From contig NZ_CP046640.1 of assembly GCF_017751145.1 (NCBI RefSeq), positions 3,204,137 through 3,268,136 of the forward strand: 64,000 bases of DNA, in the 5' to 3' direction. A program made the position numbers and the translations under genes. Positions 1 to 64,000 of the stretch are shown in pieces; within the stretch, counting starts at the first letter, position 1, and the number at the start of each line of letters is the position of its first letter. The notes under the pieces were generated by a model. It searched no databases. It was not told where the DNA came from and saw nothing but the letters and a program-made list of their open reading frames with translations. The DNA is from Iocasia fonsfrigidae (GTDB lineage Bacteria; Bacillota; Halanaerobiia; Halanaerobiales; DTU029).

Positions 1-1068
1 AGCAATTTCAATTACTGCTGTATCCTTAGAAAATATACTAATTAACTGTCTGCTAAAAACAATAAAGATAATTGTCATTATCACACAAAATATTGTTGTT
101 CTTTTAATCGTAATCCGGATAGATTCCAGTAAACGGTCAAACAATATAGCCCCATAATTAAAACCCGCCACCGGTTGAAAGGCCTGTCCAAATCCTAATA
201 CAACCATTAAGGGTAACGAAAACACCCTGTTTATAATACCAATAGCCGCTACATATATATCATTATAATACCCGGCAGTATTATTCAAAAGGGCCATGGC
301 TATACTTATTAAAACCTGGCGCATTAGAGTTGGGAGACCCATTTTAATAATTTCAGTAAAAATTTTAACTGAAGGAGAAAAATCCCTTAAATTTATTTCT
401 AAAATACTCCTGCCGCTGAAATAATAATATAATAATATTATGGTAGATACAGCCTGGGCTAATACTGTTGCCAGAGCAGCCCCGGCAACCCCCATGTTTA
501 AAACAAAAATAAAAATAGGATCAAGAATAATATTCAAGCCAGCTCCAATAGCCATAGCAAACATACTCATTTTAGCATTCCCCTCGGCCCTGACCATACT
601 ATTCAAATTCATATTGTTTATTGTAAATATTGTTCCAAGAATAATAATACTACCATATTCCATAGCATATGGTAATATAGTATCAGTTGCACCAAAAACC
701 TTAACAATAGCTTCTAAAAAAATGTATCCCAGGGCTGCCAGAAATATTCCAAAAACACTGGTCATAATAAATGAGGTAGAAACCACTTTATTAGCCATGT
801 TTTTCTTATCTTCACCAAGCAATCTGGAGATATAGGATGCTGAACCCATACCAAAGGTCATACCAAAGGCTGATAATAACATAAAAATAGGAAAAACTAC
901 AGTAACAGCACCAATCGATAATATTCCTAATCTACCGACAAATACCGTATCCACTAAATTATAAACAGCTGTAACTAACATACCAATAATTGCAGGTATG
1001 GACATATTGCTTAGTACTTTAGGTATTGTTTCTTCTGCCATCATTCTGGTCTTTTTATCTTTATACAT
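1..1068 (-). CDS. MATE family multidrug/sodium antiporter (3' end outside window)
   Basis: About 356 codons are visible; the C-terminus runs off the left edge. The start ATG at 1066-1068 follows a GGAGG ribosome site. The protein is a chain of hydrophobic segments with MATE-type stretches: an N-terminal IPAIIGMLVTAVYNLVDTVFVG, and a mid-protein MVRAEGNAKMSM followed by LNIILDPIF. MATE proteins export drugs or metabolites through the cytoplasmic membrane in exchange for Na+ or H+. The gene lies 31 bases downstream of a TetR-type regulator in the same direction, so the two probably form an autoregulated efflux operon. The substrate cannot be deduced from sequence. Confidence 0.88.
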   Translation of the reverse strand, partial: MYKDKKTRMMAEETIPKVLSNMSIPAIIGMLVTAVYNLVDTVFVGRLGILSIGAVTVVFPIFMLLSAFGMTFGMGSASYISRLLGEDKKNMANKVVSTSFIMTSVFGIFLAALGYIFLEAIVKVFGATDTILPYAMEYGSIIILGTIFTINNMNLNSMVRAEGNAKMSMFAMAIGAGLNIILDPIFIFVLNMGVAGAALATVLAQAVSTIILLYYYFSGRSILEINLRDFSPSVKIFTEIIKMGLPTLMRQVLISIAMALLNNTAGYYNDIYVAAIGIINRVFSLPLMVVLGFGQAFQPVAGFNYGAILFDRLLESIRITIKRTTIFCVIMTIIFIVFSRQLISIFSKDTAVIEIA

Positions 1069-1099
1069 TTAAAAACCTCCATAAATTAATTTGATTTAT

Positions 1100-1702
1100 T
1101 TACAATATGTTATTTTCAGTATATGACTGTAGCAGATCAAGGATAAATTGAATGTTTGCTTCTTGATTTTTAGCATAAAATTTAAGGAGAGTTGGTATAG
1201 AGGTCTGAATAATAATAAATAACTTTTTTAATTCCTCTTGATAAAGATCTATACAAACCTCACTATAATCACGTTTAAAATTAATTAAAAATAAATTATA
1301 TACTTTAGTAAAAATAATTTCATTAAACCTTATTTTATCTATTGCATTTTTCTTATCTTTATGTAAATCATTATTTTCATGGATATACCTAAATATTTTT
1401 TTTACAATTACTTTATTTCTACACATTTCTTTATATAAAATTGTAAAAAATGTTTTAAGATATTCTTTTTTTATGTTATTTGTTTCATGAGATAGTTTAT
1501 GATATATCATATCCCAGTTTTCTTCAAAAATTTTTAAAAATAAATCCCATTTAGTAGGAAAATAATTATAAATAGTCCCTACAGCAATCCCAAGTTCATC
1601 AGCAATACTCTTCATACATACATCTTGATATGAATTTTCCTTAAAAAGCTTTAGAGAACTGTCAATAATCTTTCCCCTTAGATTCTTAATTTTTTTAGGC
1701 AT
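1100..1702 (-). CDS. TetR/AcrR family transcriptional regulator
   Basis: This is a 200-residue protein with an N-terminal TetR helix-turn-helix (about residues 10-55, including SIADELGIAVGTIYNYFPTK) and a variable helical ligand domain. I chose the ATG at 1702 because GGGGAG lies 7 bases upstream; an ATG at 1717 sits inside that ribosome site region. It precedes a MATE exporter by 31 bases. Two identical palindromic sites cover its own promoter, so it very likely represses itself and the exporter until a ligand binds. The ligand is unknown. Confidence 0.88.
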   Translation of the reverse strand: MPKKIKNLRGKIIDSSLKLFKENSYQDVCMKSIADELGIAVGTIYNYFPTKWDLFLKIFEENWDMIYHKLSHETNNIKKEYLKTFFTILYKEMCRNKVIVKKIFRYIHENNDLHKDKKNAIDKIRFNEIIFTKVYNLFLINFKRDYSEVCIDLYQEELKKLFIIIQTSIPTLLKFYAKNQEANIQFILDLLQSYTENNIL

Positions 1703-1737
1703 AATCCCACTCCCCATAAATTATGCAATAACATTAT

Positions 1738-1786
1738 ATGAATCCCATTCATATAATATTATAATGAATGGGATTCATAATGTCAA
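1738..1786 (-). promoter_or_regulatory. TetR operator pair on a consensus sigma-A promoter
   Basis: Read on the minus strand, TTGACA (1781-1786) and TATAAT (1758-1763) are separated by exactly 17 bases. One palindrome, ATGAATNNNATTCAT (1764-1778), fills the spacer. A second copy, its exact reverse complement (1738-1752), covers the expected start of transcription. Two dimer sites on a perfect promoter are the expected design for tight TetR autorepression of the regulator-MATE operon. Confidence 0.85.
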
Positions 1787-2029
1787 TAATTATTTTAATT
1801 TCTAATAGCAAAATAAATTTATAAATAAATATAATTAATCATCCTATATTTTCTATAGGATGGCATGGTTTTAGTACCCTGCCTGGTTTTAGTATATAAT
1901 CTATATGCTAGAACCCAGGTGAATGTGCACCTATAAACAATAGATGGACAAGCTACCTACTTAGAACAAAATAATATTTAAAACCTTATGACTCAAATTT
2001 ATTTTAAATAAAATGATACTTCTACATAA
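1787..2029. other. Intergenic stretch with one unexplained hairpin
   Basis: No gene was recognised between the TetR promoter and the sugar transporter terminator. The only clear structure is an 8-bp perfect stem, ATCCTATA/TATAGGAT with a 5-base loop, at 1841-1861. It has no T-run on either strand, so it is not a standard terminator. Confidence 0.5.
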
Positions 2030-2064
2030 AAAATACTACTGTAGTAGTACTGCAGTAGTATTTT
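2030..2064 (-). terminator. Terminator of the sugar ABC operon
   Basis: A 12-bp perfect stem (AAAATACTACTG with CAGTAGTATTTT) has an 11-base loop. On the minus strand it is followed by a run of six T. It lies 55 bases beyond the permease stop codon. Confidence 0.8.
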
Positions 2065-2118
2065 ACATTACAACAAAGTTTTATTAGTTTTTGGAATGCC
2101 GGCAAAATATCCATATAC

Positions 2119-3366
2119 TTAGCTAGTACTACTCTTTTGTTCATCAATGTTATGATGCTTATTTCCTTTCCGGCGAAGTTTTGACAGAAAATTAAATCTA
2201 ATATTCTGTTTGCTTATGACGTCAAAGGCAACGGCAGCCAGTAAGACAAGACCCTTGACTACTTGCTGTACATTTGAACTGACCCCCATGATGGACATTC
2301 CGTTGTTTAATATACCCATAGTCATAGCTCCGATCAGTGCACCGCTTATGGTACCTATACCACCAGTAGCACTTGCACCACCTATAAAACAGGCGCCAAT
2401 TGCATCTAACTCAAATAATTGACCTGCTTGCGGTGATGCAGAATTTAAACGTGTAGAAAACACAATTCCGGCAATAGAAGCTAGAAAAGCCATATTAACA
2501 TAGACAAGGAAAAGTAATTTCCTGGTTTTAACACCGGACAAACGTGCAGCCTTTTCATTACCCCCCAGAGCATAAATATGACGGCCTGGTACCGTAGAAG
2601 AAGTGAAATAACTGTAAACTATCAGTATGATTCCAAGAATTATAAATACCATCGGAACACCGCGGTAATTTGCCAGTATATAAAATACCCATATGATAGC
2701 AACTGCAATGATTGTCAGTCTGAATCCCATATTCAAGAGACTCTCTACAGAATATCCCTTGTTCTTACGAGAGTTATAACTGTATATTTGATAGATACTA
2801 AATGCTATAGCGAGTATTATACCTATTACTAATGATGTGCTATTCCTCACACCAAACAGATGCATATTTTCAAATAAATCAGGAATAAATCCTGCAGAAT
2901 AAGCACGATATTCGGAAGGGAAAGGAGCCAGTGTCAGGCCATTCAACACAATTAGAGTTAATCCCCTGAATATAAGCATTCCAGCCAATGTTACTATAAA
3001 AGCGGGAATCCTTACATAAGCAATCCAGAAACCCTGCCATACACCAATACCGATACCAATTAGTAAGGATAAAAGAATGGAAAGATGAGGATTCCATCCC
3101 CAGGAGATGATAAATGTGCCTGCACAAGCACCTATCAGGGCACACACAGAGCCTACCGACAGGTCAATGTTACCTCCTGTCAGTATGCAAAGCAGCATAC
3201 CAGTGGCTAAAATGACCACATAGGCATTCTGGAAAATAAGATTAGATACATTCATTGGCTTAAGCAATATGCCATTAGTCAAGACTTGAAAAAGTACAAT
3301 AATACCCAATAATACGAAAAGCAACATATATTGTTTCAGGTTATTGCGAATTGTAGTCCAGTTCAT
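2119..3366 (-). CDS. Monosaccharide ABC transporter permease (MmsB/GguB/XylH type)
   Basis: This 415-residue polytopic membrane protein has about ten hydrophobic segments. It carries family-typical stretches: LTGGNIDLSVGSVCALIGA near residue 65, YALGGNEKAARLSGVKTRK near 265, and FELDAIGACFIGGASATGGIGT near 320. It forms the pore for a sugar delivered by the periplasmic binding protein encoded two genes upstream. Its start overlaps the ATPase gene by 26 bases, so translation is probably coupled. The sugar is not determined by sequence; this subfamily handles xylose, galactose, glucose and arabinose. Confidence 0.92.
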   Translation of the reverse strand: MNWTTIRNNLKQYMLLFVLLGIIVLFQVLTNGILLKPMNVSNLIFQNAYVVILATGMLLCILTGGNIDLSVGSVCALIGACAGTFIISWGWNPHLSILLSLLIGIGIGVWQGFWIAYVRIPAFIVTLAGMLIFRGLTLIVLNGLTLAPFPSEYRAYSAGFIPDLFENMHLFGVRNSTSLVIGIILAIAFSIYQIYSYNSRKNKGYSVESLLNMGFRLTIIAVAIIWVFYILANYRGVPMVFIILGIILIVYSYFTSSTVPGRHIYALGGNEKAARLSGVKTRKLLFLVYVNMAFLASIAGIVFSTRLNSASPQAGQLFELDAIGACFIGGASATGGIGTISGALIGAMTMGILNNGMSIMGVSSNVQQVVKGLVLLAAVAFDVISKQNIRFNFLSKLRRKGNKHHNIDEQKSSTS

Positions 3367-4912
3367 ACTCGACCTCCCCTTTACTTGCTTGTATGATAGA
3401 ATTCATGATACCTTCCTGAGTCGCCTCCGATTGGAGGAGTTCATCAATTATTTTACCTTCGTTCATTACATAGATGCGATCACACATCCCCAGGATCTCT
3501 GTTAGTTCGGATGATATGAGCAAAATTGCTTTTCCTTCTTCGGCCAGTTCATTTATTATTTCATAGATTTCATATTTTGCTCCTACATCTACACCACGAG
3601 TTGGTTCATCCAGAAGCAGAACATCAGGCCTGGAATAGATCCATTTTCCTAAAAGCACCTTTTGTTGATTACCTCCCGATAAATTACTTACATATTGCTC
3701 AACATTAGGTGCCTTTATATTTAGATCCTTTCGATATTTATTAGCGACTTGCCTTTCAAGATCCTTATCGATTCGGCCGTGTTCAGTTACATAATCCATT
3801 CTCGGCAGTGTAATATTGTGTTTGATGCTGCTACCCAACAGTATACCACTCTCTTTACGATCTTCAGTAACATAGGCCAGATTATGTGAAATAGCTTCAG
3901 GTACAGAAGTCATATCCAGAATTTTTCCTTCTTTTATAACCGTACCGGAAGTATTGGTTCCATAGGCCTGACCGAAAATAGACATGGCCAATTCTGTGCG
4001 GCCCGAGCCGATCAAACCATAAATACCTACTACTTCACCCTTATGCACTTTAAAGGATACATCATCTACGACTTTGCGTTCTGGATATAGTTCATGGCTA
4101 ACTGACCAGTTTTTCACTTCAAAAGCCACTTCATCACGTATTTTGTCAGGTCTAGATGGATAACGTTCTGTCATCTCTCTGCCTACCATACCTCGGATAA
4201 TTCTTTCTTCTGACACATCATCGGTCTTATTATCAAGGGTCTCAACAGTACAGCCATCACGAATAACCGTTATCCTGTCGGCACAATAGGCGATTTCATG
4301 TAATTTATGTGATATAACAATAGAGCTAATACCTTCTTCACGACGTAGTTTTAGTATTAGGTCAAGAATGTGTTGTGCCTCCTGTTCATTGAGGGAAGAG
4401 GTCGGTTCATCTAATATTAATAAACGTACATTCTTGGCTAGTGCCTTTGCGATTTCGACCAACTGCTGTTTACCGACACCTATATCTTTAATCTGCATAT
4501 GGGGATTTTCCTTTAGACCTACCATGCGCATGTATTTTTTAGCTTTTTTATAGGTCTGATCCCAGTCAATGACACCATTTTGTTGCTGTTCGTTACCTAG
4601 AAACATGTTTTCTCCAATCGATAAATAGGGAACAAGAGCTAATTCCTGATGGATAATAACAATTCCCAGACTTTCTGAATCCTTGATGCCCTGAAAACCG
4701 CATTCCTTACCATCATAGTAGATGTCACCTGAATATGAACCATATGGATAAACTCCACTCAATACATTCATCAAGGTAGACTTTCCTGCACCGTTTTCTC
4801 CAACAATACCGTGAATCTCACCTTCCTGAACAGCAATATTAACATTATCCAGTGCCTTCACACCAGGAAACTCTTTGGTAATGGAGCGCATTTCCAGTAA
4901 TGTCTTTGTCAT
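3341..4912 (-). CDS. Sugar ABC transporter ATP-binding protein, duplicated (MmsA/XylG type)
   Basis: The protein has 523 residues and two fused ATPase halves. The first has Walker A GENGAGKST (about residues 38-46) and Walker B LLILDEPTSSL, but its signature loop is degenerate (GVGKQQ). The second has a degenerate Walker A (GLIGSGRTE) but an intact signature LSGGNQQK and LLLDEPTRGVD. This complementary degeneration is normal for the monosaccharide (CUT2) class, where two composite sites form. It powers import through the permease encoded downstream. A good ribosome site (GGAGG) precedes the ATG. Confidence 0.94.
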   Translation of the reverse strand: MTKTLLEMRSITKEFPGVKALDNVNIAVQEGEIHGIVGENGAGKSTLMNVLSGVYPYGSYSGDIYYDGKECGFQGIKDSESLGIVIIHQELALVPYLSIGENMFLGNEQQQNGVIDWDQTYKKAKKYMRMVGLKENPHMQIKDIGVGKQQLVEIAKALAKNVRLLILDEPTSSLNEQEAQHILDLILKLRREEGISSIVISHKLHEIAYCADRITVIRDGCTVETLDNKTDDVSEERIIRGMVGREMTERYPSRPDKIRDEVAFEVKNWSVSHELYPERKVVDDVSFKVHKGEVVGIYGLIGSGRTELAMSIFGQAYGTNTSGTVIKEGKILDMTSVPEAISHNLAYVTEDRKESGILLGSSIKHNITLPRMDYVTEHGRIDKDLERQVANKYRKDLNIKAPNVEQYVSNLSGGNQQKVLLGKWIYSRPDVLLLDEPTRGVDVGAKYEIYEIINELAEEGKAILLISSELTEILGMCDRIYVMNEGKIIDELLQSEATQEGIMNSIIQASKGEVEYELDYNSQ

Positions 4913-4936
4913 TTTTATACCCTCCTTACAAAAATA

Positions 4937-4963
4937 GCAGATGGATAGAGATTACCCATCTGC
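4937..4963 (-). promoter_or_regulatory. Intra-operon hairpin between binding-protein and ATPase genes
   Basis: An 8-bp perfect stem GCAGATGG/CCATCTGC with an 11-base loop is followed on the minus strand by TATTTTTG, a weak U-tract. It sits between the binding-protein stop codon and the ATPase ribosome site. Such hairpins commonly stabilise the upstream message or partly terminate transcription, so that the binding protein is made in excess. That role is inferred. Confidence 0.6.
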
Positions 4964-4983
4964 CACAGCATGTTATTCTATAA

Positions 4984-6057
4984 TTAGAGGCCCAACTGCT
5001 CAGAGGTATAATAACCACTGTCAATTAACAATTCTTTGTAATTGTTAATGTCAGCAAATACTGGTTCACATAGATAGGTTGGGATAATACCTGTGCCGTT
5101 ATCATAGTCACTGGTGTTGTTGATTTCCGGTTCTTCGTTATTTCTGATAGCCTTTACCATTTCAACAACCTGTGCAGCCAGTGTACGGGTATCTTTGAAG
5201 ATGGACATAGACTGATAACCGGCAATGATGTTTTTGGTGTTGGCTATATCACAATCTTGACCTGTAATAACAGGGAAATTGTCCTTTTCAAATCCTGCAC
5301 CTAGCAATGAGTTGGTAACACCCAGAGCTGTTGAGTCATTAGAGCAGAGAACTGCATCAAGTTCCTGACCTGCTGAGTAATGAGCAGCAATCAGGTTGTC
5401 CATACGGGTCTGGGCATTTGCGGAAGACCAATTCATGGTAGCAATCTGTTCAAACTCAGTCTGTCCTGAAGGAACTACAACTACACCGCTCTTAACATAA
5501 GGTTTGATCACATCCCAAGCACCGTTAAAGAAGTAACGAGCATTGTTGTCGTCAGGAGCACCACCGAAGATTTCGATATAAGCAGGATCATCGGCCGAAC
5601 GATTTTCCAGATTTAAAGCATCTTCAAGATATTCACCCTGAATGGTTCCAACCATATAGTTGTCAAAGGTAGCGTAATAGGAAACAGCATCTGTTTCCAT
5701 GATTAGACGGTCATAAGCAATCACAGGGATTCCTTCTAATTTGGCAGTTTCAAGAACGGTACCCAGAGCACTACCATCGATGGAGGCTATAACGAGTACA
5801 TCAGCACCACCCAAGATCATATTTTCAAGCTGAGAGATCTGAGTAGCGACATTATTGTTAGCATACTGAAGATCAACAGTATAACCAGCCTCTTCCAATT
5901 GGGCTTTCATGTTAGCACCATCTTGATTCCAACGCTGCAGACTTTGAGTGGGCATTGCAACCCCAATTTTCCCTTTAGCAGCAAAAACTGCGGTTGTCAT
6001 CGTTAATACCAGAGCCAGAATCATTAAAATTGTTATACTTTTTTTCATTTTTATCAT
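4984..6057 (-). CDS. Periplasmic monosaccharide-binding protein of the ABC transporter (ChvE/MglB type)
   Basis: The protein has 357 residues from the first ATG; an ATG three codons in (6048) is equally possible. A signal peptide (KKSITILMILALVLTMTTAVFA) is followed by the type I binding-protein fold: GKIGVAMPTQSLQRWNQDG, then NMILGGADVLVIASIDG, VLCSNDSTALG and GYQSMSIFKD. There is no lipobox cysteine after the signal peptide. The mature protein is therefore probably soluble in a periplasm, which hints at a diderm envelope. It delivers sugar to the permease-ATPase pair encoded downstream. Confidence 0.93.
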   Translation of the reverse strand: MIKMKKSITILMILALVLTMTTAVFAAKGKIGVAMPTQSLQRWNQDGANMKAQLEEAGYTVDLQYANNNVATQISQLENMILGGADVLVIASIDGSALGTVLETAKLEGIPVIAYDRLIMETDAVSYYATFDNYMVGTIQGEYLEDALNLENRSADDPAYIEIFGGAPDDNNARYFFNGAWDVIKPYVKSGVVVVPSGQTEFEQIATMNWSSANAQTRMDNLIAAHYSAGQELDAVLCSNDSTALGVTNSLLGAGFEKDNFPVITGQDCDIANTKNIIAGYQSMSIFKDTRTLAAQVVEMVKAIRNNEEPEINNTSDYDNGTGIIPTYLCEPVFADINNYKELLIDSGYYTSEQLGL

Positions 6058-6174
6058 ACACTCCTTAGTATTCTTATTTTAATTAATTTTTTTTGCTGTT
6101 TTGCTTGATTCTTAATAAACTAGCCTCCTTTCTTTTAAGATTGATAATCTTACTACCATATCTATATCATATTA

Positions 6175-6197
6175 TTTTAACACTTGTTTTAACACTT
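6175..6197 (-). promoter_or_regulatory. Tandem direct repeat upstream of the sugar transporter operon
   Basis: On the minus strand AAGTGTTAAAA occurs twice with a 12-base period (6187-6197 and 6175-6185), about 120-140 bases ahead of the binding-protein start. A tandem repeat near an operon whose neighbour is an AraC-type regulator is a plausible activator site. No experiment or motif database supports it here. Confidence 0.4.
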
Positions 6198-6514
6198 AAA
6201 TTTTAATTTCAACTGAGGGTATTGCTTGAAATAATCCACAATTATATCTATTTATAGTTAATATTAAAAATATTTTTAAAAATATTGATCAGCAAGACAG
6301 ATTGAATATAAGAGCACTCTTTTATAAACTTATACTTCCTAAAAAGTAAAATTATCTAGATAAATTATATACTGTTATCTGAATAATTACAATTTAATAT
6401 TTTTTTAAACCCTTTGATATTTTTTTAGGTACTCCTATATACATAAATTTTATGAAAATTTCCCTCTAGCTTCAGATTTTATTATACTATCTACTCGTTT
6501 TTTCTTTAACATAT

Positions 6515-6595
6515 TTATTTTTTTATATAGAGAATACCAACAAAAAAAACACCTAAACCCGCAAAGAAGATAGCAAGGATTACTAAATTATGCAT
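6515..6595 (-). CDS. 26-residue hydrophobic membrane microprotein
   Basis: The ATG at 6593-6595 is preceded by GGAGGGG with 5-base spacing, a near-ideal ribosome site. The peptide MHNLVILAIFFAGLGVFFVG continues for six more residues ending in YIKK. It forms one transmembrane helix with a short basic tail. I do not recognise a family. Small single-helix proteins of this size include subunits of membrane complexes and type I toxins. It stands alone between the sugar transporter and its sensor operon. Confidence 0.55.
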   Translation of the reverse strand: MHNLVILAIFFAGLGVFFVGILYIKK

Positions 6596-6859
6596 ATTTA
6601 CCCCTCCAAATAAATTATTTACAATATAATTCTTCATCTTTATAAATACTCCTGCAAAAAACAACTCTACTCTACGTATTTTCTCAACAATTTTGTTTCA
6701 TATTAAGAGACAGTTCCCCTTACCCACTCCCGATTCATCCATAGCCATAATAAAAACACTTAAATAAAAGCGGCTTTTTTATTTTTTTTATCAACTTTGC
6801 CATTCCACACACCCCTTCTTGATTTACACATAAGCTGTAACAAAGTAAAAGGTGATAAA

Positions 6860-8008
6860 TTACAAAAATTCAAGATTATCCCTATATGTTGTAGGGGTAA
6901 CACCTACAAGTCTTTTAAACCAGGAACTGAAGTAAAATGAATCATTAAAACCAATTTCATCTGCTATTTGATAGATTTTCTTATCAGTTGTCTTTAATAA
7001 CTCCTTTGCTTTATTAACCCTGATCATATTTAAATAATCTGTAAAATTCTCACCAACATAATCTAAAAATAGCTTACTTAAATACCCACTACTTACATTA
7101 AAGTGTTGGGACAGCTCGGTCAGGGTTATACCTTCTTGATAATTTTTTTTAATATGTTCTTTTACCTCTTCAATCAATATTTCATTCTGATTGTTCTTAG
7201 GACAGGTAACCATACTATTTACATCTAGAAAAAAATCCTTAAGCCATTTTTCTAGGTCTAAAAGATTATCTCCGTTAATAACCTTCTCTAAATAGACATT
7301 ATCAATCTTTTTAATCATATCCTGATAATCATATCCTAACTCCTTCAGAGCCTGAAATGTAAACAAGACAAGATTATTTAGCAAAATAAATAACCCCTGC
7401 CTGTCACCCTTAAGCCCTCCTATATGCTTTAAAATATGATCTACTTCCTTCAGTAGCTCTTCTTCACTACCGCTTTTTATAAGTTGATATAGCTGATTAT
7501 TATTAATGATAATAGATTGATTTTCAAAAAACTTATCATCAGTTAACCAGTTTAATGTATCATTCCTGACATTTTTATTTAAGTAGACTGATAGCTCATT
7601 CCTTAAACTGGCTAACTCTTCTTTGTCTTTATTTTCCCTGGAAATACCATCCCTGATTTCATTTACTGCCTCTAATAAACGTTGTGAACGGAAGGGTTTT
7701 AAAAGGTACTCATTTACTCCCAGACGGATCAACTGCTGTGCATATTCAAATTCTGCATGACCAGAAATTATTAACACCTTAATATCTCTATAGTCTTCCC
7801 TGAGTTTATTTACTAATTCGATACCATTTAAACCAGGCATCTGGATATCAGTTACCAGAATATCAATATCTTCATCCTGTAGGATTGATAATGCCTCTAA
7901 ACCATTTACTGCCTGAAAAATTTGATATCCATGTTTCTGCCAGTTAATATTATTAACCATCTTATCTAATAATGGTTTTTCATCTTCAATTATAAGAATT
8001 TTAAACAT
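6860..8008 (-). CDS. Response regulator with AraC-type DNA-binding domain (YesN type)
   Basis: This protein of about 382 residues has an N-terminal receiver domain with phospho-acceptor Asp54 in LVTDIQMPG, acidic residues IEDE at 7-10, and Lys in LLKPF near residue 103. A middle linker is followed by a C-terminal AraC double helix-turn-helix (about 280-382; EGITLTELSQHFNVSSGYLS and IADEIGFNDSFYFSSWFKR). I chose the ATG at 8008 because GGTGG lies 5 bases upstream. The start lies within the end of the kinase gene. It probably activates the adjacent sugar transporter operon. Confidence 0.92.
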   Translation of the reverse strand: MFKILIIEDEKPLLDKMVNNINWQKHGYQIFQAVNGLEALSILQDEDIDILVTDIQMPGLNGIELVNKLREDYRDIKVLIISGHAEFEYAQQLIRLGVNEYLLKPFRSQRLLEAVNEIRDGISRENKDKEELASLRNELSVYLNKNVRNDTLNWLTDDKFFENQSIIINNNQLYQLIKSGSEEELLKEVDHILKHIGGLKGDRQGLFILLNNLVLFTFQALKELGYDYQDMIKKIDNVYLEKVINGDNLLDLEKWLKDFFLDVNSMVTCPKNNQNEILIEEVKEHIKKNYQEGITLTELSQHFNVSSGYLSKLFLDYVGENFTDYLNMIRVNKAKELLKTTDKKIYQIADEIGFNDSFYFSSWFKRLVGVTPTTYRDNLEFL

Positions 8009-9779
8009 CATAACCACCCTGCTGTCTGTATGGCAACTTAATAATCATCCGGGTTTTAACACCTATTTCACCACTTACAAACAAGCCATACCCCTCCCCA
8101 AATTTTAGTTTTATTCTTTGATTAACATTCCTCAAACCAAAATATTGTTTTTCATTTATGGGTTCTTTAAGCCCCTGTAATATTTGATTTATCTCTTTAA
8201 TTTTTGACTCCTCCATACCCATTCCATTATCTATTACTTCAAAATATATTGTATCACCTTCCAAATAACCCTTTACAATTATTAATCCCTTTTTCTCCGA
8301 CTTCAAGATGCCGTGATAAATAGCATTTTCTACCAGAGGCTGAAGTAATAATCTTGGAATATACTTATTCCTAATCTCCAGGTCTTTTATATCAATAATA
8401 TACTCATATTTTTCTCCTTGGCGAAGTTTCTGAATATAAAGGTAGTTTTTAACGTGTTCAACTTCACTGACAATCTTGACCATTTCTTTGCCGTGGCTTA
8501 AACTAAGCCTGAAGAAATTACCCAAAGCCTCAATAAGTCTGGTAGCCTTATTACTATTATTATTTTCAAGCTGACCGATTATTAAATCCAGGGTATTATA
8601 TATAAAATGGGGTTTGATTTGATTATCCAGGCTCTCCATCTCAAGTTCCCTCAGTAGTTTCTGTTCAGCAATATTTTCTTCCATCAATTTCTTAATTTTG
8701 CTGATCATTTTATTAAAACTCTTGCCCAACTGAGCAATCTCATCCTTACTCTGAGTTTCTATCTTAACAGAAAGGTCATTATTGGCTGCCTGCTGGGTTA
8801 CTTCTTCCAACTCCCTAATAGGATGTGAAAGGGCATAAGATAAATACATTGTTAACAGTATTATTACAAATAATATTAACCCACTGATTAGAATTGTAAT
8901 CTTTTTTAACTGGTTTAATTCAGCCTCAACCTCACTGGCATAAGCAACACTGACAATATTCCAACCAGTAACAAGGGATTTTGCAGTATTTAAGATATAT
9001 TTATTATCATCTGCTATATAACTGTACTTACCGGACTTATTCAATTTATAAAAACTACTCTTTTGCCCAATCAGATCCCTGTCAGGGTGATAAATAATAT
9101 TGCCATCTCCATCAGCAATAAAAACATACCCCTTTTCTCCTAGTTTTACATTTGTAATGTCGGCAAGCATATCAATATTTATATCAGCACTAATTAATAC
9201 CCTGGCCTCTGCATCATCAGGGTAGTAAGGCCTTAATATTGATACTACATCTTTCCGGGAAAAATTGGTATGAGGACTGGTTATCGCAATACCACTCTCC
9301 TTTAGCCCATCTGCCAGGGCATAATTAATTGCTTCAATATCTATATAGTATAGACCATAACAACTAATTCGTTTTCCATTACTAAAGGTCAGCGCAATAT
9401 CCTCCAATCCGGGTTTCATATACCGTAAATTATTAAAGTCCTCCCAGATTCTAAAGGTATATTTGCGGTTATTAGCAAAGTCATGAATCTGGGTCAGTTT
9501 GATAAACTGATTTATATAGAAATCCTGTTCCCTGGTCAAAAATTTCTCTATATCATTAAAGTAAGTGTCTATATCCCTTTTCATCCTGCTCACTACTTCC
9601 TGGGAATAGGCACTGGTTCTTTCAGTTATAACACCAAAATAGATTTTATAGGAAAAAAGGGCAAAGATAATCAAGGGAACAAGACCAATCAATAGGAAGG
9701 ATATAATCAGTTTAGTTCTAATTGTATGAATCTCTATTTTTTTAAACATCTGTTTAAAATAATTTTTTGCTTTCCCCAA
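8001..9779 (-). CDS. Sensor histidine kinase (YesM/LytS-type, dCache-HAMP-HisKA_7)
   Basis: The protein has about 592 residues from a TTG start with AAGGTG 8 bases upstream; a GTG at 9788 overlaps that site. A first membrane helix (about 25-45) is followed by an extracellular Cache-like sensor domain (50-285), a second helix (about 290-312), HAMP, the phospho-acceptor His in NQIKPHFIYNTLD, and an ATPase domain with LQPLVENAIYHG and DNGMGM. It forms a two-component pair with the overlapping regulator gene. A periplasmic sugar-binding protein encoded just upstream is the likely signal donor. Confidence 0.93.
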   Translation of the reverse strand: MGKAKNYFKQMFKKIEIHTIRTKLIISFLLIGLVPLIIFALFSYKIYFGVITERTSAYSQEVVSRMKRDIDTYFNDIEKFLTREQDFYINQFIKLTQIHDFANNRKYTFRIWEDFNNLRYMKPGLEDIALTFSNGKRISCYGLYYIDIEAINYALADGLKESGIAITSPHTNFSRKDVVSILRPYYPDDAEARVLISADINIDMLADITNVKLGEKGYVFIADGDGNIIYHPDRDLIGQKSSFYKLNKSGKYSYIADDNKYILNTAKSLVTGWNIVSVAYASEVEAELNQLKKITILISGLILFVIILLTMYLSYALSHPIRELEEVTQQAANNDLSVKIETQSKDEIAQLGKSFNKMISKIKKLMEENIAEQKLLRELEMESLDNQIKPHFIYNTLDLIIGQLENNNSNKATRLIEALGNFFRLSLSHGKEMVKIVSEVEHVKNYLYIQKLRQGEKYEYIIDIKDLEIRNKYIPRLLLQPLVENAIYHGILKSEKKGLIIVKGYLEGDTIYFEVIDNGMGMEESKIKEINQILQGLKEPINEKQYFGLRNVNQRIKLKFGEGYGLFVSGEIGVKTRMIIKLPYRQQGGYDV

Positions 9780-9822
9780 TACTAACACACCTTTTAGTTT
9801 ACATGTAATTTATAGTAAAACA

Positions 9823-10824
9823 CTATTTAACCCGCCAGGGTTTATAGACCTCAAGCAGGTGTTCTAAATTATCATTCCCAGCATGGTTAAGACCTGTTTC
9901 TATAAAAATAGGCGGCCGCTTATTATGTTTAATATAATCAACCATATACTCTAGCCCTTGTGAACCCATAGCTCCCAGGTCCTGACCTACCAGATATTGA
10001 ATCAAACCCTCTTTTTGTAATAATAAAGCATCATAAAATATATCTATCCCAACAGCAATACCACCTTTTTGAGCCCAGTGCTGGAAATTAATCATGGCCT
10101 CAGCTGGAACATAAAACGGCCAGCCACCAACAAAAAAGATAACATCAAGTTCTGGATGGTTTTTAACATAGTCTTCAGTAAGCTCAATAGAAATCTTGAT
10201 ATTATCCTGATTTTCAAGTACAGCTCTGATATTTAAGTTGATTTCCCCTGCAATAGCCTCTTTAAAGCCACGGATTCTTTCCTGTAAATTCAGAGCATCA
10301 CGGGCACCAGTCATGATCATCGTATTTAGCTCTTGATCAGCCAGTCCCCTCTTTTTTACAACATCAACTAAGGCCTGTCCAATAGCGAAGCCGGCTTTGG
10401 TATTATCAATACCTATATAAAAAAGCCTCTCACTCCCCGGACTATCTGCATCAAAGGTAGCAACCGGTATTCCAGCCCTGATAGCCTTACTAATAACCTG
10501 ACGGATTGGTTTAATATCATCAACACTTAAAACCATTCCATCAACTTTTCTCCTGATCAAATTTTCAATTACTTCAACCTGTTCACTGTTAGAAAAAGTA
10601 AAAGGAGCAACCCATTCTAATCTAACACCCAGTTCATGGGCCTTTTCCTGGGCTTCTTCAAAAGTATCCAGAAAAATTGGATTATCAAGGGAGCGCGGTA
10701 CAAAAGCTATAGTTAATGGTTTATTATCAGCTGCCGCCCTTAAAGAATCAGACACTAAAAATAATAATACCAGTAAACACAGCAGTAAAAAGATAAAATT
10801 TGCCCTTTTTAATATGTACAGCAA
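9823..10824 (-). CDS. Sugar-binding protein of a three-component sensing system
   Basis: The protein has 333 residues. An N-terminal hydrophobic helix (residues 9-28) acts as signal peptide or anchor and has no lipobox. A type I periplasmic binding fold follows, with LTIAFVPRSLDNPIFLDTF, RKVDGMVLSVDD, AGIPVATFDAD and MTGARDALNLQERIRGF. It is not followed by permease or ATPase genes but by a YesM-type kinase 34 bases on. This suggests it presents a bound sugar to the kinase's extracellular domain. The ligand is unknown. Confidence 0.85.
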   Translation of the reverse strand: MLYILKRANFIFLLLCLLVLLFLVSDSLRAAADNKPLTIAFVPRSLDNPIFLDTFEEAQEKAHELGVRLEWVAPFTFSNSEQVEVIENLIRRKVDGMVLSVDDIKPIRQVISKAIRAGIPVATFDADSPGSERLFYIGIDNTKAGFAIGQALVDVVKKRGLADQELNTMIMTGARDALNLQERIRGFKEAIAGEINLNIRAVLENQDNIKISIELTEDYVKNHPELDVIFFVGGWPFYVPAEAMINFQHWAQKGGIAVGIDIFYDALLLQKEGLIQYLVGQDLGAMGSQGLEYMVDYIKHNKRPPIFIETGLNHAGNDNLEHLLEVYKPWRVK

Positions 10825-10944
10825 AGCTATCCATCCCTCCTATATAATCTTTTTAAAATTGTAATAAAAATAATACTATTTAAATTAATTCTATAATTTA
10901 TATATAAATTCCTCTATAATACCATAAAATTCTTGGAAATATTT

Positions 10945-10975
10945 AAAACGGCTGTTTTATAAAAACAGCCGTTTT
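10945..10975 (-). terminator. Terminator of the proBAC operon
   Basis: A 14-bp perfect stem (AAAACGGCTGTTTT/AAAACAGCCGTTTT) has a 3-base loop and A/T-rich ends on both sides. It lies 130 bases beyond the proC stop codon and can act in either direction. Confidence 0.8.
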
Positions 10976-11036
10976 AACAATGCTAAGATATTTACAAGTA
11001 TCTATTTAAATTAAACAATATAATCATCAAACTTTT

Positions 11037-11100
11037 AGAGTCTGTTCGAAAAGTATCAGTATATACCCGCAGGGGATTATATATCTTTTAGAACACACAC
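11037..11100. repeat. Dispersed palindromic repeat R1, copy A (short form)
   Basis: The left end, CTGTTCGAAAAGTATCAGTA, matches copies at 31632-31761 (inverted) and 53900-53975. It continues with a GGGGATTATATAT core and a reduced right arm ending ACACACAC. It lies 5 bases beyond the proC stop codon. It has no coding capacity and looks like a deletion derivative of a MITE-like element. Confidence 0.8.
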
Positions 11101-11105
11101 TTTTA

Positions 11106-11906
11106 TTAATTATTAAGTTCTTTTGACCTCTCAGCAGCTGCTTTTACTGCCTGAATCATACTACCCCTCAGGCCCTTTTCCTCCAGAACCTCTACAGCCC
11201 TTATAGTAGTACCTCCAGGGGAAGTCACCATATCCTTTAATTCACCTGGGTGTTGACCGGTCTCTATTACCATCCTGGCAGCCCCTAATACAGTCTGAGC
11301 AGCCAGTTTCTGAGATAATTCCCTGGGTAATCCCATCAATACCCCACCGTCTGCCAGGGCCTCTATAACCATATATATATAAGCAGGCCCACTGCCACTT
11401 AATCCTGTGACAGCATCCATCAGTTCTTCTTTTACCTCAACTATTTCACCTACACCTTTCAGCAGGCTTTTTACCTGTTTCAAATCTTCTTTGCTAGCAT
11501 TTTCACTTGCTGTAAAAGCAGAAATCCCCTCTTTAACCAGTGAGGGTGTATTGGGCATTACCCTGATAATTCGACATGAATCAGGTACTGTCTTTTGATA
11601 GCTGGCCAGGGAAAGACCGGCTGCTATTGTAATTAATAATTTGTTTGCCAAACTATTTTTTATATTATCCAGTACAGCAGCCATCACCTGGGGTTTGACA
11701 GCCAGCAAGACTACATCTACACCTTTAACAGCCTCCTTATTATCAGTAGTCATCTTAATACCCTGATATTTTCCCTCTAGTTTATCATTATCAAGCTTAA
11801 TGTCTGAAACAATAATTTTATCTGCCGAATAACTACCACTTTCAATTATTCCTTCCAGTAAGGATGTTCCCATCTTCCCTAAACCAATAATGGCTAATTT
11901 GCTCAC
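11106..11906 (-). CDS. proC: Pyrroline-5-carboxylate reductase
   Basis: This 266-residue cytoplasmic enzyme performs the last step of proline synthesis, reducing pyrroline-5-carboxylate with NAD(P)H. The N-terminal Rossmann motif is IGLGKMG (residues 6-12). The signature near the C-terminus includes GLSGSGPAYIYMVIEALADGG and VTSPGGTTIRAVEVLE. Length is normal. It follows proA by 9 bases, completing a proBAC operon under T-box control. Confidence 0.97.
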   Translation of the reverse strand: MSKLAIIGLGKMGTSLLEGIIESGSYSADKIIVSDIKLDNDKLEGKYQGIKMTTDNKEAVKGVDVVLLAVKPQVMAAVLDNIKNSLANKLLITIAAGLSLASYQKTVPDSCRIIRVMPNTPSLVKEGISAFTASENASKEDLKQVKSLLKGVGEIVEVKEELMDAVTGLSGSGPAYIYMVIEALADGGVLMGLPRELSQKLAAQTVLGAARMVIETGQHPGELKDMVTSPGGTTIRAVEVLEEKGLRGSMIQAVKAAAERSKELNN

Positions 11907-11915
11907 TCTCTATCA

Positions 11916-13172
11916 CTACTCCCTGATCTGACCCTGGCCACGTACAATATATTTTATAGTAGTAAGTTCATTAAGACCCATCGGACCTCTAGCATGGAGT
12001 TTCTGGGTACTAATACCAATCTCAGCCCCCAGACCAAATTGATTACCATCTGTAAAGCGAGTTGAAGCATTAACATAGACTGCTGCAGCATCTATTTCCT
12101 CTAAGAAACGCTGGCTCTTTTGATAATCATTAGTAATAATGGCCTCAGAGTGTTTGGTACTATACCTATTTATATGTTCTAGGGCTTCATCAAAACTTCC
12201 TACCACTTTAACCGCCATAGTGAAATCAAGGTATTCTTCACTCCAATCGCTTTCTTCAGCCTGTTTAGCACCTGAAAGCAAAGTGCAGGTCCTTTGACAA
12301 CCCCTGATCTCTACTCCCTTATCATTAAAGAGCTCAGCCAGCTGTGGTAGAAATTCTTCAGCAATATCCTGGTGAACTAGCAGACTCTCTGCTGCATTAC
12401 AGACTGCAGGACGGCTTGTTTTGGCATTAAAGGTAATATCTAAGGCCATATTAATATCAGCAGCTGAATCTACATAGATATGACAGTTGCCAACACCGGT
12501 TTCAATAACCGGTACCTTTGACTCATTAACAACCCTCTTAATAAGTCCGGCCCCACCTCTAGGGATAAGAACATCAAGGTAGTCATTTAGTTCAAATAAA
12601 ACCCTGACTGCTTCCCGATCAGTCACCTGAATTAGCTGAACACCCCCCTCTGGTAAACCAGCTTCTACTGCCGCTTCAGATGCTATTTGGGCCAGGACTT
12701 TGTTGGAATGGATAGCCTCTGAACCACCGCGCAATATTACCGCATTACCTGCCTTAAGACAAAGCCCTGCTGCATCAATAGTAACATTAGGTCTTGATTC
12801 ATAGATAATACCTATAACACCAAGGGGAACCTTCATCTGCCCTATCTGCAGCCCATTAGGTCTCTTCCACATCTTAATTACATCACCAACAGGGTCTTTG
12901 AGATTAACTAATTCCCTCAAACCATCAGCCATACCTTTAATCCGTTCTTCATTTAATTTTAATCTATCCAGCATAGCTCTTGTTAAGCCAGACTGTACTC
13001 CTGCTTCCATATCCTTATTGTTCTCCAGCATTATCCTTTCAGTAGATGTTTCAAGCCTATCAGCAATATTTAACAGGGCAGCATCCTTTACCTGAGTTGA
13101 TATACTCGCCAGTCTGGCAGCAGCCCTTTTAGCTTTTTTGGCTTGACCCAGTACTTCTTCTTTGATACCCAT
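11916..13172 (-). CDS. proA: Gamma-glutamyl phosphate reductase
   Basis: This 418-residue cytoplasmic enzyme reduces gamma-glutamyl phosphate to glutamate semialdehyde with NADPH, the second step of proline synthesis. The catalytic Cys is in TSRPAVCNAAESLL (about residue 255). VIYESRPNVTIDAAGLCLKAGN is family-typical. The start ATG has GGGGG upstream and lies 44 bases inside the proB gene, so translation is coupled. Confidence 0.97.
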   Translation of the reverse strand: MGIKEEVLGQAKKAKRAAARLASISTQVKDAALLNIADRLETSTERIMLENNKDMEAGVQSGLTRAMLDRLKLNEERIKGMADGLRELVNLKDPVGDVIKMWKRPNGLQIGQMKVPLGVIGIIYESRPNVTIDAAGLCLKAGNAVILRGGSEAIHSNKVLAQIASEAAVEAGLPEGGVQLIQVTDREAVRVLFELNDYLDVLIPRGGAGLIKRVVNESKVPVIETGVGNCHIYVDSAADINMALDITFNAKTSRPAVCNAAESLLVHQDIAEEFLPQLAELFNDKGVEIRGCQRTCTLLSGAKQAEESDWSEEYLDFTMAVKVVGSFDEALEHINRYSTKHSEAIITNDYQKSQRFLEEIDAAAVYVNASTRFTDGNQFGLGAEIGISTQKLHARGPMGLNELTTIKYIVRGQGQIRE

Positions 13173-14310
13173 TTTTAATTCCCCCTTTAATAACCATATT
13201 ATCCCTGTGTATCACATCAGAACCATTTTCATATCCCAACAATGAAACTATTTCCCCGGAGTGATATCCCTTAATCAGTTCAACCTCCCCTGATGAATAG
13301 TTTACCAATCCCTTAGCCAGTTCTTCACCACTTTCATCTATAATCAAAACTGAATCACCTTTTTTAAAACTACCCTTTACCTTAGTTATTCCACCAGGGA
13401 GCAAACTCTTTCCCTGATAGAGCAGGGCCTCTGCCGCACCAAAATCAACAGTAATCCAACCGCTAACTGCCTGGTTATATAAAAGCCACTGTTTCCTTTT
13501 ACTCAAACAATTACTGGTAGGTATAAAGGTAGTCCCAATATTATGGTTTGATTCTTCCTCCAACATAGTTACTATATCATTGATAATATTATTTCGAAAA
13601 CCCGGTCCAATTACCATCGTTATCCCAGACTCTATACTAATTTCTGCTGCCTGTAATTTGGTCTGCATACCACCTGTCCCAATAAGGCTACCATTACCAC
13701 CAGCTATTTTTTTCAATTCAGGGGTTATCTCTGTGACCTTATTAATTAACTTTAGGTTTTCTCCACCCTGACGCGGATCACCATTATACATGCCCTCTAT
13801 ATCAGATAATATTATCAATAAATCTGCTTCAACTAGACCCGCTACCCGGGCAGAAAGTGTATCATTATCGCCAAATTTAATCTCCTGAGTAGCCACTGTA
13901 TCATTTTCGTTAATGATAGGAATAATCCCTTTTCTAAGCAGGCTTTCCAGGGTATTGTAGGCATTTAAATACCTCCCTCTATTTTCTAAATCACTGGCCG
14001 TAAGTAATATCTGGGCGGCTATCTGACCATACTCTCTGAGAAACTTATTATAAACCCCCATAATAAGAGCCTGACCAACAGCAGCAATACCCTGCTGTTC
14101 TGGGATAGAACTAGGCCTTTTCTTTAAACCAAGTTCGGCCATACCAGCTCCTATAGCACCAGAACTAACAAAGATTACTTCCTTACCCTGATTTTTTAAA
14201 TCAACCATCTGCCGGAGAAAGCGGTCTATTCTCCCCAAATTTAGCTTGCCTCCATTATGTGTCAGGGAACTACTCCCGATCTTTATTACAATCCGATTAT
14301 ATTTACCCAT
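13129..14310 (-). CDS. proB: Glutamate 5-kinase
   Basis: This 393-residue enzyme catalyses the first, committed step of proline synthesis. It has an amino-acid kinase domain (VIKIGSSSLT, FVSSGAIGAG, INENDTVATQEIKFGDNDTLSA) followed by a C-terminal PUA domain (from about 290). I chose the ATG at 14310, with GGGTGG upstream. An in-frame ATG at 14355 falls inside the T-box terminator stem and cannot be the normal start. Expression depends on uncharged proline tRNA through the leader. Confidence 0.96.
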   Translation of the reverse strand: MGKYNRIVIKIGSSSLTHNGGKLNLGRIDRFLRQMVDLKNQGKEVIFVSSGAIGAGMAELGLKKRPSSIPEQQGIAAVGQALIMGVYNKFLREYGQIAAQILLTASDLENRGRYLNAYNTLESLLRKGIIPIINENDTVATQEIKFGDNDTLSARVAGLVEADLLIILSDIEGMYNGDPRQGGENLKLINKVTEITPELKKIAGGNGSLIGTGGMQTKLQAAEISIESGITMVIGPGFRNNIINDIVTMLEEESNHNIGTTFIPTSNCLSKRKQWLLYNQAVSGWITVDFGAAEALLYQGKSLLPGGITKVKGSFKKGDSVLIIDESGEELAKGLVNYSSGEVELIKGYHSGEIVSLLGYENGSDVIHRDNMVIKGGIKNGYQRRSTGSSQKS

Positions 14311-14334
14311 TTTAATCATCCACCCAATTATTTT

Positions 14335-14612
14335 ATAAAAAAACCCCCATTCCATTTAGGAACGAGGGTAACTCGCGGTACCATCCTTTTTGACAAAAAA
14401 GTCCACTTATTTATTGATAGTATAATAAGTTGCTACTATCTGTCAGAATAACGGCTGACATCCGGAAAGGTATACTTATTTAATTCAACCCTTAAACTCC
14501 CAGGTGGGTTTCACTAATAGGTATTTACCAAGCTCACACCAGCCCTGACTCGCTTAAAACACCCTGAATTAGCTACTATTCCTGTTCATAGTTTTTAGAA
14601 ATATCTTATTGT
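14335..14612 (-). promoter_or_regulatory. T-box leader of proBAC, proline specifier
   Basis: The leader contains the T-box sequence AGGATGGTACCGCG (14373-14386). An 11-bp terminator stem with two G-U pairs (CCTCGTTCC against GGAATGGGGG) and a T7 run end just before proB. Upstream lies a stem I with GGTGTGAG, then GAAACCCACCTGGGAG, where the specifier is CCC or CCA; both code proline. Binding of uncharged tRNA-Pro would form the antiterminator and switch on proline synthesis. Confidence 0.88.
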
Positions 14613-14618
14613 TAATAA

Positions 14619-14647
14619 ATTATACCTAAATATACTATTATTGTCAA
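14619..14647 (-). promoter_or_regulatory. Promoter of the proBAC T-box transcript
   Basis: On the minus strand TTGACA (14642-14647) and TATAAT (14619-14624) are 17 bases apart, a consensus sigma-A promoter placing the transcript start near 14612. Confidence 0.8.
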
Positions 14648-14675
14648 GTGTTTAAATCTATCAAGTTGCTTTCGC

Positions 14676-15779
14676 TCACCCTTTACGTCCGTTAAATACC
14701 CATTTTTTTATTAAAAAAACAAAAAGTAATAAAACCGGTAGAATTAGTCCATACGTCATAATAAAAGGAGGCCAAACAAGATTAACCCAATTCATTTGAT
14801 AGATAACATCTGGAAAAACAACCCCTGACATTATTAGTATAATAAGTCCCAAAGGCATAACTATCCTCTTATGGTCTTTTAACCCAAGTAGCTCTGAAAG
14901 CCCTATCACACCTGTATAAAAAAATATTAAGCCGACTATAAATTCTGTAATAAGCCAGGAAATTGCAATTATAAATTCAAACCTTGTAAATATAATACCA
15001 ACATTTATCTCTTTGGCAAGTAAATATGTCGGAAACTGCAACCCAGCAGTTATCCCACCCAATACCAGTATAGTAACAAAGATTACAATAAAAATTATAA
15101 AGCTAGCCCATAAATAACCTTTAAAAATTGATTTCTTAGCTTTTGATGCATTACTAAGATTAATGGGATATATCATCATCAAAATAATTAAAGGAAATAT
15201 TATAAAAGATGACAAAAAAACTGAACTCTTTAAGATTGGAATCATCCCTTTTTCTAATACCGGCTGCAGATTCTCTATTCTTGCATTTGGTAGAACAAAA
15301 ATCATCGCTATAATATATAAAAATGAAGCCAAATATATAAATAATTCGGAAGCGCGGGCAATTGTTTCTATACCATATAATACAGCTATCACCATTACTA
15401 TCACAAATAATGAATTTATGATATATACCGGTGTTTCTGGCATAGCTTCTAAACTAATAAAATTGCCAATATACCAAGGCAAATGATAACTGATTGTTAA
15501 ACATAAAAATACATAAGCAGCTGCAACAATTGAGCCAATCCATTTCCCAAATATTTTTTTTATTATCCCCAAAAATGTCAGAGCGGGATATTGACTGCCT
15601 AAAAACCAGTAGACCCATATTATCGGTATACCAAACAAAGGAGTGAGTAATGTTGTTATCCAGGCGTCATGTTTTGCTATACTTACTAGTAAAGCAGAAA
15701 TAATAAGAACAGACCCCCCCAATGCAACATTAGCTATTAAGGAAAACAGTTGATGATTTGTTATTTTTATCTTATCCAT
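14676..15779 (-). CDS. Spore germination permease, GerAB family (second copy)
   Basis: The 367-residue protein has about ten membrane segments and belongs to the amino-acid/polyamine transporter-like GerAB group. It opens with KITNHQLFSLIANVALGGS and has the YWFLGSQYPALTFLGIIKKIFGKWIG stretch. GerAB subunits bind germinants in the spore inner membrane. It is closely similar in layout to the preceding gene (15784-16902), for example RIENLQPVLEKGMIPILK against RIENLQPVFEEGLIPVLK, which indicates tandem duplication. It is the last gene of the gerA-type operon. Confidence 0.9.
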   Translation of the reverse strand: MDKIKITNHQLFSLIANVALGGSVLIISALLVSIAKHDAWITTLLTPLFGIPIIWVYWFLGSQYPALTFLGIIKKIFGKWIGSIVAAAYVFLCLTISYHLPWYIGNFISLEAMPETPVYIINSLFVIVMVIAVLYGIETIARASELFIYLASFLYIIAMIFVLPNARIENLQPVLEKGMIPILKSSVFLSSFIIFPLIILMMIYPINLSNASKAKKSIFKGYLWASFIIFIVIFVTILVLGGITAGLQFPTYLLAKEINVGIIFTRFEFIIAISWLITEFIVGLIFFYTGVIGLSELLGLKDHKRIVMPLGLIILIMSGVVFPDVIYQMNWVNLVWPPFIMTYGLILPVLLLFVFLIKKWVFNGRKG

Positions 15780-15783
15780 GCAC

Positions 15784-16902
15784 TCACCCTTTATGTCTGT
15801 TAAATACCCATTTTTTTATATAAAAACCAGCTGCCATTACTATGGGCAATATTAGCCCAAATGTTGCTGCAAAAAAGGGCCAGACAAGACTATCCCAGGC
15901 TGATTGATAAGTAGCATCTGGAAATACAACCCCCGACATTACAAATATAATGAGTCCTAGTGGTAAAATAATTTTTTTATGATCTTTTAGTTCTATAAGC
16001 TGTGCAAGACCTATAAGCCCTGCATAAAAATAAAATATTCCTTTTGTCAACACTGTAATAATCCATACACCTGCAACAATAAATTCAAGTCTTGTAAATA
16101 TATTTGCTAAATTTATCTCCTGGGCAAGTACAAATACAGGATACTGTATATTTGCAGTTATTGTACTTCCAAGTACTAATACTGAAATAAGAATAGAAGT
16201 AAAGAGTAGAAACCCCCCCCATAAATAACCCTTTACAAATGATTTCATGGCCTTAAATGTATTATCAGCCTTGGCCGGAAATATCATAATTAAAAGAACA
16301 AAAGGAAATATAACAAAGCTGGACAAAAGGGTTGAACCCTTTAAAACAGGAATCAAACCTTCTTCAAACACAGGCTGCAAATTCTCTATTCTTGCATTTG
16401 GTAAAACGAATATCATTGATAAAACAAATAAAAATGAAATAATGTAGATGAATATCTCATAAGAACGGGCTATTGCTTCTAGTCCGTATAGTAAGGCAAT
16501 TACAATTGTTGCAGAAAATATCATATTTACTATATATGGGGGGGTTTCAAGCATAGCCTGGCTAGTTATAAAATTACCAATATACCAGATTACTTGGGCA
16601 TCAGACAAGAAACAAAAATAAAGAAAAGCAATTGTAATAACAGAACCAAACCATTTCCCAAATATTTGTCTTATCATTTCAACAAATGTCAAGCCAGGGT
16701 AATGGTTCCACAAAAAACAGATCAGCCATATTTCAAGAAAACCGAACACTATGGTAAACAGCATTGAGATCCACGAATCCTGCTTTGCCAGGCCCGCTAC
16801 TGAAGCTGAAATAACAAGGATTGCGGATCCATTTGTAAGGCCTACTGTTAAGGCAAATATCTGGTGATTTGTTATTCTTATCTTACATATTCGTTCTCTC
16901 AT
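15784..16902 (-). CDS. Spore germination permease, GerAB family (first copy)
   Basis: This 372-residue membrane protein has ten predicted helices and GerAB hallmarks (RITNHQIFALTVGLTNGSA, YPGLTFVEMIRQIFGKWFGS). Its start overlaps the stop of the small gene upstream by 4 bases, and its stop lies 4 bases before the second GerAB gene. Both copies are full length and intact. The receptor may therefore assemble with either B subunit, or the two may recognise different germinants. Confidence 0.9.
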   Translation of the reverse strand: MRERICKIRITNHQIFALTVGLTNGSAILVISASVAGLAKQDSWISMLFTIVFGFLEIWLICFLWNHYPGLTFVEMIRQIFGKWFGSVITIAFLYFCFLSDAQVIWYIGNFITSQAMLETPPYIVNMIFSATIVIALLYGLEAIARSYEIFIYIISFLFVLSMIFVLPNARIENLQPVFEEGLIPVLKGSTLLSSFVIFPFVLLIMIFPAKADNTFKAMKSFVKGYLWGGFLLFTSILISVLVLGSTITANIQYPVFVLAQEINLANIFTRLEFIVAGVWIITVLTKGIFYFYAGLIGLAQLIELKDHKKIILPLGLIIFVMSGVVFPDATYQSAWDSLVWPFFAATFGLILPIVMAAGFYIKKWVFNRHKG

Positions 16903-17138
16903 TTTAATAAACCTTCCATGATCCCGGTAAGAGGGGAATATACCCAGGCTATAAAATCTGAAGGGTTAGGTATCTCTATATCAAGACTTTTAAGGATTGC
17001 AAGTACTGTGCCTAATCCTAGCAATATTGAAAATGTCCATAGTTCTCTATAGAGTCTTTCTTTCAGCATTTTGGGTATTTCTACAATACACAATATAGTA
17101 CTAAATACCAATGTCATTACAATAGATAAGATAAGCAT
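16899..17138 (-). CDS. Small two-helix membrane protein in the gerA operon (candidate D subunit)
   Basis: The protein has 79 residues with hydrophobic segments at about 2-20 and 35-50, separated by a basic loop (KMLKERLYRE). Similar two-helix proteins encoded in some Bacillus germinant-receptor operons (D genes) modulate germination. Here it sits between gerC-like and gerB-like genes with overlapping ends, so it is clearly part of the operon. The D-subunit assignment is by size, topology and position only. Confidence 0.65.
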   Translation of the reverse strand: MLILSIVMTLVFSTILCIVEIPKMLKERLYRELWTFSILLGLGTVLAILKSLDIEIPNPSDFIAWVYSPLTGIMEGLLK

Positions 17139-17139
17139 T

Positions 17140-18345
17140 TTACCCTTTCTCCTTTATAAAGAACGGTTTTGTAACTTCTCCCAGCTGATTTATTTTAACA
17201 TTAACAGTAACCTTTACTGGAAGATTGACAAACTCATTATTCCAGTTATCTTTAATTTTATCCCAGACTTTTGGATATTGTCTGTGTATTACCTCACCAA
17301 AACCAAAAATATCTGATTCAAAATCATATTTTGCTTTTTTTATTGCCTTTTCACAGTGTGATTTTATTTTTTTCTCAGCTAGTTTATTAAATATTGCTAT
17401 ATTCTCTTCCTTGGAAACATCAAAATCACCTTCTACCGCTTCAACATTTTGCTTTACTTTAATTTTAACTTCAATAACGGGCTTACCGTTTACTAAAGAT
17501 GCTTTCACATTCGATTTCGCATTTATAACTTCACCTGTAATTTTTACATTATCACCATATTTTACATGTCCTATTGTCTTATTTATATTTCCAGTAATAT
17601 AATTGTATCCCTTGCTCCCTACCTCATCTAACCAACCTACCAGCCTATCATCTTTAAAAACACCCAGACCGTAATATACTAGTCTTTTAATTCCAACACT
17701 TTCTTTCAAGACCTCTGTAGAATCTGAAATAGTTTTACCAGGAGTAATCTCAATCCCTGTAAGTACTGGGTTTATTCCATCTGCAATAATAGTATTAACC
17801 AGTTCAATAATTCTGACAGATTTTGTAGGTGCCCAATTTTCACTTGCTGATATAAGTGAATCATATATTTTTATTCCAGGTATTGATTCTATAGGAGTTA
17901 AAATACTTAAAACCTCATTTGCAGTTGCATTTTTTGCTATTACAAAATAAAAGTCAGTACGATATTGACTAGAACGCATAAAATAATCAAGTATATCCTG
18001 AATACCATCTTTTGCAACATCCTCGCCAAATACAACCATTCTTAAGTGTGCGTTGTAAATTTTTCTTGCGGATTGTTTGGTAAGTCTCTGGATTACTTCA
18101 CTTATATCCCTTCCTTCTGAGGTATAAATATAAACCGGGGACTCATTTATTGCTTGTTCAGCAGCTATTGCCTTTGGATTTAAAATTTGCTCTGAAATAA
18201 AATACCCTTTTTCCGTTTTATCAATACCAATGCAGATATTAATAGCAAGGGTATTTACTTCATGGCTGCTCCAGCATCCAGTCAAAAAAATAACTGGCAG
18301 TATAATTAAAATGGCTAATTTCTTTTTTGATGTTATATCAATCAC
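17140..18345 (-). CDS. Spore germination lipoprotein, GerAC family
   Basis: The protein has 401 residues. A GTG start overlaps the gerA stop (GTGA). A lipoprotein signal, KKLAILIILPVIFLTGCW, places the lipidated Cys near residue 23. Family-typical motifs follow: VNTLAINICIGIDKTEKGYFISEQI, the GRDISEVIQRLTKQSARKIYNAHL region, and the C-terminal domain with FGFGEVIHRQYPKVWD. GerAC subunits anchor at the spore inner membrane and complete the germinant receptor with the A and B subunits. Confidence 0.92.
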   Translation of the reverse strand: MIDITSKKKLAILIILPVIFLTGCWSSHEVNTLAINICIGIDKTEKGYFISEQILNPKAIAAEQAINESPVYIYTSEGRDISEVIQRLTKQSARKIYNAHLRMVVFGEDVAKDGIQDILDYFMRSSQYRTDFYFVIAKNATANEVLSILTPIESIPGIKIYDSLISASENWAPTKSVRIIELVNTIIADGINPVLTGIEITPGKTISDSTEVLKESVGIKRLVYYGLGVFKDDRLVGWLDEVGSKGYNYITGNINKTIGHVKYGDNVKITGEVINAKSNVKASLVNGKPVIEVKIKVKQNVEAVEGDFDVSKEENIAIFNKLAEKKIKSHCEKAIKKAKYDFESDIFGFGEVIHRQYPKVWDKIKDNWNNEFVNLPVKVTVNVKINQLGEVTKPFFIKEKG

Positions 18346-19916
18346 CTTAATTCCGGTTCTTCTTTTTGATCTGGGCTTACAGGATTATGTTCATCCACCC
18401 TTGCTGTATCTGTTCCGCTAATACCTTTAGGCCTATATTTCATTGCCCATACTGGAAATCTTAAAATAGTATCTTTGTATCCACCTTTTATTTTTGGGGC
18501 AATAGGTGTTAGATAAGGGACTGTTATGGATTTTATATTACAGAGATGAAGTACCAGGACAATCAAACCCATGAATATACCATATAATCCCAGTAATCCC
18601 GCCAGAAACATTAAAATAAACCTTATTACCCTTGCTGCATTTGCCATTTCATAATAAGGTATAGCAAAGCTTGATATAGCAGTAATTGAAACAACAATGA
18701 CCATAACCGATGATATAATACCTGCATTAACCGCTGCTTCCCCAAGTACTAAAGCCCCTACAATTGAAATTGCCGGGCCTATAGCCCTGGGCATTCTTAT
18801 ACCGGCTTCCCTTATTATTTCAAATGTTAATTCCATAAGCAGGGCTTCTACTAAAGCCGGGAAAGGAACCCCTTCACGCTGCGCTGCTATACTGATAAGT
18901 AATGACGTAGGGATTATTTCCTGATGAAATGATGTTATTGCTATATATAGTGACGGTACTAGAAGTGTAAGAAAAAAAGCAATAAACCTGAAAAAACGCA
19001 GCATAGAAGATACAATATAATTATGATAAAAATCTTCACTCGAGTGAAGGAAGTCAATCATAAGTGCAGGTGCTGTCAGTACAAAAGGGGTTCCATTAAT
19101 TAAAATTGCCACCTTGCCTTCAAGTAAAGCCCCAACAATTGAATCAGGTTTTTCAGAATTTATAAAAGTAGGAAAAATGGTATATCGGTTATCTTTAATT
19201 AATTCCTCAATATACCCACTTTCCAGTATTCCGTCAATTTCTATTTGATCAAGCCTATTTCTTATTTCCTGTACAATTTCGTCTCTGGCTATTTTGTTAA
19301 TGTACATTATACTTACTCTGGTTTTAGTTATACTACCTATAGATAAATTTTCAATTTTTAAATTTTTATTTCTTATCCTTTCCCTGATAAGTTGTATATT
19401 TTTATTTATTTTTTCTGTAAATCCATCTTTAGGCCCTCTTATAACAGTTTGAGAAGTAGGTTCTGTAACAGACCGGGCTTCATCATTTTTTGTTAATACT
19501 GTAAAAAATTTATCATAACAGTCAATTAAAAAAACAGTATTACCTGCTAATATATTTTCATAAAGGGTGTCATAATCATAACTATCTATTGAATCTGTTA
19601 ATCCAGAAAAATAATTCATTAAGACATCAAAACTTATCTCAGGTTTTGAGTTACAGTATTCGTATTTTAATTTAGTCAGTTCTGATGATAAATTGTTTAT
19701 AGTACTTCTATCGACCAGACTATCAATATATATATTTGCACAAATTAAATCTTTATTCTTATCCAATTTGAAATAATTTATTACAAGGTCACTACTATGT
19801 CCAAAATCATCTTTTATCTTGCTTATATTTTTATTTAGATTTTTACTTATAGACAAAACAGAACCAGTTTTCTTTGTTTTTTTGTTCCTTTTAAATATTT
19901 TTTTAAAAAATTCCAT
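18342..19916 (-). CDS. Spore germination protein, GerAA family
   Basis: The protein has 524 residues. I chose the start ATG at 19916 because GGGAGG lies 6 bases upstream. It has a soluble N-terminal domain (to about residue 290; SDLVINYF, VFLIDCYD, TVIRGPKDGFTE) and then a membrane half with FFLTLLVPSLYIAITSFHQE, REAGIRMPRAIGPAISIVGALVLGEAAV and a final cytosolic tail. GerAA forms the ion-conducting core of germinant receptors. Its presence implies that the organism makes, or recently made, endospores. Confidence 0.93.
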   Translation of the reverse strand: MEFFKKIFKRNKKTKKTGSVLSISKNLNKNISKIKDDFGHSSDLVINYFKLDKNKDLICANIYIDSLVDRSTINNLSSELTKLKYEYCNSKPEISFDVLMNYFSGLTDSIDSYDYDTLYENILAGNTVFLIDCYDKFFTVLTKNDEARSVTEPTSQTVIRGPKDGFTEKINKNIQLIRERIRNKNLKIENLSIGSITKTRVSIMYINKIARDEIVQEIRNRLDQIEIDGILESGYIEELIKDNRYTIFPTFINSEKPDSIVGALLEGKVAILINGTPFVLTAPALMIDFLHSSEDFYHNYIVSSMLRFFRFIAFFLTLLVPSLYIAITSFHQEIIPTSLLISIAAQREGVPFPALVEALLMELTFEIIREAGIRMPRAIGPAISIVGALVLGEAAVNAGIISSVMVIVVSITAISSFAIPYYEMANAARVIRFILMFLAGLLGLYGIFMGLIVLVLHLCNIKSITVPYLTPIAPKIKGGYKDTILRFPVWAMKYRPKGISGTDTARVDEHNPVSPDQKEEPELR

Positions 19917-20229
19917 TATATACCTCCCTGCTTGCAAAGTAATCTCTTATGATATTATTACCAAGATAGGAAAATATATTTATAAGGAAGTTATTTATGG
20001 ATAAAACAAAAATAACTTCAAAGTTAATGGCAAAAAAACCTAAACCAATCGATGATTGTTCCCGGACATTTCCTATGCTATATTCTTAACTTCCGAGAAG
20101 TTTTCATCTATTAGAACCGTCTTCTCTGAGGCTTTACTTTAGAAGAAATATTCCAAAGCTGCTCTATGTTAATAATGATAAGATCTATTTAAATAATCTC
20201 AAAAAAAAAGAACCCATTTAAGGATTCTC
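19917..20229. other. Intergenic region with a doubtful 30-codon plus-strand ORF
   Basis: Between the gerA start and the mazF stop there is one short plus-strand ORF at 19997-20089. Its peptide starts MDKTKITSKLMAKKPK, AAGGAAG lies 6 bases upstream, and a small hairpin (AACTTC/GAAGTT) sits at its stop codon. I recognise no family and it may be chance. The right end holds the mazEF terminator. Confidence 0.3.
20201..20229 (-). terminator. Terminator of the mazEF unit
   Basis: On the minus strand a 7-bp stem AGAATCC/GGGTTCT (one G-U pair) with a 6-base loop is followed by nine T, directly after the mazF stop. Confidence 0.8.
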
Positions 20230-20589
20230 TCAAAGTTCTATCAATCCAAGACTTATTTCAATTGCTTCATCAACTCTATCAATTATCTCTTTACTAAGAT
20301 GTGTTACATGCCGTTGAAGTCTTTTTTTGTCTATAGTTCTAATCTGTTCCAGTAGTATAACAGAATCCTTCTCAAGATTGGTATTATTAGCAGATATCTC
20401 AATATGTGTGGGTAATTTTGCCTTATCAATCTTGGATGTAATAGCCGCCACAATGATTGTAGGACTATATTTGTTACCGATATCATTCTGGATTACAAGG
20501 ACAGGTCTGACTCCCCCCTGTTCTGAGCCAACAACAGGGTTTAAATCAGCATAAAATACATCACCTCTACTAACATTCATATTACTCAC
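20230..20589 (-). CDS. mazF: MazF/EndoA-type mRNA interferase toxin
   Basis: This 119-residue ribonuclease of the PemK/MazF fold cuts mRNA at short sequence motifs. Family landmarks are [29 protein letters not shown] (residues 7-35, with the catalytic Arg in GGVRPV) and [15 protein letters not shown] (with the catalytic Ser/Thr). Length is normal. The gene overlaps its antitoxin gene by 8 bases. As in many Bacillota, the pair lies downstream of the alanine racemase gene, here separated by three short genes. Confidence 0.95.
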
Positions 20590-20857
20590 ACTCAGCTAAT
20601 CTCTCTTCATAAAATTGAAAAGTATTTGCTTCACTCTTTATTCCTTCATCAGCCAGCTCAAGATTAATTTCACTCATTTCCAGGTAACCTGCCCTCATCT
20701 GCTCACGGATTTCCTGTCTCCTTTTCTCCTGTAAGTAGAGTTTCATAGCCTCTCTAATAAACTCACTCCTGTTACCACTGCTTTTTTGTACAAAACCATC
20801 TACTTCCTGGAGAAGGTTATTAGGTAGACTGATCATAACCCGCTTTAAATTACCCAA
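20582..20857 (-). CDS. mazE: MazE/EndoAI-type antitoxin, ribbon-helix-helix
   Basis: The protein has about 91 residues. The N-terminal ribbon-helix-helix DNA-binding domain ([20 protein letters not shown], then [14 protein letters not shown]) is followed by an acidic helical tail that binds MazF ([20 protein letters not shown]). I chose the TTG start at 20857 with GGGGG 8 bases upstream. An in-frame ATG at 20893 overlaps the promoter -10 box and is excluded. It represses its own promoter through the palindrome at 20902-20930 and neutralises MazF. Confidence 0.9.
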
Positions 20858-20891
20858 GAAAAACACCCCCATAATATACTCTGATATATTC

Positions 20892-20930
20892 ATTATATAG
20901 AAATATATTGATTAATGTCAATAATATATT
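20892..20930 (-). promoter_or_regulatory. mazEF promoter with overlapping palindromic operator
   Basis: On the minus strand TTGACA (20916-20921) and TATAAT (20892-20897) lie 18 bases apart. A near-perfect palindrome with AATATATT arms spans 20902-20930 and covers the -35 box and spacer. This is the likely binding site for the ribbon-helix-helix antitoxin, giving autoregulation of mazEF separately from the upstream alr operon. Confidence 0.7.
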
Positions 20931-21025
20931 AATATTTTTTGGCAATAATGTATTCTATATTAATATTTTCTAAAAATAGCATAAATATACATCAAACTAC
21001 GCAAAAAATAATGATGAGACGTAAA

Positions 21026-21178
21026 TCAATCTGTCTCATCATGGGACCTTAACCCTTCTTCAGCTAATTCCCGATTAATATCAGCCATTTTTTTATAGCC
21101 TTTAACCATTTCCCGGGCTATTTTCCTCTTCTTTTCTTCTGAGAGCACTTTCTTCTGGCGAGAATCTTTTTTTGCCAT
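21026..21178 (-). CDS. 50-residue protein resembling only the toxin-binding tail of MazE
   Basis: An ATG at 21176-21178 with GAGGTG 5 bases upstream opens a 50-codon gene. Its residues 21-45 (AREMVKGYKKMADINRELAE and onward) align with the C-terminal half of the neighbouring antitoxin ([20 protein letters not shown] and onward). About 13 of 25 positions are identical, including GY, M, IN, ELA and EG. The ribbon-helix-helix domain is missing and is replaced by a basic start (MAKKDSRQKKVLSEEKKRK). It may bind MazF without binding DNA. No family is known to me. Confidence 0.75.
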   Translation of the reverse strand: MAKKDSRQKKVLSEEKKRKIAREMVKGYKKMADINRELAEEGLRSHDETD

Positions 21179-21305
21179 ATTTTCACCTCGTTAAATATGA
21201 CTAAAACAACTTATATAATTCAGCTCTATCTAAGTATATAATATGTGATAAATACTGTCAATGCAGGAAGGAAACAATTAAGTAGTAATATTATCCATTC
21301 ATAAA

Positions 21306-21842
21306 TCAATTGTTTTCCAGGTCTCTAAAAACCCTACTACCTACCGCATTTTTCTGACCAAAATATTTCCCCTTATAGGGGTTAACTGCCTCCTGGTCAA
21401 GTTGGGCCAGAACAAGCTGACAGATACGCCTACCTGAGGTCAGTCTAATGGGCAATCTATTGGCATTATATAACTCAAGGGTTATCTGTCCTTTAAAACC
21501 AGGATCAACCCAACCAGCATTTTGAATAAACAAGCCCATTCTACCGATAGAACTACGACCCTCAACAAAGGCTGTTATATCAGCTGGTAACTCAATGTTT
21601 TCCATAGTTGCAGCTAATAAAAAGGAATTTGGAGGCAGAACTATTTCATCACTCTCTATACTGACATAATTAATCTCCTTATCCAGAGTCATGACCTCCA
21701 TCATATTTTCATCTATTTTTAAAAAACTTGTTCCCAGACGCAGATCAATTGAAGCAGGTTGAATCTGAAAGTCCAGAAGTGGCTCGATTATTATCCTTTT
21801 CTCTACAACTAAATCCTGAATCTTCTTATCAGAGAGTATCAT
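21306..21842 (-). CDS. dcd: dCTP deaminase (possibly bifunctional dCTP deaminase/dUTPase)
   Basis: The protein has 178 residues with an ATG start behind GGAGGGGGA. It catalyses dCTP to dUTP (or dUMP in the bifunctional type) in thymidylate supply. Motifs are [37 protein letters not shown], the catalytic Glu in [11 protein letters not shown], and C-terminal [11 protein letters not shown]. The [12 protein letters not shown] stretch resembles bifunctional enzymes more than E. coli Dcd. The start overlaps the end of the HPr-like gene by 14 bases. Confidence 0.93.
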
Positions 21843-22119
21843 ATTCTCCCCCTCCATTTTCACCAAAACTATTTTCTATAATCTCTATCAAATACTCTAA
21901 CGCCTCTTTTTCATCACTACCTTCAGTAACCAGTGTTATCTGATCACCCTTACCTATCCCTAATGATAATACCCCAATTATACTCTTGGCATTTACAGCT
22001 ATACCATCAAATATTATCTCTACATCTGATTCAAACCTGTCAGCAGCCTCAACAAAAACAGCAGCTGGCCTGGCGTGTAAGCCAGTTTTATTCTTAATTA
22101 TCACTTCTTTTTTTAGCAT
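21829..22119 (-). CDS. HPr-family phosphocarrier protein
   Basis: The protein has 96 residues. The phospho-acceptor His is in [13 protein letters not shown] (about residue 16) and the regulatory Ser region is [13 protein letters not shown] (about 46). It therefore looks like true HPr rather than Crh, which lacks the His. It sits inside an acpS-nnr-alr-dcd operon, not with enzyme I. A second HPr with its own EI occurs at 49.6 kb. This copy may be the housekeeping HPr. Confidence 0.9.
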
Positions 22120-22131
22120 TTTATCACCTAC

Positions 22132-23253
22132 CTATCGATAGATCCTGGGTACCCTATTTGATATATTACAAACAAATTCATAATTAATTGTACCCATAAT
22201 TTCAGCCATTTCAGTGGCTGTTATCTCTTCTTTACCCTGTTTTCCTACAAGAACTACTTCACTACCAATATTTACATCAGAAATATCTGTTACATCAACC
22301 ATAAACTGGTCCATACAGACCTTCCCTCTGACAGGGGCCTTCTGTCCATTAATCAAAACATGGGCCTTGTTTGATAACAAGCGGGAATATCCATCTGCAT
22401 AACCAAGCGGAATTGTTGCAATTTTACTATCCCTGGAGGTAATATATGCAGCCCCATAGCTAATACTACTACCCTGGGGAAGGTTTTTAAGATATACTAC
22501 CCTTGATTTCCAGCTTAATACTGGTTTAAAGGGAAGTTTTTTATGCATCTCCTGTGAGGGATGTAACCCATAAAGGGCAATTCCCGGTCTTACCATATTT
22601 AATTGAAACTCAGGCAAATCAATAAGTGCCGCACTATTAGCAGCATGCCTGAGGGGTATTATAAATCCTGATTCTGCCAAATCATGCAGTAATTGTTGAA
22701 ATAGCTCCCACTGTTGATGGGTATATTCCTTATCAGCCTCATCTGCTGTAGCAAAGTGGGTCATTATTCCTTCAATAACAAGATTATCCATTTGAGATAG
22801 ACTCATAATAAAATCATTAGCCATCTCAGCAGAAACACCTATCCTCCCCATACCTGTATCTATTTTTATATGCACCTTTTTTTTAATACCTTTTTTTTCT
22901 GCTAAGGTATTAATCCTCAGTGCTGTATCCATTCTCCCTATAGTAGGGATAAGGTCATAGTCAAGTAATAATTCATCCTGTGGTGGTAAAACCTCACCCA
23001 TTACCTGAATTGGCAACGAAAACCCAGCTTCGCGCAGCTCAAGACCCTCTTCAGGCAGGGCCACCGCCAATCTCTTTACCCCTGATTCAACAAGAGTCTT
23101 ACTGACAGGTAAAACACCATGACTATAAGCATCTGCCTTAACCACAGCCATAATTATAGTATCAGCAGAGACCTTTTCCTTTAATAACGCCAAATTGTAT
23201 TTAAGATTAGCCAGATTAATTTCAACCCAAACCGGACGGCTCTTACCCTTCAT
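22132..23253 (-). CDS. alr: Alanine racemase
   Basis: This 373-residue PLP enzyme makes D-alanine for the cell wall. The PLP lysine is in MAVVKADAYSHG (about residue 38). The catalytic Tyr is in SISYGAAYITSRDSKIATIPLGYADGYSR (about 265). Length is normal. The start overlaps the nnr stop by 4 bases. The order acpS-nnr-alr-mazEF is a common Bacillota arrangement. Confidence 0.97.
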   Translation of the reverse strand: MKGKSRPVWVEINLANLKYNLALLKEKVSADTIIMAVVKADAYSHGVLPVSKTLVESGVKRLAVALPEEGLELREAGFSLPIQVMGEVLPPQDELLLDYDLIPTIGRMDTALRINTLAEKKGIKKKVHIKIDTGMGRIGVSAEMANDFIMSLSQMDNLVIEGIMTHFATADEADKEYTHQQWELFQQLLHDLAESGFIIPLRHAANSAALIDLPEFQLNMVRPGIALYGLHPSQEMHKKLPFKPVLSWKSRVVYLKNLPQGSSISYGAAYITSRDSKIATIPLGYADGYSRLLSNKAHVLINGQKAPVRGKVCMDQFMVDVTDISDVNIGSEVVLVGKQGKEEITATEMAEIMGTINYEFVCNISNRVPRIYR

Positions 23254-24803
23254 TTTAATTCCCCTCCTGAACCAGCAATCAGTTTTTTGATTGCCGCTGG
23301 AATATAGTCTATTAGATCACCAGCCATTAATGAATAGGAAGTAGTATCCTGTACAGCTAGATCACCTGCCAGTCCATGCAAATATACCCCCAGCACAACA
23401 GCTTTTTCAGGGGCCAGTCCCTGGGATAATAACCCGGCTATAATTCCAGCAAGGGTATCACCACTACCTGCAGTAGCCATTCCCTCATTACCTGTAGTAT
23501 TAATATAAATTTTTCCATCTGGTAGGGCAATTATTGTTGCCGCACCCTTTAATACTAAATAAAGCTGTTTATCTACAGCAAACTGGCGTGCTATTTTGAT
23601 TCTATCCTGCTGTATTACCTTTATCTCCTCATCAAGTAAACGAGCCATTTCCCCTGGATGGGGTGTTAGAATCAATGTTTCCTTCCTCTGTTTTAAAAGC
23701 TTAATATCGTCAATAACATTTAGTCCGTCAGCATCGATCAGCAGTGGTTTATGATAAGTACTTATTAATTTTTTAATAACTTCTGAACTTGTTTTTGAAC
23801 GGCCAAAACCAGGGCCAGCAACAATCATATCTGAATCAGCCATCACTTTACTAATTATATTCCAATCAGGTTCATTATTATCACTTTTAGTCAATGGTGT
23901 AGTTATTAATTCTGGACTATAAGCCGAACTTATTGAAAGGGTATCCCCGGGTATGGCCAGCCTTACCAGCCCGGCACCTGTTTTGAGAGCAGCTAGGCCT
24001 GTCAGGACAGGTGCTCCATCCATACCAGGACTTCCACCTATTACCGTTATTTTGCCAAAACTACCTTTATGGCCTGTCTTCTCCCTGGTAGGAAGCCAAT
24101 CCAGGGCTTCTGAACAGGTCAGAGTATAGTGTGAACACCCTTCATTAAGTACAAATTTTTCTGGAACAGTTAGATCCACAACCCCTATTTGCCCACAATA
24201 CTTTCTCCCTGGATAAAGTAAAAGACCCGGTTTAGGGTAAGCCATAGTAAGGGTCCAAGTAGCCTTTACTGCTTTTCCTAAAACGCTTCCATTCTCTCCA
24301 CTTATACCAGAAGGTATATCTACTGCCAGTACCTTCTTATCGACGTTATTTATCAATTCAATTAAATCTGCTGCCCTCCCCCTAATACTACCACTAATAC
24401 CTGTTCCTAAAATAGCATCTATTACTATGTCACAGGCAGCCAGCAAATTTTTTACCTCTTGATAATCAGTCCCTATCGTATCTATTTTTAAAGTATTAAT
24501 AGATCTCAATTTACATAAACGGTAATTCATTAGTGAACTATCTGATAAACTGTCTTCTCCCGCTAAAAGAATTAACTGGACATTATATCCCTCAGTATCC
24601 AGATAACGGGCAGCTACTAAACCATCACCACCATTATTACCTTTACCAATAAATATTAACACTTTACTTCCCGGCTCTATAAACTTCACTACTTTATCAG
24701 CCACAGCCCGACCAGCTATTTCCATCAGCATAACACCAGGAAAACCAGCCTCAATAGCCGCCTTATCAACAGCCCTCATTTCTGCTGGTTTTAATACTAT
24801 CAT
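23250..24803 (-). CDS. nnr: Bifunctional NAD(P)H-hydrate epimerase / ADP-dependent dehydratase
   Basis: The protein has 517 residues with two fused enzymes. The N-terminal epimerase domain (residues 1-215) carries FIGKGNNGGDGLVAARYL and AVDIPSGISGENGS. The C-terminal dehydratase (225-510) carries GSPGMDGAPVLTGLAALKTGAGLV, AGPGFG, LTPHPGEMARLL and TAGSGDTLAGIIAGLL. Together they repair NADH and NADPH that have been hydrated by heat or acid. It abuts acpS upstream and overlaps alr downstream. Confidence 0.96.
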   Translation of the reverse strand: MIVLKPAEMRAVDKAAIEAGFPGVMLMEIAGRAVADKVVKFIEPGSKVLIFIGKGNNGGDGLVAARYLDTEGYNVQLILLAGEDSLSDSSLMNYRLCKLRSINTLKIDTIGTDYQEVKNLLAACDIVIDAILGTGISGSIRGRAADLIELINNVDKKVLAVDIPSGISGENGSVLGKAVKATWTLTMAYPKPGLLLYPGRKYCGQIGVVDLTVPEKFVLNEGCSHYTLTCSEALDWLPTREKTGHKGSFGKITVIGGSPGMDGAPVLTGLAALKTGAGLVRLAIPGDTLSISSAYSPELITTPLTKSDNNEPDWNIISKVMADSDMIVAGPGFGRSKTSSEVIKKLISTYHKPLLIDADGLNVIDDIKLLKQRKETLILTPHPGEMARLLDEEIKVIQQDRIKIARQFAVDKQLYLVLKGAATIIALPDGKIYINTTGNEGMATAGSGDTLAGIIAGLLSQGLAPEKAVVLGVYLHGLAGDLAVQDTTSYSLMAGDLIDYIPAAIKKLIAGSGGELK

Positions 24804-25177
24804 TAACTATCACCCTCCCCAATCACCTGTGCTATCGCATAATCATTCTCATGAGCAATACTGACATAAAGATTTTTTATACCATTCTCTAAAGCAATTT
24901 CAGCTGTCTCTCCCTTTAAGCTAAGTCCAGGTTTACCAGAATCATCATTACTTACCTCAAAGTCCTGCCAGCTATATACAGTACCACCCAACATTTTTAC
25001 AGCAGCCTCTTTGACAGCAAAACGGGCAGCATAGTGCTGGGCCGGTCTTGCTTTAGAACTACAATAGCTGATCTCATCCTCAGTAAAGATTCGGGATTTA
25101 AATCTATTATTCCACCTATCGAGAATTTTTTCAATACGCTCTATCTTAACTATATCTATACCCAATCCTATAATCAT
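24803..25177 (-). CDS. acpS: Holo-[acyl-carrier-protein] synthase
   Basis: This 124-residue enzyme transfers phosphopantetheine from CoA to acyl carrier protein for fatty-acid synthesis. Metal-binding motifs are GLGIDIVKIERI at the N-terminus and ARFAVKEAAVKMLG in the middle. It is the first gene of the acpS-nnr-alr-HPr-dcd run, and its stop overlaps the next start by one base. Confidence 0.96.
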   Translation of the reverse strand: MIIGLGIDIVKIERIEKILDRWNNRFKSRIFTEDEISYCSSKARPAQHYAARFAVKEAAVKMLGGTVYSWQDFEVSNDDSGKPGLSLKGETAEIALENGIKNLYVSIAHENDYAIAQVIGEGDS

Positions 25178-25249
25178 ACCTTCAATCCTTTCCTAAATTA
25201 AGAAAAACAATTCCCTTTAATTATACTGCAAGAAAGATATAAATGCAAA

Positions 25250-25275
25250 GGAACCGAACTTTTTAGTTCGGTCCC
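25250..25275 (-). terminator. Terminator of the chemoreceptor gene
   Basis: An 11-bp stem, GGAACCGAACT with AGTTCGGTCCC (one G-U pair), has a TTTT loop. It lies just beyond the chemoreceptor stop codon. The T-run after it on the minus strand is short. Confidence 0.6.
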
Positions 25276-25288
25276 CATCTAATCATCA

Positions 25289-27427
25289 TCAGATTATAAA
25301 CTCATCTAAAACCCCATTTAGACTGTCAACTGTTTCTTCCAACTTTATAGCCAGGTCTGCCAGTTTCTCAGCTAAGTTTGATTGTTCCTGACTTATAGCT
25401 GAAACCTCTTCAGTAGAAGCAGCTGATTCTTCAGCAATAGCAGCCATTTCATTAATCTGTTTTACAGTTTTTTCTTTATCTTCAGTTACTTCTCCTATGA
25501 CTTTAGTTATAAAATTAATATTTTCTAAAATCCTTTCCTGAGCAGCAAGAATGTTATTAAAGGCATTTTCTGTATCATGAACAGAGCTCTGCTGTTCCTT
25601 AAAGATTTGATCAGCTTTATTAACCTCCTGAACGGTATTTCTGGTTTTAGAGAATATGTTTTTTATAATACCTTCAATATTATTGGTAGCTTCATTAGCT
25701 TCTTCGGCCAGTTTCCGTACTTCCTGGGCAACTACAGCAAATCCCCGACCATTCTCTCCGGCCCGGGCGGCTTCAATTGAGGCATTTAAAGATAGGAGAT
25801 TTATCTGCTCAGCAATTTCATTTATCACACTAATAATACTAACAATTTCCTCAATATTATTATTTAGATTTTCAATATCCTCCTTGATCAAGGTAGAGAC
25901 CTTAACCGTCTCTTCTGTTTTCTGATTTAGTTCTTTAATAGTTAAACTGGCATTTTCCCCCTCTTCCTTCACCTTATTTGTTGTATTAACTATCACAGCT
26001 ATCTTCTGGGAAGCAGTATTAATCCTGTCTGCCAGCTGATTCATAGCTGCAATACTATTCTGAGCTTCCTGTGACTGCTCTGCTGCACCATTGGCAATCT
26101 CTTCAATAGCTGATGAAACCTGTTGAGTGCTTGAGATTGTTTCCATAGAGACATCTTTAACAACAGCAGTACTTTCCCTGACATCCTTTCCGGTATTACG
26201 TGTTTTTTCTATTAAAACCTTGATATTATCAATCATATCATTAAATGCTATTGATAGAATACCAAATTCATTATTTCCTTCTATGGGTGATTTAGCTGTT
26301 AAATCCCCCTTTTTTGTTCGCTGCATAACATTGACAATAGTTTTTAGTGGTCGAGAAACACTTAATGAAATTAAAACACTCAATAAAACACAAAGGAGTA
26401 TACTTATGAGCATAAGTATCATAAAATCAATCTTAAGATCATCGATTTCCTCTGTTAACGAAGACAACGGTATAGCTGTTGTTAATACCCAGCCGTTTCT
26501 CAATTTTTCACTTGCAAGTAACTGTCCCTGAAAAGTAAAATACCTTTTATCTTCAGCACTAAATATATTAGCACCCTGCCGTTCCAGTAAAACTTCCCCA
26601 TTAAGAATACTCTTTTTTGAAAGATCACCTGCTAACTCTTCATTCTCATCTTGCTCAGGGCTAAAGACATTTTGGTATAAAATTTCTTTATCATTATTAA
26701 ATAAATACATAGATAGTTCCTGATCCATCTTAATATTACTTACTATATTATCAGCATAATTTGTTCTTAAGGCAAAAATTAATACCCCTATTTCTTTAGT
26801 CCCGGTTCTTAAACTAAAGTGTTTTATACTCCTTAATAACAAAAAATAATCAATTTTTTGATTATTAGGGTTAGAAATCTTTATCCAGACCGGTGTACCA
26901 TCTTTCTCCATTACTTCTTTGAATACTTCAGTCTCTTCTAAATTATTACCTAAGACCCCTTTTAGACTACCTGTATTTAAAGTCCCTATACCAGTATCCC
27001 TATTATTAAAACGATAAATCAGAATACTGTCTATATCTTCATCAGTAAAAGCAATTGAATTAAAGGTATCTTTAATGACCTGCTGATTTTTAAGCCGTTG
27101 AGAAACATCTTCATCTTCATTAGCAATACTTAATACCTCCATTAAATCATTATTGGTAATGATAGAACTAGAAAGTTTTTCAATATGCCCCAGTTTTGTA
27201 TCAAAATTAATGGCCATTTGATTAATAAGTTCACTGGAAAAATTACCAGCCTTATCTTTAATAGTAGATTTTGAATGATTATATGTATAATAACCTACTA
27301 TTGACAAAGGAATAATACACAATAATAATAAAGAAATAATTAACTTAGTACTGATTTTTATATCCCTGTTTATCTTTTTTATTAACTTTAGATTTACCCC
27401 CTCAAAAATATCTTTTTTTCTCTTCAA
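25289..27427 (-). CDS. Methyl-accepting chemotaxis protein
   Basis: The protein has 712 residues from a TTG start with GGGGGG 6 bases upstream. A membrane helix at about 27-47 is followed by a large extracellular Cache-type sensor domain (to about 325), a second helix (about 332-352), HAMP (355-410), and a coiled-coil signalling domain. The conserved hairpin is [20 protein letters not shown] near residue 545. Together they indicate a transmembrane chemoreceptor. The ligand is unknown. It stands alone, and no other che genes are in the window. Confidence 0.95.
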
Positions 27428-27659
27428 TAATATCCCCCCCTTTTTTTGAGCAACTGCAACATTAGTTACTGTTATTACTAGTGAAGGTAAATCATATTCA
27501 TTACTAAAATAATTATTAGTTATTCTTCTGCTGTGTTTTACATATTTAAAACATATATGTAATTATACCTAATACATATAAAAAAGACTTTATATTAATA
27601 TAATTCACCATATTATGAGATTTTCCTGTTGAATTCTGAATTTTTTTAGTACTTTTGAC

Positions 27660-27926
27660 TTATGTTTCCACTTTCCTTTCCCCTTTAACCATTTTGACAA
27701 TCATGCCGGTTAGAGCATTTTGTTCTTCTTCACTGGCTAAATCCCACAATTCCTTTAAAACACGCTGTTCACGATTCTCAGGCTCTACAATACTATCCAG
27801 AATATCCCCCAGTTTACTGCCTATCTTTACAATAGTCTCATCACCCATACCTATCGAATTTCCTGCCGCAACTGCCTGTCCCAGCGTCTTTTTCCAGTCA
27901 TCCCAATCTTCATACCTTTCCACCAT
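27660..27926 (-). CDS. DUF3243 family protein (YmfJ-like)
   Basis: The protein has 88 residues. The start ATG at 27926 has GAGGAGG 8 bases upstream. It begins MVERYEDWDDWKKTLGQAVA and contains GMGDETIVKIGSKLGDILDS, the pattern of the small DUF3243 family found in spore-forming Bacillota. The function is unknown. It is all-helical and has no membrane segment. Confidence 0.8.
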   Translation of the reverse strand: MVERYEDWDDWKKTLGQAVAAGNSIGMGDETIVKIGSKLGDILDSIVEPENREQRVLKELWDLASEEEQNALTGMIVKMVKGERKVET

Positions 27927-28013
27927 ACTAATACCTCCTCTGATAGATAGCAAACTACTCTTATTATATCCCTTTTCTAAAATAATATTTTTCTATACAT
28001 CAGATGTGAATAA

Positions 28014-28053
28014 AAAAAGCCATCTTTAGGCCTGATTCCTAAAGATGGCTTTT
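28014..28053 (-). terminator. Terminator of glmS
   Basis: A 15-bp perfect stem with arms AAAGCCATCTTTAGG and CCTAAAGATGGCTTT and a 7-base loop is followed by T7 on the minus strand, just past the glmS stop codon. Confidence 0.9.
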
Positions 28054-28066
28054 ATTTAAATAATTT

Positions 28067-29893
28067 TTATTCAACTGTAACACTTTTAGCCAGGTTACGG
28101 GGTTGATCAACATCATATCCCTTTTCTACAGCAGTATAATAGGCCAGCAGTTGTAGTGGTATAATAGCTAAAACACCACTAAACAACTCATTTATCTTAG
28201 GAATATATAAAACATGATCAACTGATTTCTCTACTTCTTTTTCTCCCCTAAAAGTAATTGCCGTAACATCTGCACCTCGGGCCTTTACTTCCTTAATATT
28301 GCTTAATGTCTTTTCATAGAGAGACATCCTGGTAGCTATTGCAATTACAGGTACACCTTCAATAATTAATGCCAGTGGCCCATGTTTTAATTCCCCGGCA
28401 GGATATGCTTCAGCATGAATATAGGATATTTCCTTTAATTTTAACGCCCCTTCTAAAGACAGTGTATAATCAGTATTACGACCAATAAAAAAGGCATCTC
28501 TCTGCAGGTGATAATCCCGGGCTCGCCCTTTAATCATTTCTTCACTACTTTCAAGTGTTTCTGCTGCCAGTTTAGGCAGTTTAAGGAGTTCATCTATATA
28601 GACCGCCAGTTCTTCTCTGCTTACTGTATCTTTAATTTTCGCGATATATAAAGCAAGCAGATAAAAAGCCGCAACCATATTAGTAAATGCCTTGGTAGAA
28701 GCAACAGCAATCTCTGGTCCTGCATGAAGATAAAACACCTCATCTGCCTCACGGGGAATAGTACTACCAACAACATTGGTCAAAGCCAGTACACGGGCCC
28801 CTTTTTGCTGGGCTAATCTTAATCCAGCAAGGGTATCAGCAGTCTCTCCTGACTGGCTGACTACAATCACCAGTGTTTTATCATCAACAATAGGGTCTCG
28901 ATACCTGAACTCTGAAGCTACATCGATCTCTACAGTAGTTCTGGTCAGTTCTTCGATAACATATTTGCCAATCATTCCAGAGTAATAAGCAGTCCCACAG
29001 GCCAGAATATAAATCTTATTAAAGTCTTTAATTTCCTCTGTCGATAGGTTTATTTCCTCTAGCTCTATTTTTCCCGGGGAAACCCTATCTGCCATAACAC
29101 GCCTCAGGGCAGCTGGCTGTTCATAGATCTCTTTAAGCATAAAATGGGGATAACCACCCTTTTCAGCCATCTCTGCATCCCAGTTTACTTCAAATACTTC
29201 TTTATCAGCCATTACACCTTTTTGATCATATATTGTAATCTTATCCTTCTTAATTTCAGCCATTTCCCCATCATCAAGAATATAGAATTGATCAGTATAC
29301 TCCAGAAAAGCAGGTATATCCGAAGCTATATAGTTCTCTCCCTCACCAATACCAATCACAAGAGGGCTATCCTGTCTCACTGCATAAATTTTATCTGTCT
29401 CTTTGCTTGATATTATCCCCAGGGCATATGAACCCTCTAAATGTGCTATTACTTGATTAATGGCTTCCCTTAAATCACCCTGATAATATTCTTCCAACAA
29501 ATGGGCAATCACCTCTGTATCTGTCTCTGAGGTAAATACATGGCCTTTTTCACAGAGTTCTTCCCTCAGCTGCTGAAAATTCTCAATAATACCATTATGG
29601 ACTACAACAAACTCCCCGGTACAGTCCACATGTGGGTGTGAATTTTCGTCAGATGGAGAACCATGAGTAGCCCATCTAGTATGACCAATACCCATCTTTC
29701 CAGATAGAGGGGTTGAGGCAACTATTTCCTGCAGTTCCTTCAGCTTACCCTTTTTCTTAATAAGCTCTAATTCCTTACCATTGTTGATAGCTATACCAGC
29801 AGAATCATAACCGCGGTATTCCAGTCTTTTAAGTCCTCCAAGCAAAATATCTACTACATCACTATTCCCAATATAACCAACAATTCCGCACAA
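28067..29893 (-). CDS. glmS: Glutamine-fructose-6-phosphate aminotransferase (isomerizing)
   Basis: This 608-residue enzyme makes glucosamine-6-phosphate, the entry to cell-wall amino sugars. I set the start at a TTG (29893) because it puts the obligatory nucleophile Cys right after Met (CGIVGYIGNSDVV), with GGAGG 8 bases upstream; no ATG fits. It has an N-terminal glutaminase domain (GHTRWATHG), two SIS domains (SQSGETADT, GRNTDYTLSLEGALKLKEISY) and the C-terminus PRNLAKSVTVE. It is controlled by the ribozyme in its leader. Confidence 0.97.
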   Translation of the reverse strand: MCGIVGYIGNSDVVDILLGGLKRLEYRGYDSAGIAINNGKELELIKKKGKLKELQEIVASTPLSGKMGIGHTRWATHGSPSDENSHPHVDCTGEFVVVHNGIIENFQQLREELCEKGHVFTSETDTEVIAHLLEEYYQGDLREAINQVIAHLEGSYALGIISSKETDKIYAVRQDSPLVIGIGEGENYIASDIPAFLEYTDQFYILDDGEMAEIKKDKITIYDQKGVMADKEVFEVNWDAEMAEKGGYPHFMLKEIYEQPAALRRVMADRVSPGKIELEEINLSTEEIKDFNKIYILACGTAYYSGMIGKYVIEELTRTTVEIDVASEFRYRDPIVDDKTLVIVVSQSGETADTLAGLRLAQQKGARVLALTNVVGSTIPREADEVFYLHAGPEIAVASTKAFTNMVAAFYLLALYIAKIKDTVSREELAVYIDELLKLPKLAAETLESSEEMIKGRARDYHLQRDAFFIGRNTDYTLSLEGALKLKEISYIHAEAYPAGELKHGPLALIIEGVPVIAIATRMSLYEKTLSNIKEVKARGADVTAITFRGEKEVEKSVDHVLYIPKINELFSGVLAIIPLQLLAYYTAVEKGYDVDQPRNLAKSVTVE

Positions 29894-29954
29894 TAGTATT
29901 ACCTCCATTATTAAATTTTTGCCTGATTTTCTACCCCCTTTAAGCTGCTGATTA

Positions 29955-30078
29955 CTCAACAGTTTTAAAGAATAGATTTAAGTCTAATCAGTAAGACCTG
30001 GAGGCATCCGCCGAAAACTCGATAAACCTCCCCCTCGTCAACTTAGATTTCTTCCCGTTCAATCTAAGTCCTGGCGCT
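29955..30078 (-). ncRNA. glmS self-cleaving ribozyme/riboswitch
   Basis: On the minus strand, AGCGCCAGGACT opens the element. It is followed by the hallmark segments GTTGACGAGG, GGTTTATCGAG, TTTTCGGCGGATGCCTCC and AGGTC. Cleavage is expected between A30078 and G30077 when glucosamine-6-phosphate binds, which destabilises the glmS message. It sits 60 bases upstream of the TTG start. The match to the family consensus is extensive. Confidence 0.95.
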
Positions 30079-30139
30079 TTTTCTTTTTTTATATGAATCA
30101 CCTCCTTATAATATATCTTAGATTATTACAATCCACTCT

Positions 30140-30168
30140 ATTATAACATATGATAGATAAATTGTTAA
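30140..30168 (-). promoter_or_regulatory. Promoter of the glmS ribozyme transcript
   Basis: On the minus strand TTAACA (30163-30168) and TATAAT (30140-30145) are separated by 17 bases, about 60 bases before the ribozyme cleavage site. Confidence 0.7.
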
Positions 30169-30185
30169 TGTTATTCTTTTACTAT

Positions 30186-31535
30186 TTAATTTAACTCACT
30201 TTTTATAACTTCAATTAATTTTTCTTCCAGCTCTATCAATAATCCCTCATTTTTACCTTCCAACATTATCCGTACTAATGGTTCTGTTCCAGAAGCCCTG
30301 ACAAAAACACGCCCATTCTCTGATAGGGCCTGTTCAGCCTTGCTAATTTCACGCCTGATACTGTCATTATTTTCCCACTGCTCTTTGTATTTTACTTCTA
30401 CATTTGCTAATCTCTGTGGCCAGGGATCCATCAAATTGCTTAATTCATTAAGTGTTCTACTCCTTCTTTTAACTATTTCAACTATCTGTACAGCAGTTAA
30501 AACCCCATCACCTGTACGATTATAGTCTAGATAAATAATATGACCCGATTTCTCGCCACCAAGATTATAATTATTTTCTAACATCTCTTTAAGAACATAC
30601 CTATCGCCATTATCAGTAATTACCACTTTACCACCGGCACCCTCAACAGCCTCCTTTAATCCCAGATTACTGTAGGCTGTAGTGACCAGGGTTTGCTTTT
30701 TTAATTCCCCCCTCTGCAGTAAATCTGCTGCCCAAACAGCCATAATCTTATCCCCATCTACTACTTCACCTTTATTATCTATCATTACTATCCGGTCAGC
30801 ATCCCCATCATGAGCTATTCCCAAATCTGCGTTTTCTCTCACAACCAGCTCTTTTATAAGTTCTGGATGGGTTGAGCCACAGTCTAAATTTATTTTATCA
30901 CCTGCTGGATGGTTGTTTGAGACTACTATTTCTGCCCCCAACCTTTGTAATACCTCAGGAGCTACTCTATAAGCTGCCCCATTCGCACAATCAAGGGCAA
31001 TCTTTAAACCCGTAAAATCAACATCAACTGTGGAAATAAGATAGTCAATATACTTATCTGTTAGCTCATAATTATCATTACTATTACCAATTTCTAATGA
31101 AGTTGGTGATGGTATAGTATCATAATGGTATTTTATAAGGGCCTCAATCTCCTCTTCCATCTGATCACTAAGTTTATAGCCATTCTTATCAAAAAACTTA
31201 ATACCATTATCAGCAATAGGATTATGTGAAGCAGATATCATAACTGCCCCTTCTACAGCCAATTCAGCTGTTAAATAGGCTACACCAGGGGTAGGTATAA
31301 TACCAAGTCTAAGCACATCAATTCCTGCTGATGCCATTCCTGCTGTAAGAGCAGACTCTAACATATCTCCGGAGACCCTTGTATCCTTGCCTATCAACAT
31401 GGTTGCTTTATCATTTCCTTTATAGTGACGGGTAAGATAATAACCAGCAGCCCTACCCAGTTTATAGGCTAATTCACCGGTAAGTTCCCGATTAGCTACT
31501 CCCCTCACACCATCAGTACCAAATAATTTTGCCAT
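30186..31535 (-). CDS. glmM: Phosphoglucosamine mutase
   Basis: This 449-residue enzyme interconverts glucosamine-6-phosphate and glucosamine-1-phosphate, the step after GlmS. It starts [19 protein letters not shown]. The catalytic phosphoserine loop is [17 protein letters not shown] (about residues 97-113), the metal loop is HDGDADRI, and the substrate loop is EKSGH. The C-terminal [15 protein letters not shown] is typical. It lies directly upstream of glmS, so both steps of the pathway are adjacent. Confidence 0.97.
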
Positions 31536-31631
31536 TCCAAGTTCCTTCCCTTCTTTATTATTTATTAATGTATTATTACTATTTTAATATATTCTTCAAT
31601 ATCTGCACAATACCTGCTTATAGACAATAAA

Positions 31632-31761
31632 GACTTTCTGTGTATACTCGAAAAGGTATAAATAGGGGATTATATATCCCTGAACGAAGTTAAGGTATTA
31701 CCGTTGAGTGAAGGGATATATAATCCCCGGCGTATATACTGATACTTTTCGAACAGACTCT
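31632..31761. repeat. Dispersed palindromic repeat R1, copy B (full-length form, inverted)
   Basis: This is a 130-bp element. The right end, read on the minus strand, is CTGTTCGAAAAGTATCAGTA, the same as copies A and C. The left end carries the related CGAAAAGGTATAAATA. Two perfect 16-base inner arms, GGGGATTATATATCCC (31665-31680) and its complement (31713-31728), enclose a 32-base loop. It fills most of the glmM-CPBP gap. Confidence 0.85.
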
Positions 31762-31824
31762 TTCTATAATGTTTTTAGAGGAATTAATAATTATTTAGCG
31801 AATTAGTGTAAAGGGGTTGATCTT

Positions 31825-32547
31825 ATGAATGATAAAAAAGGACTTATCAGCTATATAAGTTATAAAGATGTCTTAATAATACTGGGTATCTGGTATTTAA
31901 TGCTCTCTTTAAATATGATCTCTAAAGGAGTTAACCTGGATTATACTGTCCTTAATAATTTTTTTCACTTTTTATTTATCATAAGTGGTAGATTCTTATC
32001 TTTTAGCTTTATTGTATTCTACATTACTTCACTATACCCAATTTCTTTTGCTGATTTAGGAATTCACTTAAAAAATCCTCTGAGACAACTAAGGATCTCG
32101 TCCTCTACTTCAATAGCACTAATAATACTGGTTATTATATTCATCAACATTCCCCTTACCCTTACAATGGAAAAGGCTTTTTCCCCACTGATAAAAGTTA
32201 ATAGTCCTGAAGTATTTGTCACCAGTATCTTACCATTACTACTACTTATTATTGCAAATTTAGTAATAGCCCTCAGCGAACAACTTATACTGGTCAATAT
32301 CTTCTACAAATTATTTTCTAAAACACTATTTAATAAATTTATATCTATTATCATGTCAAGCCTTTTATATTCTTTTTTATTACTTAATTTTGACCCCGGC
32401 AGAATACTAATCAATTTTTTGGCTGCTGCTATTAGTCTATTTATTTATAGTAAAACTGAATCAATACTAACTTCGTCCTTTTTTATTGCTAGTTATTATT
32501 CCATCTATATCATTTACATATTTGGATGGAATTATATAGGATTTTGA
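31825..32547 (+). CDS. CPBP-like polytopic membrane protein with degenerate active site
   Basis: The protein has 240 residues with about seven membrane helices; the ATG has GGGG 7 bases upstream. The position of the helices and the stretch NLVIALSEQLILVNIFYKLF resemble the first motif (EExxxR) of CPBP/Abi intramembrane proteases. Only one Glu is present, however, and the later His motifs are absent. It is therefore either an inactive family member or an unrelated membrane protein. It is the only plus-strand gene in this half of the window. Confidence 0.5.
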   Translation: MNDKKGLISYISYKDVLIILGIWYLMLSLNMISKGVNLDYTVLNNFFHFLFIISGRFLSFSFIVFYITSLYPISFADLGIHLKNPLRQLRISSSTSIALIILVIIFINIPLTLTMEKAFSPLIKVNSPEVFVTSILPLLLLIIANLVIALSEQLILVNIFYKLFSKTLFNKFISIIMSSLLYSFLLLNFDPGRILINFLAAAISLFIYSKTESILTSSFFIASYYSIYIIYIFGWNYIGF

Positions 32548-32579
32548 TTTCATTATTCCGACTAAATTATAGCAATAAA

Positions 32580-32606
32580 AAAGACCAGGTATACAACCTG
32601 GCCTTC
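32580..32606 (-). terminator. Terminator of the zinc-ribbon gene
   Basis: A stem GGCCAGGT/ACCTGGTC with a 5-base loop is followed by T6 on the minus strand. It lies between two genes that converge on it. Confidence 0.8.
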
Positions 32607-32647
32607 GAACATTACAATGTTTTTTACTTCATCTACTTATACTCTTT

Positions 32648-32800
32648 TTAGCTTATATTATTAAATATACTTAGTGTTGGATAGAGTGTGCTGGTTGTTT
32701 CCTTTTCTTCATAAATTGCACCACTACACTTCTTGCAGTACTCAACACCAGACCAATTGTGTGTTCCACATACAGGACACTGTACTTTTTTAGTTTTCAT
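32648..32800 (-). CDS. 50-residue zinc-ribbon protein
   Basis: The ATG at 32798-32800 has GGTGG upstream. The peptide has two CxxC knuckles (Cys8/Cys11 in CPVC and Cys22/Cys25 in CKKC), then a charged linker and a short hydrophobic-polar tail. It is a typical rubredoxin-like zinc ribbon of unknown role. It has its own consensus promoter and terminator, so it is a genuine single-gene unit. Confidence 0.75.
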   Translation of the reverse strand: MKTKKVQCPVCGTHNWSGVEYCKKCSGAIYEEKETTSTLYPTLSIFNNIS

Positions 32801-32848
32801 TTAAACCACCCTTTCTTATTTTCTTATTGTCTTATAGGTTCTGTCTAT

Positions 32849-32877
32849 AGTATAACAGCCGACTGCTTTTTTGTCAA
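32849..32877 (-). promoter_or_regulatory. Promoter of the zinc-ribbon gene
   Basis: On the minus strand TTGACA (32872-32877) and TATACT (32849-32854) are 17 bases apart, about 50 bases ahead of the start codon. Confidence 0.75.
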
Positions 32878-32914
32878 TTATTAACAAATAAAAGTAATAT
32901 TGAAAATTATCATA

Positions 32915-33898
32915 CTATTTAAACTCACCATATATTTCCTTACCACATTGTGGGCATTTATTACCTTTCATTAATTTTCTGCTAGTATAATAATCCCTGA
33001 CAAGCAATTCCCGACCACAGACCGGGCATCTTGTTATTTTTCCGAAATCACCCTGAATATTACCAAGGTAAACATAATCCATATATTTCCTGGCAATTTG
33101 ATATACCTCCTCCATTTTGCCCAACGATGTAGGTGCTTTTTTGAATTTATATGCTGGAAAATATCTGGTCAGGTGAACTGGTATATCAGAATCAATAGTA
33201 CTAAGCCAGGAAAACATCTTTTCTACCTCTTTTTGTGAGTCATTTTCTCCGGAAATAACTAAAGTAGTAATTTCTAGATGAACCCTGGCAGCCATTAATG
33301 TAATATTTTCTAGAACAGGGTTTAATGTACCTTCACAAATGTCCTTATAGAAATTAGTCCTAAATGATTTTAAATCAACATTTATTCCATCGAGAACTGG
33401 TAATAAAGTGTGTAATGGTTTTTCATTGATATAACCATTAGTAACCAGTACAACCCGCAGATCACGCTCCTGGGCCAGGCTAGCTGTTTCCAAAATATAT
33501 TCATACCATATTGAAGGCTCTGAATATGTAAAAGCAATACCAATAGTATTTTTTTGACACGCTAATTCTACTAATTCCTCAGGTGAAACTGTTGTTAAAG
33601 CCGGTTTCTGCTGACTTATCTCCCAATTTTGGCAATATTGACAACGAAAATTACAGCCATATGTCCCAACTGATAAAACCTTTTCCCCTGGATAGAAATG
33701 ATAGAGTGGTTTTTTCTCAACTGGGTCTACTGCCAGGGAACTAATCTTCGCATAGGTATCACTATATAAACTACCGTCAATGTTAATTCTCCCCTGACAA
33801 ATACCATTCTTCCCAGGTGAAATAACACAATAATGTGGACACAATAAGCATTGAACAGTATTATTTTTCCTTGGCTGATAAAAAGCAGCTTCCTTCAT
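32915..33898 (-). CDS. AmmeMemoRadiSam system radical SAM enzyme
   Basis: The protein has 327 residues. A radical-SAM cluster motif CxxxCxxC uses Cys82, Cys86 and Cys89 (GCNFRCQYCQNW). An N-terminal cysteine set (Cys17, 20, 24, 34) and a C-terminal zinc ribbon (CPVC...CPQC) add further metal sites. It resembles pyruvate formate-lyase activating enzymes but sits with AMMECR1- and MEMO-type genes, the defining context of the AmmeMemoRadiSam set. The reaction is not known. Confidence 0.88.
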   Translation of the reverse strand: MKEAAFYQPRKNNTVQCLLCPHYCVISPGKNGICQGRINIDGSLYSDTYAKISSLAVDPVEKKPLYHFYPGEKVLSVGTYGCNFRCQYCQNWEISQQKPALTTVSPEELVELACQKNTIGIAFTYSEPSIWYEYILETASLAQERDLRVVLVTNGYINEKPLHTLLPVLDGINVDLKSFRTNFYKDICEGTLNPVLENITLMAARVHLEITTLVISGENDSQKEVEKMFSWLSTIDSDIPVHLTRYFPAYKFKKAPTSLGKMEEVYQIARKYMDYVYLGNIQGDFGKITRCPVCGRELLVRDYYTSRKLMKGNKCPQCGKEIYGEFK

Positions 33899-33909
33899 TT
33901 GATTCTCCT

Positions 33910-34428
33910 TTACTTATGTCTATTAACTTTAAAACGGTATATTTCCATTTCTTCATCTGGTAAAATTCCTGCTTTCTTCCTGGCTATCTCTAGTTGTTGT
34001 GAAAAATCACTAATTCCCGGCAGAGCAGGAAGCAATACACCCTTCCTAATCCCGTTTTCTACTATTACACCATATTTATCAGGATCCAGCTCTGAAGACT
34101 TATTTACTTTTTCAGGTTTACTTAATACATCAACAGTTATATCTAAATAAGGTAATTCTCCTTCTACTACAGGATTAAACCTGGGGTCCTGACTACAGGC
34201 ACTAATAGCATTATTAATAATTTCCTGGGCAATATTCTCACAACACGGTTCAATTGTACCAATACAACCGCGTAATTGCCCATCCTTTTTTAAAGAAACA
34301 AAAACAGCTGCCTGCCTTACAAACCCCTTATCTAATGGATAGTCAGGGGTTCTTTTCCTCCCATCAATAACAAAATCATTGATGGTCTGCCTGGCCAACT
34401 CTACATATTTATCCCTTTTTTCCTTCAT
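33910..34428 (-). CDS. AMMECR1-domain protein (AmmeMemoRadiSam protein A)
   Basis: This 172-residue soluble protein carries the family hallmark LRGCIGTIEP (about residues 53-62) and ITVDVLSKPEKV. AMMECR1 proteins occur in all domains of life, and their biochemical activity is unresolved. The gene overlaps the MEMO-like gene by one base and lies 11 bases before the radical SAM gene, so all three are one transcript. Confidence 0.9.
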   Translation of the reverse strand: MKEKRDKYVELARQTINDFVIDGRKRTPDYPLDKGFVRQAAVFVSLKKDGQLRGCIGTIEPCCENIAQEIINNAISACSQDPRFNPVVEGELPYLDITVDVLSKPEKVNKSSELDPDKYGVIVENGIRKGVLLPALPGISDFSQQLEIARKKAGILPDEEMEIYRFKVNRHK

Positions 34429-35258
34429 TAAATATCACTCCCTGGATAAAAGCCAACAACAGCATATCCTACACCAAAGGTGCCTTCATATGACTTAACT
34501 TCAGTTTTAAAAGAAAGGCCATCAAGAGCCCCTAACATAATAATTAAAGGACGCAGACCACATTCTCCAGCTTTATCTATTAAACCTTTCTCTATTTTAA
34601 GGGCTTTTGAAAAGTTCTCATTATCTAATATTTCTACAATTTTTCTGTCAAACTCTTCTCCTCGCGGATTAAATCCAGCGGGTGCACCGGGTTTTAAGCG
34701 GTGTGAGAGATCACCACTGGCAATAATAACCGCCTTCAGGCCCAGTTTATCGACTACTTGCTGAATAATCCTGCCAAAACTGTAAAGAGTATCATATTCC
34801 ATTAAACCCATAGTAATAGGTACTAAAGGAACATCCAGACCAGCCTGCTGGATAAAATAAAGGGGGATAAGAACCCCATGATCAAGTAAACCTTGATAAT
34901 TATAAATTTCTAACTCAGCAGAACTTAGCGTTAAAACCTCAATATTATTAATCTCTGAAGATTCTCTAATCTCCTGAATTAAATCCCGATCTGTAGACGT
35001 TTCTAATTTCACTTCTGAACAGCCAAACTCAGAAAAATCACCAGCAAGATACTCCTGATCCAGAATACTTATAGCATCTGTAAAAACTGGACCATGTGGA
35101 CTAATTGTTATCAAGACATCTGGCTGACAATCCTTAACCTCTTCAGCCAGTTCTTTAAGGCTATTAATTGTCTTACTAATTCCTTCCCGTCTCTCTCCTC
35201 CGATTTCAGGTATGATCAACGGAGGGTGTGGAGATAAACCTGCCATTAGAATACCCAT
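34428..35258 (-). CDS. MEMO/LigB-fold protein (class III extradiol dioxygenase-like)
   Basis: The protein has 276 residues. Potential metal ligands lie in GLSPHPPLIIPEIG (residues 7-20), SPHGPVF, LLDHGVLIPLYF and SGDLSHRL, the spacing seen in the MEMO/LigB fold. In many genomes this domain is fused to AMMECR1; here the two are separate overlapping genes. It may be an oxidoreductase or a metal-binding scaffold. The substrate is unknown. Confidence 0.85.
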   Translation of the reverse strand: MGILMAGLSPHPPLIIPEIGGERREGISKTINSLKELAEEVKDCQPDVLITISPHGPVFTDAISILDQEYLAGDFSEFGCSEVKLETSTDRDLIQEIRESSEINNIEVLTLSSAELEIYNYQGLLDHGVLIPLYFIQQAGLDVPLVPITMGLMEYDTLYSFGRIIQQVVDKLGLKAVIIASGDLSHRLKPGAPAGFNPRGEEFDRKIVEILDNENFSKALKIEKGLIDKAGECGLRPLIIMLGALDGLSFKTEVKSYEGTFGVGYAVVGFYPGSDI

Positions 35259-35350
35259 AATGTCTTACCCCCTTGTACTATTATCTATTTATTTTATCTT
35301 ATGGTTATAATTCTCTAATTATTATATTTATCCTTTAAGTGGGAATTATC

Positions 35351-35393
35351 TGAACAAAGTAGCTACGTCATCTTAAATTGATCGAGAATAATT
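35351..35393. repeat. Left copy of a 43-bp direct repeat flanking two structured elements
   Basis: The unit starts TGAACAAAGTAGCTACGTCA and ends AAATTGATCGAGAATAATT. It is repeated in the same direction at 35754-35796 with 37 of 43 positions identical. Together they bracket two R2 elements and a 400-bp interval without genes. Confidence 0.85.
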
Positions 35394-35510
35394 TTAATTC
35401 TTCCGCTTGTCGTTCACTCCGGCATCCGTGCCTCCGTTCTCTGTCACAACTTTTTGTTCCAGCGTCCTGCCTCCACAAAAAGTTAGAGTCGCTACAGAAT
35501 TAAAATTATT
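35387..35510 (-). repeat. Structured intergenic element R2, copy 1
   Basis: The element is 124 bp, closed by a perfect 14-bp outer stem (AATAATTTTAATTC/GAATTAAAATTATT). Read on the minus strand it contains TAGCGACTCTA, a second stem (AACTTTTTGT/ACAAAAAGTT) with AGGCAGGACGC in its loop, and GTGAACGACAAGCGGAA before the closing arm. Copies 2 and 3 share these core motifs but use different outer stems. No ORF is present. Confidence 0.85.
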
Positions 35511-35530
35511 ACTAGGCTAGCTTAATCCAG

Positions 35531-35703
35531 ACAGATATATTTGTTGGACGCTCTAGAAATTATCCGTAGGCACGACGCCGAAGGAGAATTTCTCGACAGT
35601 AAGCGTAAGCAGGACGCTGTAGCGCAACCTCAAACTGTTCTTGTACAGTCTAGTTAAATACGGAGTACCTGTGGTGCACGACAAGGGAAACAAATATATT
35701 TGT
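35531..35703 (+). repeat. Structured intergenic element R2, copy 2
   Basis: The element is 173 bp with a 15-bp outer stem (ACAGATATATTTGTT/AACAAATATATTTGT, one mismatch that can be G-U in RNA). Its core motifs GGACGCTCTA, GTAGGCACGACGCC and GTGCACGACAAGGGA match copies 1 and 3. A second stem AGAAATT/AATTTCT encloses the GGCACGACGC motif, in the same position as in copy 1 but with different bases. Confidence 0.8.
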
Positions 35704-35753
35704 CGGTCTTTAAAGTTATCCACAATTTCAAAATTGCATAGTTTTCCTATACC

Positions 35754-35796
35754 TGAACAAAATGACTACATCATTCTAAATTGATCGAGAATAATT
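35754..35796. repeat. Right copy of the 43-bp direct repeat
   Basis: The partner of 35351-35393, in the same orientation. It ends in AAATTGATCGAGAATAATT, identical to the left copy over the last 20 bases, and runs into the terminator of the following gene. Confidence 0.85.
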
Positions 35797-35804
35797 AAAA
35801 TAAA

Positions 35805-35843
35805 AATACCAGGCAGAGGAATAGAATCTTACCTGGTATTTTA
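35805..35843 (-). terminator. Terminator of the methionyl-tRNA synthetase-like gene
   Basis: On the minus strand a stem AAATACCAGG/CCTGGTATTT is followed by a T-rich tract (TTATTTT), immediately beyond the stop codon. Confidence 0.75.
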
Positions 35844-35847
35844 TCTA

Positions 35848-37845
35848 CTATTTATATTGACTTGGGTGTTTTTCAAAGAAATCTACTCTTCGTTCCAGAA
35901 ATTTAAATTCATGTTCTTCTGGCCTATCCATAAAGGCATATACAGGTTCAAAAATCCGCTCCCAGTTCCAGAAGTCGTCTGCTTCATCAAGATTTAAGTA
36001 TTCAAGTATCATCTCTGTCCCTTTTGGAGCAACAGGATGCATTAAAACAGTAGCTGTTCGCAGCATATGAAAACCATCAATAAAAAGCTGTAATAGGATA
36101 CCCTTATCATCTTGATCTTTATATTCTTTATATTTCTTTGACCAGTATTTATTGATACCGCGAATATAGTTATCCATGAGACTCATAACTTGATGGAACT
36201 CATAACTGTAGACTGCTTTTTCATATTCAAAGATAATTTCTTTTGCTTCATTCAGTACCTCCTGGCTGACCTCACCTATAGGTAGTTTGCCATCATTAAA
36301 TTTCTGCATAGTATAGAAACAGGAGCGAACGATATGGTTAAAGACATTTGACAACAGATTGCCCTCTTTAAGAACAGGATCACCATGGCTTCCACCCTTG
36401 GGGTTTAATGGTTTAGGTTTAAATCCTACACTCTTAATACCGAGTCCAAAGCTTAAGAAATGAGCCCTTAACTGCTCTGCTGTGTAGTAATCAAGTAACT
36501 CTTTGGCCATAGGTGGTTTAACCTTCCCACTGCTACTGGCTTTTTTATCCAGGAAAAGAAGATGGTTGTTAGCTATTAAGTCCGGTAATTGCAGCTCACC
36601 TTCTGGCGGTTCTACAGAAGGATTATCACCCTGCCCCATAAACATGGCCATTTCCGCAGGACCATAGAAATATACATTATCTTCTCCAATAAACTGATAA
36701 ACCTTTGCCCCTTTAGAACACCACCATTCCTTCCATTTGCTTTTATCCTTATTCTCCTTTTCTAGATAGGTCTGTGTAAAGGAAATCGGAGCCCATAATG
36801 ATTCCGGCCAGACCCAGACAGTCAAATCATCCAGTCCTTCCAGGGTAGGGGCATCTACTCCCCACTCAATATTACCTGTTAATCTGAAAGGCACCAGGGT
36901 TTTCCCATTACGAAATTGCACAGCATTTTCAGCCAGGATAGAACAGGCTTTTTCCCGGTCTTCAAGTTTGTCAAAAACAAGCTCAAAAGATGACTTGTTT
37001 TCATCATCTTCTAAAGTGAAATCTGGTAACTTATCTTCTATTTTATTGAGCAGTTCAAGATATTCATTCTTCACATAAATAACTGGTGGTTCCAGAAATT
37101 CTTCAATACTTTTGATCATAAAGTGCCTGGCACCAGGGTTTTCTTCTAGCCCTTCAACCCACTCTCGAAGGAGTTCCTGAAATTCGTCAAGTTTAAAATA
37201 CCAGTTAGTTACAGCCCTCATTTCCGGTTTCTTTCCTGACAGAGTGCTCTTAGGGTTAATCAAATCCTTCTCCATATACTGATGGCCTAATGAACATTCA
37301 TCTGCATAAGCCTTTTCAGATTGACAACCATCAATCGGGCATTGTCCAACAACCTGACGTCCATTAAGAAACACCTCATGTTCAGGGTCATAAAATTGAG
37401 ATGTTGTTATTTTTTTAAGATGTCCATTCTCATACAGTGTTTTAATGAAATTATAGGAATACTGCTGGTGAATCTCTCCAGCACGTCCTATACTGGAAGC
37501 TGCAAAAAGATTGGTAGCAATGTAATATGATTCCAAAGCCTCTTTTTGAGACTGATGATTAGAACGTACATAATCTTCAATGCTACCCTCAAAAGATCCG
37601 TCACTGACTGATTGACGATAATCTTCCACTATTGGTGAACCATAACAATCAGTTCCAGAAACAAAGATTACATTTTCTTTACCGATACGATCTCGCAAAA
37701 AACGTGCTAAAAAATCAGCATGTATAAAGACTCCTCCTATATGTCCAAAATGAAGCTCTTTATTCCCATAAGGCATTCCTGCTGTTATAACTGCACGCTT
37801 CGGAAATTCAGGTCTATCTTTACTTAAATCATACTTTAATTCCAA
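35848..37845 (-). CDS. Divergent methionyl-tRNA synthetase (class I tRNA ligase family)
   Basis: The protein has about 665 residues. The N-terminus has AVITAGMPYGNKELHFGHIGG, the HIGH-type ATP site written HFGH, then FVSGTDCYGSPI, a zinc knuckle region (CPIDGCQS...ECSLGHQ), LTVWVWPESLWAPIS and the tRNA-binding helical domain. The KMSKS loop is altered to DKKASSSGK. There is no C-terminal EMAP-type tRNA-binding domain. Start chosen: TTG 37845 behind GGAAGG; a GTG at 37854 lies inside that site. It may be a second MetRS or a paralogue with another role. Confidence 0.75.
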   Translation of the reverse strand: MELKYDLSKDRPEFPKRAVITAGMPYGNKELHFGHIGGVFIHADFLARFLRDRIGKENVIFVSGTDCYGSPIVEDYRQSVSDGSFEGSIEDYVRSNHQSQKEALESYYIATNLFAASSIGRAGEIHQQYSYNFIKTLYENGHLKKITTSQFYDPEHEVFLNGRQVVGQCPIDGCQSEKAYADECSLGHQYMEKDLINPKSTLSGKKPEMRAVTNWYFKLDEFQELLREWVEGLEENPGARHFMIKSIEEFLEPPVIYVKNEYLELLNKIEDKLPDFTLEDDENKSSFELVFDKLEDREKACSILAENAVQFRNGKTLVPFRLTGNIEWGVDAPTLEGLDDLTVWVWPESLWAPISFTQTYLEKENKDKSKWKEWWCSKGAKVYQFIGEDNVYFYGPAEMAMFMGQGDNPSVEPPEGELQLPDLIANNHLLFLDKKASSSGKVKPPMAKELLDYYTAEQLRAHFLSFGLGIKSVGFKPKPLNPKGGSHGDPVLKEGNLLSNVFNHIVRSCFYTMQKFNDGKLPIGEVSQEVLNEAKEIIFEYEKAVYSYEFHQVMSLMDNYIRGINKYWSKKYKEYKDQDDKGILLQLFIDGFHMLRTATVLMHPVAPKGTEMILEYLNLDEADDFWNWERIFEPVYAFMDRPEEHEFKFLERRVDFFEKHPSQYK

Positions 37846-38156
37846 ACATATCACCCTTCCTTTAGTGTTTTCACCTATGTTCTATGTAAATACACAAACT
37901 TTGATTAATTATAACTATTATATATTATTATACATACTTAGCCAAAAAAAATAAAGCTAAGTCTTGTTTTTTATGTAAAATAATATATTTAAAATACTTG
38001 AAACACAATTCTACTTAATAATTCTCAAAGACAACCCGTCCTATATATATGTGTGTGTAATTAAAAAATGGCAGCAAAATTAAATTAGCTGCCATTTTTG
38101 AGTAGATCCCTCAGAACTTTTTCAACCATAGGTTCACTGTTTTAAATCATATATAT
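37846..38156. other. Intergenic region with the uxaA terminator only
   Basis: These 310 AT-rich bases contain the terminator at 38063-38099 and a short (TATA)(TGTG) run near 38043-38058. I saw no gene and no leader RNA for the synthetase-like gene. Confidence 0.5.
38063..38099 (-). terminator. Terminator of the larA-uxaA unit
   Basis: A 12-bp perfect stem AAAAATGGCAGC/GCTGCCATTTTT with a 12-base loop continues in T's on the minus strand, about 60 bases past the dehydratase stop codon. Confidence 0.85.
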
Positions 38157-39320
38157 CTAGATGACAGGTCCCATAGTATAAATATCGATGGAATTAAAAT
38201 ATCTAATTGCTTCGTTCTTAGTCATTTCTCCATTTAGAACATTAATAACTTTTTGAAAGGCTTCCTCACCAACTTGCTCAATGGTTTTTTCACCCTTAAT
38301 AATTAGTCCAGCATTCAGGTCCATATCATGGTTCATTAAATTAAAAGTATTTGGATTACCGCATACCTTGATAACAGGCATACTTGGGAAACCCTGTGGA
38401 GCTCCGCGGCCAGTAGAGAATACCATGAACTGGGCACCTGTACAAGCCATACCGGTTAGGATTTCAGGTTCACGGCCAGGAGTATCTTTAATCCAGAGTC
38501 CTTTTTGAGTTGTGACCATTTCGGAGTACTCCATAACACCCTGTATCGGCCTTGTGCCTGACTTAACTATTGCCCCCAAAGATTTTTCCTCTATCGAGGA
38601 AAGACCTCCAGCTATGTTGCCAGGTGTAGGCTGACCTTTTCTCATGTCACAACCAAGGGATTTTGCTCTTAATTCCATCCTGTTTACAATTTTATATATT
38701 TTTTCACCCACCTCAGGAGAAACAGCTCTTTTAGCAAGAATATGTTCAGCGCCTATAAACTCAGTAGTTTCACCAAATACCACAGTACAGCCGAGATCCA
38801 CCATTTTATCTGCCAAATAACCAACAACACAGTTGGATGCCATTCCGCTTGTCGTGTCAGAAGCACCACATTTTATAGACATGGTGACATTGGAAATATT
38901 AACAGGTTCACGTTGTATCCCGGAAACTTTCAGCACCATTTTTTGGGCAGCATCAATACCGGCCTGTATTGCTCGGCTCGCTCCCCCAAGTTCCTGTATG
39001 CGAATAATTTCTACTGGCTTACCGGTTTTTGCGATGGTTTCTAGCAAACGTTCATGGTCAGTACCCTCACAGCCCAAACTTACAATCAGAGCCGCACCAA
39101 CGTTAGAACTGCATCCAAGTCCAATTAAAGTATCTGTCACACGTTCTAGATCAGGCGGGAGCTGACAACAGCCCTGATGGTGAAAAAAACCAACCGTGCC
39201 TTGCACTTGTCCCACAACAGCCTGTGCCACATCATTTGCACAGATCACACTAGGGATGACAGCTACATGGTTTCTGGATCCTACCTTGCCGTTAGACCTT
39301 ACATATCCCATAAACTTCAT
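38157..39320 (-). CDS. UxaA-family dehydratase, large subunit
   Basis: This 387-residue protein of the altronate dehydratase (UxaA) large-domain family starts MKFMGYVRSNGKVGSRNHVAVIPSV. It has FHHQGCCQLPPDLERV, SIKCGASDTTSGMASN, EKSLGAIVKSGT and the C-terminal VFSTGRGAPQGFPSMPVIKVCGN, with conserved cysteines suited to an iron site. The family dehydrates sugar acids or sulfolactate to 2-keto acids. The start overlaps the small subunit by 4 bases (ATGA). Confidence 0.9.
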   Translation of the reverse strand: MKFMGYVRSNGKVGSRNHVAVIPSVICANDVAQAVVGQVQGTVGFFHHQGCCQLPPDLERVTDTLIGLGCSSNVGAALIVSLGCEGTDHERLLETIAKTGKPVEIIRIQELGGASRAIQAGIDAAQKMVLKVSGIQREPVNISNVTMSIKCGASDTTSGMASNCVVGYLADKMVDLGCTVVFGETTEFIGAEHILAKRAVSPEVGEKIYKIVNRMELRAKSLGCDMRKGQPTPGNIAGGLSSIEEKSLGAIVKSGTRPIQGVMEYSEMVTTQKGLWIKDTPGREPEILTGMACTGAQFMVFSTGRGAPQGFPSMPVIKVCGNPNTFNLMNHDMDLNAGLIIKGEKTIEQVGEEAFQKVINVLNGEMTKNEAIRYFNSIDIYTMGPVI

Positions 39321-39631
39321 AGCACAACTTCTCCTTTCAGATCACCACGTCCACGTGTACTGTCGAGGTTGTGAACATGAACGTAATCACCTTTTTTAAT
39401 ATCTTTTGTAGCAACACCGATTTCTTCTCCGTACTTAATAATTTTCTCGTCTACAAGAATGTCTTGTAATGCAATCTTATGACCATATGGAACTTCTCCC
39501 AATACATCAATGATTTGAGAATGTCCTTTTTTGTCGTGCATCTCTACTTCATCTCCTGCAACAACATCATTTGCAAAAATAGTTGCCACATTATCTAAAT
39601 CATGTACTTTTAGTGCCAATTTTAAATTCAT
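39317..39631 (-). CDS. UxaA-family dehydratase, small subunit (SAF domain)
   Basis: The protein has 104 residues. The ATG start at 39631 has GGAG 6 bases upstream. It starts MNLKLALKVHDLDNVATIFA and has IPYG-like VPYGHKIALQDI and IKYGEEIGVATKDIKKGDYVHVHN, the SAF fold found at the N-terminus of UxaA. Here, as in SuyA/SuyB-like enzymes, it is a separate gene coupled to the large subunit. The substrate is probably an aldonic or uronic-derived acid. Confidence 0.88.
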   Translation of the reverse strand: MNLKLALKVHDLDNVATIFANDVVAGDEVEMHDKKGHSQIIDVLGEVPYGHKIALQDILVDEKIIKYGEEIGVATKDIKKGDYVHVHNLDSTRGRGDLKGEVVL

Positions 39632-39798
39632 ATTAATCTCCATTCTACCGCCGCCATTGGCAGTATAATATAGTTATAAAAAAGCGGTTCTCTGGGATCT
39701 AACTTAATGAGAAGAACTGTTTTCAAAACGCTTTCGTCATTAGGAGTATAGCAAAAGCTATAAAGAAAAATCAGACTCTTCATTTTTCCTGCTTTCTG

Positions 39799-40169
39799 TC
39801 AGACAGCCAGCACTGACACTCCGTCCGGAATAACCACTACACTAGCATCTTTGCCTTTCAACTCATATGCCATTGCAAGTGCTTCATCAGGGCTGGAAGC
39901 CGGAATCATGTTGGCTTTTCTCACAATTTCGTGTTCCAGATATGTTGTCACCAGAATCACTCTGTGCTTTTTAAGAATACGAGAATAAATTTGTGTGCAC
40001 CACTGCTCCGGAATAGTGTCCTTTGGTGGAATTTTAGAAAGGCGCTCTTCAATTTCATAGGCAGTGCCGGATACAATCAGCTTTTCAAAATGTGTACCTC
40101 CCATGCCTTCAATACACGAGGCACACATTATAATAACACCATCGTCTCCTGCATAAGCTTCGGCAGTAG
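39799..40169 (-). CDS. LarA-family nickel-pincer enzyme, 3' exon (split by group II intron)
   Basis: This 371-base second exon codes for the C-terminal 123 residues, beginning ATAEAYAGDDGVIIMCASCIEGMGG once joined to exon 1 and ending in VVVIPDGVSVLAV. It has no start of its own. The phase works exactly: exon 1 leaves one base and this exon supplies two. The joined protein is about 423 residues, the usual length for LarA-type racemases and epimerases. LarA homologues act on 2-hydroxy acids and sugar acids with a nickel pincer cofactor. Confidence 0.85.
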
Positions 40170-42048
40170 GTCGAGTAAGCGGGGCTTTACAACCCCAACT
40201 CCTCACAGAACCGTACGTGCCCTATTTAGGCATACGGCTCTTCACTCGATTATTCACCTAACATAACTAGCACCAGCACCTAATCTATATAAATTTACTT
40301 TTATTCTTGGCTTGACAATAGGATATTTCTCCAAGAATATTTCGAACTTCTCCCAGTCAAAGCTTTTCTTTTGACTGCGTCTGTTTAACCATTTATAAAC
40401 TAGCTTTTGAACCTCATCATACAGGCTATCAATACTTTTGCTGTTATCTGATACTGCATAATAGTTGTATGTTCCTGTTAGTTTTCTGTTTAACTTCCTC
40501 ATTAGTTCTTTTACTGGAAGAGTTCTATTATATTTTAGCCAGGATTTACATCTCATTATACTACGATGATATCGCTTATTACTTGTCTTTCTCTTTAGTC
40601 GTTTGATTCCATCCTTACATTTACCCATATAATGGGTAAATCCAAGAAAATCAAATGTGTCATTGTCATCATCAGCAGATACATTTACTATCTTAGTTTT
40701 CTCTTCTGATAACTCTAAACCGAATTTGGATATTCTTTCTTTCATTGCTTTATAGAAGTATTTTACATCTTCTTTATACTGTAGGCAAAATATTATATCA
40801 TCTGCGTATCTCACCATGTAAGCTTTACCCTTTAACTCTTTACGCATTGTTTTATTAAACCATAGGTCAACAACATGATGTAGATATAAATTCGCCATAA
40901 TTGGAGAACAGACTCCACCTTGCGGTGTTCCTTGTGGAGTGTCATATTTTATTCCTGCCTCCATGACTCCAGCCCGAAGAAGTCTCGATATGAGTCGTTG
41001 TATATTAGGATCTTTAATTCGATGGTCAATGAATTTCATCATCCACCCGTGGTCTACATTATCAAAGAATCCTTTAATATCTGTATCAACTACATAGTTA
41101 ATATCATCTCTGTTAACTATTCTTCCTAATATTCTCAAGGCATCATGACAGTTTCTTCCTGGACGAAAACCAAATGAACATTCAAGAAAGTCTTCTTCAT
41201 ATATCGCATTTAGAATCTTTGATAGTGCCTTTTGAACTAGTTTGTCTTCGTATGCTGGAATCCCTAGCGGTCTCTTCTTCCCATTTTCTTTTGGAATATA
41301 TACCCTTTTCGCAGGTAATGGCCTATATGCCCATCTTTTCATTCTAGCTGTTAAGCTCTTAACATTCCCTGGAAGATTCTTTCCATACTCCGCTTTTGTT
41401 ACTTCATCTACTCCAGCTGCTTTGTTTCCAGCTAGTTCATGATGACATTTGACTATCAATTCATAATTAATTAGATGTATTAGTGATGTAAATCTTTCAT
41501 TAGGTCTATTTCTAGCTACTTCAGCTATTCTTGCAAGTTTCGTTTCCACATTTTCACCTATCTCTGTGTATAGAATATGTTTCCCTTTTAAGATTAATCT
41601 TGTGTAATCGCCTTCCCATCCACAGGCATTACTCTGCTTCCTCGGTACTATGCGATTATCCGACTCCCTGTAATATTAGATGTCCTTACTTTGTTATCGC
41701 TTGGTTACATCCTATCTCTCTGCGTAGAAATTACAGGGCCTCCCAAGTTAACAATATCATATCTATGTATAGCATGCGGAGGTCTCCGACCCCGGGGTGT
41801 TATTGTATTCTCGCTTATCGAATACTATAATGTTGCCTTCTGCTCAGTCGACAGCATCGGCCTTTCCCAATCTCCAAGATTTCGAGGCTCAATCCCTTCA
41901 GCTAAATGCTTACCGCCTACTACCTAACTGTTTACGCTTAACATCTATGGTTACCCATTAAATGTCCAAAACTCGCTATGAGTGGTTTGCTAAACCTTCC
42001 TCAGTAGGAATCCCACCTACTATATGATATGCTCTTTTCTTGGCGCAC
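40170..42048 (-). mobile_element. Group II intron, complete, inserted in a larA-type gene
   Basis: The intron is 1,879 bases. The 5' end is GTGCG (42048-42044). Domain V lies at 40208-40240 (GAGCCGTATGCC...GGGCACGTACGGTTC). A domain VI hairpin with a bulged A (GGGGTTGTAAAGCCCC) leads to a 3' end in AC at 40170. The last six exon bases, CAGTCG (42054-42049), pair with CGACTG in domain I (41850-41845), a good IBS1-EBS1 match. The maturase gene lies in domain IV and stops just before domain V. All parts needed for splicing appear intact. Confidence 0.93.
40254..41549 (-). CDS. ltrA: Group II intron reverse transcriptase/maturase
   Basis: This 431-residue intron-encoded protein starts at GTG (41549) with AGGTG upstream. 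The reverse-transcriptase domain has RPLGIPAYEDKLVQKAL, FGFRPGRNCHDAL, TPQGGVCSPIMANLYLH and the catalytic YADD (about residue 248). A maturase X domain follows (FLGFTHYMGKCKDG...YYAVSDNSKSIDSLYDEVQK). There is no HNH endonuclease domain, so the intron probably retrohomes without second-strand cutting by its own nuclease, as other En-minus introns do. Confidence 0.95.
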   Translation of the reverse strand: METKLARIAEVARNRPNERFTSLIHLINYELIVKCHHELAGNKAAGVDEVTKAEYGKNLPGNVKSLTARMKRWAYRPLPAKRVYIPKENGKKRPLGIPAYEDKLVQKALSKILNAIYEEDFLECSFGFRPGRNCHDALRILGRIVNRDDINYVVDTDIKGFFDNVDHGWMMKFIDHRIKDPNIQRLISRLLRAGVMEAGIKYDTPQGTPQGGVCSPIMANLYLHHVVDLWFNKTMRKELKGKAYMVRYADDIIFCLQYKEDVKYFYKAMKERISKFGLELSEEKTKIVNVSADDDNDTFDFLGFTHYMGKCKDGIKRLKRKTSNKRYHRSIMRCKSWLKYNRTLPVKELMRKLNRKLTGTYNYYAVSDNSKSIDSLYDEVQKLVYKWLNRRSQKKSFDWEKFEIFLEKYPIVKPRIKVNLYRLGAGASYVR

Positions 42049-42949
42049 CGACTGCTTTTGGAGACTGGTACAGGTTCTGATCCAAAGGATAGCCTCCATT
42101 ACTGGTAATGACAATATCAGCGGTTACAACAGAACATTTTGAAAGGTTTCTAATAAAGCTGCAGCCTTCCTCATGTGCCTTTACCAGGTCACCGGCAAAC
42201 GCAGCAATAATATTCTTATCGCTGTCTAACGCCACATTAAGAATAAACTGTACATTAACTGCTCGTGCCGCATACACCATATCTTCGTGTATGGGATTGT
42301 TTACCAGCACACCGGCTTTTGCATAAGGGCTTGCTATTGCCTTAAAGGAATGATTTTCGTTCACTGTTTCCTGTGAACAGATACCCGGTAAAATGCTTTT
42401 ACGGCCACCGGAAAAGCCGGCGAAAAAATGAGGTTCAATAAAGCCTTCTGTCACAAGAAGATCACATTCTACTGCCAAACGATTGACATTAAAATCCGCT
42501 CCTGAGGGTAGCTTACAAACATGAACAAAATCATTCGGTTGAAAAGCCCTATTAACAACAATTTTTTCATGATCAACTATAGTGTCTCCAAACATAGACC
42601 GCTGCTCTGCCTCGGTAGTTTCTCGATGCAAACCAGTTGCAATAAGAATAGTAATGTCCGCATCGGAATTACCTATACGTATTTCGGAAAGGAGAATGGG
42701 CAAAGTAATCTTGCTGGGAACCGCATGTGTGTGATCGCTGGTTACTATTACTACTTTCTTCTTTCCAACCGCTATATCTCTGAGTCTTTTAGATCCAATA
42801 GGATGTTCCAATGCATCTCTAACTAACTCTTCTTCATTCTTGATTTTATTACTTTTATGCATTTTTGTTGTAATAACAGCTTTCAGATTTTCATCTTCAA
42901 TATTTAAATCCATGCTTGAGGTGTAATATGGAATTTTTATAGTCTTCAA
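42049..42949 (-). CDS. LarA-family nickel-pincer enzyme, 5' exon
   Basis: Exon 1 codes for 300 residues plus one base, ending NGGYPLDQNLYQSPKAV. I set the start at TTG 42949 (MKTIKIPYYTSS) with AAAGGAG 8 bases upstream. LarA hallmarks are VIVTSDHTHAVPS, ATGLHRETTEAEQ, EPHFFAGFSGGRKSILPGI (pincer-cofactor lysine region) and NNPIHEDM. Unspliced message would add only a short tail (GAPRKEHII) and lose the C-terminal domain. UxaA-type genes follow, suggesting 2-epimerisation of a sugar acid before dehydration. Confidence 0.88.
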
Positions 42950-42987
42950 GAGACATTCTCCTTTGATCAATTGTAATTTGAAAGATT

Positions 42988-43104
42988 TTACGGCTTAATA
43001 TATGCAAAATATTCCATTTGTTTCGTCGTAAGCTCAACAACTCCAGGCGGAACAAACGGAAGAAGATCCTTTTCATCTAACTTACAGATTTTAACAGCCT
43101 TACG
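42988..43104 (-). pseudogene. 3' remnant of an unidentified gene (38 codons)
   Basis: An open frame without any start codon until its last nine codons begins 8 bases after the GH4 stop and ends TAA at 42988. It reads RKAVKICKLDEKDLLPFVPP, then GVVELTTKQMEYFAYIKP, which looks like a real protein C-terminus. The 5' part is missing, apparently removed when the GH4 gene and this tail were joined. I do not recognise the family. Confidence 0.55.
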
Positions 43105-43109
43105 CTATG

Positions 43110-44474
43110 CTAAAAATTTAACTTTGCAGCTTCCAACTCTTGAATTTTTTGTTGGAATTGTGGTAAATATGCTTTATTAGCTATCAACATTTCATTAAGC
43201 AAATCTTTTGTAATTTTACCTTTTAATATGAGCGGATTCATTGTAAACGCCTGTAGGGCTTTCCCATAATCACCTGTTACCGCAGCCTCAACGGTGCACT
43301 GTTCAAATGATTTTTGAAGTTGAAGAGGGCCACGTATGCCGGCTTCAAAACTCCCCCAGTTTATTGGCTCGGGTCCATGGCTAGTAATCATGCTGGACAC
43401 TTCAACAACGCAATCATATGGCAAGTCAATAATAGTTCCATTATTTACTGTGCTAACCACCATGTTAACCCGTTTATCATTTTGAATGGAGCAGATCACT
43501 TCACAAGCAACGTCACTGTAATAAGCCCCTCCCCGTTTAGATAGCTGCTCCGGCTTGTAATCAAGCTGAGGGTCTTTATAAAGCTCAAACAGTTCAGCTT
43601 CTGTTTTCTTGACCTGTTCCCCTCGTGTCTCATGATTACTATATTCTTTTAACTCATCTTTTAACATTTCGTCAGTAATATAATAATATCGGTGGTACGA
43701 ACATGGAAGCATGCCAAGATCAGCTATCTGCTCATAATTGAAGGGGATGTCCTTGATGTTTTTCATTCCAACATACTTACCCTTGTTTTCAGGCTTATAG
43801 ATTTCCTCAATTAAATACTTGGTAACTTCTTCTCCTTTCCTGTTCCAAACCCGATGCCAATGAAAATGATTCAGTCCCGCAAATTTAAAATACAATTCTT
43901 GATTTGCTTCATCCAATCCCATTACTTCATAGGACATTTTCTCATAACGAATTGGAACATTACATAAACCAACTGTTTTTTCCCATTTGCCATATTTTAT
44001 TACAGCTTCCGTAACCATTCCTGAAGGATTGGTAAAGTTAACCAACCAGGCATTTGGACATAGTTCTTTCATATCCTTGATAATATCAAGAATAACCGGA
44101 ATTGTTCTAAAAGCTTTAAAAATTCCACCTGCACCATTTGTTTCCTGTCCAATCATTCCATGACTAAGTGGTATTCGTTCATCACGAATACGTGCATTGA
44201 GTGAACCAACTCTAAACTGTGTTGTAACATAGTCAGCTCCGGGTAAAGCTTCCCGCCGGTCTACGGTTAAATTAACCTTCCAATCCAAACCTGCCGCTTT
44301 CACCATGCGTTTAACCATTGCACCTACAATCTCAAGTTTCTCTTTACCTTCCTGTATATCTACCAGCCATAATTCGCCAATGTCAATTTCATTTTTTCTT
44401 TTAATAAGCCCTTCAACAAGTTCGGGAGTATAGCTGCTCCCACCACCTATTGTAACAATTTTGATTTTTCTCAT
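43110..44474 (-). CDS. GH4 family 6-phospho-beta-glucosidase (LicH/CelF type)
   Basis: This 454-residue cytoplasmic enzyme hydrolyses phosphorylated beta-glucosides delivered by the adjacent PTS. It uses NAD+, Mn2+ and a redox mechanism. The NAD motif is TIGGGSSYTPELVEG (residues 7-21). FTNPSGMVTEA, GLCNVPI (metal-binding Cys) and GLNHFHWH follow. The start ATG at 44474 has GGGAGG upstream. It is the last intact gene of the PTS operon. Confidence 0.94.
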   Translation of the reverse strand: MRKIKIVTIGGGSSYTPELVEGLIKRKNEIDIGELWLVDIQEGKEKLEIVGAMVKRMVKAAGLDWKVNLTVDRREALPGADYVTTQFRVGSLNARIRDERIPLSHGMIGQETNGAGGIFKAFRTIPVILDIIKDMKELCPNAWLVNFTNPSGMVTEAVIKYGKWEKTVGLCNVPIRYEKMSYEVMGLDEANQELYFKFAGLNHFHWHRVWNRKGEEVTKYLIEEIYKPENKGKYVGMKNIKDIPFNYEQIADLGMLPCSYHRYYYITDEMLKDELKEYSNHETRGEQVKKTEAELFELYKDPQLDYKPEQLSKRGGAYYSDVACEVICSIQNDKRVNMVVSTVNNGTIIDLPYDCVVEVSSMITSHGPEPINWGSFEAGIRGPLQLQKSFEQCTVEAAVTGDYGKALQAFTMNPLILKGKITKDLLNEMLIANKAYLPQFQQKIQELEAAKLNF

Positions 44475-44536
44475 CACTATTTCCTCCCTTAAAAAATTAG
44501 CACTATAACTCATGCGCATTCTATTAATATAGATAC

Positions 44537-45859
44537 TTATCTTGCACTTACATCACAAGAATCAGATGTTGCATACGAACTCCCAGCCTTTTCCAGTTCA
44601 TAGGCTTTTCTATCCATATATCTAAAAGGAATGTAATATACTGCAAGTGATACAAATACCATAAAAAATTGTAAAACAGCAATTTTCCAGCTTCCCAACA
44701 AGACACCGGATATTCCAATAGGAAGCGGCCACGGAAGCTGTACTCCATTAATTCTGGGAACCAATCCGATTGCTGTGACGGCATATGCAATTGTACTGCT
44801 TAATATGGGGGCTGCAAGATAAGGAATCAACATAACAGGATTCAAAACGATAGGCGTTCCGAAAGTAATAGGTTCGTTAATGTTAAATATGCTAGTTGGA
44901 ATTACTAATCTCCCTAAAATTTTATATTGCTTGCTTTTTGCAAAAAACGCCATCAATAGTGCCAATCCAATAGTTAAACCTGTACCCGACATAAATACAT
45001 AGGCTCTAAAAAATTCCATGCCTACTATATTAGGCAATGCTTGCCCAGCCTGATATGCAGCCTGATTCTGCATGTCCATTGATAATAATAGCGGACCCAT
45101 TATGCCGTTAAACACAATGACTGTTCCATGTATACCAAAGAACCATAGGATACCTATTGCCAGATTTATAATCAGTAATGATATATAAGATCCCGTTAAT
45201 CCCTGCAAAGGTGTCTGAATGCAAGTAAATACCGCCTGATTAAGGCTTCCATAAGGTGAAAATTTAAAAATAATGGCAATGAATAACGCCAATATAACAG
45301 TTACAAAGCCGGGAATCAATGTGTTAAACGACCTTGCTACATTAGGTGGAACGCCCTCAGGCATTTTAATTATAAAACCTTTTTCGATGAAAAAAACGTA
45401 TATTCTCGCCGTTAACAATCCTATGAGGATTGCTACAAATAGTCCCTTTGGCCCAATCCAGTCGAAAGGAATATAACTTATCATTTTGTCATTGATTTTT
45501 ACCTGTCCTGTTGGTGTTACAATTAAGAAACATATCAGTCCCAAAACCCCGGACATCAAACCGTCTTTATTAAATCGTTCCGCCAGACTGTAAGCAATTA
45601 AAAAAGCTGCTAACAGAGCCGTTATGTTCGATGTGAAGCTTACAGGTATTTTAATCAAGTCAACTAATCCGGTTTTACTTATAAAATCTGTCCAGGCTTT
45701 AATCGGCAGGTTTGTCAATAAAGTAAAGATTGAACCGACGATAATCGGTGTCATAATAAGTATCATTGCGTTAGAAACCGATTTAATGTATTTATTGTTT
45801 GCAAACACACCCATACCTGCCTGGATTTTTTCTAATGTTTTAGAAGAAATCATTTTCAT
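44537..45859 (-). CDS. celB: PTS lactose/cellobiose-family IIC permease
   Basis: This 440-residue membrane component of a cellobiose/diacetylchitobiose-class PTS has about ten helices. Family motifs are the N-terminal KTLEKIQAGMGVFANNKYIKSVSNAMI, FGIHGTVIVFNGIMGPLL, the NEPITFGTPIVLNPVMLIPY signature (about residue 325), and the last loop WPLPIGISGVLLGSW. It carries the sugar across the membrane while it is phosphorylated by IIB. It sits between the IIB gene and the GH4 glycosidase. Confidence 0.94.
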   Translation of the reverse strand: MKMISSKTLEKIQAGMGVFANNKYIKSVSNAMILIMTPIIVGSIFTLLTNLPIKAWTDFISKTGLVDLIKIPVSFTSNITALLAAFLIAYSLAERFNKDGLMSGVLGLICFLIVTPTGQVKINDKMISYIPFDWIGPKGLFVAILIGLLTARIYVFFIEKGFIIKMPEGVPPNVARSFNTLIPGFVTVILALFIAIIFKFSPYGSLNQAVFTCIQTPLQGLTGSYISLLIINLAIGILWFFGIHGTVIVFNGIMGPLLLSMDMQNQAAYQAGQALPNIVGMEFFRAYVFMSGTGLTIGLALLMAFFAKSKQYKILGRLVIPTSIFNINEPITFGTPIVLNPVMLIPYLAAPILSSTIAYAVTAIGLVPRINGVQLPWPLPIGISGVLLGSWKIAVLQFFMVFVSLAVYYIPFRYMDRKAYELEKAGSSYATSDSCDVSAR

Positions 45860-45904
45860 GAAATTATCCTCCCTTATTATGATAAATAAAAATAATACAT
45901 AAAA

Positions 45905-46207
45905 CTATTTTAGTTCTAATGCCATTTTTAGTACTTTTTCGCCATTCATCATACCATAATCCACACTGTTAATTACTGCGACCTTAATTCCTTTTGGTTC
46001 ATATAACGTTTTAATTTTTGTAAGTGTATAGCCAACCTGTGGGCCTAAAAGCAATATATCAGTATCATCCGCATACTTTAAAATTTCACTCTCTGGTATG
46101 GCACGTATTTTTACAAGTATACCGGATTTTTCTGCTGCTGCATTCATTTTGGTTACCAAAAGGCTGGTGGACATTCCTGCTGCACAAATAAGAGTAATCC
46201 TTTTCAT
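45905..46207 (-). CDS. celA: PTS lactose/cellobiose-family IIB component
   Basis: This 100-residue cytoplasmic phosphotransfer protein has the start ATG at 46207 with GAGGAGGG upstream. The phospho-cysteine is Cys8 in ITLICAAGMSTSLLV. LLGPQVGYTLTKIK and INSVDYGMMNGEKVL are typical. It receives phosphate from the IIA encoded upstream and passes it to the sugar in IIC. Confidence 0.95.
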   Translation of the reverse strand: MKRITLICAAGMSTSLLVTKMNAAAEKSGILVKIRAIPESEILKYADDTDILLLGPQVGYTLTKIKTLYEPKGIKVAVINSVDYGMMNGEKVLKMALELK

Positions 46208-46208
46208 G

Positions 46209-46544
46209 CTAACCCTCCTCTCTGTTTCCTGATATTTTTTCGTATAAGTCAATAAACTCCCTTGCAAGATCAATTACTATCACAGCATTCATTAAATGGT
46301 CCTGGGCATGTACTAAGAGAATTGAGATATCTTTTAACTTACCTTCGGCCTCATCTTGAATAATATCTGACTGAAATTCATGTGCTTTAGTTAGAAATTC
46401 ACCTGCCTCTTCAAGTAATTTTTTTGCACTGGCTATGTTACCTTTCTTAGCATAGCTAATAGCCTCCATAGTTTTGCTTTTTGCTTCCCCGCTATTTACT
46501 ATAAGTTGCATAGCCAGCTTTTCAATATCCATTTCATTATCCAT
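46209..46544 (-). CDS. celC: PTS lactose/cellobiose-family IIA component
   Basis: This 111-residue three-helix protein has the ATG at 46544 behind AAAGGG. The phospho-histidine lies in LLVHAQDHLMNAV (about residue 78), and the metal-binding Asp is in the same helix. It accepts phosphate from HPr, most likely the dedicated HPr encoded at 49.6 kb. It is the first gene of a IIA-IIB-IIC-GH4 operon read from a sigma-54 promoter. Confidence 0.95.
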   Translation of the reverse strand: MDNEMDIEKLAMQLIVNSGEAKSKTMEAISYAKKGNIASAKKLLEEAGEFLTKAHEFQSDIIQDEAEGKLKDISILLVHAQDHLMNAVIVIDLAREFIDLYEKISGNREEG

Positions 46545-46589
46545 TGATATCACCCTTTATAATTAAATTGTCTTCTGCTATTAAATAAA

Positions 46590-46606
46590 TGCAAATATCA
46601 TACCAA
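46590..46606 (-). promoter_or_regulatory. Sigma-54 promoter of the PTS-GH4 operon
   Basis: On the minus strand TTGG (46606-46603), eight bases, then TTGC plus A (46594-46590) reproduce the sigma-54 consensus TTGG-N8-TTGCW with exact spacing. It lies 46 bases upstream of the IIA start. The divergent gene encodes a sigma-54 activator. Confidence 0.85.
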
Positions 46607-46760
46607 AACATATTTTAAACCTGCACTATAGATAAATTAACAATAACAAAGTGAAACTTCCATCAGTGGGGATCTTACGGACGGTTACTCCAGGATAAAT
46701 GTTCACAAAAGAAAATTGTTTTATCTGTTTCGCAAATATATTAAAAAGAGTCATGTAATA

Positions 46761-46799
46761 AAACACATAGCAAAACACATAATTTTCTGAAAAACACAT
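46761..46799. promoter_or_regulatory. Candidate upstream activating sites: three AAACACAT repeats
   Basis: AAACACAT occurs at 46761-46768, 46773-46780 and 46792-46799, about 160-200 bases upstream of the sigma-54 promoter of the PTS operon. That distance suits an enhancer bound by the LevR-type protein. The sites also lie just before the activator's own start region, so they could mediate autoregulation too. Confidence 0.5.
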
Positions 46800-46866
46800 T
46801 CTTGACTTCGATAAGTAACTAATATAAACTTATAAAATAAAAGAATTCAATTTGGGGGTATATTCT

Positions 46867-49554
46867 ATGAAGCGTATTGACATTGTCTACAAAAAGTTAA
46901 AAGAGTTAACTTCCAATCATGGTATAACGACCAGCCAACTAGCTAACGAACTGGGTTTATCACGTGCTAATGTTAGCAGTGATTTAAACCGTTTGTGTGA
47001 TAAAAAGATGGCCTTAAAGGAAGGAACAAAACCTGTTTATTACAGGGCTATAAAGGTTAAAAATACTATGCCAAAAACTTCACTGGACATATTCGCTAAA
47101 AGTAACCAAAGCCTGTTTTCTGCAGTAGAGCAAGCCAAAGCGGCTGTGGTTTATCCCCCGCATGGTATGCATATGCTATTATTTGGCGAAACCGGGGTTG
47201 GAAAGTCAATGTTCGCAGAGCTTATCTACAAATATGGACTGGAAATAGGAAAATTCAGTCATTCAGCTCCATTTATCGTGTTTAACTGTGCAGATTATGC
47301 CAATAATCCTCAACTCCTGGTCTGTCAACTTTTTGGTACAAGAAAAGGCACATACACCGGTGCTGATACCGATAGGGCGGGGTTAATCGAAAAAGCCGAC
47401 AATGGAATTTTGTTTTTGGACGAAATACACCGGCTCCCCCCAGAAGGCCAGGAAATGTTATTTACTTTCATTGACAGAGGCACTTTCCGACGTCTGGGAG
47501 AAACAGAAACTGAACGAAAAGCAAAAGTTCTGATTATATCTGCTACAACAGAAAATCCAGAATCTTCATTATTGAAAACATTTATCAGAAGAATTCCCAT
47601 GATAATCAGAATTCCGAATCTTGAAAAAAGAAGTGTTGACGAGCGTCTAAATCTGCTCATCCAATTCTTGCGCAGTGAATCAGCCCGGCTTGGAAAACCT
47701 ATTTTTGTTTCTGTTAATTCAATGAGGTCTCTTTTAGGTTATAATTGTCCAAATAACATAGGTCAGCTAAAAACCGATATCCAACTTATTTGTGCAAAGG
47801 CATACTCTGACTATGTTTCAGGCAAAAAGGACGATATCCGGATTGTTAGCTCTGACCTGCCAGCTTCTATAAAAGAAGGTCTCTTAACCAAGACAAACCA
47901 CAGACAAATATGGAACAGATTAATCGGAATCAACAACCGCTATTGTATATTTGACAGCAGTAATAAAAAAAATTTTTTTGAAAGCAATGAAGATACGGAA
48001 AACATTTATGAAATGATTGATTCACGCGTTCAAGAGTTAAAAAACAGAGGAATGACAGATAAACAGATAGAAATAGAAATTAATAATGATATCCGCTCTT
48101 ACTTTAAAAAGTGTATAGAAGCTGTTGAAAAAAAGATAGACTTTTCAAGTATTGAAAAATTTGTCGGATACGATGTTATCAATGTGGTAAATGAAATTAT
48201 AGCATATAGCGAAGAAAAGCTTAACCGACATTTTGACACCTATATAAAGTACGGTTTAGCAGTTCATATTCACAATTTAATCAATCGTATAAATGGAAAT
48301 CGGGAAATTGTAAATTCTCAGCTAAACCTGATAAGAAAAGAGCATAATATAGAATTTTCTGTAGCAATTAAATGTTTAAAGTTTATTGAAAGAACATTTG
48401 ATATTAGCATGCCCATTGATGAAGCCGGCTTTATAGCCATGTTTTTTTTACATGATGAAATAACCCTTCAAAGACATAAAGAAAAGGTTAAAGTAATCGT
48501 AGTAGCACATGGTTCAACCACAGCCTCATCAATGGCTAACACATGTAACCAACTCCTTAATATGGATTATGTTGTGGGGTTCAACGCACCTCTAAATGAA
48601 AATCCCCAGAAAATTTACAATAGAATCAAAAATTATCTTAAAAACACACCTGGAAAATCGGATGTGCTTATGCTGGTAGATATGGGTTCCCTGACTAACT
48701 TCGGTGACGAACTTCAAAATGAACTAAAAATACTGGTGAAAACCATACCACTTGTAAGTACACCCCATGTAATTGAAGCTGCCAGAAAAGCAATTATGGG
48801 CTACCCACTGGACTATGTATACCAGAAGACAATGAATGTAAATGACCTTTTGAGTAAGGAAGTTAAATATCCCCTCACTGATAAAAAAGTAAATAATATA
48901 TTTATAATAACAGCCTGCACGACAGGCGAAGGAAGTGCCCTAACAATTAAGAATTTATTGGAAGATGAACTTGATTTCAACAAATCATCTTTTGAAATTA
49001 TTCCCTTGAGGATTACAGGAAAAAATGACATTTATTCAAGAGTCAGTAGCCTTGAGAATTATGGAAAAGTGCTATGTATCGTTAGTTCCTTCAAAACCAA
49101 TCTGAACATACCTCACTTCACATTAGACCAAATTTTCAACGGTAAGGCAATTGATAAAATACAGACCTTAATTCAGCAAGAAGAAACATTTAACAGTATA
49201 AGTAAAACCCTAGGAAACATGCTTAAGAATATCAATTCAAAGACGGTTTTTAACGATATTAGACAATTTATTCAAAACGTGGAAATAAAAATAGAACGCA
49301 AACTTACCACCAGTGTTTTAATTGGAGTAACCTGCCATATCGGCTGTATGATAGATAGATTAAAAGGCAATGAGGAAATCAATGAATACCCTGAGCGTCT
49401 GCATTATATTCAAGAAAACACGGAAATATTCAATATCATTAAAAATGAATGCAAATTTTTAAACAAAAACTACGGAATTAATATTTCCGATGATGAAATA
49501 TGTTATATTTCTACCTTCTTTAACCCTGATAATTGTGAACAACAAGCCGGGTAA
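46867..49554 (+). CDS. LevR/CelR-type sigma-54 activator with PRD and PTS domains
   Basis: The protein has 895 residues. The ATG at 46867 has GGGGG 8 bases upstream. Domains in order: winged HTH (about 10-60, TTSQLANELGLSRANVSSDL); AAA+ sigma-54 domain with GETGVGKS and the loop GTYTGA (GAFTGA variant) and ILFLDEIHR; first PRD (about 435-540); mannose-type IIA domain (VIVVAHGSTTASSMAN); galactitol-type IIB-like domain; second PRD at the end. PTS-mediated phosphorylation of the PRDs and IIA links activity to sugar supply. It is transcribed away from the PTS operon that it probably controls. Confidence 0.94.
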   Translation: MKRIDIVYKKLKELTSNHGITTSQLANELGLSRANVSSDLNRLCDKKMALKEGTKPVYYRAIKVKNTMPKTSLDIFAKSNQSLFSAVEQAKAAVVYPPHGMHMLLFGETGVGKSMFAELIYKYGLEIGKFSHSAPFIVFNCADYANNPQLLVCQLFGTRKGTYTGADTDRAGLIEKADNGILFLDEIHRLPPEGQEMLFTFIDRGTFRRLGETETERKAKVLIISATTENPESSLLKTFIRRIPMIIRIPNLEKRSVDERLNLLIQFLRSESARLGKPIFVSVNSMRSLLGYNCPNNIGQLKTDIQLICAKAYSDYVSGKKDDIRIVSSDLPASIKEGLLTKTNHRQIWNRLIGINNRYCIFDSSNKKNFFESNEDTENIYEMIDSRVQELKNRGMTDKQIEIEINNDIRSYFKKCIEAVEKKIDFSSIEKFVGYDVINVVNEIIAYSEEKLNRHFDTYIKYGLAVHIHNLINRINGNREIVNSQLNLIRKEHNIEFSVAIKCLKFIERTFDISMPIDEAGFIAMFFLHDEITLQRHKEKVKVIVVAHGSTTASSMANTCNQLLNMDYVVGFNAPLNENPQKIYNRIKNYLKNTPGKSDVLMLVDMGSLTNFGDELQNELKILVKTIPLVSTPHVIEAARKAIMGYPLDYVYQKTMNVNDLLSKEVKYPLTDKKVNNIFIITACTTGEGSALTIKNLLEDELDFNKSSFEIIPLRITGKNDIYSRVSSLENYGKVLCIVSSFKTNLNIPHFTLDQIFNGKAIDKIQTLIQQEETFNSISKTLGNMLKNINSKTVFNDIRQFIQNVEIKIERKLTTSVLIGVTCHIGCMIDRLKGNEEINEYPERLHYIQENTEIFNIIKNECKFLNKNYGINISDDEICYISTFFNPDNCEQQAG

Positions 49555-49574
49555 AATTCAATAATCAATAAGTG

Positions 49575-49591
49575 TTGGCATAAAAATTGCA
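49575..49591 (+). promoter_or_regulatory. Sigma-54 promoter of the HPr-enzyme I operon
   Basis: TTGGCATAAAAATTGCA matches the sigma-54 consensus TTGGCAY-N5-TTGCW exactly in spacing, 40 bases before the HPr start and 20 bases after the activator stop. It indicates separate, co-regulated expression of HPr and EI with the PTS operon. Confidence 0.9.
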
Positions 49592-49631
49592 TATTAATAT
49601 AGTAAAACACACTTTATGGAGGGAAATTTAT

Positions 49632-49898
49632 ATGATTTCAGAAAAAGTTATAGTAAAAAATAAAATTGGCTTTCACGCCAGGCCTGCATCTTTATTAGTG
49701 AAGGCTGCAGACAAATTTAAGTCCAATATAAATATTATTAAGGGTGATAAGACTGCTAAAGCAAAATCAATGATTAGTTTGTTAACCCTCAGAGTAAAGA
49801 TGAATGATGAGATTGTCATAACTGCCGAAGGTTGTGATGAAAATGAAGCAGTTTATACCCTAGTTGAACTAATTAATTCAAAATTTGGTGAAGAATAA
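49632..49898 (+). CDS. HPr phosphocarrier of the local PTS
   Basis: This 88-residue protein has the ATG at 49632 with GGAGGG upstream. The phospho-acceptor His is in KIGFHARPASLLV (His15 position), and the regulatory serine is in AKAKSMISLL. It transfers phosphate from EI to the IIA protein and probably to the PRDs of the activator. It is the second HPr in the window. Its gene lies 22 bases ahead of the enzyme I gene. Confidence 0.94.
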   Translation: MISEKVIVKNKIGFHARPASLLVKAADKFKSNINIIKGDKTAKAKSMISLLTLRVKMNDEIVITAEGCDENEAVYTLVELINSKFGEE

Positions 49899-49920
49899 TA
49901 CTTCTGGAGGTGAATATTCC

Positions 49921-51549
49921 ATGGATTCATATATTTGCGCCTCAAAGGGTTATGCAATTGGTGAGGTTTATATCTACGAAGATATAAAGTTACAGTCTTT
50001 TCCCGATAAAACAGACAATGTGGAAACAGAAATTACAAGATTAAAAGACACAGTTAAAATATGCAAAAAGCAAATAGAAGAAATTGCAAGAAAAATACGG
50101 AATTCAGTTGGAAATAAAGAAGCAGAAATATTGGAAAGCCATATTAGTCTTCTAAATGACCCAGAATTTATCGGTGAAATCTTTCAAGAAATCAAGGATT
50201 CAAAAAAAACTTCTGAAAAAGCAGTTAGTGATGTTGTCAGCAAACTGGAAGAAATCTTCTCTCAGTTTGACGATGATGAATATTTGAAAGAAAGAGCAGC
50301 AGATATTAAAGATGTTGGTACAAGATTGATTCGTATTTTAAGCGATGAGGAACAAAAAGATCTGGAAAATCTCCCAGAAAATTCAATTATAGTTGCTCAT
50401 GATTTAAAACCATCTGAAACCGCTCGTATTGATAAAGATAAAGTTGTCGGGATTATAACCGAAACAGGAAGTCAGACTTCTCACACAGCCATTATGGCAA
50501 GAGCTATGAACATCACAGCTATTGTCGGTTTTCGAGATATACTTGCAAAGGTAGAAACAGGAGATATGGTAATCATTGACAGCATATCCGGAAAGGTAAT
50601 TATTAATCCAGATAAAGATATAATCAAGCATTATAAAGAATTGAAACATAAATTCGAAAAACAAAAAGAAGGGCTTAAGAAAATCCTGGACAAAAAAATA
50701 ATTACCAAAGACGGTCGTAAAATTATGGTTGCCGCCAACATCGGTTCCCTTGCAGAAGTAAATGTTGCCCTGAGTAATGGTGCAGAAGGTATTGGACTTT
50801 TCAGAACTGAATTCCTTTATATGGATAGAAATTCAATGCCTTCCGAAGAAGAACAGTTTGAAGTCTATAAACAGGTTGCTCAAAAGATGGGTAATAAACC
50901 CGTTATTATTAGAACACTGGATATCGGAGGTGACAAAACACTTCCCTATTTGAACTTAACAAAGGAAGACAACCCTTTCTTAGGAGTTAGGGCCATCAGG
51001 CTCTGCCTGCAAAACAGGAATATTTTTAAAATACAATTACGCGCCCTGCTAAGAGCATCCATATATGGTCATATAAAAATTATGTTCCCAATGATTGGCA
51101 GCCTCAAGGAATTAACCTCTGCAAAAACTATATTAAAAGAGTGTATGAAAGAACTACAGGAAAAATCTATTGATTTTAAAAACAATATGGAAATGGGAAT
51201 GATGGTTGAGATACCTGCTGCCGCAGTAATGGCTGATGAATTTGCAAAACATGTTGACTTTTTCAGTATCGGCACAAATGATTTAATACAATACACTCTT
51301 GCAGTTGATAGAATGAATGAAGGTCTCTCCGATTTATATAACCCTATGAACCCTGCAGTTTTACATCTTATCAAAACCAGTATTCATGCTGCTCATGCTA
51401 ATGGAATACCATGTTATATGTGTGGAGAAATGGCAGCAGATTTTAGTGCAATACCTATTTTGTTGGGCTATGGTCTTGATGAATTTTCTGTCAGCTCCGC
51501 TTCTATCCTGGAAGTAAAAAATTTTATATTAGAAACAATAAATCAATAA
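49921..51549 (+). CDS. ptsI: PTS enzyme I (phosphoenolpyruvate-protein phosphotransferase)
   Basis: The protein has 542 residues, slightly shorter than the usual 570. The ATG at 49921 has GGAGG upstream. The phospho-histidine is in GSQTSHTAIMARAM (about residue 185). The PEP-binding domain has GIGLFRTEFLYMDR, IIRTLDIGGDKTLPY, FFSIGTNDLIQYTLAVDR and the catalytic Cys in PCYMCGEMA. It starts the phosphorelay from PEP to HPr. Placement under sigma-54 control indicates an EI dedicated to this sugar rather than the general one. Confidence 0.95.
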   Translation: MDSYICASKGYAIGEVYIYEDIKLQSFPDKTDNVETEITRLKDTVKICKKQIEEIARKIRNSVGNKEAEILESHISLLNDPEFIGEIFQEIKDSKKTSEKAVSDVVSKLEEIFSQFDDDEYLKERAADIKDVGTRLIRILSDEEQKDLENLPENSIIVAHDLKPSETARIDKDKVVGIITETGSQTSHTAIMARAMNITAIVGFRDILAKVETGDMVIIDSISGKVIINPDKDIIKHYKELKHKFEKQKEGLKKILDKKIITKDGRKIMVAANIGSLAEVNVALSNGAEGIGLFRTEFLYMDRNSMPSEEEQFEVYKQVAQKMGNKPVIIRTLDIGGDKTLPYLNLTKEDNPFLGVRAIRLCLQNRNIFKIQLRALLRASIYGHIKIMFPMIGSLKELTSAKTILKECMKELQEKSIDFKNNMEMGMMVEIPAAAVMADEFAKHVDFFSIGTNDLIQYTLAVDRMNEGLSDLYNPMNPAVLHLIKTSIHAAHANGIPCYMCGEMAADFSAIPILLGYGLDEFSVSSASILEVKNFILETINQ

Positions 51550-51561
51550 AAGAAATAATAA

Positions 51562-51603
51562 AGCGAAGTTTTGCAAATTCTAATATTTGCATAAGCTTCG
51601 CTA
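51562..51603 (+). terminator. Terminator of the HPr-EI operon
   Basis: Nested stems AGCGAAG/CTTCGCT and TGCAAAT/ATTTGCA form a long hairpin 15 bases beyond the EI stop codon, followed by an AT-rich tract rather than a clean T-run. Confidence 0.65.
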
Positions 51604-51644
51604 TATAAGTTTCATTTAATTTATTTACACTAATGCTTTGTGTA

Positions 51645-51793
51645 AGCCAATTATATTAATGGAGCGACTCTATATTTTTCACGTAGGCAGGACGCCGTAA
51701 CGCGACCCAAGTCGATTCGGTAGTACTGGCCCTAACATTGCGTTTTTAAAAGAAAGGGGCAGTGAACGACAAGCGGAATTAATATAATTGGCT
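51645..51793 (+). repeat. Structured intergenic element R2, copy 3
   Basis: The element is 149 bp with a perfect 16-bp outer stem (AGCCAATTATATTAAT/ATTAATATAATTGGCT). Inside are GAGCGACTCTA, GTAGGCAGGACGCCGTA and GTGAACGACAAGCGGA, in the same order as copies 1 and 2 at 35.4-35.7 kb. The outer stem sequence is unrelated to theirs. No ORF is present. Confidence 0.85.
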
Positions 51794-51879
51794 GGAACGG
51801 AAAAGCGCAATATTTAAGTGCTAACTAATATATTACATAAAATAACCTTTATTATTATTTCTTCCTACAAAAAGTTCCC

Positions 51880-52098
51880 CTTTCTCCTAATTTCAACTTC
51901 AAGGGAAACCAAAAAATGTCCAGGCATTACTACGAGATGTAATTGCTTTAATCTTTTCTTTTATTCGTTTTATTGATTTGGGATGGATTCTTACTCTTAC
52001 TTTACCTGGATTGTCACCCTTGTCTTGAGCTAACGGTTGGCACTATCAACCTCCGTATCGGACTTTCACCGACTAGAAAGCGCCCATGCTGGGCGCAC
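51880..52098 (-). mobile_element. Group IIC intron remnant (5' end fused to maturase tail)
   Basis: On the minus strand the sequence starts GTGCGCCCAGCATGGGCG right after the rpsI terminator T-run. It continues with the domain I landmarks GTCGGTGAAAGTCCGA and GTTAGCTCAAGACAAGGGTG. It then jumps into an open frame (52000-51899) reading VRVRIHPKSIKRIKEKIKAI, followed by TSRSNAW, the late part of a group II maturase. The middle of the intron, domain V and domain VI are missing. Group IIC introns insert behind terminators, as here. Confidence 0.85.
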
Positions 52099-52130
52099 TA
52101 AAAAAAGAGAGGAATACTCCCCTCTCTTTT
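52099..52130 (-). terminator. Terminator of rplM-rpsI
   Basis: A 10-bp stem AAAAGAGAGG/CCTCTCTTTT with an 8-base loop is followed on the minus strand by further T's, then A, and directly by the group IIC intron remnant. Confidence 0.9.
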
Positions 52131-52154
52131 GAAATCTGCTTGTGTATTTGAATT

Positions 52155-52550
52155 TTACCTCTTGGAAAACTGTGGAGCCTTACGCGCTTTCTTGAGACCG
52201 TATTTTCTTCTTTCCTTCATCCGCGGGTCTCTTGTGAGATAACCGGCCTTTTTAAGTGGTTGGCGATAATCCTGATCAACCTTTAATAAAGCCCTGGCAA
52301 TACCATGTCTAATTGCCCCGGCCTGGCCTGATAAACCCCCACCCTCTACATTTACAAGTACATCTAATGTGTTCAGAGTTTTTGTTAACTCCAGTGGAGA
52401 TTTAAGGTCTTTAATAAGTGTATCACGGCCAAAATAATCATTTATATCTTTATCATTTACAATGATCTTGCCGCTTCCTGGAACTAATCTAACCCGGGCA
52501 ATTGATTTCTTCCGGCGACCAGTTCCCCAGTACTGTACTTCGGCAGCCAT
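52155..52550 (-). CDS. rpsI: Ribosomal protein S9 (uS9)
   Basis: This 131-residue 30S protein reads [19 protein letters not shown] at the N-terminus, has [20 protein letters not shown] in the middle, and ends [12 protein letters not shown], the tail that reaches the P-site tRNA. It follows rplM by 16 bases, the standard pair. A group II intron remnant and a terminator lie just downstream. Confidence 0.98.
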
Positions 52551-52566
52551 TTAATCTTCCTCCTCT

Positions 52567-52995
52567 CTATAATTCCAATTCTTCAGGTTGCTGGGCCTGA
52601 TGAGGGTGTTCTGACCCTGCATAGACCTTTAATTTTTTTACGACCTGTCTCCCCAGTTTATTATGGGGTATCATTCCTTTAACGGCTTTTTCAATAATTA
52701 ACTCTGGTTTTTTCTTTACTAAATCTTTATAAGTAGTCTCCTTTATTCCACCAGGATAACCACTATGACGATAATATTTCTTTTGATCCCATTTCTTACC
52801 TGTCAGTTTGATCTTCTCTGCATTTATAATAATAACAAAATCACCAGTATCTATATGAGGTGTAAAACTTGGTTTATGTTTTCCCCTTAAAATATCGGCA
52901 ACCTTGGTAGCCAGGCGTCCCAGAGTTTTATCACTTGCATCTACCAGATACCATTTGCGTTCTACTTGATCAGGTTTTGCCATAAATGTAGACAC
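52567..52995 (-). CDS. rplM: Ribosomal protein L13 (uL13)
   Basis: This 142-residue 50S protein uses a GTG start with AGGAGGG upstream. Landmarks are [42 protein letters not shown] and [35 protein letters not shown]. It is the first gene of the rplM-rpsI pair, and the 135 bases before it may hold its promoter or leader. Confidence 0.98.
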
Positions 52996-53134
52996 TATTA
53001 TCCCTCCTTTTTAACTTAATAACCTTCTTTTAAATTTATATAAATGTTTGTAACGGGGCAGTATAACAGAGATATCCAAAATAAATTGTATTACAGGACA
53101 GAGTAATTGTCAAGGTAATTAAAGAAGAAATCAA

Positions 53135-53875
53135 TTAATAAAAAACTTCCAGGAGTGTCAAGCCCTGGGCAGGTGCTGTAAAACCTGCCTTCTCTCTTTT
53201 ACCTGACTCAATTATCTCTTTTACCTTATTATATGGTATTTTGCCTGTTCCTATTTCAATTAATGTACCTACTATAATTCTGACCATATTATAAAGAAAA
53301 CCATTTCCTATTATCTCAACCCAAATCTCAGTTTCTTTATTTATGACTTCAAGTAATTCAATCGTTCTAACTGTATCCTGCATAGAACTCCCTGCTGACT
53401 GAAAAGAAACAAAATCATGAGTCCCTTCAAAATATCGAGCCGCCTCTAACATTAATTGATAATCCAGGGGATGAATATAATGATATACATAATTTCTATT
53501 AAAAACAGAGGCCCTTCTTTGATTATAGATTCTATAACGATATTTTTTCCCTTTAGCATCATAACGAGCATGAAACTCAGGTTCAACCTCCTCAGCTATC
53601 TTACAGGAAATATCAGCTGGTATTAATCGATTTAAAGCCCTGGAAATTCTATCAGTTGGTATATTGACATTAATAAAAAAATTGGCTACCTGGCCAAGGG
53701 CATGAACCCCTGCATCAGTACGACCAGCAGCAGTTAAGCCTACCGGTCCTTTATTTATCTTGCTAAGACTCTTCTCAAGTACCCCCTGTATTGTTTTAGT
53801 GGTATTTTTCTGTTTCTGCCAGCCACTATAATTAGTTCCATCATATTCCAGAGTTATTTTGATATTCCTTTTCAT
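53135..53875 (-). CDS. truA: tRNA pseudouridine(38-40) synthase
   Basis: This 246-residue enzyme has the start ATG at 53875 with AGGTGG 5 bases upstream. It begins MKRNIKITLEYDGTNYSGWQ. The catalytic Asp lies in AAGRTDAGVHALGQVANF (about residue 52), followed by FHARYDAKGKKYRYRIYN and GNGFLYNMVRIIVGTLIEIG. It modifies the anticodon stem of many tRNAs. It follows the ECF transporter genes, the usual Bacillota order, but is separated from ecfT by an R1 repeat. Confidence 0.97.
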   Translation of the reverse strand: MKRNIKITLEYDGTNYSGWQKQKNTTKTIQGVLEKSLSKINKGPVGLTAAGRTDAGVHALGQVANFFINVNIPTDRISRALNRLIPADISCKIAEEVEPEFHARYDAKGKKYRYRIYNQRRASVFNRNYVYHYIHPLDYQLMLEAARYFEGTHDFVSFQSAGSSMQDTVRTIELLEVINKETEIWVEIIGNGFLYNMVRIIVGTLIEIGTGKIPYNKVKEIIESGKREKAGFTAPAQGLTLLEVFY

Positions 53876-53899
53876 AAATACCACCTAAATAAAGCTAAG

Positions 53900-53975
53900 A
53901 GAATCTGTTCGAAAAGTATCAGTATATACACTGGGATTATATAATCCCCTATTTATACCTTTTCAAACACACACT
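53900..53975. repeat. Dispersed palindromic repeat R1, copy C (compact form)
   Basis: The left end is CTGTTCGAAAAGTATCAGTA, as in copies A and B. The two inner arms are fused into GGGATTATATAATCCC. The right end is CTATTTATACCTTTTCAAAC, matching copy B. It occupies the whole gap between ecfT and truA, and its edge touches the ecfT stop codon. Confidence 0.85.
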
Positions 53976-54765
53976 AAAAGAAACTAATACCGATTCCCAT
54001 GAGAATTGAAATAATAAGTGCAATAATATCATTGGGTTTTATCTGTAACTGGTGTAGTCGTGTTCTTCCTTCACCACCATGGTAACAGCGCGATTCCATA
54101 GCAAGAGCAAGGTCATCAGCCCGCCTGAAAGCACTAATAAAAAGTGGAACCAGTAATGGAATCAGATTTTTAGCCCTTTGAATTATATTACCACTTTCAA
54201 AGTCAGCACCCCGGGCCATCTGTGCCTTCATTATCTTTTCAGCCTCTTCTAATAGAGTGGGGATAAACCTTAAAGCAATTGTCATCATCATAGCTAATTC
54301 TCCTGCAGGAACACCAAATCTCTTCAAGGGATTTAATAAATACTCAATACCATCAGTAAGCTGTAAGGGTGAGGTAGTCAGGGTCAAAAGTGAAGTAAAC
54401 ATTATCAATAGTAATATACGGCTCACCATAAATAAACCTGTAAATAACCCTTCTTCTTCAATACTAATAAAACGCCATTCCCAGATAACACGTCCACCTT
54501 TAGTTAAAAAAATATGGAGTAGGAATGTCAGTATAATCAAAAAGAATATCGGCTTTAATCCCTTAATAACACGCATAGCTGGCAGACGTGATAAAAAAAT
54601 AACAAAGATAATAAAAACAAAAAAAATCCCAAAACCAAGGAACTGATTAATAAAAAAAAGTGCTGTTATAAGTAAAATAGTAATTATTATCTTAATACGT
54701 GAATCCAGACTATGAACAGGAGAATCACCTGGTATATATTGGCCTACTGTAATGTCTTTTAACAT
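53974..54765 (-). CDS. ecfT: ECF transporter transmembrane subunit EcfT
   Basis: This 263-residue membrane protein has about five helices. The coupling motif is QMARGADFESGN (the ARG box, about residues 183-194), with a second helix READDLALAMESRCYHGG-type stretch (RADDLALAMESRCY). It forms the shared energizing module with the two ATPases encoded just upstream and serves different vitamin or metal S components. No S component is encoded nearby. The one-base overlap with ecfA2 indicates a single transcript. Confidence 0.95.
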   Translation of the reverse strand: MLKDITVGQYIPGDSPVHSLDSRIKIIITILLITALFFINQFLGFGIFFVFIIFVIFLSRLPAMRVIKGLKPIFFLIILTFLLHIFLTKGGRVIWEWRFISIEEEGLFTGLFMVSRILLLIMFTSLLTLTTSPLQLTDGIEYLLNPLKRFGVPAGELAMMMTIALRFIPTLLEEAEKIMKAQMARGADFESGNIIQRAKNLIPLLVPLFISAFRRADDLALAMESRCYHGGEGRTRLHQLQIKPNDIIALIISILMGIGISFF

Positions 54766-55616
54766 CAGCTAATTCCCCTCATTTCCCGTGAAATCTCACT
54801 AATGGCTTCAGACATTGTAAAAATATTTGTCCTGACACCTTTCCCCTTTTGTTTTAAGCGCCAGAGTATTTCTGTGATCTCCGGCAGATCAAGAGCCAGT
54901 CTCCTTATTTTTTCAACCTGTCCAAAGACTTCCTGAGGAGAACCGTCAAGGGCAATCCTACCTTGATTCATCACAAGCACCCTGCTGCTGAGTCTAGCTA
55001 TCTCTTCCATACGGTGTGATATTAATATAATCGTCATATCATACTGATTATATAAGTGCTTTAATAGATTGATTAATTGTTCCCTACCCTGGGGATCCAG
55101 ACCAGCAGATGGTTCATCAAGTATCAAGGCCTGTGGCTTCATGGCCAAAACCCCGGCAAAAGCAACCTTTCTCTGCTGCCCCCCACTTAAATTAAAGGGA
55201 GAACGCGTTTTGAAAGCAGCAAAATCAAGTCCCACCAGTTTCATTGCCTCTTCAACCCTTTCCTGAATTTCTTTATTACTTAAACCCAGGTTACGAGGTC
55301 CAAAAGCAATATCATCATAAACTGTTTCTTCAAAAAGTTGATGTTCTGGATACTGAAAAACCAGACCAATCTTACGCCTGATCTCTTTTAAATTAATCTT
55401 TTCCTTAGTAATATCCTGTCCATCTACTACAACACTACCAGTAGTAGGTTTTATTAATCCATTTAACAACTGTACTAATGTTGATTTTCCTGAACCAGTA
55501 TGTCCAATCAAACCGATAAACTCATTGTCCTGAATGCTTAAATTCACTTTATCCAGGGCCTTATGTTCATCTCCCTGTTTATAGATGTGTGTTACATTTT
55601 CCACCTTTATGAACAT
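54765..55616 (-). CDS. ecfA2: ECF transporter ATPase EcfA2
   Basis: This 283-residue ABC ATPase has Walker A GHTGSGKSTL (about 37-46), Q-loop FQYPEHQLFEETVYDDIAFGP, signature LSGGQQRKVAFAGVLA and Walker B ALILDEPSAGLDP. It pairs with EcfA1 and EcfT in the energy-coupling-factor module. It overlaps both neighbours, by 10 bases with ecfA1 and one with ecfT. Confidence 0.96.
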   Translation of the reverse strand: MFIKVENVTHIYKQGDEHKALDKVNLSIQDNEFIGLIGHTGSGKSTLVQLLNGLIKPTTGSVVVDGQDITKEKINLKEIRRKIGLVFQYPEHQLFEETVYDDIAFGPRNLGLSNKEIQERVEEAMKLVGLDFAAFKTRSPFNLSGGQQRKVAFAGVLAMKPQALILDEPSAGLDPQGREQLINLLKHLYNQYDMTIILISHRMEEIARLSSRVLVMNQGRIALDGSPQEVFGQVEKIRRLALDLPEITEILWRLKQKGKGVRTNIFTMSEAISEISREMRGIS

Positions 55617-56425
55617 AAATTACTCACCAACTCATCTATTGACAGTACCTCCGGCAGCTTAATTCCTTTTGTCCTTAAACCATGTGATAGTTCAACAACT
55701 ACCGGCACATCCAAATTAATCTTTTTTAACCCCTCAATATCCTTAAAAATCTCTCTCGGTCTACCTTCTCTAAAGATAGAACCCTGGTTCATCACAACTA
55801 CCCGATCAGCCTTGATTGCTTCTTCCATAAAATGTGTAATATGAATGATAGTAATACCCTTTTCTTTATTTAAAAAAGTAATAGTATCCATGACCTCTTT
55901 CCGCCCCTGAGGATCAAGCATTGCTGTAGGTTCATCAAGGACTATACAGGATGGTTCCATAGCTATGATACCAGCTATAGCAATCCTTTGTTTTTGGCCA
56001 CCTGATAATTTATGAGGGGCTTTTTTTTCATACCCTGACATACCCACCATTTCAAGGGAGTTGTTGATACGCTTCCTGATCTCGGCTGCAGGTATCCCCA
56101 GATTTTCTGGGCCAAAAGCAATATCATCTTCTACCATAGTAGCAATCAATTGATTATCTGGATTCTGGAATACCATTCCAACCCTCTGACGGATCTTTAA
56201 ACGGTTTTCTTCAGCACGGGTATTTAATCCATCTACTATAATCTCTCCTGCTGTAGGCAGCAATAAAACATTTAATAATTTAGCAAGGGTAGATTTTCCA
56301 GAACCATTTCCACCAATTACAGCAACAAATTCACCAGCCTCTATTGATAAATTAATATCATATAAGGCCGGTTCTTCCAGTTGACTATATACAAAATCTA
56401 CCCCTTTTACTTCTAACAATCCCAT
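55607..56425 (-). CDS. ecfA1: ECF transporter ATPase EcfA1
   Basis: This 272-residue ABC ATPase has Walker A GGNGSGKSTLAKLLNVLLLPTAGE, Q-loop FQNPDNQLIATMVEDDIAFGPENLGIP, signature LSGGQKQRIAIAGIIA and Walker B CIVLDEPTAMLDP. It is the first gene of ecfA1-ecfA2-ecfT and follows rplQ by 19 bases, so the module is probably co-transcribed with the end of the alpha operon. Confidence 0.96.
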   Translation of the reverse strand: MGLLEVKGVDFVYSQLEEPALYDINLSIEAGEFVAVIGGNGSGKSTLAKLLNVLLLPTAGEIIVDGLNTRAEENRLKIRQRVGMVFQNPDNQLIATMVEDDIAFGPENLGIPAAEIRKRINNSLEMVGMSGYEKKAPHKLSGGQKQRIAIAGIIAMEPSCIVLDEPTAMLDPQGRKEVMDTITFLNKEKGITIIHITHFMEEAIKADRVVVMNQGSIFREGRPREIFKDIEGLKKINLDVPVVVELSHGLRTKGIKLPEVLSIDELVSNLCS

Positions 56426-56444
56426 CTTAATAACACCTGCATTC

Positions 56445-56786
56445 CTATTCTACCAGTTCAATAATCGCCTTTTCACTGGCATCGCCCCTCCGGGGATACA
56501 TCTTAAGTATTCTGGTATATCCCCCTGGCCGATCAGAAAACCTGGGAGCAATTTCATCAAACAATCTCTGAACGATTTCTTTATCTTTGATACGTTTTAA
56601 TACCTTACGGCGGGAACTTAGATCATTCTTCTGGGCTGTTGTAATCATTTTTTCAGCCATTGGTCTTAATTCCTTAGCCTTGGGCAGTGTAGTCTCCAGG
56701 CGTTCATGTCTAAAAAAATCAGTCAGCAGATTATTAAACATCGCCTTACGATGTGGAGTTGTTTTACCTAATTTACGCTGAGGCAT
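56445..56786 (-). CDS. rplQ: Ribosomal protein L17 (bL17)
   Basis: This 113-residue 50S protein starts MPQRKLGKTTPHRKAMFNNL. RHERLETTLPKAKELRPMAEKMIT and the C-terminal GGYTRILKMYPRRGDASEKAIIELV are typical. It lies 15 bases after rpoA in the classic alpha-operon order. Confidence 0.98.
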   Translation of the reverse strand: MPQRKLGKTTPHRKAMFNNLLTDFFRHERLETTLPKAKELRPMAEKMITTAQKNDLSSRRKVLKRIKDKEIVQRLFDEIAPRFSDRPGGYTRILKMYPRRGDASEKAIIELVE

Positions 56787-56801
56787 ATATCATCCCTCCT
56801 T

Positions 56802-57746
56802 TTAAATTTCTGGTTCCTTTAAATCTAGTTCAAGCTCTGTTAATTTTTCTTTAATCTCCAGTAATGATTTTTTTCCAAGATTTCTAACCTTCATCAGGTC
56901 ATCTTCTGTCTTACTGGTCAATTCCCCTACTGTGTTAATACCAGCACGTTTAAGACAATTAGAAGAACGAACAGATAATTCAAGTTCTTCAATAGTAGTA
57001 TCAAAAATCTTATCCTTTTCTTCTTCTTCTTTTTCTACCATTATTTCAACATCATTTACTTCATCTGTCAAATTAATAAAGAGTTCAAGATGTTCAGTCA
57101 TAATTTTAGAAGAAAGACTTACTGCATCTTCAGGTGAAATACTGCCATTGGTGATCACCTCTAATACCAGTCTATCGTAATCAGTCACCTGACCAACCCT
57201 GGTATTTTCAACCTTAAAATTAGCTCTTTCAATTGGACTGAAAGAGGAATCAATAGGAATCAGGCCAATAATTTTATCAAAATGTTCCTGATTCTCCTCA
57301 GCAGTAACATACCCCCTACCCCTTTCAACAGTAGCTTCCAGGACTAAACTGCCATCTTCAGATAAGGTAGCAATATGATGATCCTTATTAATTATCTCCA
57401 GATCACCAGATGTTTTAAAATCACCGGCAGTAACCTCACCCTCACCCTCTACATTAAGGGTGATTTTCTCAATCCCATTACCAGTATACTTAATAACAAC
57501 CTCTTTTAAATTAAGGATTATTTCTGATACATCTTCTACTACACCTGGTACAGTAGAAAATTCATGTCTCACTCCATCAAACTTTACTGATGTAATAGCT
57601 GCTCCAGGGAGAGAAGAAAGAAGTATTCTTCTCAAGGAATTGCCAAGGGTAGTACCATAACCCCTTTCCAGTGGAGCAACCTCAAATTTACCTACCTTTT
57701 TGTCACTTTCAACTATCTCTACACGAGGCTTTTCTATTTCTATCAT
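56802..57746 (-). CDS. rpoA: RNA polymerase alpha subunit
   Basis: This 314-residue protein has an N-terminal assembly domain ([32 protein letters not shown]) and a C-terminal DNA- and activator-binding domain (from about 245; [53 protein letters not shown]). An acidic linker separates them. It sits between rpsD and rplQ. Confidence 0.98.
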
Positions 57747-57812
57747 TAACGCGATACCCTCCTTTTAGAAGGACAAAATATCTTAACAAATACAGCAATT
57801 TCACTCCGCTGA

Positions 57813-58439
57813 TTACCTGGAATAAAACTCTACAATTAAGTGTTCTTCAACAGGATAATCTATATCTTCCCTTGTAGGGAGTGAAACAACCTTTCCCTCT
57901 GCCTTTTCAAGGTTAACACTTAACCAATCTGGTGTGGTAATTTCAGAGTTGAATTCAAATACATCTTTAAATCTCTTGCCTTTACGACTCGCATCCTTAA
58001 CAGCAATTACATCATCAACATCAACCTGATATGAAGGAATATTTACCTTCTTACCATTTACCAGTATATGTCCATGAAGGACAAATTGTCTTGCTTCATT
58101 ACGTGATGTAGCAAAACCCATCCGATAAACAGTATTATCCAGTCTTCTTTCTAATAACTGTAAAAAGTTTTCACCAGTAACTCCCGGCATATTCTCAGCC
58201 TTTGCAAAGTAATTCCCGTATTGCTTTTCTAATATACCATAAATCCTTCTTACTTTTTGTTTTTCTCTTAGCTGAAGACCATATTCAGATAATTTAATTC
58301 GACCCTGACCATGTTCTCCAGGGGGATAAGCACGGCGTTCAATTGCACATTTATCAGTATAACAACGTTCCCCTTTAAGATATAGTTTCTCACCTTCACG
58401 GCGACATAATCTACAAACAGAACCCCTATATCTTGCCAT
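57813..58439 (-). CDS. rpsD: Ribosomal protein S4 (uS4), zinc-binding form
   Basis: This 208-residue primary 30S binder starts [32 protein letters not shown]; four cysteines form a zinc site (C+ type). The S4 RNA-binding domain follows ([38 protein letters not shown]). S4 often represses its own operon. The gene is in the standard position between rpsK and rpoA. Confidence 0.98.
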
Positions 58440-58482
58440 TTATTTGCACCTCCATTTACATTATAAACAGTTTTATAGTATT

Positions 58483-58881
58483 TTAAACTCTGCGTCTTTT
58501 AGGTGGACGACATCCATTATGAGGAATAGGAGTAATATCCTTGATAAGGGTAACATTTAAACCTGCTGCCTGAAGAGACCTAATAGCTGATTCTCTACCT
58601 GAGCCTGGTCCCTTAACAAAGATCTCTATCTCCTTAACCCCCTGGTCTACTGCCTGTTGGGCGGCATCTTCTGCAGCAATCTGAGCTGCAAAAGGAGTAC
58701 TCTTTCGTGAACCTTCATAACCAACCTTACCAGAACTTGACCAGGCAACTACATTTCCCTTATCATCAGTAATACTAATAATTGTATTATTAAAAGTAGA
58801 CCTAATATGGGCCTGACCTTTATCAATATTACGTTTAATCTTTTTCTTGCTCTTTTTAACCCTTTTCTTTGCCTTAGCCAT
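58483..58881 (-). CDS. rpsK: Ribosomal protein S11 (uS11)
   Basis: This 132-residue 30S platform protein has [44 protein letters not shown] and the C-terminal [18 protein letters not shown], both diagnostic. A basic start ([14 protein letters not shown]) precedes the fold. It lies 19 bases after rpsM. Confidence 0.98.
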
Positions 58882-58900
58882 CTATTTACCTCCTCTTCGA

Positions 58901-59272
58901 TTATTCAGCCTTTCTCCTGATTCCAACAGTCTTTTTAGGCCCTTTACGTGTACGGGCATTTGTCTTAGTACGTTGTCCGCGTACTGGCAGTCCTCTCCTG
59001 TGGCGAAGCCCACGATAACTACCAATATCCATCAAACGTTTAATATTGCCCCGCACTTCACGTCTCAGCTCTCCTTCAACCTGATATTTATCTATTTCTT
59101 CCCTGAGTTTGGCTATCTCAGCTTCAGTCAGGTCTTTCACCCTGGTATCAGCATTAACACCAGTGGCTTCAATTATTTTATTAGCAGTAGAACGGCCTAT
59201 CCCATAAATATAAGTCAACCCGATTACTACCCTTTTATTTCTTGGAAGATCTACACCTTCTATACGTGCCAA
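58901..59272 (-). CDS. rpsM: Ribosomal protein S13 (uS13)
   Basis: This 123-residue protein starts at a TTG (59272) with GGAGGTG upstream and reads [28 protein letters not shown]. The C-terminus has [28 protein letters not shown]. It contacts the head of the 30S subunit and the P-site tRNA. Confidence 0.98.
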
Positions 59273-59291
59273 ATTAGTTCACCTCCATTTA

Positions 59292-59405
59292 TTATCCTTG
59301 ACGTTGTTTATGCTTGGGGTTTTCACAGATTACCATTACTTTACCTTTCCGCCTGATTATTTTACATTTATCACAGATAGGTTTAACTGATGGCCTAACC
59401 TTCAC
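59292..59405 (-). CDS. rpmJ: Ribosomal protein L36 (bL36), zinc-binding form
   Basis: This 37-residue protein uses a GTG start at 59405, with GAGGTGAAGG at the start region. [20 protein letters not shown] followed by [17 protein letters not shown] contains the C-C-C-H zinc set (CDKC, CENPKH). It is the standard small gene between infA and rpsM. Confidence 0.97.
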
Positions 59406-59432
59406 CTCTATCACCCCTTAATCTTTATATTA

Positions 59433-59657
59433 TTATTTGGCCTTATGACGATAAGTGATTCTCCCCCGGCTTAGGTCATAGGGAGATAATTCAACTGTAA
59501 CCTTATCACCTGGTAAGATCCGGATGAAATTCATCCTCATTTTTCCTGAAACATGGGCCAAAACCTTATGACCATTGTCAAGCTCAACCCTGAACATTGC
59601 ATTAGGAAGTGGTTCTACAACCGTTCCCTGAACTTCAATAGGTTCCTCTTTTGCCAT
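59433..59657 (-). CDS. infA: Translation initiation factor IF-1
   Basis: This 74-residue OB-fold protein has the ATG at 59657 and GGAGG 12 bases upstream. It reads [51 protein letters not shown], followed by [17 protein letters not shown], a full match to the family. It lies 4 bases after the KOW-domain gene. Confidence 0.98.
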
Positions 59658-59661
59658 ATAG

Positions 59662-59946
59662 TCATTTAGCCTCCTCATTTTTCTGATAATCTTTAATCGC
59701 CTTTTTTATGTCCTCATTCCGAACGCGTTTTCCTTCTAATAACCATATAGAAATTTCTCCAAAATGATATCCTGCTGGTCTCACATGTTTAATATTCTTA
59801 CGTTTGGGGTTTTCAATCCTTTTCTTATCCCCATCAGAAACCTGTATATAGTCTTCATCAACAATTTTAACTACTAGATAATATTTACCTTCATCTCTAC
59901 CAGCTGTTGAAATAACCAGGTCACCTAATTCAAATCGAGAACTCAT
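59662..59946 (-). CDS. KOW-domain RNA-binding protein (L14e-like)
   Basis: This 94-residue protein starts [22 protein letters not shown], an N-terminal KOW motif as in eukaryotic/archaeal L14e. It continues with basic stretches ([19 protein letters not shown]). Such small genes are found between map and infA in many clostridia. The role is unproven but presumably concerns the ribosome or RNA. Confidence 0.85.
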
Positions 59947-60019
59947 AACTTCAACTCCATTTACTTAAAGACCACTGGATATTATATCACATTATTGATA
60001 TCCAGTTCAATCCCTGTTT

Positions 60020-60769
60020 CTATACTTTACTAAGGATTTCTGGCCCATTATCTGTAATAACAATAGTATTTTCATAATGAGCTGATAATTTCCTGTCTTC
60101 AGTTACTACAGTCCACTCGTCAACAAGTGTTTTAACACGAAATGTACCCACATTTACCATGGGTTCTATCGCCAGTGTCATACCTTTTTTGAGTAAAGGA
60201 CCTCGACCGGGGGAACCAAAATTGGGTATCTGCGGGGATTCATGCATCTCTCTACCTATACCGTGTCCCACATAATCCCGGACAACCGAAAATCCCTTTC
60301 CTTCAACAAATTTTTGAATTTGATTTGATATATCAGTTAACCTATTTCCAGGATAAGCCTTTTCTATCCCTTGAAAAAAGGACTGCTCTGTAACCTCAAT
60401 CAGTTCTCTGGCCTGATTACTAATCTTACCAACCCCAAATGAACGGGCAGCATCACCATGAAATCCTTCATAAAAAGCACCAATATCCAGGCTGAGCAGA
60501 TCCCCGTCTTCAACACGCCTTTTTTTGCTGGGAATACCATGTACTACCTCTTCATTGATTGAAACGCAAACAGATGCCGGATACCCCCTATACCCTTTAA
60601 ATGATGGAACTGCACCTTTGTTTCTAATAAACTCCTCACCAAGCCTATCTATCTCAGCAGTTGTAATGCCAACAACTATCATTTCCTTAAGGAAATGATG
60701 AGTTTCAGCAACTATCTGATTAGCCTGGCGCATTATATTAATCTCTCTGGGAGACTTCAGGACAATCAT
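60020..60769 (-). CDS. map: Methionine aminopeptidase, type I
   Basis: This 249-residue metalloprotease removes the initiator Met from new proteins. Metal ligands are visible in LLSLDIGAFYEGFHGDAARSF (two Asp), DYVGHGIGREMHESP (His), LAIEPMVNVG (Glu) and HYENTIVITDNGPEIL (Glu). Its start touches the adk stop, so the two are coupled. Confidence 0.97.
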   Translation of the reverse strand: MIVLKSPREINIMRQANQIVAETHHFLKEMIVVGITTAEIDRLGEEFIRNKGAVPSFKGYRGYPASVCVSINEEVVHGIPSKKRRVEDGDLLSLDIGAFYEGFHGDAARSFGVGKISNQARELIEVTEQSFFQGIEKAYPGNRLTDISNQIQKFVEGKGFSVVRDYVGHGIGREMHESPQIPNFGSPGRGPLLKKGMTLAIEPMVNVGTFRVKTLVDEWTVVTEDRKLSAHYENTIVITDNGPEILSKV

Positions 60770-61417
60770 TTATAAATCCACCTCTATTTTCCCTTTTATC
60801 TGTTCAAACACCCCATCTATACTATCGCCCTGAACGGTCACTAATATATCTCTCTTACGGTAATAATCAATAAGCTTCTTTAACCTTTTAGCGTGTGCTT
60901 GTATCCTATGCCTTATTGTTTCTTCTTGATCATCACTACGCTGTATTAGCTTACTTCCACATTTATCACAAATACCCTCTTTTAAAGGTGGATTAAATTC
61001 TAAATGATAGGAAGCACCACATTCAAGACAAACCCTTCTACCAGACAGTCTTTTAACCAGACGATTACTGGCAACCTTAATATATATTGCAAAATCTAGT
61101 TTCTTACCTGCTCCATTTAAAAAATCTGTAAGTGCCTTAGCCTGTTGTAGGGTTCTGGGAAAGCCATCGAGAATAAAGCCCTTAGCCAAATCAAGTTCTA
61201 GAAGATATTTTTTAACCATTTTAATAGTATCTTCATCAGGAACGAGTTCCCCTCTATCTATATATTGCTTAGCCTTTTTCCCTAATGGTGTTCCCTCATC
61301 AATTAACCGCCTAAAAATATCACCAGTCGCAATATGAGGCAGGCCGGTCTCACGGCTAATCAATTTAGCCTGTGTTCCTTTTCCGGCACCAGGCAAACCC
61401 AATAATATCAGGTTCAT
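60770..61417 (-). CDS. adk: Adenylate kinase, zinc-lid form
   Basis: This 215-residue enzyme interconverts ATP, AMP and ADP. The P-loop is GLPGAGKGTQ (residues 7-16). FILDGFPRTLQQA and RRVCLECGASYHLEFNPP...CDKCG show a lid with four cysteines, the zinc-binding form of Gram-positive bacteria. It is located between secY and map as usual. Confidence 0.98.
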   Translation of the reverse strand: MNLILLGLPGAGKGTQAKLISRETGLPHIATGDIFRRLIDEGTPLGKKAKQYIDRGELVPDEDTIKMVKKYLLELDLAKGFILDGFPRTLQQAKALTDFLNGAGKKLDFAIYIKVASNRLVKRLSGRRVCLECGASYHLEFNPPLKEGICDKCGSKLIQRSDDQEETIRHRIQAHAKRLKKLIDYYRKRDILVTVQGDSIDGVFEQIKGKIEVDL

Positions 61418-61443
61418 AATCCTCCCCCTTTTACTCCATATGC

Positions 61444-62706
61444 CTACTTCATAAAACCTTCATAATGTCTCATCAAAAGATGTGATTCAATCTGCTGCAT
61501 TGTCTGTAAGGCTACACCTGTCATAATTAGAAGTGATGTACCACCAAAACTTATTGCTACACCAGTAAGCGGACGAATAATAAAAGGTAATAAGGCGATA
61601 AATGTCAAAAACATCGCCCCGGCCAAAGTTACCCTGAGCACTACCCTTTCTAGATAATTTACTGTAGCTTTACCCGGCCTGATTCCTGGTATAAAACCAC
61701 CATATTTTTTCATATTTTCCGCTACATCTTCTGGGTCAAAGGTAAAAGCAGTCCAGAAGTAAGTAAAGAAGAAAATCATCAGTGCATATAAAAATAAATA
61801 GAATGGCTGACCAGGTGCCAGTATATCAGCTAATCCCTGTGCCCAACCAAAAGGAAGGACCTGGGCAATAACAGTTGGAAACATTAATACTGAGGATGCA
61901 AAAATAACAGGGATAACACCTGCCTGATTTATTTTTAATGGAATATGGGTATTCCTTCCCCCATAAACCCTTCTCCCTACAATCCTTTTAGAATACTGTA
62001 CAGGGATTCTCCTTTCACCCTGCTGGATAAAGATAATGCCAGCAATTATCACTAAAGCCAGAACAGCAAATATCAGTACATTTAAAATTGATATTGAACC
62101 AGCTCTGACCAATTTCAAAGTCTGCCAGATATCCCCGGGAAAACGAGAAATAATTGAGGTGAAGATTATTATTGAAATACCATTACCTATTCCCTTATCA
62201 GTTATCTGTTCACCTAACCACATTAAAAAAGCAGTTCCTGCTGTAAGGCTAATAACAATCAAAAACAGATTAAAAAAATTAGGGTCTTCTACTGCCGGCT
62301 TTACATACATGGTTATTCCATATCCCTGAATTAAAGCCAGAACAATAGTACCGTATCTGGTATACTGTGTCATTTTCTTTTTACCCTCATTACCTTCTTG
62401 CTGCAATTTCTTTAAAGCAGGAATAACACCTGTTAACAGCTGCAGGATAATAGAGGCGGTAATATAAGGTGTAATACTCATAGCAAAAATTGTAAAATTC
62501 CTCAATGCACCACCAGCAAAAAGATCGAGAAAATCAAACACATTTCCAACTCCACCGCCAAATAGCTGTTCCCTCAAAGTAGCTATATTTACCCCCGGAA
62601 CAGGGATAAAAGCACCCAGGCGGTAGATAACCATCATAGAAATAACAAATAAAATTTTCTTCCGTAATTCTTTTACCTTAAAGGCATTGCCTAGAGCAGA
62701 TAACAC
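61444..62706 (-). CDS. secY: Preprotein translocase subunit SecY
   Basis: This 420-residue ten-helix channel protein has FIPVPGVNIATLREQL and FAMSITPYITASIILQLLTGVIP (plug and lateral gate region). QGERRIPVQYSKRIVGRRVYGGRNTHIPLKINQAGVIPVIFASSV is diagnostic. It lies 2 bases after rplO and 27 bases before adk. Confidence 0.98.
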   Translation of the reverse strand: MLSALGNAFKVKELRKKILFVISMMVIYRLGAFIPVPGVNIATLREQLFGGGVGNVFDFLDLFAGGALRNFTIFAMSITPYITASIILQLLTGVIPALKKLQQEGNEGKKKMTQYTRYGTIVLALIQGYGITMYVKPAVEDPNFFNLFLIVISLTAGTAFLMWLGEQITDKGIGNGISIIIFTSIISRFPGDIWQTLKLVRAGSISILNVLIFAVLALVIIAGIIFIQQGERRIPVQYSKRIVGRRVYGGRNTHIPLKINQAGVIPVIFASSVLMFPTVIAQVLPFGWAQGLADILAPGQPFYLFLYALMIFFFTYFWTAFTFDPEDVAENMKKYGGFIPGIRPGKATVNYLERVVLRVTLAGAMFLTFIALLPFIIRPLTGVAISFGGTSLLIMTGVALQTMQQIESHLLMRHYEGFMK

Positions 62707-62707
62707 C

Positions 62708-63151
62708 TTAAATCACCTCTGCCTTTCCGCCAGCTCCCTCTATTTTTTCCTTAGCCGACTTTGTGAAAGCATTGGCTTTGACAACCAGTGCCTTTTCAAT
62801 CTCGCCTTCACCAAGGATCTTTACCCCTGATTTAGCTATTTTATTAATAACACCAGACTCAAGTAATTTCTCCGGGGTTACTTCTTCATTTTTATCAAAT
62901 TTATTTAGTTGATAAACATTTACCTCATTAAATTCTTTTTTGTGAATATTGGTAAATCCCCTTTTTGGTAAACGTCTGAACAGGGGTGTCTGACCACCCT
63001 CAAAAGTAGGTCTAACTCCACCACCAGAACGGGCATTTTGACCATTTGCACCACGTCCTGAAGTATAACCTCTTCCAGAGCCTATACCACGACCTACACG
63101 TTTGCGTTTCTTTTTAGAACCTTTATTAGGTTTCAAATCATGCAGATTCAT
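62708..63151 (-). CDS. rplO: Ribosomal protein L15 (uL15)
   Basis: This 147-residue 50S protein starts [68 protein letters not shown], a complete family signature. It follows rpsE by only 15 bases, and the usual L30 gene is absent from that gap. Confidence 0.98.
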
Positions 63152-63166
63152 TTGTCCACCTCCTTA

Positions 63167-63667
63167 TTACCCAAGGATTTCTTCTACAGTTTTACCTCTC
63201 AATTTAGCAACTTCTTCAACTCTTTTTAATTCGCCAAGCCCAGTAATTGTTGCATTTACCATATTTATCGGGTTAGTTGAGCCTAGTGATTTAGTCAAAA
63301 TATCACTAATACCGGCTAATTCGATTACCGCTCTTACCGGACCACCTGCAATAACACCAGTACCAGGAGCAGCCGGTTTTAGCAGTACTGAACCTGCACC
63401 AAATTGGCCGGTCACCTCATGTGGGATAGTAGTCTCAACAATCGGAACCTCCACTAACTTCTTTTTAGCATCATCAATACCTTTACGAATAGCTTCAGGT
63501 ACTTCATTGGCTTTCCCGATACCAGCACCCACATGGCCATTACCATCCCCAACAACAACAAGGGCACTAAAGCTGAAATTACGGCCACCCTTAACAACTT
63601 TCGCAACACGGTTTATATTGACAACACGTTCTTCAAGATCTAATTTATCGGGATCAATAATCTTCAT
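63167..63667 (-). CDS. rpsE: Ribosomal protein S5 (uS5)
   Basis: This 166-residue 30S protein has a double-stranded RNA-binding-like N-terminal domain ([51 protein letters not shown]) and a C-terminal domain ([40 protein letters not shown]). It contributes to decoding fidelity. Confidence 0.98.
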
Positions 63668-63685
63668 GAATTCGCCTCCTTCTTG

Positions 63686-64000
63686 CTAAAAATTTAAACC
63701 CTTCTCTCTAGCCGCTTCCGCTACTTCTTTTACCCTACCGTGGTATTTATAACCACCACGATCAAAGACAACTGTCTTGATACCTTCTTCCAAGGCCCTT
63801 TCTGCAGCAAGCTCACCGACTAACTTGGCTGCTTCTTTATTACCACCGTATTCGATAGAATCTTTCACAGCCGGGTCAAGGGAAGAAGCAGCAACCAGGG
63901 TATGGCCAGATAAATCATCAATTATTTGAACATAGATGTTTTTAGAACTCCTATATATATTCATTCTTGGTTTTTCTGGAGTCCCCAATACATTATTTCT
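63686..64000 (-). CDS. rplR: Ribosomal protein L18 (uL18), 5' end outside window
   Basis: The last 105 codons are visible. The frame stays open to the right edge ([28 protein letters not shown]), with typical [12 protein letters not shown] and C-terminal [32 protein letters not shown]. An internal ATG at 63988 is not the true start. It binds 5S rRNA and lies directly before rpsE. Confidence 0.96.

What the first reader, a model, noticed from the sequence alone, without database searches (positions are those of the whole stretch)
32915..35258. AmmeMemoRadiSam operon: MEMO-fold, AMMECR1 and radical SAM genes fully coupled
All three proteins of this widely conserved set of unknown function are encoded on one overlapping transcript. 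The MEMO-fold and AMMECR1 parts, fused in many genomes, are separate genes here. The radical SAM protein has three cysteine clusters. A zinc-ribbon gene with its own promoter and a CPBP-like membrane gene lie next to it, and I cannot say whether they belong.
Basis: partly seen in the sequence, partly recalled or inferred. Interest (0 to 1): 0.55.

Follow-up and report, generated by a model that had tools for sequence, protein, structure and literature searches.

The report
Conserved radical-enzyme operon, role unknown
The window holds an intact copy of a widespread three-gene set that works with radical chemistry and whose job is unknown; this copy is ordinary for its bacterial order, but its relatives include a sister set that looks built to work outside the cell membrane, which narrows what the chemistry could be for.

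Summary
Confirmed: three genes in a row encode AmmeMemoRadiSam proteins B, A and the radical SAM enzyme, each over its NCBIfam cut-off. Only B and A overlap (1 nt); the radical SAM starts 11 nt after A. Co-conservation is near perfect: of 149 genomes in the phylum, 114 have AMMECR1, 113 of these the radical SAM, and 35 have neither. B and A are fused in about 101 of the 114 but separate in 38 of 38 genomes of this order. B scores as LigB-type (155.7 bits; Memo 40.2) and its model lies nearest TK2203, yet it keeps a Cys at MEMO1's iron-ligand position. The zinc ribbon adjoins the radical SAM in 11 of 41 relatives, under its own conserved promoter, but has no match in 18 of 41 that all hold the triad: a neighbour, not a part. 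The CPBP gene is a convergent neighbour. New lead outside the window: a sister radical SAM clade with Tat-like signals, beside membrane spermidine-synthase-like proteins and, in several phyla, signal-bearing Memo-AMMECR1 fusions. The locus itself is a new member of a known kind.

The parts
34428..35258 (-). protein B, LigB/Memo superfamily (276 aa), first gene of the operon
   Evidence: TIGR04336 37.0 bits (cut-off 26); PF02900 155.7 bits, PF01875 40.2 bits; AF2 model pLDDT 95.5, nearest solved fold 5hee Z 34.2; H11, H55, C233 conserved
33910..34428 (-). protein A, AMMECR1 domain (172 aa), overlaps B by 1 nt
   Evidence: TIGR04335 134.8 bits (cut-off 99); PF01871 148.6 bits; R53-G54-C55-x-G57 invariant in 76 of 76
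32915..33898 (-). radical SAM enzyme (327 aa), 11 nt after A
   Evidence: TIGR04337 310.9 bits (cut-off 220); CxxxCxxC at 82-89 plus N- and C-terminal four-Cys groups invariant in 34 of 34; AF2 model nearest PFL activating enzyme 3cb8, Z 23.9
32648..32800 (-). 50-aa zinc-ribbon protein; conserved 3' neighbour in part of the order, judged not a part of the triad
   Evidence: PF24463 30.3 bits (cut-off 28); next to the rSAM in 11 of 41 relatives, no match in 18 of 41
32849..32877 (-). promoter of the zinc-ribbon gene, TTGACA-17-TATACT with TG before the -10
   Evidence: 11 of 12 matches; in 10 of 10 rSAM-adjacent copies that the script could assess TTGACA 6/6, -10 at least 5/6, spacer 17
32580..32606 (-). 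terminator-like hairpin after the zinc-ribbon gene, 11 pairs and T tail
31825..32547 (+). CPBP/Rce1-like membrane protein (240 aa), convergent neighbour, not part of the operon
   Evidence: PF02517 27.6 bits (cut-off 22.4); found convergent in the loci of 27 of 38 order genomes, window included

Best explanation
This is the AmmeMemoRadiSam set of a halanaerobial bacterium, and the three proteins act as one enzyme system. Shown: the genes are present, intact, in one run on one strand, and are kept and lost together; the radical SAM has the predicted fold of pyruvate formate-lyase activating enzyme with a four-Cys N-terminal group and a C-terminal zinc ribbon added; B has a conserved His/His/Cys site; A has an invariant RGCxG motif. 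Inferred: B and A form one unit (fused in most of the phylum); the radical SAM uses a 5'-deoxyadenosyl radical to take a hydrogen from a substrate; the B-A unit binds and finishes or uses the product at an iron(II) or other metal site in B, without O2. Weakly inferred: the substrate is a small molecule or an exposed peptide rather than RNA, because a sister set appears to be exported. The zinc ribbon and the CPBP gene are neighbours with their own transcription. Likelihood: identity and joint action about 0.95, B-A as one unit about 0.8, the chemistry in this order about 0.3.
For: Family scores. Joint presence 113 of 114 against 0 of 35, adjacency in 110 of 114; of the other 4, three have the rSAM on another contig and one (G023) has none. 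Families f17, f37, f57 and f72 have members lacking both beside members holding both. B-A fusion in about 101 of 114. All 41 relatives hold all three. Outside: of 50 genomes (of 51) whose rSAM locus showed no LigB-type B, 45 have AMMECR1 and 43 Memo. Active site: Cys of C-G in 67 of 67 LigB-type B rows, aligned with the C-G of Memo rows. MEMO1 binds iron through H49, H81, C244, equivalent to LigB H12, H61, E242 (PMC11081632, passages read). rSAM model: PFL-AE Z 23.9, next group NifB 17.4.
Against: Outside this phylum the three genes are often apart: in 40 of 80 GTDB loci neither A nor B was found in the flank held by my HMMs. Eukaryotes have MEMO1 and AMMECR1 without, as far as I recall, this rSAM, so B and A can act alone. 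E232 next to C233 is also conserved (64 of 67), so which residue binds the metal is open. No substrate, no assay, no transcript data. One genome (G023) has A and B without the rSAM.
Confidence: 0.6

Rival explanations
1. The radical SAM is an activase: like PFL activating enzyme it puts a radical (glycyl or other) on a protein partner, most likely the invariant RGCxG loop of AMMECR1, and B guards or uses the activated A.
For: PFL-AE is the nearest fold by a wide margin (Z 23.9 against 17.4 for the next group), and 3cb8 is a peptide-bound complex; the RGCxG loop is invariant in 76 of 76; rSAM and A are co-conserved.
Against: Scores far below the activase cut-offs (PFLA 58.6 vs 231.75, YjjW 72.7 vs 250.2); A and rSAM are often apart outside Bacillota; AMMECR1 of aerobic eukaryotes would have no activase (recalled).
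Confidence: 0.2
2. The system modifies a nucleotide base or an isoprenoid, the two contexts proposed by Burroughs et al. 2019.
For: Recalled from that paper's abstract (paper not held). Here the rSAM lies within 6 kb of ribosomal L13 and S9 in 7 of 80 loci each, polyprenyl synthetase in 5 of 80, Hpre_diP_synt_I in 5 of 80 and ApbE in 8 of 80.
Against: The truA-L13-S9 and cdaA-glmM-glmS neighbours look like an old housekeeping gene string. ApbE shows no link in presence: 70 of 114 genomes with the triad, 23 of 35 without (hand count). The sister clade with export signals does not fit an RNA substrate.
Confidence: 0.25
3. B is a working O2-dependent extradiol ring-cleaving dioxygenase and the operon breaks down aromatics.
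For: PF02900 155.7 bits; fold nearest TK2203 and then 2-aminophenol, DesB and LigAB dioxygenases, Z 34 to 25, ahead of MEMO1 at 20.8; E232 conserved 64 of 67.
Against: The host order is anaerobic (general knowledge); the cysteine that MEMO1 uses as ligand is invariant (67 of 67); the neighbours are not aromatic-pathway genes; MEMO1 itself showed no activity on gallate, protocatechuate or L-DOPA (PMC11081632, passage).
Confidence: 0.05
4. The three genes are merely neighbours kept together by slow genome change.
For: The wider neighbourhood (CPBP, glmM) is also kept in much of the order.
Against: Presence and absence match 113 of 114 against 0 of 35 across the phylum and B-A are usually fused; outside the phylum the set co-occurs without being adjacent.
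Confidence: 0.03

Closest known systems
AmmeMemoRadiSam system (TIGR04335, TIGR04336, TIGR04337)
   Same: All three members present, adjacent, over cut-off.
   Different: B and A are separate genes, as in all 38 genomes of the order, where most of the phylum has a fusion; B is the LigB-like form of protein B.
TK2203 protein of Thermococcus kodakarensis (PDB 5hee)
   Same: Closest solved relative of B by sequence (66.5 bits, E 2.6e-17) and fold (Z 34.2, rmsd 2.2, 257 aligned).
   Different: 26% identity in the structural alignment; the phmmer alignment shows no C-G opposite C233.
Human MEMO1 (PDB 7kq8)
   Same: Same fold (Z 20.8, rmsd 3.0, 230 aligned); the C-G cysteine conserved in Memo rows aligns with C233, and C244 binds iron in MEMO1 (PMC11081632).
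   Different: 14% identity; B has Glu just before that Cys and scores higher on LigB than on Memo models.
Pyruvate formate-lyase activating enzyme (PDB 3cb8)
   Same: Core fold of the radical SAM, model residues 46-278, Z 23.9, rmsd 2.2, 223 aligned.
   Different: Extra N-terminal four-Cys region and C-terminal zinc ribbon; below the PFLA cut-off.
AMMECR1 structures MM0484 (1zq7) and PH0010 (1vaj)
   Same: Relatives of A by sequence, 78.3 and 53.6 bits.
   Different: Both are deposited as hypothetical proteins.

Membership tests
AmmeMemoRadiSam system | radical SAM over TIGR04337 cut-off | tested here: met
   310.9 bits vs 220
AmmeMemoRadiSam system | protein A over TIGR04335 cut-off | tested here: met
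   134.8 bits vs 99
AmmeMemoRadiSam system | protein B over TIGR04336 cut-off | tested here: met
   37.0 bits vs 26; the HpaD_Fe model scores 40.6 but far below its own cut-off of 315.95
AmmeMemoRadiSam system | the three occur together across genomes | tested here: met
   113 of 114 genomes with A have the rSAM, 0 of 35 without A; 41 of 41 relatives
AmmeMemoRadiSam system | biochemical activity | not testable with these tools
   no activity is known to me for the system
MEMO-type metal site (His, His, Cys) | two His and a Cys at the positions of MEMO1 H49, H81, C244 | tested here: met
   H11 64/64, H55 66/66, C233 67/67 in B rows; C-G aligned with Memo rows; pairing H11 and H55 with H49 and H81 rests on motif order and the published LigB equivalence; metal binding itself not tested
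Class III extradiol dioxygenase (LigB) | fold and LigB model | tested here: met
   PF02900 155.7 bits vs 26.3; Z 34 to 25 against TK2203 and dioxygenases
Class III extradiol dioxygenase (LigB) | Glu as third metal ligand | tested here: inconclusive
   E232 conserved 64/67 but directly before invariant C233; no model coordinates were at hand to measure distances
Class III extradiol dioxygenase (LigB) | O2-dependent ring cleavage | not testable with these tools
   needs an assay
Glycyl-radical enzyme activase | over the cut-off of an activase model | tested here: not met
   PFLA 58.6 vs 231.75; YjjW 72.7 vs 250.2; PFLE_PFLC 49.7 vs 174.35
Zinc ribbon as a fourth member of the system | same presence pattern as the triad | tested here: not met
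   match in 23 of 41 relatives, adjacent to the rSAM in 11; triad in 41 of 41
CPBP gene as a member of the system | same transcript as the triad | tested here: not met
   opposite strand, convergent, in the window and in all other order loci where it was found (27 of 38 in all)

The most novel reading that the evidence does not exclude
The operon in the window is the cytosolic arm of a chemistry that also exists outside the cell membrane. A sister clade of this radical SAM carries Tat-like signals or membrane anchors and sits beside membrane spermidine-synthase-like proteins and, in several phyla, signal-peptide or lipoprotein Memo-AMMECR1 fusions with DUF362 or DsbD-like partners. If it is exported, it is a radical SAM system working in the envelope, and the shared chemistry of both arms acts on an envelope-accessible substrate (polyamine-like small molecule, surface polymer or peptide), not on RNA.
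Probability: 0.3. Interest if true: 0.8.

Novelty: new member of a known kind. Interest (0 to 1): 0.35.

Why it matters
MEMO1 and AMMECR1 are human proteins whose primary molecular function is unsettled (for MEMO1 so stated in PMC11081632), and their prokaryotic relatives travel with a radical SAM enzyme. This locus is a clean, single-copy cytosolic set with A and B as separate genes, so each can be deleted or tagged alone, which the usual fusion does not allow. The B proteins here hold both candidate metal ligands (Glu of dioxygenases, Cys of MEMO) side by side, which makes a direct test possible of which branch of chemistry they follow. The sister set with export signals, if real, would remove nucleic acids from the list of likely substrates and would be a radical SAM system in an unexpected compartment.

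Tried and rejected
Zinc ribbon as a partner: rejected by presence pattern, although its position and promoter are conserved in part of the order. CPBP as a partner: rejected (convergent). ApbE/NusG_II/polyprenyl synthetase neighbourhood as a clue to function: ApbE adjoins the rSAM in some loci (8 of 80 within 6 kb), but its presence does not follow the triad in the phylum (70 of 114 with, 23 of 35 without; against 24); left as a weak lead. glmM/cdaA/L13/S9 neighbours: read as an inherited gene string, not as function. Dioxygenase reading of B: kept as a low rival. A tree of AMMECR1 domains did not decide whether split or fused is the older state: root unknown, many open forks, and the label groups held identical rows twice. 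Paper searches for the system name gave only passing mentions. In the comparison lists MEMO1 stands below the dioxygenases for B, which excludes nothing.

Dropped rows and limits: of 51 far loci without a LigB-type B in the flank, L115 was dropped to meet the limit of 50. Of 22 Memo-AMMECR1 fusions fetched, 17 could be scored for a signal by my motif; L173, L208, L210, L212 and L218 could not. G152's zinc ribbon was seen by search but not by the motif script. L162 and L241 hold the same gene. The tables were typed by hand into a script; ApbE counts, the Tat-motif tally and zinc-ribbon adjacency were counted by hand from the outputs named.

Full report
What is there. On the minus strand, in the order of transcription, lie B (34428-35258, 276 aa), A (33910-34428, 172 aa) and a radical SAM enzyme (32915-33898, 327 aa). 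B and A overlap by one base (TAATG); the radical SAM begins 11 bases after A's stop with an AGGAG in the gap. NCBIfam assigns all three above cut-off to the AmmeMemoRadiSam system. 114 bases further lies a 50-aa zinc-ribbon gene (32648-32800) with a near-consensus promoter and a hairpin terminator, then, convergent, a CPBP/Rce1-like gene (31825-32547), then glmM (30186-31535).

Where it comes from. The window lies in one 3.93-Mb contig. The closest named loci in GTDB are Halanaerobiaceae and Halanaerobium, so the host is a member of the halanaerobial order, anaerobes by general knowledge.

Is it more than chance? In 149 genomes spread over the phylum, AMMECR1 (PF01871) occurs in 114 and the radical SAM at 204 bits or more in 113; every genome with that rSAM has AMMECR1, 35 have neither, and one (G023) has A and B but no rSAM. 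In 110 of 114 the genes lie within 3 kb; in three others they are on different contigs of a draft. Families f17, f37, f57 and f72 include genomes that lack both next to genomes that have both, and G034 keeps only a fragment of the rSAM match (118 bits), which suggests joint loss; G145 of f72 is only 79% complete. In 41 relatives all three families are found in 41 of 41.

Fused or split. By open-frame length, B-A is one frame in about 101 of the 114 (100 by the script plus G035), split in ten (G000, G005, G043, G052, G073, G081, G091, G099, G108, G133); G011 is frameshifted, G113 cut by a contig end, and G100 has no LigB match. In the order of the window the genes are separate in 38 of 38 genomes, and fused in the class outgroups G039, G185, G186 and G117.

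What B is. Pfam LigB scores 155.7 bits and Memo 40.2; the nearest solved protein is TK2203. The AlphaFold model (pLDDT 95.5) aligns to TK2203 at Z 34.2, to 2-aminophenol, DesB and LigAB dioxygenases at about 30 to 25, and to MEMO1 at 20.8. Yet in 67 LigB-type B sequences (38 of the order, 29 from GTDB loci), H11 (64/64), H55 (66/66) and C233 (67/67) are invariant where present, with E232 in 64 of 67. In an alignment with Memo-type proteins C233 falls on the Memo C-G cysteine, which is present in 32 of the 33 Memo-side rows; the one row without it, L190, is a wrong frame from my longest-ORF step. In MEMO1 that cysteine (C244) with H49 and H81 binds iron, equivalent to E242, H12 and H61 in LigB (PMC11081632, passages read). 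B therefore has the MEMO ligand set in a LigB-like chain, with the dioxygenase glutamate one residue away.

What the radical SAM is. The core CxxxCxxC (C82, C86, C89), the N-terminal C17/C20/C24/C34 and the C-terminal C291/C294/C315/C318 are invariant in 34 of 34 sequences from many phyla. The model (pLDDT 91.7) is closest to pyruvate formate-lyase activating enzyme (Z 23.9; next NifB 17.4; viperins 16.4), over residues 46-278 only; it is not an activase by the NCBIfam cut-offs.

The neighbours. The zinc ribbon has matches in 23 of 41 relatives (two of its rows are weak, E 0.007) and lies just after the rSAM on the same strand in 11 of them: G000, G149, G152, G159 (two loci), G161, G167, G173, G177, G179, G180, G184. 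Ten of these eleven could be assessed by the motif script, and all ten have TTGACA, a 17-nt spacer and TATACT or TATAAT upstream. Copies away from the rSAM keep a strong promoter too (G172, G169, G166 with a 16-nt spacer; weaker in G178 and G165; G181 sits at a contig edge). It is thus a self-contained small gene that has held one address in three families (f1, f2, f87) and is missing or elsewhere in the rest, while the triad is always there. The CPBP gene is convergent in 27 of 38 order loci and glmM follows in 27 of 38; in family f86 glmM starts 19-150 bases after the rSAM on the same strand.

Beyond the phylum. Of the 80 best GTDB loci, 29 have a LigB-type B with A (25 fused, 4 split); 40 have neither A nor B within the flank held. 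The genomes behind 50 of the 51 loci without LigB-type B still have AMMECR1 (45 of 50) and Memo (43 of 50). The set is therefore conserved as a set, with two forms of B. Frequent neighbours are ribosomal L13/S9 with truA, cdaA-glmM-glmS, and ApbE with NusG_II and Hpre_diP_synt_I; ApbE presence does not follow the triad in the phylum.

A sister set with export signals. Several genomes hold a second TIGR04337 protein of about 380-400 aa. In nine such loci fetched (L197-L205), eight have it beside a 560-850-aa protein with a spermine synthase domain that is related among the eight loci. Around 17 stretches with Memo-AMMECR1 fusions or pairs (L226-L242), nine have a strong rSAM and seven have rSAM, Memo-AMMECR1 and the spermidine-synthase-like protein together. 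Of 18 such rSAM genes, nine begin with an RRxF-type Tat motif (L197, L198, L200, L204, L226, L229, L230, L233, L238), four have a plain hydrophobic anchor or KR form (L199, L201, L234, L241), and five are cut, unclear or without (L202, L203, L205, L227, L240) (hand count). Of 17 scorable Memo-AMMECR1 fusions, 13 start with a strongly hydrophobic segment, several with a lipobox; four do not. DUF362 proteins stand between or beside them in L226, L230, L238 and L240, and DsbD-like proteins in L201 and L241. In a tree of 68 rSAMs the 17 sister rows, with L162 (the same gene as L241), form one group (support 100/98; the bootstrap had not settled), apart from the operon type. Six of 38 genomes of this order (G158, G162, G168, G171, G174, G176) have the sister rSAM; the window's genome does not (its second match scores 22.7 bits). 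Signals were judged by motif and hydrophobicity only. I found no paper using six phrasings for a radical SAM outside the cytoplasm, nor one that joins DUF362, radical SAM, spermidine synthase and Tat signal; most subscription papers, including the key paper of Burroughs et al. 2019, are not held.

Mechanism. Shown: identity, co-conservation, conserved catalytic residues, predicted folds. Inferred: B-A as a unit, H-atom abstraction by the rSAM, an O2-independent metal step in B. The substrate is unknown; the sister set argues for something reachable outside the cytoplasm, but only if its export is real.

Known or new. The system is described (NCBIfam names; 'recently-described Memo-Ammecr1 systems' in PMC7159879, passage; AMMECR1 listed among top uncharacterised archaeal proteins in PMC6393860, passage). 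This locus is a new member, typical for its order.

Noticed in passing
L226, L227, L229, L230, L233, L234, L238 (also L240, L241); L197-L205: Sister radical SAM clade with Tat-like signals or membrane anchors beside membrane spermidine-synthase-like proteins and, outside Bacillota, signal-bearing Memo-AMMECR1 fusions, some with DUF362 or DsbD-like proteins: a possible extracytoplasmic counterpart of the system.
   Followed up: partly
window 32648-32877: Tiny zinc-ribbon gene (CxxCGxxNWSGxxYCxKCSG) with an almost perfect, order-wide conserved promoter, also at other genomic addresses; suggests a strongly expressed small protein of unknown role.
   Followed up: partly
window 35340-35810: The gap between B and metG is made of dispersed repeats: 84 matches in the own genome, for example 93% identity over 275 bases; mosaic, MITE-like.
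   Followed up: partly
window 31665-31728: Perfect 17-nt inverted repeat (GGGGATTATATATCCCT, 30 nt between the arms) upstream of the CPBP gene.
   Followed up: no
window 35848-37854: MetG-like protein scoring far below the methionyl-tRNA synthetase cut-offs (234 vs 587 bits, two stretches): a divergent MetRS.
   Followed up: no
window 40170-40242 and 41780-42013: Two group II intron parts on the minus strand.
   Followed up: no
window 29920-30089 and 14355-14598: glmS ribozyme upstream of glmS, and a T-box leader, both minus strand.
   Followed up: no
G159 contig C1, near 156162 and 254346: The whole operon with the zinc ribbon occurs twice in this relative, about 98 kb apart, with equal scores.
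   Followed up: no
L106, L108, L115, L123, L137, L140, L153, L099: Radical SAM of the system close to ApbE, partly with NusG_II and Hpre_diP_synt_I genes, in several phyla; no presence link in the window's phylum.
   Followed up: partly
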